Part shown: one piece after another, positions 1 to 17,635 of the stretch
Layout: each line of letters opens with the position of its first letter
Position numbering within the stretch: position 1 is the stretch's first letter
Assembly (NCBI GenBank): GCA_946887105.1
Contig: CAMPKJ010000077.1
Coordinates: 1-17,635, forward strand
Source of the DNA: an uncultured Acidobacteriota bacterium
GTDB taxonomy: Bacteria > Acidobacteriota > Thermoanaerobaculia > Gp7-AA8
Direction: 5' to 3'
DNA: 17,635 bases
Made by a program: the position numbers and the translations under genes
The notes under the pieces: generated by a model
What the model was told of the DNA's origin: nothing
The model's input: the letters and a program-made list of their open reading frames with translations, nothing else
The model's database searches: none

Positions 1-1006
1 CGCCGGTCTCGGGACCGGCGTCGATCCCCTCGCTCGCGCGCAGCTCCGCCGCGGCCGTTTCGATGCGCGCGTCGTCGACGGCGATCGCGCCACCTCCGGA
101 ATCGCGGAGCGCGCGCAGCATCAGCCGGTCGCCGACCGCGCGCGGAACGCGCAGGCCCCACGCGGACGTCTGCGGCGACTCCCACTCCGGTGCCGTCTCG
201 AGCTGCTGATCGAACGCGCGCACGATCGGCGCACAGCCACTCGACTGCACGCTGAACATGCGTGGGCGCCTTTCGTCGATCCAGCCGAGACGCTGCATCT
301 CGTCGAACGCCTTCCACATCCCGATCAGGCCGGTGCCACCGCCGGTCGGATAGAGGATCACGTCGGGCAGGCGTCCCAGGTCTTCGAGGAGCTCGTAGCC
401 CATGATCTTCTTGCCTTCGACGCGGTACGGCTCCTTCAGCGTCGAGAGATCGAAACCGCCATTCTCGGCGATGAACTGCTGCACACGTTTCGCTGCATCC
501 GTGATCACGCCCGCGACCAGTTCGACCTGCGCGCCGTAGTCGCGGCATTCGTCGACGATGGACTGCGGCGTATCGCGCGGCATGGCCACGAACACCGGCA
601 GTCCCGCGCGTGCGCCGTACGCGGAGAGCGCGGCGCCGGCGTTTCCGGCGGTCGGCGCGGCGAGGCTGCGTGCGCCGAGCTTCTTCGCCATCGTCACCGC
701 GGCCGCCATGCCGCGCGACTTGAAGGAGCGCGTCGGATTCTTCGACTCGTCCTTCACGTGGACATTGCGGCGCGACCGCGATGGCAGCAGCGGCGTGATG
801 CCTTCGCCGAGGGTCACGATGTCGCGCTCGTCATCGATCGGGAGGACGTCGAGATAGCGCCACATGTCGCCGCGCGTGCAGGACACGCGCGGTGACGGGG
901 AGAGGTCGTAGTGCACCAGGATCGGTGCACTGCAGTTCGGGCAGAGGTTGTAGAGCGCGTCGATGGCGGAGCGCCAGTCGCAGCGCGAGCAGTGCAGGTC
1001 TTTCAA
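1..1006 (-). CDS. thrC: Threonine synthase, zinc-ribbon type, C-terminus cut by window edge
   Basis: Probable PLP-dependent threonine synthase, which converts O-phospho-L-homoserine to threonine in the cytoplasm. About 335 residues are visible and the C-terminus lies beyond position 1. Residues 5-25 form a zinc ribbon (HCSRC ... LCPNC). The PLP-lysine motif reads PTRSFKSRG, with Lys96 the expected Schiff-base lysine; the family norm is closer to PTGSFKDRG. Then come PTAGNAGAALSAYG, YRVEGKKIMGYE and the glycine-rich phosphate-binding loop PTGGGTGLIG, followed by VQSSGCAPIV, all typical of threonine synthase. The start is TTG at 1006: a stop in the same frame lies 12 bases upstream and the zinc ribbon begins at residue 5, so no other start keeps the ribbon. 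It follows the lipoprotein gene by 12 bases and is probably co-transcribed. A related PLP fold-type II enzyme cannot be excluded because of the motif changes. Confidence 0.85.
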   Translation of the reverse strand, partial: MKDLHCSRCDWRSAIDALYNLCPNCSAPILVHYDLSPSPRVSCTRGDMWRYLDVLPIDDERDIVTLGEGITPLLPSRSRRNVHVKDESKNPTRSFKSRGMAAAVTMAKKLGARSLAAPTAGNAGAALSAYGARAGLPVFVAMPRDTPQSIVDECRDYGAQVELVAGVITDAAKRVQQFIAENGGFDLSTLKEPYRVEGKKIMGYELLEDLGRLPDVILYPTGGGTGLIGMWKAFDEMQRLGWIDERRPRMFSVQSSGCAPIVRAFDQQLETAPEWESPQTSAWGLRVPRAVGDRLMLRALRDSGGGAIAVDDARIETAAAELRASEGIDAGPETG

Positions 1007-1018
1007 AGTAGCGACAGG

Positions 1019-1783
1019 CTACTCTTTTTTCGCTTCTTCGAGCTTCTTCGTCATCTCGTCCATGCTCTTCTGCACTTCGCCCGGCTTGTCTTCGTACTTC
1101 GACAGCTCGTGCGCATACGCGTTCAGAGCATTCTCGTACTTCGAGAGCAGCTGGCGGTTGTACGTCAGCGCGGGATCTTCGTTCTCTTTCTGCTGCATGT
1201 CCTGCTTCGACTTGTCGTAGCCGGCGAGCATGTCCGCGTAGATCTTCTTGGTCTGTTCGTCCTTCGCTTCTTCGTAGGCTTTCTTGGTCTCTTCGTACGC
1301 CTTGTCGAAGTTCGCGGCGATGGTCTCGGTGAACTTCTCGGCCATCACGGAGGTGGACGCGGCCAGGATCTGGGTCTTGACCCAGAGGTACTCCTGCGAG
1401 TTGTAGCCGAGGTCTTTGGCGGCGCGGATGTCGGCGGTCATGAAGTCGGCGGCGGAGCCGAGCGCCTTCATCCCTTCGAGCATCCCGCCGAGGGACTTCT
1501 CTTTTCCTTCCGCCTTCTCGGCGTGCGCCTTCATCTCCGCCTTCGCCACTTCGGCGATCTTCTTCTCGTGCTCGCGCACCTTCATGTACATCTGGATCTG
1601 AGCGTCGGTGAGACGGCCGTCATCGGGCGGCGTGTATGAATCGTTGGCCACTTCCTTGGCCAGGTCCATGGTCCCGCGTTCCTGCAAGTCCTTGGCAATG
1701 GCGGCTTTATCGGCGAGCTCTTTCGCTTTGCAGCCGGAGAGAACGAGAGCGAGGGAAAGAACGATGAGAGAGATACGGCGCAT
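1019..1783 (-). CDS. Predicted lipoprotein, helical, function unknown
   Basis: A 254-residue protein that I do not recognise. The N-terminus is a classical lipoprotein signal: MRR, a hydrophobic stretch, then the lipobox LSGC with Cys18 as the acylated residue, so the mature protein should be membrane-anchored outside the cytoplasm. The rest is charged and almost wholly helix-forming, rich in Lys, Glu and Ala. Its second half, with KAYEETKKAYEEAKDEQTKK and the C-terminal MDEMTKKLEEAKKE, is likely coiled coil. The ATG at 1783 is chosen over an upstream in-frame start because it begins the signal peptide and has a strong AAAGGAGA Shine-Dalgarno (1793-1800). It lies between the MglA-like GTPase (80 bases upstream) and threonine synthase (12 bases downstream). 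No catalytic motif is visible. Confidence 0.85.
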   Translation of the reverse strand: MRRISLIVLSLALVLSGCKAKELADKAAIAKDLQERGTMDLAKEVANDSYTPPDDGRLTDAQIQMYMKVREHEKKIAEVAKAEMKAHAEKAEGKEKSLGGMLEGMKALGSAADFMTADIRAAKDLGYNSQEYLWVKTQILAASTSVMAEKFTETIAANFDKAYEETKKAYEEAKDEQTKKIYADMLAGYDKSKQDMQQKENEDPALTYNRQLLSKYENALNAYAHELSKYEDKPGEVQKSMDEMTKKLEEAKKE

Positions 1784-1792
1784 GGGGTCAGG

Positions 1793-1800
1793 TCTCCTTT
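1793..1800 (-). promoter_or_regulatory. Shine-Dalgarno site of the lipoprotein gene
   Basis: AAAGGAGA on the minus strand, nine bases before the ATG at 1783. It is one of the clearest ribosome binding sites in the window and fixes the lipoprotein start. The rest of the 80-base gap (1801-1862) holds a short inverted repeat, GGTAC-GCC-GTACC, but no convincing -35/-10 pair. Confidence 0.75.
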
Positions 1801-1862
1801 GTTTTTGGCGCAGCGATATTAGGGTACGGCGTACCGGGAATGCGTGACGCAAGGCACAGCGA

Positions 1863-2978
1863 TCAGCTGCTGATGATTCCACTCAGGCGCTGGCGTAAAT
1901 CGTCGAGCTCGCGCAGGATCGACTCGAGCGCGTTCTGCTTGGCCTGCAGATTCTTTTCGAGCGATGCGACCTGCGCCTCGAGCTCGGCGACGCGGCCGCC
2001 GGTTCCAGCGGCGGGCTGTCCACGTTCCTGCTCCAGGACCGCGACGGCGCCCGGCGCATCGACGAGCTCCGCCGCTCCGAGCTCTTCGATGTCGTCGAGC
2101 GGCACGGCCACGCTGCCGGAGAACGTCGGCCGCGTCCGCCCCTCGGCCAGGAGCTGCTCGAGCGACACTTCCTCCGCCGCCTCGTAGTCAGCCTCGACCG
2201 GGGCCGCTCCCTCGGGGAACGGATTCGCGTCCATGGCGACGGAGCCGGCGAACGGATTGGGCGCTTCGGCGAGCGGCTCGTTGTCGAGCATCGCCGGCTC
2301 CGGTGCCTGCTCGGCAACGGGCGCCGGCTTCGCTTCGGGTTTGGACGCGGACTTCGCGTCCGACTTCCGTGGCGCCTCGCTCTTTCCACCTTTGAGCCGT
2401 GAATAGAGATGCTTGGCGGTGAGCTTCGAGACGAGCTTGAACGTCTCCATGACCCCTTCGCCCTTGAGCGCCGACGCCTCGGTATATGGATAGCCTTCGA
2501 AGCCGAGCGATTCCTGCAGCGTCTCGACGGGGAGCACGCCCGGCAGGTCGCGTTTGTTGTACTGGATGATGATCGGCGTGTCGTTCGGATCGATCTGGTT
2601 CTCTTCGAGATTCTCGAGCAGGTTCGCGAAGCTCTCGCGGTTCGCGTCCACCATGGCGGGCTGCGAATCGGCAACGAACACCACCGAGTCGGCGCCGCGC
2701 AGCACGAGCTTGCGGGTCTCGTTGTAGAACACCTGGCCGGGTACGGTGTAGAGCTGGATCTTGAGATTGAACGGGCCGACTTTGCCGATGTCGACCGGCA
2801 GCAGATCGAAGAAAAGCGTGCGGTCGGTCTTGGTGGCCAGCGACAGCATCTTGCCCTTGGATTTCGGGTCGAGCTTGTCGAAGATGACCATCAGATTGGT
2901 CGTTTTGCCGCACAGGCCGGGACCGTAATAGACGATCTTGGCCGTCATCTCGCGGGTGGCGTGATTGAACAGAACCAT
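1863..2978 (-). CDS. MglA-like small Ras-family GTPase with long C-terminal extension
   Basis: A GTP-binding switch protein of the bacterial MglA family, which in Myxococcus sets cell polarity and drives gliding or twitching motility. Of 371 residues, the first ~200 are the G domain: P-loop GPGLCGKTT (19-27), switch region ATKTDRTLFFD (48-58), the MglA-specific TVPGQ (78-82) in place of DxxGQ, NKRD (141-144) for guanine recognition and SALKG (169-173). Typical MglA proteins end near residue 195. Here a ~125-residue Ala/Pro/Glu-rich linker follows, then a coiled coil from about 327 to the end (VAELEAQVASLEKNL onward). The ATG at 2978 is chosen because MVLFNHATREMTAKIVYYGPG aligns with the usual MglA N-terminus; TTG 3005 is the alternative. 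No roadblock/MglB partner is in the window. The lipoprotein and thrC genes lie downstream on the same strand. Confidence 0.9.
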   Translation of the reverse strand: MVLFNHATREMTAKIVYYGPGLCGKTTNLMVIFDKLDPKSKGKMLSLATKTDRTLFFDLLPVDIGKVGPFNLKIQLYTVPGQVFYNETRKLVLRGADSVVFVADSQPAMVDANRESFANLLENLEENQIDPNDTPIIIQYNKRDLPGVLPVETLQESLGFEGYPYTEASALKGEGVMETFKLVSKLTAKHLYSRLKGGKSEAPRKSDAKSASKPEAKPAPVAEQAPEPAMLDNEPLAEAPNPFAGSVAMDANPFPEGAAPVEADYEAAEEVSLEQLLAEGRTRPTFSGSVAVPLDDIEELGAAELVDAPGAVAVLEQERGQPAAGTGGRVAELEAQVASLEKNLQAKQNALESILRELDDLRQRLSGIISS

Positions 2979-2987
2979 GAGGTCAGA

Positions 2988-2993
2988 AGTATC
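2988..2993 (-). promoter_or_regulatory. Candidate -10 element for the MglA-like gene
   Basis: GATACT on the minus strand (4 of 6 matches to TATAAT), with 9 bases between it and the ATG at 2978. No Shine-Dalgarno precedes that ATG, so transcription would start at or next to the start codon. No convincing -35 was found. The box lies in the 35-bp space shared with the divergent Smr gene. Confidence 0.35.
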
Positions 2994-3009
2994 GCACACC
3001 GGCAACTAC

Positions 3010-3015
3010 TACAAT
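3010..3015 (+). promoter_or_regulatory. Candidate -10 element for the smr-nadA operon
   Basis: TACAAT (5 of 6 matches to TATAAT), followed by 7 bases and then an in-frame GTG at 3023. If this box is used, the ATG at 3014 lies inside the promoter and translation must begin at GTG 3023 on a leaderless message. No Shine-Dalgarno and no good -35 are visible. Confidence 0.4.
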
Positions 3016-3349
3016 GCGCGCCGTGAATTCTGACGATGCGCCTGACGACGAGCCGGTAGAGGCGGTCGAGATTCCCATCACGGACACGCTGGACCTCCAC
3101 CCGTTCCGCCCGAACGAGGTGCGCGACGTGGCCCGCGAGTACCTGCTCGAGGCGCACGCGCGCGGCTTCACGCAGGTGCGCCTGATCCACGGCCGAGGCA
3201 TCGGCGTGCAGCGCGAGGGCATTCGCTCGCTGCTGGCATCGTTGGACTTCGTCATCGACTTCCACGACGCGGACAGCAGCGGGGGCGGGTGGGGATCGAC
3301 GGTGGTGTTGCTGGCGCCCAATCCGCAGGTTGCACCGAACGAGGAGTGA
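3014..3349 (+). CDS. Smr-domain protein (MutS2 C-terminal type), possible DNA/RNA endonuclease
   Basis: A stand-alone Smr domain of 111 residues. Smr domains, first seen at the C-terminus of MutS2, bind branched DNA or RNA and several are nicking endonucleases. Diagnostic features are LDLHPFRPNEV (the LDLHG-like motif), a helix EYLLEAHARGF, then VRLIHGRGIGVQR (the HGxG core) and IRSLL, ending with GGWGSTVVLL. The N-terminal ~22 residues are acidic and probably disordered. The annotated start is ATG 3014, with no ribosome site. GTG 3023, just after a -10-like TACAAT, is an alternative that shortens the protein by three residues. The stop is one base before the nadA start, so the two are translated together. 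Its cellular role here is unknown; the family assignment is firm. Confidence 0.88.
   Translation: MRAVNSDDAPDDEPVEAVEIPITDTLDLHPFRPNEVRDVAREYLLEAHARGFTQVRLIHGRGIGVQREGIRSLLASLDFVIDFHDADSSGGGWGSTVVLLAPNPQVAPNEE
3341..3346 (+). promoter_or_regulatory. Shine-Dalgarno site of nadA
   Basis: GAGGAG, four bases before the ATG at 3351 and overlapping the last codons of the Smr gene. It supports ATG 3351 rather than the earlier in-frame ATG at 3330, which lies inside the Smr coding region. Confidence 0.65.
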
Positions 3350-3350
3350 A

Positions 3351-4336
<986 letters not shown>

Positions 4337-4337
<1 letters not shown>

Positions 4338-5224
4338 TGATCGCGCGCAACGGCATTCTCTTTCTGAATCCGCGCGCCGGGACGTTCACCACCGGAGACG
4401 AGTCGAGCCTGCGCACGGCCGCGCACGAAAGCGGTTTGCGCGTCGTCGAGATCCGTCCCGACATCGACGTCCGCGCGATCGTGCGGGAGGCGCTCGATGC
4501 GGGGCTGCGCTCGTTCGTGGTCGCAGGCGGCGACGGTTCGATCCATCACGTCGCACAGGCGCTGGTGGGTACGGACGGAATCCTGGGCATCGTGCCGGTG
4601 GGCAGCGTGAACCATCTCGCGCGCGATCTCAACCTGCCGGTCGGAGACTGGCCGGCCGCGTTCGAGCTGGCGGTGCGCGGCAGCGTGCGGCAGATCGACG
4701 TCGGGCGGATCAACTCGCAGTATTTTCTCAACAGCGTGATGCTCGGGATCTATCCCGCGGTCAGCGAGTTTCGCGAGCGTTTCCGCTCGCTGCACAGCCG
4801 CTGGCGCGCGTACCTGAAAGCGATCCGCATGGCCCTGCATCACTTCCCGCACGTGACGCTGGTGGTCGAATACGAAGGACGCGTGGAGACGCTGCGCACG
4901 CAGATGTTCGTGGTTTCGGTGAACGCGTACGACCTCACGCAGGCCGGCATCGTCTCGCCGAAGACGACACTCAACGACGGCCGTCTCGCGGTCTACTCGC
5001 TTTCGTTCATGAGCCGCGTGCGGTTCATCGGCGTGGTGGCGAAGTATCTGCGCGGCCGCGTCGGCGACGTGCCGGGCTTCCGCAGCCTGCGCACCACGCA
5101 CCTGCGTCTCGACACCGGAAGACGGCGCCTGCGCGTGGCCATCGATGGAGAACTGGTGGATCTCGAAACGCCGCTGCAGATTGCGGCGGTGCCGGCGAGC
5201 CTGCTCGTGCGTGCGCCGGAGTGA
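4337..5224 (+). CDS. Diacylglycerol/sphingosine-kinase family lipid kinase
   Basis: A 295-residue DAGK-catalytic-domain protein, expected to phosphorylate a membrane lipid such as diacylglycerol with ATP. The N-terminal beta strand FLNPRAG (9-15) is followed by the nucleotide-binding signature VVAGGDGSIHHVAQAL (61-76). Then comes PVGSVNHLARDL (87-98), the counterpart of the family's LGTGNDFAR. The second, beta-rich lobe contains LNDGRLAVY (212-220) and DGELVD (270-275), which match DGR/DGE residues in bacterial DgkB/YegS proteins. The ATG overlaps the nadA stop by one base and has no clear ribosome site, so translation probably depends on termination of nadA. The substrate cannot be read from sequence. 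There are no transmembrane helices, consistent with a peripheral membrane enzyme. Confidence 0.9.
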
Positions 5225-5233
5225 TGGTCCGTG

Positions 5234-5239
5234 TAGCAT
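5234..5239 (+). promoter_or_regulatory. Candidate -10 element for the methyltransferase gene
   Basis: TAGCAT (4 of 6 matches to TATAAT), with 9 bases between it and the ATG at 5249 and no Shine-Dalgarno. It has the same geometry as the boxes upstream of the MglA-like and M61 genes. It is weak alone; the recurrence is what makes it worth recording. Confidence 0.25.
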
Positions 5240-5248
5240 TCGCGACGC

Positions 5249-6007
5249 ATGTCCGTACCCTCACGCCCGTTACCCTGGCCACTGCCTCCGGATCACCTGC
5301 GCCTCGGCGTCGGAAATCCGGACGGCGAGTTCTATCGCGTCGGCGAAGACATCGTCGTGCGCCTGCGGCGGGAGGCAGGGCTAGGTCCGTCCTCGCGCGT
5401 GCTCGACATCGGCTGCGGTCTCGGCCGCGTGGCCTATCCGCTGGCACGCGAGCTCGGACCGGACGGCAGCTACGACGGCTTCGACACGAACAAGGAGTAC
5501 ATCGAGTGGTGCGAGAACGGGCTCGGGCTCGATCCGCAACGGGTGCGCTTCCACTGGTTCGACATCTACAACTCGGTCTACAACCCGGCCGGCACGATCG
5601 ACGGTGAGAACCTCGTGTTTCCCTGGCCCGACGGCGCGTTCACGCTCACCGTGGCGACGTCGCTGTTCACGCATCTCTCGGCGAAGGGAACGGTGAACTA
5701 TGTGCGGGAGATGGCGCGGACGCTGGAGCGCGGCGGGCTTGCCTTCGCGTCCTTCTTCGTGCTCGATCACGAGTCGCGAGAAGTGATCGCGCAGCGCGAG
5801 ACCTATCCGAACTTCACGACCGAAATCGAGCACGGCCGCGTCGCCGATCCCAAGAGTCCCGACGTCGCCGTCGCCTTCGACGGCGAATGGCTGCACCAGC
5901 TTTTCCTCTCCAGTGGCTTCACGATCGAGGCGTACCGGCCGGGGAAGTGGCGCGATTTCGGGCGGGACGAGCTGTATCAGGATCTGGTCGTGGCGCGCAA
6001 GGAATGA
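5249..6007 (+). CDS. SAM-dependent class I methyltransferase, substrate unknown
   Basis: A 252-residue soluble methyltransferase with a Rossmann fold. Motif I is VLDIGCGLGR (51-60), which binds S-adenosylmethionine. Motif II is GFDTNKEYIEW (77-87), with the acidic residue that contacts the ribose. ATSLFTHL (136-143) and ARTLERGG (156-163) are the post-I motifs common in Methyltransf_11/25-type enzymes acting on small molecules or lipids. A proline-rich N-terminus (PSRPLPWPLPP) precedes the domain. The start ATG lies 24 bases after the lipid kinase stop, with no ribosome site but a TAGCAT box nearby, so it may be read through or have its own leaderless start. Its stop is 4 bases from the stop of the convergent kinase gene, with no terminator hairpin between. 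The substrate is not inferable. Confidence 0.85.
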   Translation: MSVPSRPLPWPLPPDHLRLGVGNPDGEFYRVGEDIVVRLRREAGLGPSSRVLDIGCGLGRVAYPLARELGPDGSYDGFDTNKEYIEWCENGLGLDPQRVRFHWFDIYNSVYNPAGTIDGENLVFPWPDGAFTLTVATSLFTHLSAKGTVNYVREMARTLERGGLAFASFFVLDHESREVIAQRETYPNFTTEIEHGRVADPKSPDVAVAFDGEWLHQLFLSSGFTIEAYRPGKWRDFGRDELYQDLVVARKE

Positions 6008-6011
6008 CGCG

Positions 6012-8462
6012 CTACCTGCAGATCAACTGATACACGCCGACGACGTCGTCGCGGACGTCGTCGAGATCCGCTTTGATCGTTCCGACGATCTCGTGGAACT
6101 CGGGAGTGTTGTGCAGCGGCGCGAGCCACGGATGTTTCATGAGGGCGTACCAGCTGTGATTGCCGCCCTGCGCCGCGCGCCGCAGCCAGACCAGCGCCTC
6201 CGCGTTGTCGCCGAGCTTCGCGTAGACCATGCTCACGCGCAGCGCCGCCCAGTGATTGCGATTCGCATCGGTTTCGAACGTCTTGATGCGTTGGAGTGCC
6301 GTTGCGCGATCTCCGTGCGCGGCGGCGATGAGCGCCTTCAGGCTTTTGCCGAGGTAGTGACGCGGGACCAGCTTCAGCGCGGCGTCGGCTTCGCGATCCG
6401 CCTGAGCGAGATTGCCGTGGATGAGGAAGGCCATGCCGCGGATGTCGTGGCCGGCGAGCTCCGTTTCGGGCGAGGCCAGCGCGACCTCTGCGGTCTTCAG
6501 CGCGCCTTCGGGATCGACGGCGTTGATGTTCCAGTAGCCGCGCGTGAGCGCTTCGTTGGATAGCGGATCGATCTGCACCAGGCGGTCGCCGACGCATTGC
6601 GCTTTCTCGAGCTCGCCCGTCGACACGAAGTACGTGACCACGGAGTGCAGCGCCTGCGTGTCGGTCGACTCGAGCCGCAGCGCCGCCAGCACTTCGCGCA
6701 CCGACTCGCGGAAGCGCTCCGGATCGCGCACGAAGACGCGTCCGAGAGCGAGGTGGGCCTGCGGAAGATTCGGATCGAGACGGACCGCCTGTCGCGCATA
6801 CCACTCGGCGCGCGCGAGATCCGCGGGATCGGCCAGACTGCGCGCGGAGCCGAGAGAAAGCGTGGCCGCGAGATCGGCATAGGCGGCGGCGAAGTTCGGA
6901 TCGAGTGCGATGGCGCGCTTCAGCGCCGCGATCTGTTCGGCGTAACGCTTCGGCTCGAAACTGCCGTTGAGCGATCGCGCGCGCAGATACTCCTCGTACG
7001 CCTGCGGGTTGGCCGAGCGTGCCGTCGAGCGCGATGCCTGCGACAGCGGCACGCCGATCTGCGCGTTCAATCCGGAGACGGTGCGCGACGAAACGTCGTC
7101 GATCAGCTTGAGCAGATTGTCGCGCCGTCCGTCGACGCTGTCGGACCAGACCTGGAAGCCGGTGCGCGCGTCGGTGAGCTGCAACGTCACGCGAACGAGA
7201 TCGCCGGCGGCGAGGAAGTGTCCCTCCAGAATGCTGTCCACTTTCAGCTTCTCGCTCGCGGTCTTCGTATCGGGCTTCGTGCCCTGGAACTCCAGCACCG
7301 CCGACGTCGGCCGCACCTGCAGCGACGGGATCTGCTGCAGCTCGGTGACCAGCGCATCGGCGAGACCGACGGAGAGGAACTCATCGCTGGTGTTGTTGGC
7401 GATGTTGCGCAAGGGGAGTACGGCCATCGAGCGGATCGGACTCGGCGGGCCGGTCTCGGTCGCGGCTGCGCTGCCGCCGCTCTCCGTGCGCTGCGCGATG
7501 AAGATGGCCACGATCACGATCAATGCAGCGGCGACCGTCACCGCCACGCGGATCCACTTCGGCCGCGGCACCGTGCGGCCCAGGGTCGTACGCGAAGTCG
7601 ATTGCGTCATGCGCACGGTCGGCGTGTCGATCTCTTCGAGATCGCTGAACAGCGCACGCGCCGACTGATAACGATCGTCGGGATCCTTCTGCAGCAGCTT
7701 CGAGATGATGCGCGCCGCCGCGGGCGGGAAGTTCGGATCGGCCGGCACGAACGGCTCCGGCTCGCCATCGCGGATCTTCTCCAGCACCATCAGCGGCGCG
7801 TCGGCGTTGAACGGCAGATGGCCGGTGGCCATGTGATACAGCACCACGCCGATGGAGAAGAGATCGCTGCGCACGTCCGCATCCTGGCCGTGCGCCTGTT
7901 CGGGCGAGATGAAGTGCAGCGTTCCGAAGAAATGGCCGGTGGCCGATTCGTACGTCCGCTCCATTCCCGGATCGGTCATGGAGCGGGGAAGCGACTTCGC
8001 CAGACCGAAGTCGAGGATCTTCGCCAGGCCGTTCGGCTCGACGATGATGTTCGCGCTCTTGATGTCGCGATGGATGATGTTCTTGTCGTGTGCCGCCGCG
8101 ACGCCCGCGGCGATCTGCCGCGCGATGACAAGGAACTCGGCCGCGTCCGGTATGTGACGGCGGATGCGCTGTGAAAGCGTCTCGCCCTCGCAATACTCCA
8201 TGACGATGAACGGAGTGCCGTCCGCCGTTTCGTCGACCTCGTAAATCGTGGCCACGTTCTGATGCCGTACGGCGGCGGCTGACCTCGCCTCGCGCAGGAA
8301 ACGCGCCTTGCGATCGTCGTTCAGCTCGGAGGCGTTCAGGATCTTGATCGCGACCAGCCGTCCAAGCCGTTGATCGCGTGCGAGATAGACGGTGCCCATC
8401 CCGCCCTTGCCGAGGATGCGCAGGATCTCGAAACCATCAAATGCAGGGACGCTGGCGGACAT
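6012..8462 (-). CDS. Transmembrane Ser/Thr protein kinase with TolB/FlgO-like segment and TPRs
   Basis: An 816-residue Hanks-type kinase. The catalytic domain spans about 10-275: glycine loop LGKGGMGTVYLA (17-28), VAIK with Lys40, HRDIKSAN (131-138) with catalytic Asp133, DFGLA (151-155) and SPEQ (185-188) in place of APE. All key residues are present, so it should be active. A ~30-residue linker leads to one transmembrane helix at about 303-323. The following part is then outside the cytoplasm: MAVLPLRNIANNTSDEFLSV and nearby sequence (about 350-480) resemble the TolB-N/FlgO fold often joined to such kinases. Helical repeats from about 500 to 770 look like TPRs, for example ALDPNFAAAYADLA and RLDPNLPQAHLALG. 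The ATG at 8462 is 10 residues before the domain. It is transcribed away from the sigma54 regulator gene. The partner substrate is unknown. Confidence 0.93.
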   Translation of the reverse strand: MSASVPAFDGFEILRILGKGGMGTVYLARDQRLGRLVAIKILNASELNDDRKARFLREARSAAAVRHQNVATIYEVDETADGTPFIVMEYCEGETLSQRIRRHIPDAAEFLVIARQIAAGVAAAHDKNIIHRDIKSANIIVEPNGLAKILDFGLAKSLPRSMTDPGMERTYESATGHFFGTLHFISPEQAHGQDADVRSDLFSIGVVLYHMATGHLPFNADAPLMVLEKIRDGEPEPFVPADPNFPPAAARIISKLLQKDPDDRYQSARALFSDLEEIDTPTVRMTQSTSRTTLGRTVPRPKWIRVAVTVAAALIVIVAIFIAQRTESGGSAAATETGPPSPIRSMAVLPLRNIANNTSDEFLSVGLADALVTELQQIPSLQVRPTSAVLEFQGTKPDTKTASEKLKVDSILEGHFLAAGDLVRVTLQLTDARTGFQVWSDSVDGRRDNLLKLIDDVSSRTVSGLNAQIGVPLSQASRSTARSANPQAYEEYLRARSLNGSFEPKRYAEQIAALKRAIALDPNFAAAYADLAATLSLGSARSLADPADLARAEWYARQAVRLDPNLPQAHLALGRVFVRDPERFRESVREVLAALRLESTDTQALHSVVTYFVSTGELEKAQCVGDRLVQIDPLSNEALTRGYWNINAVDPEGALKTAEVALASPETELAGHDIRGMAFLIHGNLAQADREADAALKLVPRHYLGKSLKALIAAAHGDRATALQRIKTFETDANRNHWAALRVSMVYAKLGDNAEALVWLRRAAQGGNHSWYALMKHPWLAPLHNTPEFHEIVGTIKADLDDVRDDVVGVYQLICR

Positions 8463-8479
8463 CGGGAAAATTCGAGGGC

Positions 8480-8485
8480 ATGATA
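8480..8485 (-). promoter_or_regulatory. Candidate -10 element for the transmembrane kinase gene
   Basis: TATCAT on the minus strand (5 of 6 matches to TATAAT), 17 bases before the ATG at 8462, giving a leader of roughly ten bases without a Shine-Dalgarno. No good -35 is seen at normal spacing. It lies in the 105-bp region shared with the divergent regulator gene. Confidence 0.35.
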
Positions 8486-8549
8486 CACGGGGGCGCAGGC
8501 CGAGCGGAGGCTGGACAAATATCTGACCCCCTTCCGTCACAGTGTGGGT

Positions 8550-8555
8550 TATATT
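8550..8555 (+). promoter_or_regulatory. Candidate -10 element for the kinase-sigma54 regulator gene
   Basis: TATATT (5 of 6 matches to TATAAT), followed by 12 bases and then the ATG at 8568. A start site about seven bases downstream would leave a leader of only around five bases. The box lies downstream of the GTG at 8544, arguing against that longer start. No -24/-12 sigma54 signature (GG-N10-GC) was found on either strand of 8463-8567. Confidence 0.4.
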
Positions 8556-8567
8556 CTCACCCCGCGT

Positions 8568-11500
8568 ATGACGACCGCTGAAAGCATCGCGCCTGATATT
8601 GCCCTGCCGCCGCGGTATCAGATCCGGTCCGTCCTCAAGCAAACCCCCGACACCTGTGTGTTCCGCGTCTTCGACGCGCCGGACCGCCGCGACGAAGCGA
8701 TCAAGATCCTCTCGCGCGAAGTCACGGATCCGCAACAACTCCTGCGCTTCAAGACCGAGTTCTCGACGCTCGCATCGCTCGAGCACGCCAGCGTGATCAA
8801 GGTCTACGACTACGGCGTCCTGCAGGATCGCTATCCGTACTTCACGATGGAGTTCTTCGCCGGAAAACGCATCACCGAATTTTTCGACGGCAAGAACTGG
8901 GACGCGCTCTACGATGTCATCCTCCAGATCGCCTCCGGCCTGCACCACATCCATCACCTCGGCATCGTGCATCTCGATCTGAAGCCGTCGAACATCCTCG
9001 TCAACGACGAAGGCCAGGCCAAGATCATGGACTTCGGCCTGGCCATCGAGAGCCGGCAGGTCTTCGACCGGAAGATCCGCGGCACGCTGCAGTACATGGC
9101 GCCCGAAGTGTTGCGCCAGGACCGCGTCGACTCGCGCGCCGATCTCTACGCGCTCGGCATGACGCTGTACGAGACCGTCACCGGCGCGCTGCCGGGCTAC
9201 GGACGGCCGGCCATCGAAGTGATGCGCATGCATCTCGATGAGGAGATCCGTCCGCCGTCGTCGATCAATCCGCGCCTTCCCGAAAGACTCGAGCAGATCA
9301 TCCGCAAGCTGCTGGAGAAAGATCCGCGGCATCGCTTCCCATCCGCCGCCGCGTTGATGCAGGCGGTCGCGGAAGCAGCGGGCAGGAAGGGTCCGCCGCG
9401 GGAGCTCCTGGTCGGACACGGCGAGCTGTACGCCGCGCCGCTGATCGGCCGCAAGCATGAAGTCGAACAGTTGATGGCGCTCATCGCCGATGCGCGTGAA
9501 GGCCGCGGCAACGGCGTGATCCTGGCCGGCGCGGAAGGCATGGGCAAGAGTCGCATCGTCCGCGACGTCACGCTGCGCGCGCAGCTCGACGGCGCGCGCG
9601 TGTTCTGCGGGCGCTGTCCCGTCAATCGCAAGACGATCTACGCGCCGTTCTTCGAAATCTTCCAACAGATGGTCTCCGCGGTGAATCCGGAAGCCGACGT
9701 CGCGGAAGAGATCCGGCGCATTCTGCGGCCCGTGGTCGCGCAAGCGGGTCCGGAGACGAGCCCGCCGCAGCACGGGCAGAAGTACCGCCTCTACAACCGC
9801 ATCGTGCAGTCGATGCAGGACCTCTATGGATTCCTGAGCGTCGGCGGCGAAGCGGGCGGCTCTCCGCTGATCCTCGTGATCGACGACCTGCAGTGGGCCG
9901 ATCCGTCGACCGCGGAGCTGTTTTCGTTCCTGGTCAGCGAAGCGAAACAGAACCGCCTGCTCGTGATCGGCACGCTCACGCTCGATTCGGGCGGCGAGGC
10001 GGCCATCGAATCGTCCTCGCCGGATCTCGCGTTCTGGGAGATGCGCAGCCGCGAAGGCAGCTTCCCGATCCTGCGCGTCGAAACGCTCACGGAATCGCTG
10101 GTACGCGAGCACGTGCAGTCGCTTCTCGGCGATCTCAACGTCAGCGATGAACTGGTGCGCTGGATGTTGTGGGAGTCGGCCGGCTCGCCGCTGAACATCC
10201 GGCGCATCGTCGATTACCTCGTCGCGCACGACTATCTGCAGTGGACGCCCGACGGATGGATCGCCGACATCGAACGCATCCGCGTGCTGCGCATGCCGGG
10301 CGGCTCCGCGTCGATCCTCATGGAGAAGGTGGACGCGCTCGCGCCGGAAACGCGCGCGCTGCTGGAGATGGCGTCGGTGTTCGGTGAGACGATGGATCTC
10401 GAGCTGCTGTCTCACGTCTCCGACGTCCCGCCGGAGCAAACGTACGCAGCGGTGCGCGAGCTCTCGCGGCATGGCCTCATCGACGAGTCGAACGATGGGA
10501 AGACCATCCTCTTCCCGCAGATGCATCTTCGCGACGCGCTGTACAACGCCATGCCGGAGCGGCGGCGCACGGAACTGCATGCGCGTTTCGGCGAGGCGCT
10601 GGAGCCGGCCGCGAACGACGGCTCGACGCAGCTGATCGGACAGGTGGCGTATCACTTCGCGCGCGCAAACGACATCGAGCGCGGAACGCGCTATTCGATC
10701 GACGCCGGCGATCTCGCGACGCGCACGCTCGCGCACGAAGAGGCGACGGAGTTCTATCGCGTCGCGCTGGAGCTGATGGACCTCGGCGGTGTCGAAGAGG
10801 CCCGCAAGGCGGAAGTGCGCGAGAAGCTGGCCGACGCGTACTACCGCCGCGATGACTATCGCAGCGCCATGCACGCGTATCAGTTCCTGCTCAAGAGCAT
10901 CCAGAGCCGGCATCCGGACGAAGTGGCGAACGTCGACATCGCGCGGGTGATGAAGAAGATCGGCAAGGTGCTGGTGCGTCGCGGCGATCAGGAAGCGGCC
11001 ATGACGTACTACCAGTCCGCGCTCACGACCTACGAGCAGCTCGGACAGACCGTCGACGTCGCGGAGATGCTGAACCGGCTGGCGTGGCTGTATCGCATGC
11101 GCGATGACCTCGACGCCGCACGCGACACCGCCGAACGCGCCAGGACCATGCTCGAGAGGATGGAGCCGACCGTGGTCTACGGCTACGTCAAGAACATCCT
11201 CGGCCTGATCGAGTTTGCGCGCGGCGACTGGCAGCGCTCGCGCGAGATCCTCGAGGAAGCGCTGGCCATCGGCGAGCGGCTCGGCTCCGAGCAGCTCTGC
11301 AAAGTGGTCTCGATGAACCTCGGCAACACGGTCTGGAAGCTCGGCGAGTGGAACACGGCCATGAGCTACTTCCGCCGCAATCTCGAGCGCTCCGAGGCGG
11401 AAGGCGATCTGTGGGACCTCGTCACCGCGTACAGCAATGTGGGCGTGGTCGAGTACGGACGCGGCAACTTCCACACCGCCGCGGCGCTGTTCGAGAAGAG

Positions 11501-13871
11501 TGTGCGCATCGACGAGAAGATCGGCGCGCTCGAGCACGAAGCGCTGGCCCGCGAGAACCTCGGCGACGCGCTGGAGATGCTCGGCCGCTGGGACGAGGCG
11601 CTGGCGCAGTACCAGCGCTGCATCAGCCTGGAAGGCTTCGATGAAACGCGCGCGTCGCGGCTGTCGGTCTACGTGCCGCTGGCGCGACTGACGAAGAAAC
11701 GCGGCGACATCGCGAAGGCGCTCGAGTTCGCGCAGAAGGCGATGGCGGCCGGCGAGCGCGCACGCGAAGAAGACCTGATCGCCGAGGCGGCATATGTGAT
11801 CGCCTCGATCGAGGACGAGCGCGGAAACCTCGACGAAGCGGAGCGCTACCTCGGGCGCTGCCTGACCATCTTCGAGAGCAATCGCACGCTTCCCGGACTT
11901 GCGCGTGCGCACACCGCCGCGGCCGTATTCGTGCTGCAGCGCGGCGACATGGATGCGGCGGTGCGGCATGCGGAGATCGGCGAGCGTTATGCGCGCCAGC
12001 TCGGCGATCGCTATCAGCTGGCCAAGAACGATTGGGCCTGGGCCAAGATCCACGGTTCACGCGGCGACCGCGAGACCGCCACGGCAAAATTCGACGGCGC
12101 GCGCGCGGCGTTCGAAGAGCTCGACACTCCGTACGACCTCGGGCGCCTCCTGTTCGACATCGGCCTGCTGCGCGAAGAGCCGGAAGAGGCCACGCAAACG
12201 ATCCGCAGCGCGATCCGCATCTTCGAGCGCCTCGACGCCACGCACGACCTCGAACGTGCGCGCGGTGCGCTGTTCCGGATCCGTCCGCCGGGACGCGCGC
12301 CGGAGTCGGGCGTGGTCGGGCTGTACGAGATCGTCAAGATCATCAACTCGACGCTGAACCTCGAGGAAGTGCTCAACCGCGTCCTCGACGTCTGCATCCG
12401 CCGCCTGCGCGCCGAGCGCGGGATGATCATCCTGCTCGATCCGCTCACCGGCGCGATGCGCACGCGCATCGTCCGCAACATCAAGGAAGGCGCGGAAGGG
12501 GAGTCGAAGCGCTCGCCGCAGTCGATCGTCAAGGAAGTGATCCAGACCGGGCAATCGGTGATGTCCGCCGACGCGCGCGAGGACCATCGCTTCGTCGAGT
12601 CGGAGTCGGTGATCGCGGAGAACATCATCTCCATCCTCTGCGCGCCGCTCATCATCAAGGAGCGCATCTCCGGCGCGATTTACGTCGATCATCGCCAGGC
12701 GCGTCAGCTCTTCTCGCAGAAGGACCTGAGCTTCCTGGAGGCGTTCGGCGATCAGGCCGCCATCGCGATCGAGAACGCGCGTCTTTACGAAGAGCTCGAG
12801 GAAGCGCGCACGCGGCTGTCACTGGAAAACGAAACGCTGCGCCGCGAGGTGCTCGTCGAGAAGCATCTCGACTCCGTCATCGGACATTCGGATGCAGTGG
12901 TGAAGATTCAGTTCGCGATCCGCAAGGCATCGGCGGGACACTCGACGGTGCTGCTGCGCGGCGAATCGGGAACGGGCAAGGGACTGGTGGCGCGGATCAT
13001 CCACAACATCGGGCCGCGCCGGAACGGACCGTTCATCAAGTTCAACTGCGCCGCGCTGCCGGAGACGCTCGCGGAGTCGGAGCTGTTCGGCCACGAGAAG
13101 GGCGCGTTCACCGGCGCCGACCGGCGGAAGCTGGGACGCTTCGAGCTGGCCAACAACGGGACGATCTTCCTCGACGAGATCGGCAAGATGTCGCTGGCCA
13201 TGCAGGCCAAGCTGCTGCGCGTGGTGGAAGACAAGGAGTTCGAGCGTGTCGGCGGAACGCAGACCATCAAGACCGACGTGAAGATCGTCACCGCGACCAA
13301 TCTCGATCTGGAGAAGGCGATCGAGGACGACACGTTCCGCGAGGATCTGTTCTACCGGCTGAACATCATCCCGATCGTGCTGCCGCCGCTGCGCGATCGC
13401 AAAGACGACATCCCGGTCCTGACCGAGCATTTCATCCGCAAGATCTGCAAGGACCTCGGCATCGACAACAAGCGCCTCGAGCCGGGCGTGCTGGACCTCT
13501 TCATGCGCTACGACTGGCCGGGCAACGTCCGCGAGCTCGAAGCCACCATCCACCGCGCCATCGTCATGTCGAACGGCGACACGGTGACCAAGAACGAGTT
13601 CTACAACCTCTATTCGAGCCAGGCGCCGACGCTCGCGGTCTCGGACGGCTCGTCCGCCATCTCGAGCTCGATCGTCGGCCCGCTGGTGGGCAAGAGCGAG
13701 ATCACCTCCGAGGTGTACGACGAGGTGATGAGCGCCGTCGACAAACAGCTGATCCTGCGCGCGCTGGAGAGTTGCGGTGGAAGGATCCGCGAGGCTGCAC
13801 GCAGACTCGGCCTCGCGAGAAATACGCTGAAGTCGAAGATTCAGAAGTACAACATTGCGGTGAGGGAGTAG
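8568..13871 (+). CDS. Giant fusion regulator: kinase - AAA_16 ATPase - TPR - GAF - sigma54 activator - Fis HTH
   Basis: A single 1767-residue polypeptide with six modules. (1) Residues 15-270: a Hanks-type kinase fold with Lys46, HLDLKPSN (135-142), DFGLA (155-159) and APE (178-180). The glycine loop is degenerate and HRD reads HLD. (2) Residues about 290-680: an AAA_16/STAND-like ATPase with LIGRKHEVE, Walker [11 protein letters not shown] (321-330) and Walker [13 protein letters not shown] (434-445). (3) Residues about 690-1230: a long TPR array. (4) Residues about 1248-1405: a GAF domain ending in the signalling helix [15 protein letters not shown]. (5) Residues about 1435-1670: a sigma54-interaction AAA+ domain with VIGHSDAV, Walker A GESGTGKG (1465-1472), GAFTGA (1512-1517), TIFLDEIG and LRDRKDDI. 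(6) A Fis-type helix-turn-helix near 1728-1764 ([20 protein letters not shown]). The output should be ATP-dependent activation of sigma54 promoters. ATG 8568 is preferred to GTG 8544 because of the -10 position. Confidence 0.95.
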
Positions 13872-13888
13872 CGCTCGCTGCGCGAGCG
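13872..13888 (+). terminator. Small GC hairpin directly after the regulator stop codon
   Basis: CGCTCGC-TGC-GCGAGCG, a perfect 7-bp stem with a 3-base loop beginning one base after the TAG stop. There is no T-run afterwards, so it is not a textbook intrinsic terminator. It may act with the larger hairpin that follows to end transcription or protect the 3' end. Confidence 0.4.
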
Positions 13889-13967
13889 GGTTGTCGGTTG
13901 TCGGTTCTCTGTGAGGTGTGGCCCGAGCGAACACTCACAGACAACTGACAACCGACAACCGATAACC
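13889..13967. repeat. Large imperfect hairpin built from inverted heptamer repeats
   Basis: The left arm, 13889-13915, pairs with the right arm, 13934-13960, over 27 positions: 25 Watson-Crick pairs, one G-U pair and one C-C mismatch, with an 18-base loop (13916-13933). The outer arms are heptamer arrays: GGTTGTC twice then GGTTCTC on the left, and GACAACT, GACAACC, GACAACC, GATAACC on the right. It lies between the convergent stop codons of the sigma54 regulator and the cytochrome c gene, as expected for a REP/MITE-like or bidirectional terminator element. No target-site duplication or transposase was seen. Confidence 0.8.
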
Positions 13968-13968
13968 A

Positions 13969-14571
13969 TTACGCGGGCGGCAGCGGCTGCGGCACCTCGT
14001 TGTCGATCGGCTTCAGCGTCCGCAGGTATGCGAACACCGCGTTCAGGTCCTCATCGCTCATGTGCCGGTAGTTGAACCACGGCATCGGCGGGAGCAGGGG
14101 ACGGGCGACTCCCCAGTGGCGGCCGTTGCGGATGGTGTTGCGGAAGATCTCCGGCGTCCAGATGCCGATGCCGGTGTTGCGGTCCGGCGTCAGGTTCGCG
14201 GCGAAGCTCACACCCCACGGTCCCGAGAACGCCGTGTTCGTCGCGGCGCCGGCGAAACCCCAGCGGTCGCCTTCGAGCCGCGCCTGCTTTTCGATCTTGA
14301 ACTGGCGCGGATGGCCGGAGAGCGCGCGGCTCATGTCCGGCACCGGATGTCCCAACTCCTTGCTCATGATCCATGGCGTATGGCAGTCGTTGCAGCCGCC
14401 GATCGTCACCAGGTACTCGCCGCGCTTGACCTGCGCCGCCTTCTGCATGGCCGCCTGGTCCACCACTTTCGCGGGACGCGACCCGTAAGTGCTGGCGACG
14501 ACGGTCAGCGACACCATCGCACCCGCCAGCAGGATCACCGTGAAGAGCTGTTTTCCACCAAGCCGTTTCAT
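13969..14571 (-). CDS. Membrane-anchored monohaem cytochrome c
   Basis: A 200-residue class I-type c cytochrome for electron transfer outside the cytoplasmic membrane. A short positive N-terminus (MKRLGGK) is followed by a hydrophobic segment at about 8-27, which is either a signal peptide or an anchor. Haem attachment is CNDCH (60-64). The distal part reads NLTPDRNTGIGIWTPE, then RNGRHWG, then LLPPMPWFNYRHMSDEDLNAVFAYLRTLKP, where the Met of PPMPW is the likely axial ligand. This pattern resembles the cytochrome domains of membrane alcohol and fructose dehydrogenase cytochrome subunits. Two ATGs lie in tandem at 14574 and 14571; the second is chosen because GGAGG (14577-14581) is 5 bases before it and only 2 before the first. 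No oxidase or dehydrogenase partner is in the window. It is divergent from the M61 peptidase gene. Confidence 0.9.
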   Translation of the reverse strand: MKRLGGKQLFTVILLAGAMVSLTVVASTYGSRPAKVVDQAAMQKAAQVKRGEYLVTIGGCNDCHTPWIMSKELGHPVPDMSRALSGHPRQFKIEKQARLEGDRWGFAGAATNTAFSGPWGVSFAANLTPDRNTGIGIWTPEIFRNTIRNGRHWGVARPLLPPMPWFNYRHMSDEDLNAVFAYLRTLKPIDNEVPQPLPPA

Positions 14572-14576
14572 CATTG

Positions 14577-14581
14577 CCTCC
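14577..14581 (-). promoter_or_regulatory. Shine-Dalgarno site of the cytochrome c gene
   Basis: GGAGG on the minus strand, 5 bases before the ATG at 14571 and 2 bases before the ATG at 14574. It decides in favour of the second of the two tandem start codons. Confidence 0.65.
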
Positions 14582-14593
14582 GTTACAGCGTGC

Positions 14594-14599
14594 AATGTA
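14594..14599 (-). promoter_or_regulatory. Candidate -10 element for the cytochrome c gene
   Basis: TACATT on the minus strand (4 of 6 matches to TATAAT), 19 bases before the first ATG, giving a short leader that contains the GGAGG site. It lies 4 bases from the edge of the 11-bp tandem repeat. No clear -35 is seen; the repeat occupies that position. Confidence 0.3.
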
Positions 14600-14603
14600 G
14601 GAA

Positions 14604-14625
14604 CGGCCGCTTACCGGCCGCTTAC
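14604..14625. repeat. Perfect 11-bp tandem direct repeat between divergent promoters
   Basis: Two adjacent identical copies of CGGCCGCTTAC (14604-14614 and 14615-14625). The period is close to one DNA helical turn, and each unit carries the palindrome CGGCCG. The repeat sits between the -10-like box of the cytochrome c gene (14594-14599) and that of the M61 gene (14629-14634), 3-4 bases from each, where both -35 regions would be. It is a plausible operator for a dimeric or tandem-binding regulator. Confidence 0.6.
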
Positions 14626-14628
14626 GAA

Positions 14629-14634
14629 TATCAT
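14629..14634 (+). promoter_or_regulatory. Candidate -10 element for the M61 peptidase gene
   Basis: TATCAT (5 of 6 matches to TATAAT), with 9 bases between it and the ATG at 14644. No Shine-Dalgarno precedes the ATG, so the transcript is probably leaderless or nearly so. The 11-bp tandem repeat takes the -35 position. Confidence 0.4.
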
Positions 14635-14643
14635 CCGCCGCGC

Positions 14644-16326
14644 ATGGTTCGATATCTCCTCTCGTGGGGCGCGCCGGCGGATCGGCTGTTCGACGTCGAC
14701 CTGCGATTCACCGCGCCGTCCAACATTCCACGCCTGCTGTTGCCGGCGTGGCGGCCGGGCCGATATCTGATCCAGAACTACGCGGCGAACGTCCGCGAGT
14801 GGTCGGCAGGCGAGGCAAAGATGTGGAAGGACGGGCTGACGAGCTGGCGGGTCGATGCGCGCGCGGGCGAAGAGGTGACGGTCCGCTATCGCTATTACGC
14901 GGGCGTGCTCGATGCCGGCTCGAGCTTCCTCGATGACGACGAGGCGTACTTCAACGGCTCGAACCTCTTCATGCTCGTCGACGGCCTTCGCGCCGAAGAG
15001 CATCTCCTCACCATCGCGGCACCGGCCGACTGGCGGATCGAGACGCAGCTCGCACGCGACGAGGACGGCACGTTCCGCGCGCGCGATTACGACCATCTCA
15101 TCGACTCGCCCGCCATCGCAGCGGCGACCATGACCCGCTACTCGTTCACCGAACGCGATGTGCGGTTCCACCTCGTCTTCCGCGGCGACGAAGGCATCGA
15201 CACCGAGCAGTACGTCGATCCGGTGCGCGTCATCGCCCGCACGCAGGCGGAGCTGTTCGGCGGGCTGCCGTTTCGCGAGTACCGCTTCCTCTATCACGTG
15301 CGCGACCGCTGGCACGGCGTGGAGCACGAAGACTCCTCGTCGATCATCGTTCGCCGCCACACCCTCCTCGGCGCCGGCCCCGGCGACGAGGGCTACGACC
15401 ACCTGCTCTCGATCACGTCGCACGAGCTCTTTCACGCCTGGAACGTGAAGCGGATGCTGCCGGCGACGTTCGCACCGTACGACTACTGGAATCCCACGCC
15501 GACGCGCCTGCTGTGGGCGATGGAGGGAGTGACGTCGTACTACGGAGAGCTGTCGCTCGTCCGTGGCGGGCTGTGGACCGTCGACCGCTATCTCCGTCAC
15601 CTCGCCAATGAGATTCAGACGCTGGAAAGCGTGCCCGCTCGCGCGCACCTTTCGCTCGCGCAGGCGAGTTTCGACGGCTGGCTGAGCGATCCCGCGCAGA
15701 TGCACGATCACCCCAATGCCTGGGTCTCGTTCTACAACAAAGGCGAAGTGGTCTCGGCACTGCTCGATCTCACCATCCGCCGCGCATCGAACGGCGAGCG
15801 TTCGCTCGATGACGTAGTGCGGCTGCTCTGGCAGGAACACGACGCCGCCGGGTTGGCCGATGATGCCGTCGAACGCGCGGTGGCGCGCGTGGCCGACGTC
15901 GGCGACTTCTTCACGCGCTACGTCGAGGGCACGGAGCCGCTGCCGTACGAGGAACTGTTCACCGCCGCCGGACTCACCTTCGCCGCCGCCGCGCGCGAGC
16001 CGGAATCCGCCGCCCTCGGCGTGCGCGTGCGGTTCCAGGACGGATTGATCGTCGAGAGTGTCCTGCGCGGCGGCGCGGGCATGGACGCCGGACTGCTGCC
16101 CGGCGACGAACTGCTCGCGCTGGCCGGCACGCGCGTCGCGAACGAAGCATTGCTGGCCGCTGCGTTGCGCGGACTCGATGTCGGAGAATCGACGGAGTTG
16201 CTGATCGCGCGCGCGGGTGTGGTGAAACGCCTGTCGCTCATCGCGCGGCCGGATCCGCGGACGAACATCACACTGCGCATCGAGAGTGCGAGCGAGCTGC
16301 GCCGCGGCTGGCTGGGGAGAGACTGA
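14644..16326 (+). CDS. M61-family (glycyl aminopeptidase type) metallopeptidase with PDZ domain
   Basis: A 560-residue zinc peptidase. The beta-rich N-terminal region (1-190), with PAWRPGRYLIQNYAANV (34-50), is typical of the M61 family. The catalytic domain has the zinc motif HELFHAWNVKR (260-270; His260, Glu261, His264), preceded by EDSSSIIV and followed by LLWAMEGVTSYYGEL, where Glu294 is the expected third zinc ligand. A C-terminal PDZ domain occupies about 455-545 (LGVRVRFQDGLIVESVLRGG..AGLLPGDELLALAG). M61 enzymes cleave N-terminal residues, with a preference for Gly or Ala in the studied members. No signal peptide is visible from ATG 14644, so it is probably cytoplasmic unless the start is wrong. 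No start further upstream gives a signal sequence. It overlaps the next gene by one base (TGATG), so the two products may work together. Confidence 0.92.
   Translation: MVRYLLSWGAPADRLFDVDLRFTAPSNIPRLLLPAWRPGRYLIQNYAANVREWSAGEAKMWKDGLTSWRVDARAGEEVTVRYRYYAGVLDAGSSFLDDDEAYFNGSNLFMLVDGLRAEEHLLTIAAPADWRIETQLARDEDGTFRARDYDHLIDSPAIAAATMTRYSFTERDVRFHLVFRGDEGIDTEQYVDPVRVIARTQAELFGGLPFREYRFLYHVRDRWHGVEHEDSSSIIVRRHTLLGAGPGDEGYDHLLSITSHELFHAWNVKRMLPATFAPYDYWNPTPTRLLWAMEGVTSYYGELSLVRGGLWTVDRYLRHLANEIQTLESVPARAHLSLAQASFDGWLSDPAQMHDHPNAWVSFYNKGEVVSALLDLTIRRASNGERSLDDVVRLLWQEHDAAGLADDAVERAVARVADVGDFFTRYVEGTEPLPYEELFTAAGLTFAAAAREPESAALGVRVRFQDGLIVESVLRGGAGMDAGLLPGDELLALAGTRVANEALLAAALRGLDVGESTELLIARAGVVKRLSLIARPDPRTNITLRIESASELRRGWLGRD
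16314..16319 (+). promoter_or_regulatory. Shine-Dalgarno site of the two-helix membrane protein gene
   Basis: GGGGAG at the end of the peptidase coding region, 6 bases before the ATG at 16326. Together with the overlapping stop and start codons it supports coupled translation of the two genes. Confidence 0.6.
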
Positions 16327-16799
16327 TGACCGAGGCAACGCCGGGACGCTTCATCGAAGACCGCATTCCGCTGGAGGGGATCGAGGAGACCTTCGCCGAG
16401 CTCGTCGAGCTCTACGGTGGCGAGGTCACGGCATCGCGCGATGGCGAGCGCGAGTTCACGCTGCCGCTGCGCCGCGGACAGGCCAGCGGCGGAGCGGTGG
16501 AGTGCACCATTTCGTGGGCAGATGACACGGTCACGATCACCTGCGACCGCGACATCGACGCGCCGAAAGCACAGCGCGTGTTGCTGCTGCTGGCAGGCGT
16601 CGCCGGCGCCGTGATGTTCATGCTCTGGCCGTTCTTCCCGGGCCAGAAAGCGTACGGGACGCTGGCCTGGCTCGGCGGCGTGGTTGCGATCGCGGTCTAT
16701 CTGATGACGCTGCGCAAGACGAGCGGCGGCCTCGCATACGACTTCCTGCAGAAGCTCGCCGCCCGTCAGCGGAACCTCAATCACGACACCGGCCGTTAG
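16326..16799 (+). CDS. Small membrane protein with two transmembrane helices, unknown function
   Basis: A 157-residue protein that I do not recognise. Residues 1-80 are soluble, with a predicted beta-rich region (REFTLPLRR, VECTISWADDTVTITCDRD). Two hydrophobic helices follow at about 84-103 (VLLLLAGVAGAVMFMLWPFF) and 111-129 (GTLAWLGGVVAIAVYLMTL), joined by a short PGQKAY loop. A basic, helical C-terminus (KLAARQRN) then probably faces the cytoplasm together with the N-terminus. The ATG overlaps the peptidase stop and has a GGGGAG site, so it is a real, coupled gene. The simplest reading is that it acts in the same process as the M61 peptidase, perhaps as a membrane tether, but nothing in the sequence proves this. 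Its last 23 bases overlap the convergent secreted-protein gene. Confidence 0.8.
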   Translation: MTEATPGRFIEDRIPLEGIEETFAELVELYGGEVTASRDGEREFTLPLRRGQASGGAVECTISWADDTVTITCDRDIDAPKAQRVLLLLAGVAGAVMFMLWPFFPGQKAYGTLAWLGGVVAIAVYLMTLRKTSGGLAYDFLQKLAARQRNLNHDTGR

Positions 16800-17010
16800 G
16801 ATCGACGCAGCCGGTGTAATCGTTCGCCGCCGCACGCCCGCCGAAATGATCGATCCCGACCCCTTCATCGCGACAGCCGTTCGGGTCGATGCCGCAACCG
16901 GCGTCTTGCGCGGCCCGCTGCTTCCCAATGCTTCCATGCGGGTCGAGCCCTGGTCCGTCGTCGGAAACCGCGAGGATTGCTGCAAAAACGAGAATCGGGA
17001 GTACGCGCAT
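16777..17010 (-). CDS. Small secreted protein with D-P-N-G repeats and paired cysteines
   Basis: A 77-residue protein of unknown function. Residues 1-15 (MRVLPILVFAAILAV) form a short hydrophobic signal or anchor. The mature part contains four related repeats: GPGLDPHG (19-26), AGCGIDPNGC (37-46), GVGIDHFGG (50-58) and GCVDPNGRC (67-75). Two of them hold a cysteine pair with identical CX6C spacing (Cys39/Cys46 and Cys68/Cys75), which could form small disulfide or metal loops. The D-P-N-G turns resemble calcium-loop chemistry, but I would not call it a binding site from this alone. The ATG at 17010 has a strong AAAGGAG site eight bases upstream, the main reason to accept so short a gene. Its 3' end overlaps that of the membrane-protein gene by 23 bases. 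Confidence 0.75.
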   Translation of the reverse strand: MRVLPILVFAAILAVSDDGPGLDPHGSIGKQRAAQDAGCGIDPNGCRDEGVGIDHFGGRAAANDYTGCVDPNGRCRD

Positions 17011-17018
17011 CGTTGAAA

Positions 17019-17025
17019 CTCCTTT
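17019..17025 (-). promoter_or_regulatory. Shine-Dalgarno site of the small secreted protein gene
   Basis: AAAGGAG on the minus strand, 8 bases before the ATG at 17010. It is among the strongest ribosome sites in the window and the best evidence that the 77-codon frame is translated. Confidence 0.75.
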
Positions 17026-17034
17026 CGCGTTTCA

Positions 17035-17068
17035 CGATGCATCGCTGACCGAAGCGCGGCAATGCCGC
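17035..17068. promoter_or_regulatory. Two palindromes upstream of the small secreted protein gene
   Basis: CGATGCATCG (17035-17044) is a perfect 10-bp palindrome. GCGGCA-A-TGCCGC (17056-17068) is a perfect 6-bp inverted repeat with a one-base centre, flanked by outer GAAGCG/CGCTTC arms that could extend it into a larger hairpin. They lie 25-58 bases before the start codon, where an operator or 5' leader structure would sit. No confident -10/-35 pair was found here. Confidence 0.35.
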
Positions 17069-17130
17069 TCACCGCTTCGTACCGTCACGCTGACAACACG
17101 GATGAAGATCGGTCGCCAACCGTTGACCGG

Positions 17131-17159
17131 GAAGCGCCGGCGTCTCGCACCGGCGCTTC
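17131..17159 (-). terminator. Hairpin downstream of the right-edge gene
   Basis: Perfect 10-bp stem GAAGCGCCGG (17131-17140) and CCGGCGCTTC (17150-17159) with a 9-base loop. It begins about 6 bases after the stop codon of the right-edge minus-strand gene. No T-run follows on the minus strand, so termination is likely but not of the classical intrinsic kind. It separates that gene from the secreted-protein gene. Confidence 0.55.
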
Positions 17160-17165
17160 GTGAGA

Positions 17166-17635
17166 TCAATCCACTTCCTTAGTCACCCGGCCCGCCACCC
17201 CGATCACGTCGAGGCCGAGCAGCCTCACATCGAGGAACAGCTCTTCGACGCGCGTGTTGCCGAGGTGGGCGAGGGGGATGTCGAGCTCCAGCTCGGTCGC
17301 GCCGGTGGTCAGCTTGCGCGCGCCTTCTGCCCATGCGACCGCGTTGCGCGCGCCATCCGCGGCGAGCACGTCGAAACGATAGGCGCCTTCGAGGAACACG
17401 TCCACGGACGCGCGCACGCGCAGCGCGTCGCCAACGACTTCCGTACGGATCTCGCCGAGGCGGGCGGCGCCGCGTTCGGCGACGAGCTCGCCGGAGCCGG
17501 TGCGGGAGAAGCGGGCGCCGGTTTCGGTGATGCCGTCCGCTTCGAAGCGAACCTGCCAGGCGCCGGGGATGTTTTCGGGGAGATCGCGCACGACGGCGGA
17601 GTATGTGCCGTCCGCCTGCTCGCGCAGCTCGATCC
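17166..17635 (-). CDS. C-terminal part of a beta-rich extracellular protein (choice-of-anchor-like), 5' end outside window
   Basis: The frame is open from the right edge to the TGA at 17166, about 156 codons. A GTG at 17591 could serve as a start, but the frame continues upstream with plausible coding sequence (LREQADGTYSAVV), so I treat this as the end of a longer gene. The sequence is beta-sandwich-like: DGTYSAVVRDLPENIPGAW and VRFEADGITETGARFSRTG resemble Ig-like or macroglobulin-like domains that follow VWA domains in secreted proteins. The last part (YRFDVLAADGARNAVAWAEG, LTTGATELELDIPLAHLG, VEELFLDVRLLGLD) resembles choice-of-anchor-type domains. The assignment comes from sequence feel rather than fixed motifs, so the family is uncertain. 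No catalytic residues are visible. Confidence 0.65.
   Translation of the reverse strand, partial: IELREQADGTYSAVVRDLPENIPGAWQVRFEADGITETGARFSRTGSGELVAERGAARLGEIRTEVVGDALRVRASVDVFLEGAYRFDVLAADGARNAVAWAEGARKLTTGATELELDIPLAHLGNTRVEELFLDVRLLGLDVIGVAGRVTKEVD

Follow-up and report, generated by a model that had tools for sequence, protein, structure and literature searches.

Gene and module order at the locus

The window, i.e., the whole 17,635-nucleotide stretch of DNA that was analysed, comes from an uncultured Acidobacteriota bacterium and carries one giant gene that diverges from a gene for a second Ser/Thr kinase (STPK2). Its features are as follows.

8568..13871, + strand: whole gene STPK-STAND(AAA_16)-TPR-GAF-sigma54 AAA+-HTH_8, 1767 aa (translation, Pfam, homologues)
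8613..9377, + strand: Ser/Thr kinase domain, residues 16-270 (Pfam, conserved motifs, fold match to PknB)
9432..10637, + strand: STAND-type NTPase, residues about 289-690 (Pfam, conserved motifs)
10638..12212, + strand: TPR array, residues about 691-1215 (Pfam, structure model)
12348..12782, + strand: GAF domain, residues 1261-1405 (Pfam)
12717..12860, + strand: long helix linking GAF to AAA+, residues 1384-1431 (structure model)
12876..13637, + strand: sigma54-activator AAA+ domain, residues 1437-1690 (Pfam, motifs)
13734..13868, + strand: Fis-type HTH_8, residues 1723-1767 (Pfam)
6012..8462, - strand: divergent gene STPK2, Ser/Thr kinase (normal glycine loop, hydrophobic segment, C-terminal TPR matches)
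8463..8567, no strand: divergent intergenic region (TCTGACC-N17-GGGTTA; TATATT 12 bases before the ATG)

The earlier note had seen six modules in a single 1767-residue frame, and this was borne out: positions 8568-13871 (+) translate as one stop-free frame (begun at an upstream GTG, 8544, in the list of open reading frames), and 6/6 modules passed their Pfam cut-offs in a profile search of the 1767-aa protein. These were Pkinase at residues 30-263 (145.8 bits, cut-off 31.7), AAA_16 at 291-467 (106.9 bits, cut-off 32.6), TPR_12 (142.5 bits, cut-off 30.1), GAF at 1264-1401 (59.5 bits, cut-off 22.4), Sigma54_activat at 1437-1603 (229.8 bits, cut-off 20.2) and HTH_8 at 1723-1761 (42.0 bits, cut-off 22). 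The absence of a histidine kinase or receiver, also claimed there, agrees with the profile search, with neither domain among the best 25 of 37 Pfam families and with the C-terminus occupied by the sigma54 AAA+ and HTH modules. An antisense open reading frame of 2013 aa (6012-12053) overlaps the activator gene and is taken to be a high-GC shadow.

STAND NTPases are defined by a GRExE-like motif, Walker A and B motifs, and a GxP motif. Here, GRxxE lies at residues 294-298 (as GRKHE), Walker A at 321-328, the end of Walker B at D439-D440 and GxP at 539-541, followed by a helical region; G294 is kept in 234/236 rows, R295 in 235/236, K327 in 237/238, D440 in 234/238, and G539 and P541 both in 238/238. 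Across the TPR region, the structure model shows 29 helices, about 14 pairs, running from residue 692 to 1238.

The C-terminal portion has the hallmarks of a bacterial enhancer-binding protein (bEBP), namely a Sigma54_activat AAA+ domain with Walker A/B, GAFTGA and an arginine finger, together with a C-terminal HTH. Its AAA+ motifs are Walker A GESGTGKG (1465), GAFTGA (1512-1517), DEIG (1536) and FREDLFYRL (1590). GESG[TS]GKG and FREDL[FY]YRL each occur in all 120 close rows, with GAFTGA in 94/120 and GSFTGA in 26/120; L037 was left out of this comparison (L036/P0121 and L037/P0199 being near or full duplicates), and one L033 row, translated out of frame, was discarded. Over the 242 aligned rows, which do not include L034, L035 and L038-L041 (partial, or with the sigma54 part missing from the DNA), the Walker A lysine is kept in 242, FTGA in 239 and arginine 1591 in 241/241 rows with a letter, and GSFTGA is found in 43. 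Residues 1406-1436, between GAF and AAA+, have the highest mean identity (0.964) of 12 segments compared; in the model, the end of the long helix, from residue 1423, contains segments at pLDDT <50. Domain packing is uninformative, as the model of residues 691-1767 reached a pTM of 0.52.

The family, its distribution and its known counterparts

The kinase-STAND-TPR-GAF-sigma54 AAA+-HTH protein represents a real, conserved family. Among the matches listed, at least 119 other protein clusters, 71-91% identical, align across 90-100% of the 1767-aa protein, and orthologues at 59-83% identity occur in seven Acidobacteriota/Thermoanaerobaculia MAG loci (L001-L007), with that of an eighth (L008) truncated by the contig end; internal stops are absent from the orthologue matches. 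A sequencing error or frameshift, which the earlier note had named as fatal to its reading, is not the case, since alignment of so many clusters at this length and identity excludes both a frameshift and a chance fusion. The same clusters and the single-frame orthologues rule out an assembly chimera of two genes, and with no supporting point found, such an artefact is improbable to the point of being negligible.

Relatives of the activator were detected in 13/297 sampled genomes of its own phylum, in 3/132 of a second phylum and in 0/198 (E 1e-130) of the phylum of a Desulfobacterales MAG (G412, locus L009). These three phylum samples count genomes, not copies, because the phylum and orthologue searches scored only the top two or three hits of each genome. 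No plasmid record covered 80% of the query. A kinase-TPR-sigma54 fusion was not found in titles or abstract openings among the open-access literature matches listed.

The search for rpoN, which the earlier note had proposed for the genome, was made in relatives and returned sigma54 sequence in 25/25 architecture-bearing genomes checked, one of them as a short frame only. The gene (PF04552) was found in 7/8 relatives' genomes and in 18/19 of a second set, the miss of both sets being G002, where a sigma54 core-binding domain lies in a 255-aa frame. Within the window, the -24/-12 scan gave one match (with two mismatches) versus 5.03 expected, i.e., none above chance; a sigma70 promoter scan of 8300-8800 gave nothing. 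In all three second-phylum members, KTATGV replaces GAFTGA, with rpoN nonetheless present, and because of this replacement sigma54 output is not universal in the wider family.

With NifA and other GAF-type enhancer-binding proteins, the window protein has in common the GAF-AAA+-HTH order and motifs, and NifA chain 9qq6_C is its best PDB sequence match (residues 1252-1766); it differs in about 1250 additional N-terminal residues that hold the kinase, STAND and TPR modules. Orthology to NifA was rejected, as model TIGR01817 matches residues 1248-1766 at 453.1 bits, under its equivalog cut-off of 528.85. Many database entries are named 'Nif-specific regulatory protein', a name unsupported for the window protein because it misses this cut-off. 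In the TOMM system kinase/cyclase fusion (TIGR03903), the best model stretch matches residues 289-751, the STAND region, at 216.3 bits against a cut-off of 705.75, and the output is, from the model name, a cyclase. Myxobacterial FHA-domain enhancer-binding proteins also tie Ser/Thr phosphorylation to sigma54 activation; there, the kinase is not part of the activator chain but a protein of its own, which FHA reads. The HstK/cbSTKIII dual kinases of cyanobacteria, as excerpted from their survey (PMC2176072), likewise combine kinase, GAF and a further output in one chain, but that output is a histidine kinase, a domain not among the best 25 Pfam families of the window protein, whose output is a sigma54 activator with HTH. 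A Leptolyngbya protein, which we read as a cbSTKIII member with a histidine kinase C-terminus, gives two alignment segments within query residues 17-1419, at 26.5% and with a query coverage of 53%; GxGxxG is missing from its kinase as well. A Clostridium thermocellum protein shares the N-terminal kinase and TPR and differs in its C-terminal output, GGDEF, with a STAND domain unmentioned in the excerpt (PMC1262709).

The kinase domain and the divergent kinase gene

The Hanks-type catalytic set (K, E, HxDxKxxN, DFG) is present in the activator as K46, E64, HLDLKPSN (135-142) and DFG (155-157), with APE at 178-180, and all 50 Foldseek matches listed for residues 1-700 are kinases, the STAND fold not being among them. 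The lysine is kept in 119/120 close rows (the remaining row is gapped there); K46, E64, D137, K139, D155 and G157 are invariant wherever a letter is present (232-234 rows), and N142 is retained in 232/233. Because these catalytic residues are invariant and GxP is kept in every row, both the kinase and STAND modules are under selection.

The glycine loop, LKQTPDTCV at residues 23-31, is degenerate, and kinase activity is uncertain for this reason. Of 236 family rows, 15 are without the loop region, and none of the other 221 has GxGxxG in place (the sole regex match, P0219, is sited downstream of the loop and was not counted); among the 120 close rows, the loop never holds more than one glycine. 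The first two loop glycines persist in six distant relatives, which fall on one side of a branch with SH-aLRT 100%, in a tree built by a quick method from 34 of the 242 aligned rows (long branches flagged: L037, L058, L059, L060), such that membership in the loop-less clade rests on similarity for most of the 236 rows. The loss throughout the family and the split from the loop-keepers would suit a pseudokinase or nucleotide sensor exerting allosteric control without phosphotransfer. Pseudokinases usually do not retain such catalytic residues, though, and their invariance here makes this reading unlikely, if still deserving of attention; moreover, the exact GxGxxG is present in only 53.3% of the cyanobacterial kinases surveyed (PMC2176072, in excerpt).

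STPK2 and the activator gene are arranged head to head in 10/10 distinct close-relative loci (L001-L008, L023, L027). In STPK2 the glycine loop is normal, and a strongly hydrophobic segment at about residues 304-324 (best 19-residue mean hydrophobicity 2.8) is probably transmembrane, whereas the activator lacks such a loop and has no comparable segment (best 1.6). The intergenic TCTGACC-GGGTTA element, spaced by N16-17, is shared by the window with the six relatives L001-L006; the pattern search did not find it in L007, L008, L023 and L027. As TCTGACC-N15-17-GGGTTA occurs once per genome, at the activator locus only, in 4/4 relatives searched, a regulon-wide operator was rejected at that stringency; the element may instead be a local operator or promoter.

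Owing to this conserved divergent gene at 6012-8462, which the earlier note leaves unmentioned, the signalling chain may not be contained in one protein, with STPK2 as a possible partner. STPK2 would then sense the signal, probably at the membrane, and phosphorylate the activator, whose kinase-like domain would serve to dock or receive. The invariant gene pair, the loop and hydrophobic segment found in STPK2 alone, and the element exclusive to the activator locus all speak for such a two-protein system; gene adjacency does not equal interaction, however, and STPK2 had no match in the distant loci L030-L039 (at 38% identity and 30% length, with a flank of about 1.5 kb or less), leaving it a tentative option with odds well short of even. 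A bolder form, somewhat less probable again, is a Ser/Thr-phosphorylation counterpart of a two-component system: STPK2 and the divergent giant sigma54 activator would form a conserved sensor-regulator pair, in which the activator's own kinase domain, with its rebuilt ATP loop, would be a receiver-like switch.

A probable one-protein sigma54 activator

We favour, at a probability of roughly 0.65, a soluble one-protein bEBP whose output is released by its kinase-STAND-TPR part. The C-terminal third would act in a NifA-like manner, with the HTH binding DNA, the AAA+ ring using GAFTGA to remodel the closed complex of sigma54 and polymerase, and the long helix relaying control of this ring from the GAF domain. 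The N-terminal two thirds would serve as an input cassette of kinase, STAND NTPase and TPR scaffold; ligand or partner binding by TPR and GAF, with nucleotide exchange at STAND, would lead to oligomerisation and thus free the AAA+ ring, while the kinase would tune the switch by auto- or cross-phosphorylation. Ring and switch chemistry are established for bEBPs and STAND proteins, and input cassettes of the kinase-STAND-TPR type elsewhere precede histidine kinases or cyclases.

Domains, conserved motifs, family and the sigma54 of relatives are direct observations; coupling between the N- and C-terminal halves, kinase activity, signal and targets we infer. In favour of the one-protein activator we counted the retained AAA+ motifs, the top-ranking conservation between GAF and AAA+, NifA as best PDB sequence match, rpoN in relatives' genomes, and the selection on the kinase and STAND modules; against it, the window's lack of a promoter above chance, the degenerate loop, the GSFTGA rows, the KTATGV members and the uninformative domain packing. 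The earlier reading thus stands as to a real, conserved architecture with sigma54 in relatives' genomes, and falls short as to kinase activity gating transcription, given the missing glycine loop and the promoter result.

Receiver, PAS, GAF, PRD or V4R domains are described as often gating sigma54 activators (PMC12316311, in excerpt); if a Hanks kinase and STAND/TPR cassette does so here, Ser/Thr phosphorylation and NLR-like ligand sensing would be directly linked to sigma54 transcription. Loss of the glycine loop with catalytic residues kept, set against loop-keeping relatives, offers a natural experiment on the need for the loop, and the family supports the idea of kinase-STAND-TPR as a portable input cassette with an exchangeable output.

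An uninterrupted activator frame and its family

The activator gene and its immediate surroundings are laid out as follows.

6012-8462, minus strand: STPK2, a divergently oriented Ser/Thr kinase gene whose product combines a normal kinase domain with TPR matches and a strongly hydrophobic segment
8463-8567: the intergenic gap between the two genes (105 bp here), carrying the element TCTGACC-N16/17-GGGTTA
8568-13871, plus strand: the activator gene

The earlier note had claimed that modules normally spread over several proteins occupy one frame. Translation of the activator gene bears this out (1767 aa, zero stops), and a Pfam search places kinase, AAA_16, TPR, GAF, Sigma54_activat plus AAA lid, and HTH_8 in it, all above the curated cut-off. 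A 2013-aa open frame at 6012-12053 (-), spanning STPK2 and continuing antisense to the activator, is probably a high-GC shadow. At three related loci (L030, L031 and L033), the predicted frame stays open for ~385-490 residues further upstream of the kinase alignment.

The activator belongs to a conserved family. A genome scan with the activator as query gave 11 loci: seven Acidobacteriota/Thermoanaerobaculia MAG loci (L001-L007) carry whole-length orthologues at 59-83% identity, an eighth orthologue (L008) ends at a contig edge, and three more loci are weaker partial matches. In the protein database, 940 relatives had E <= 1e-50 among 7991 candidates scored; the best 120 of these are the query itself plus 119 proteins with 71-91% identity, and the names listed among the 120 matches, where present, are chiefly "sigma 54-interacting transcriptional regulator" or "Nif-specific regulatory protein". 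Among the matches listed for a search seeded with the distant relative L036 are additional proteins, the majority at 44-69% identity to L036; the same precomputed domains occur in most of them, and some shorter rows are without the kinase. By overlapping class and phylum samples, in a census spanning few phyla, matches were found in 18 of 147 genomes from the class of the nearest genome (E < 1e-200; 3 fragmented at contig ends) and in 13/297 from the phylum (E <= 1e-130), including a group at just 30-33% identity. The second phylum, that of L010 (labelled Candidatus Zixiibacteriota), has matches in 3/132 genomes, one of which (L055) shows kinase, AAA_16, TPR, GAF, Sigma54_activat and HTH_8 by hmmscan; the phylum of the Desulfobacterales MAG L009 gave no match in 198 genomes.

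The kinase domain and its neighbour

Catalytic residues of the kinase domain are retained almost throughout. K46, E64 and DFG are kept in all 119 close rows having letters there, and across a 242-row alignment no substitution occurs at K46, E64, D137, K139, D155 or G157 in the 232-234 rows with a residue there, and N142 is kept in 232/233. The ATP-binding glycine loop is altered: no loop window among the 120 close rows has two glycines, and GxGxxG is in place in 0/221 family rows with the loop region (out of 236). Six distant relatives retain the first two loop glycines (e.g., LGEGGMG in L058 and L060), among them the second-phylum L055, L056 and L057; the third is missing in L056 and L059. 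A branch with 100% SH-aLRT separates these six from the rest of a 34-row tree, so the simplest reading of the sequences would be one loss event, with the root position assumed. Such loss is not unique to this family, as a survey of cyanobacterial kinases gives an exact GxGxxG in only 53.3% (PMC2176072).

STPK2 has a normal loop (LGKGGMGTVY) and, as read from the genomic context in relatives, lies head to head with the activator gene in 10/10 distinct close loci. The intergenic element is present in the window and six relatives, was not seen in four others, and is single copy, at the activator locus, in 4/4 relatives' genomes. TATATT lies 12 bases ahead of the ATG, a spacing that suggests a very short leader. 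Farther away, 1863-3005 (-) encodes a small GTPase-like protein with a weak Arf match, presumably resembling MglA; it stays close to the gene at 3330-4337, which we take to be NadA-like, in L001, L005, L006 and L008.

The link to sigma54

The sigma54-part motifs are well kept in the 120 close rows, with GAFTGA in 94 and GSFTGA in 26, and both Walker A GESG[TS]GKG and FREDL[FY]YRL in 120/120. The rpoN domain PF04552 is present in 7/8 genomes of the closest set and 18/19 of a second; G002 is the sole genome without a match in each, and its sigma54 core-binding domain lies in a 255-aa frame, which suggests a gene broken by assembly. With G002 counted once and G413, a member of the second set, dropped, the architecture not being shown there, sigma54 sequence is present in 25/25 checked genomes of relatives with the architecture (by alignment). 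A search of the window for -24/-12 promoters gave nothing above chance. The three second-phylum proteins have KTATGV at the GAFTGA position despite rpoN in their genomes, which argues against a universal sigma54 output across the wider family.

Proposed mechanism and prior knowledge

The component domains are already known and member proteins are already in databases. A literature search of titles and abstract openings found no description of the kinase-STAND-TPR-GAF-sigma54 architecture. A 2025 sigma54 survey lists receiver, PAS, GAF, PRD and V4R input domains, "protein kinase" and "Acidobacteri" being absent from its main text (PMC12316311). A 2011 survey counted ~136 Pfam architectures of sigma54 activators, so a table of that kind may already include a kinase-sigma54 fusion without comment (PMC3162934).

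The AlphaFold2 model of residues 1-700 (mean pLDDT 81.5, pTM 0.80) has PknB as the nearest structure to its kinase; the putative STAND assignment of the NTPase is based on sequence motifs rather than on structure comparison. For residues 691-1767, the model (mean pLDDT 79.9, pTM 0.52) has 29 helices at 692-1238, i.e., ~14 TPR pairs, and a long helix (1384-1431, low pLDDT at its end) connecting GAF to AAA+. Overlapping this helix, segment 1406-1436 tops 12 segments for conservation (mean identity 0.964), which fits expectation if GAF signals to the AAA+ ring.

By homology, the C-terminal third would be a GAF-gated sigma54 activator of the NifA type, and the kinase-STAND-TPR part an input cassette akin to the ones found in dual kinases. 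Two pieces of a Leptolyngbya protein align between activator residues 17 and 1419; the C-terminus of that protein looks like a histidine kinase. Binding of a ligand or partner to the TPR/STAND part and GAF would free the AAA+ ring. The kinase domain might phosphorylate its own chain or serve as a nucleotide-sensing switch, or phosphate might be supplied by STPK2. Sigma54_activat matches number 22 to 26 per genome in the four genomes counted, weak AAA+ matches included; this protein is therefore one among many activators per cell.
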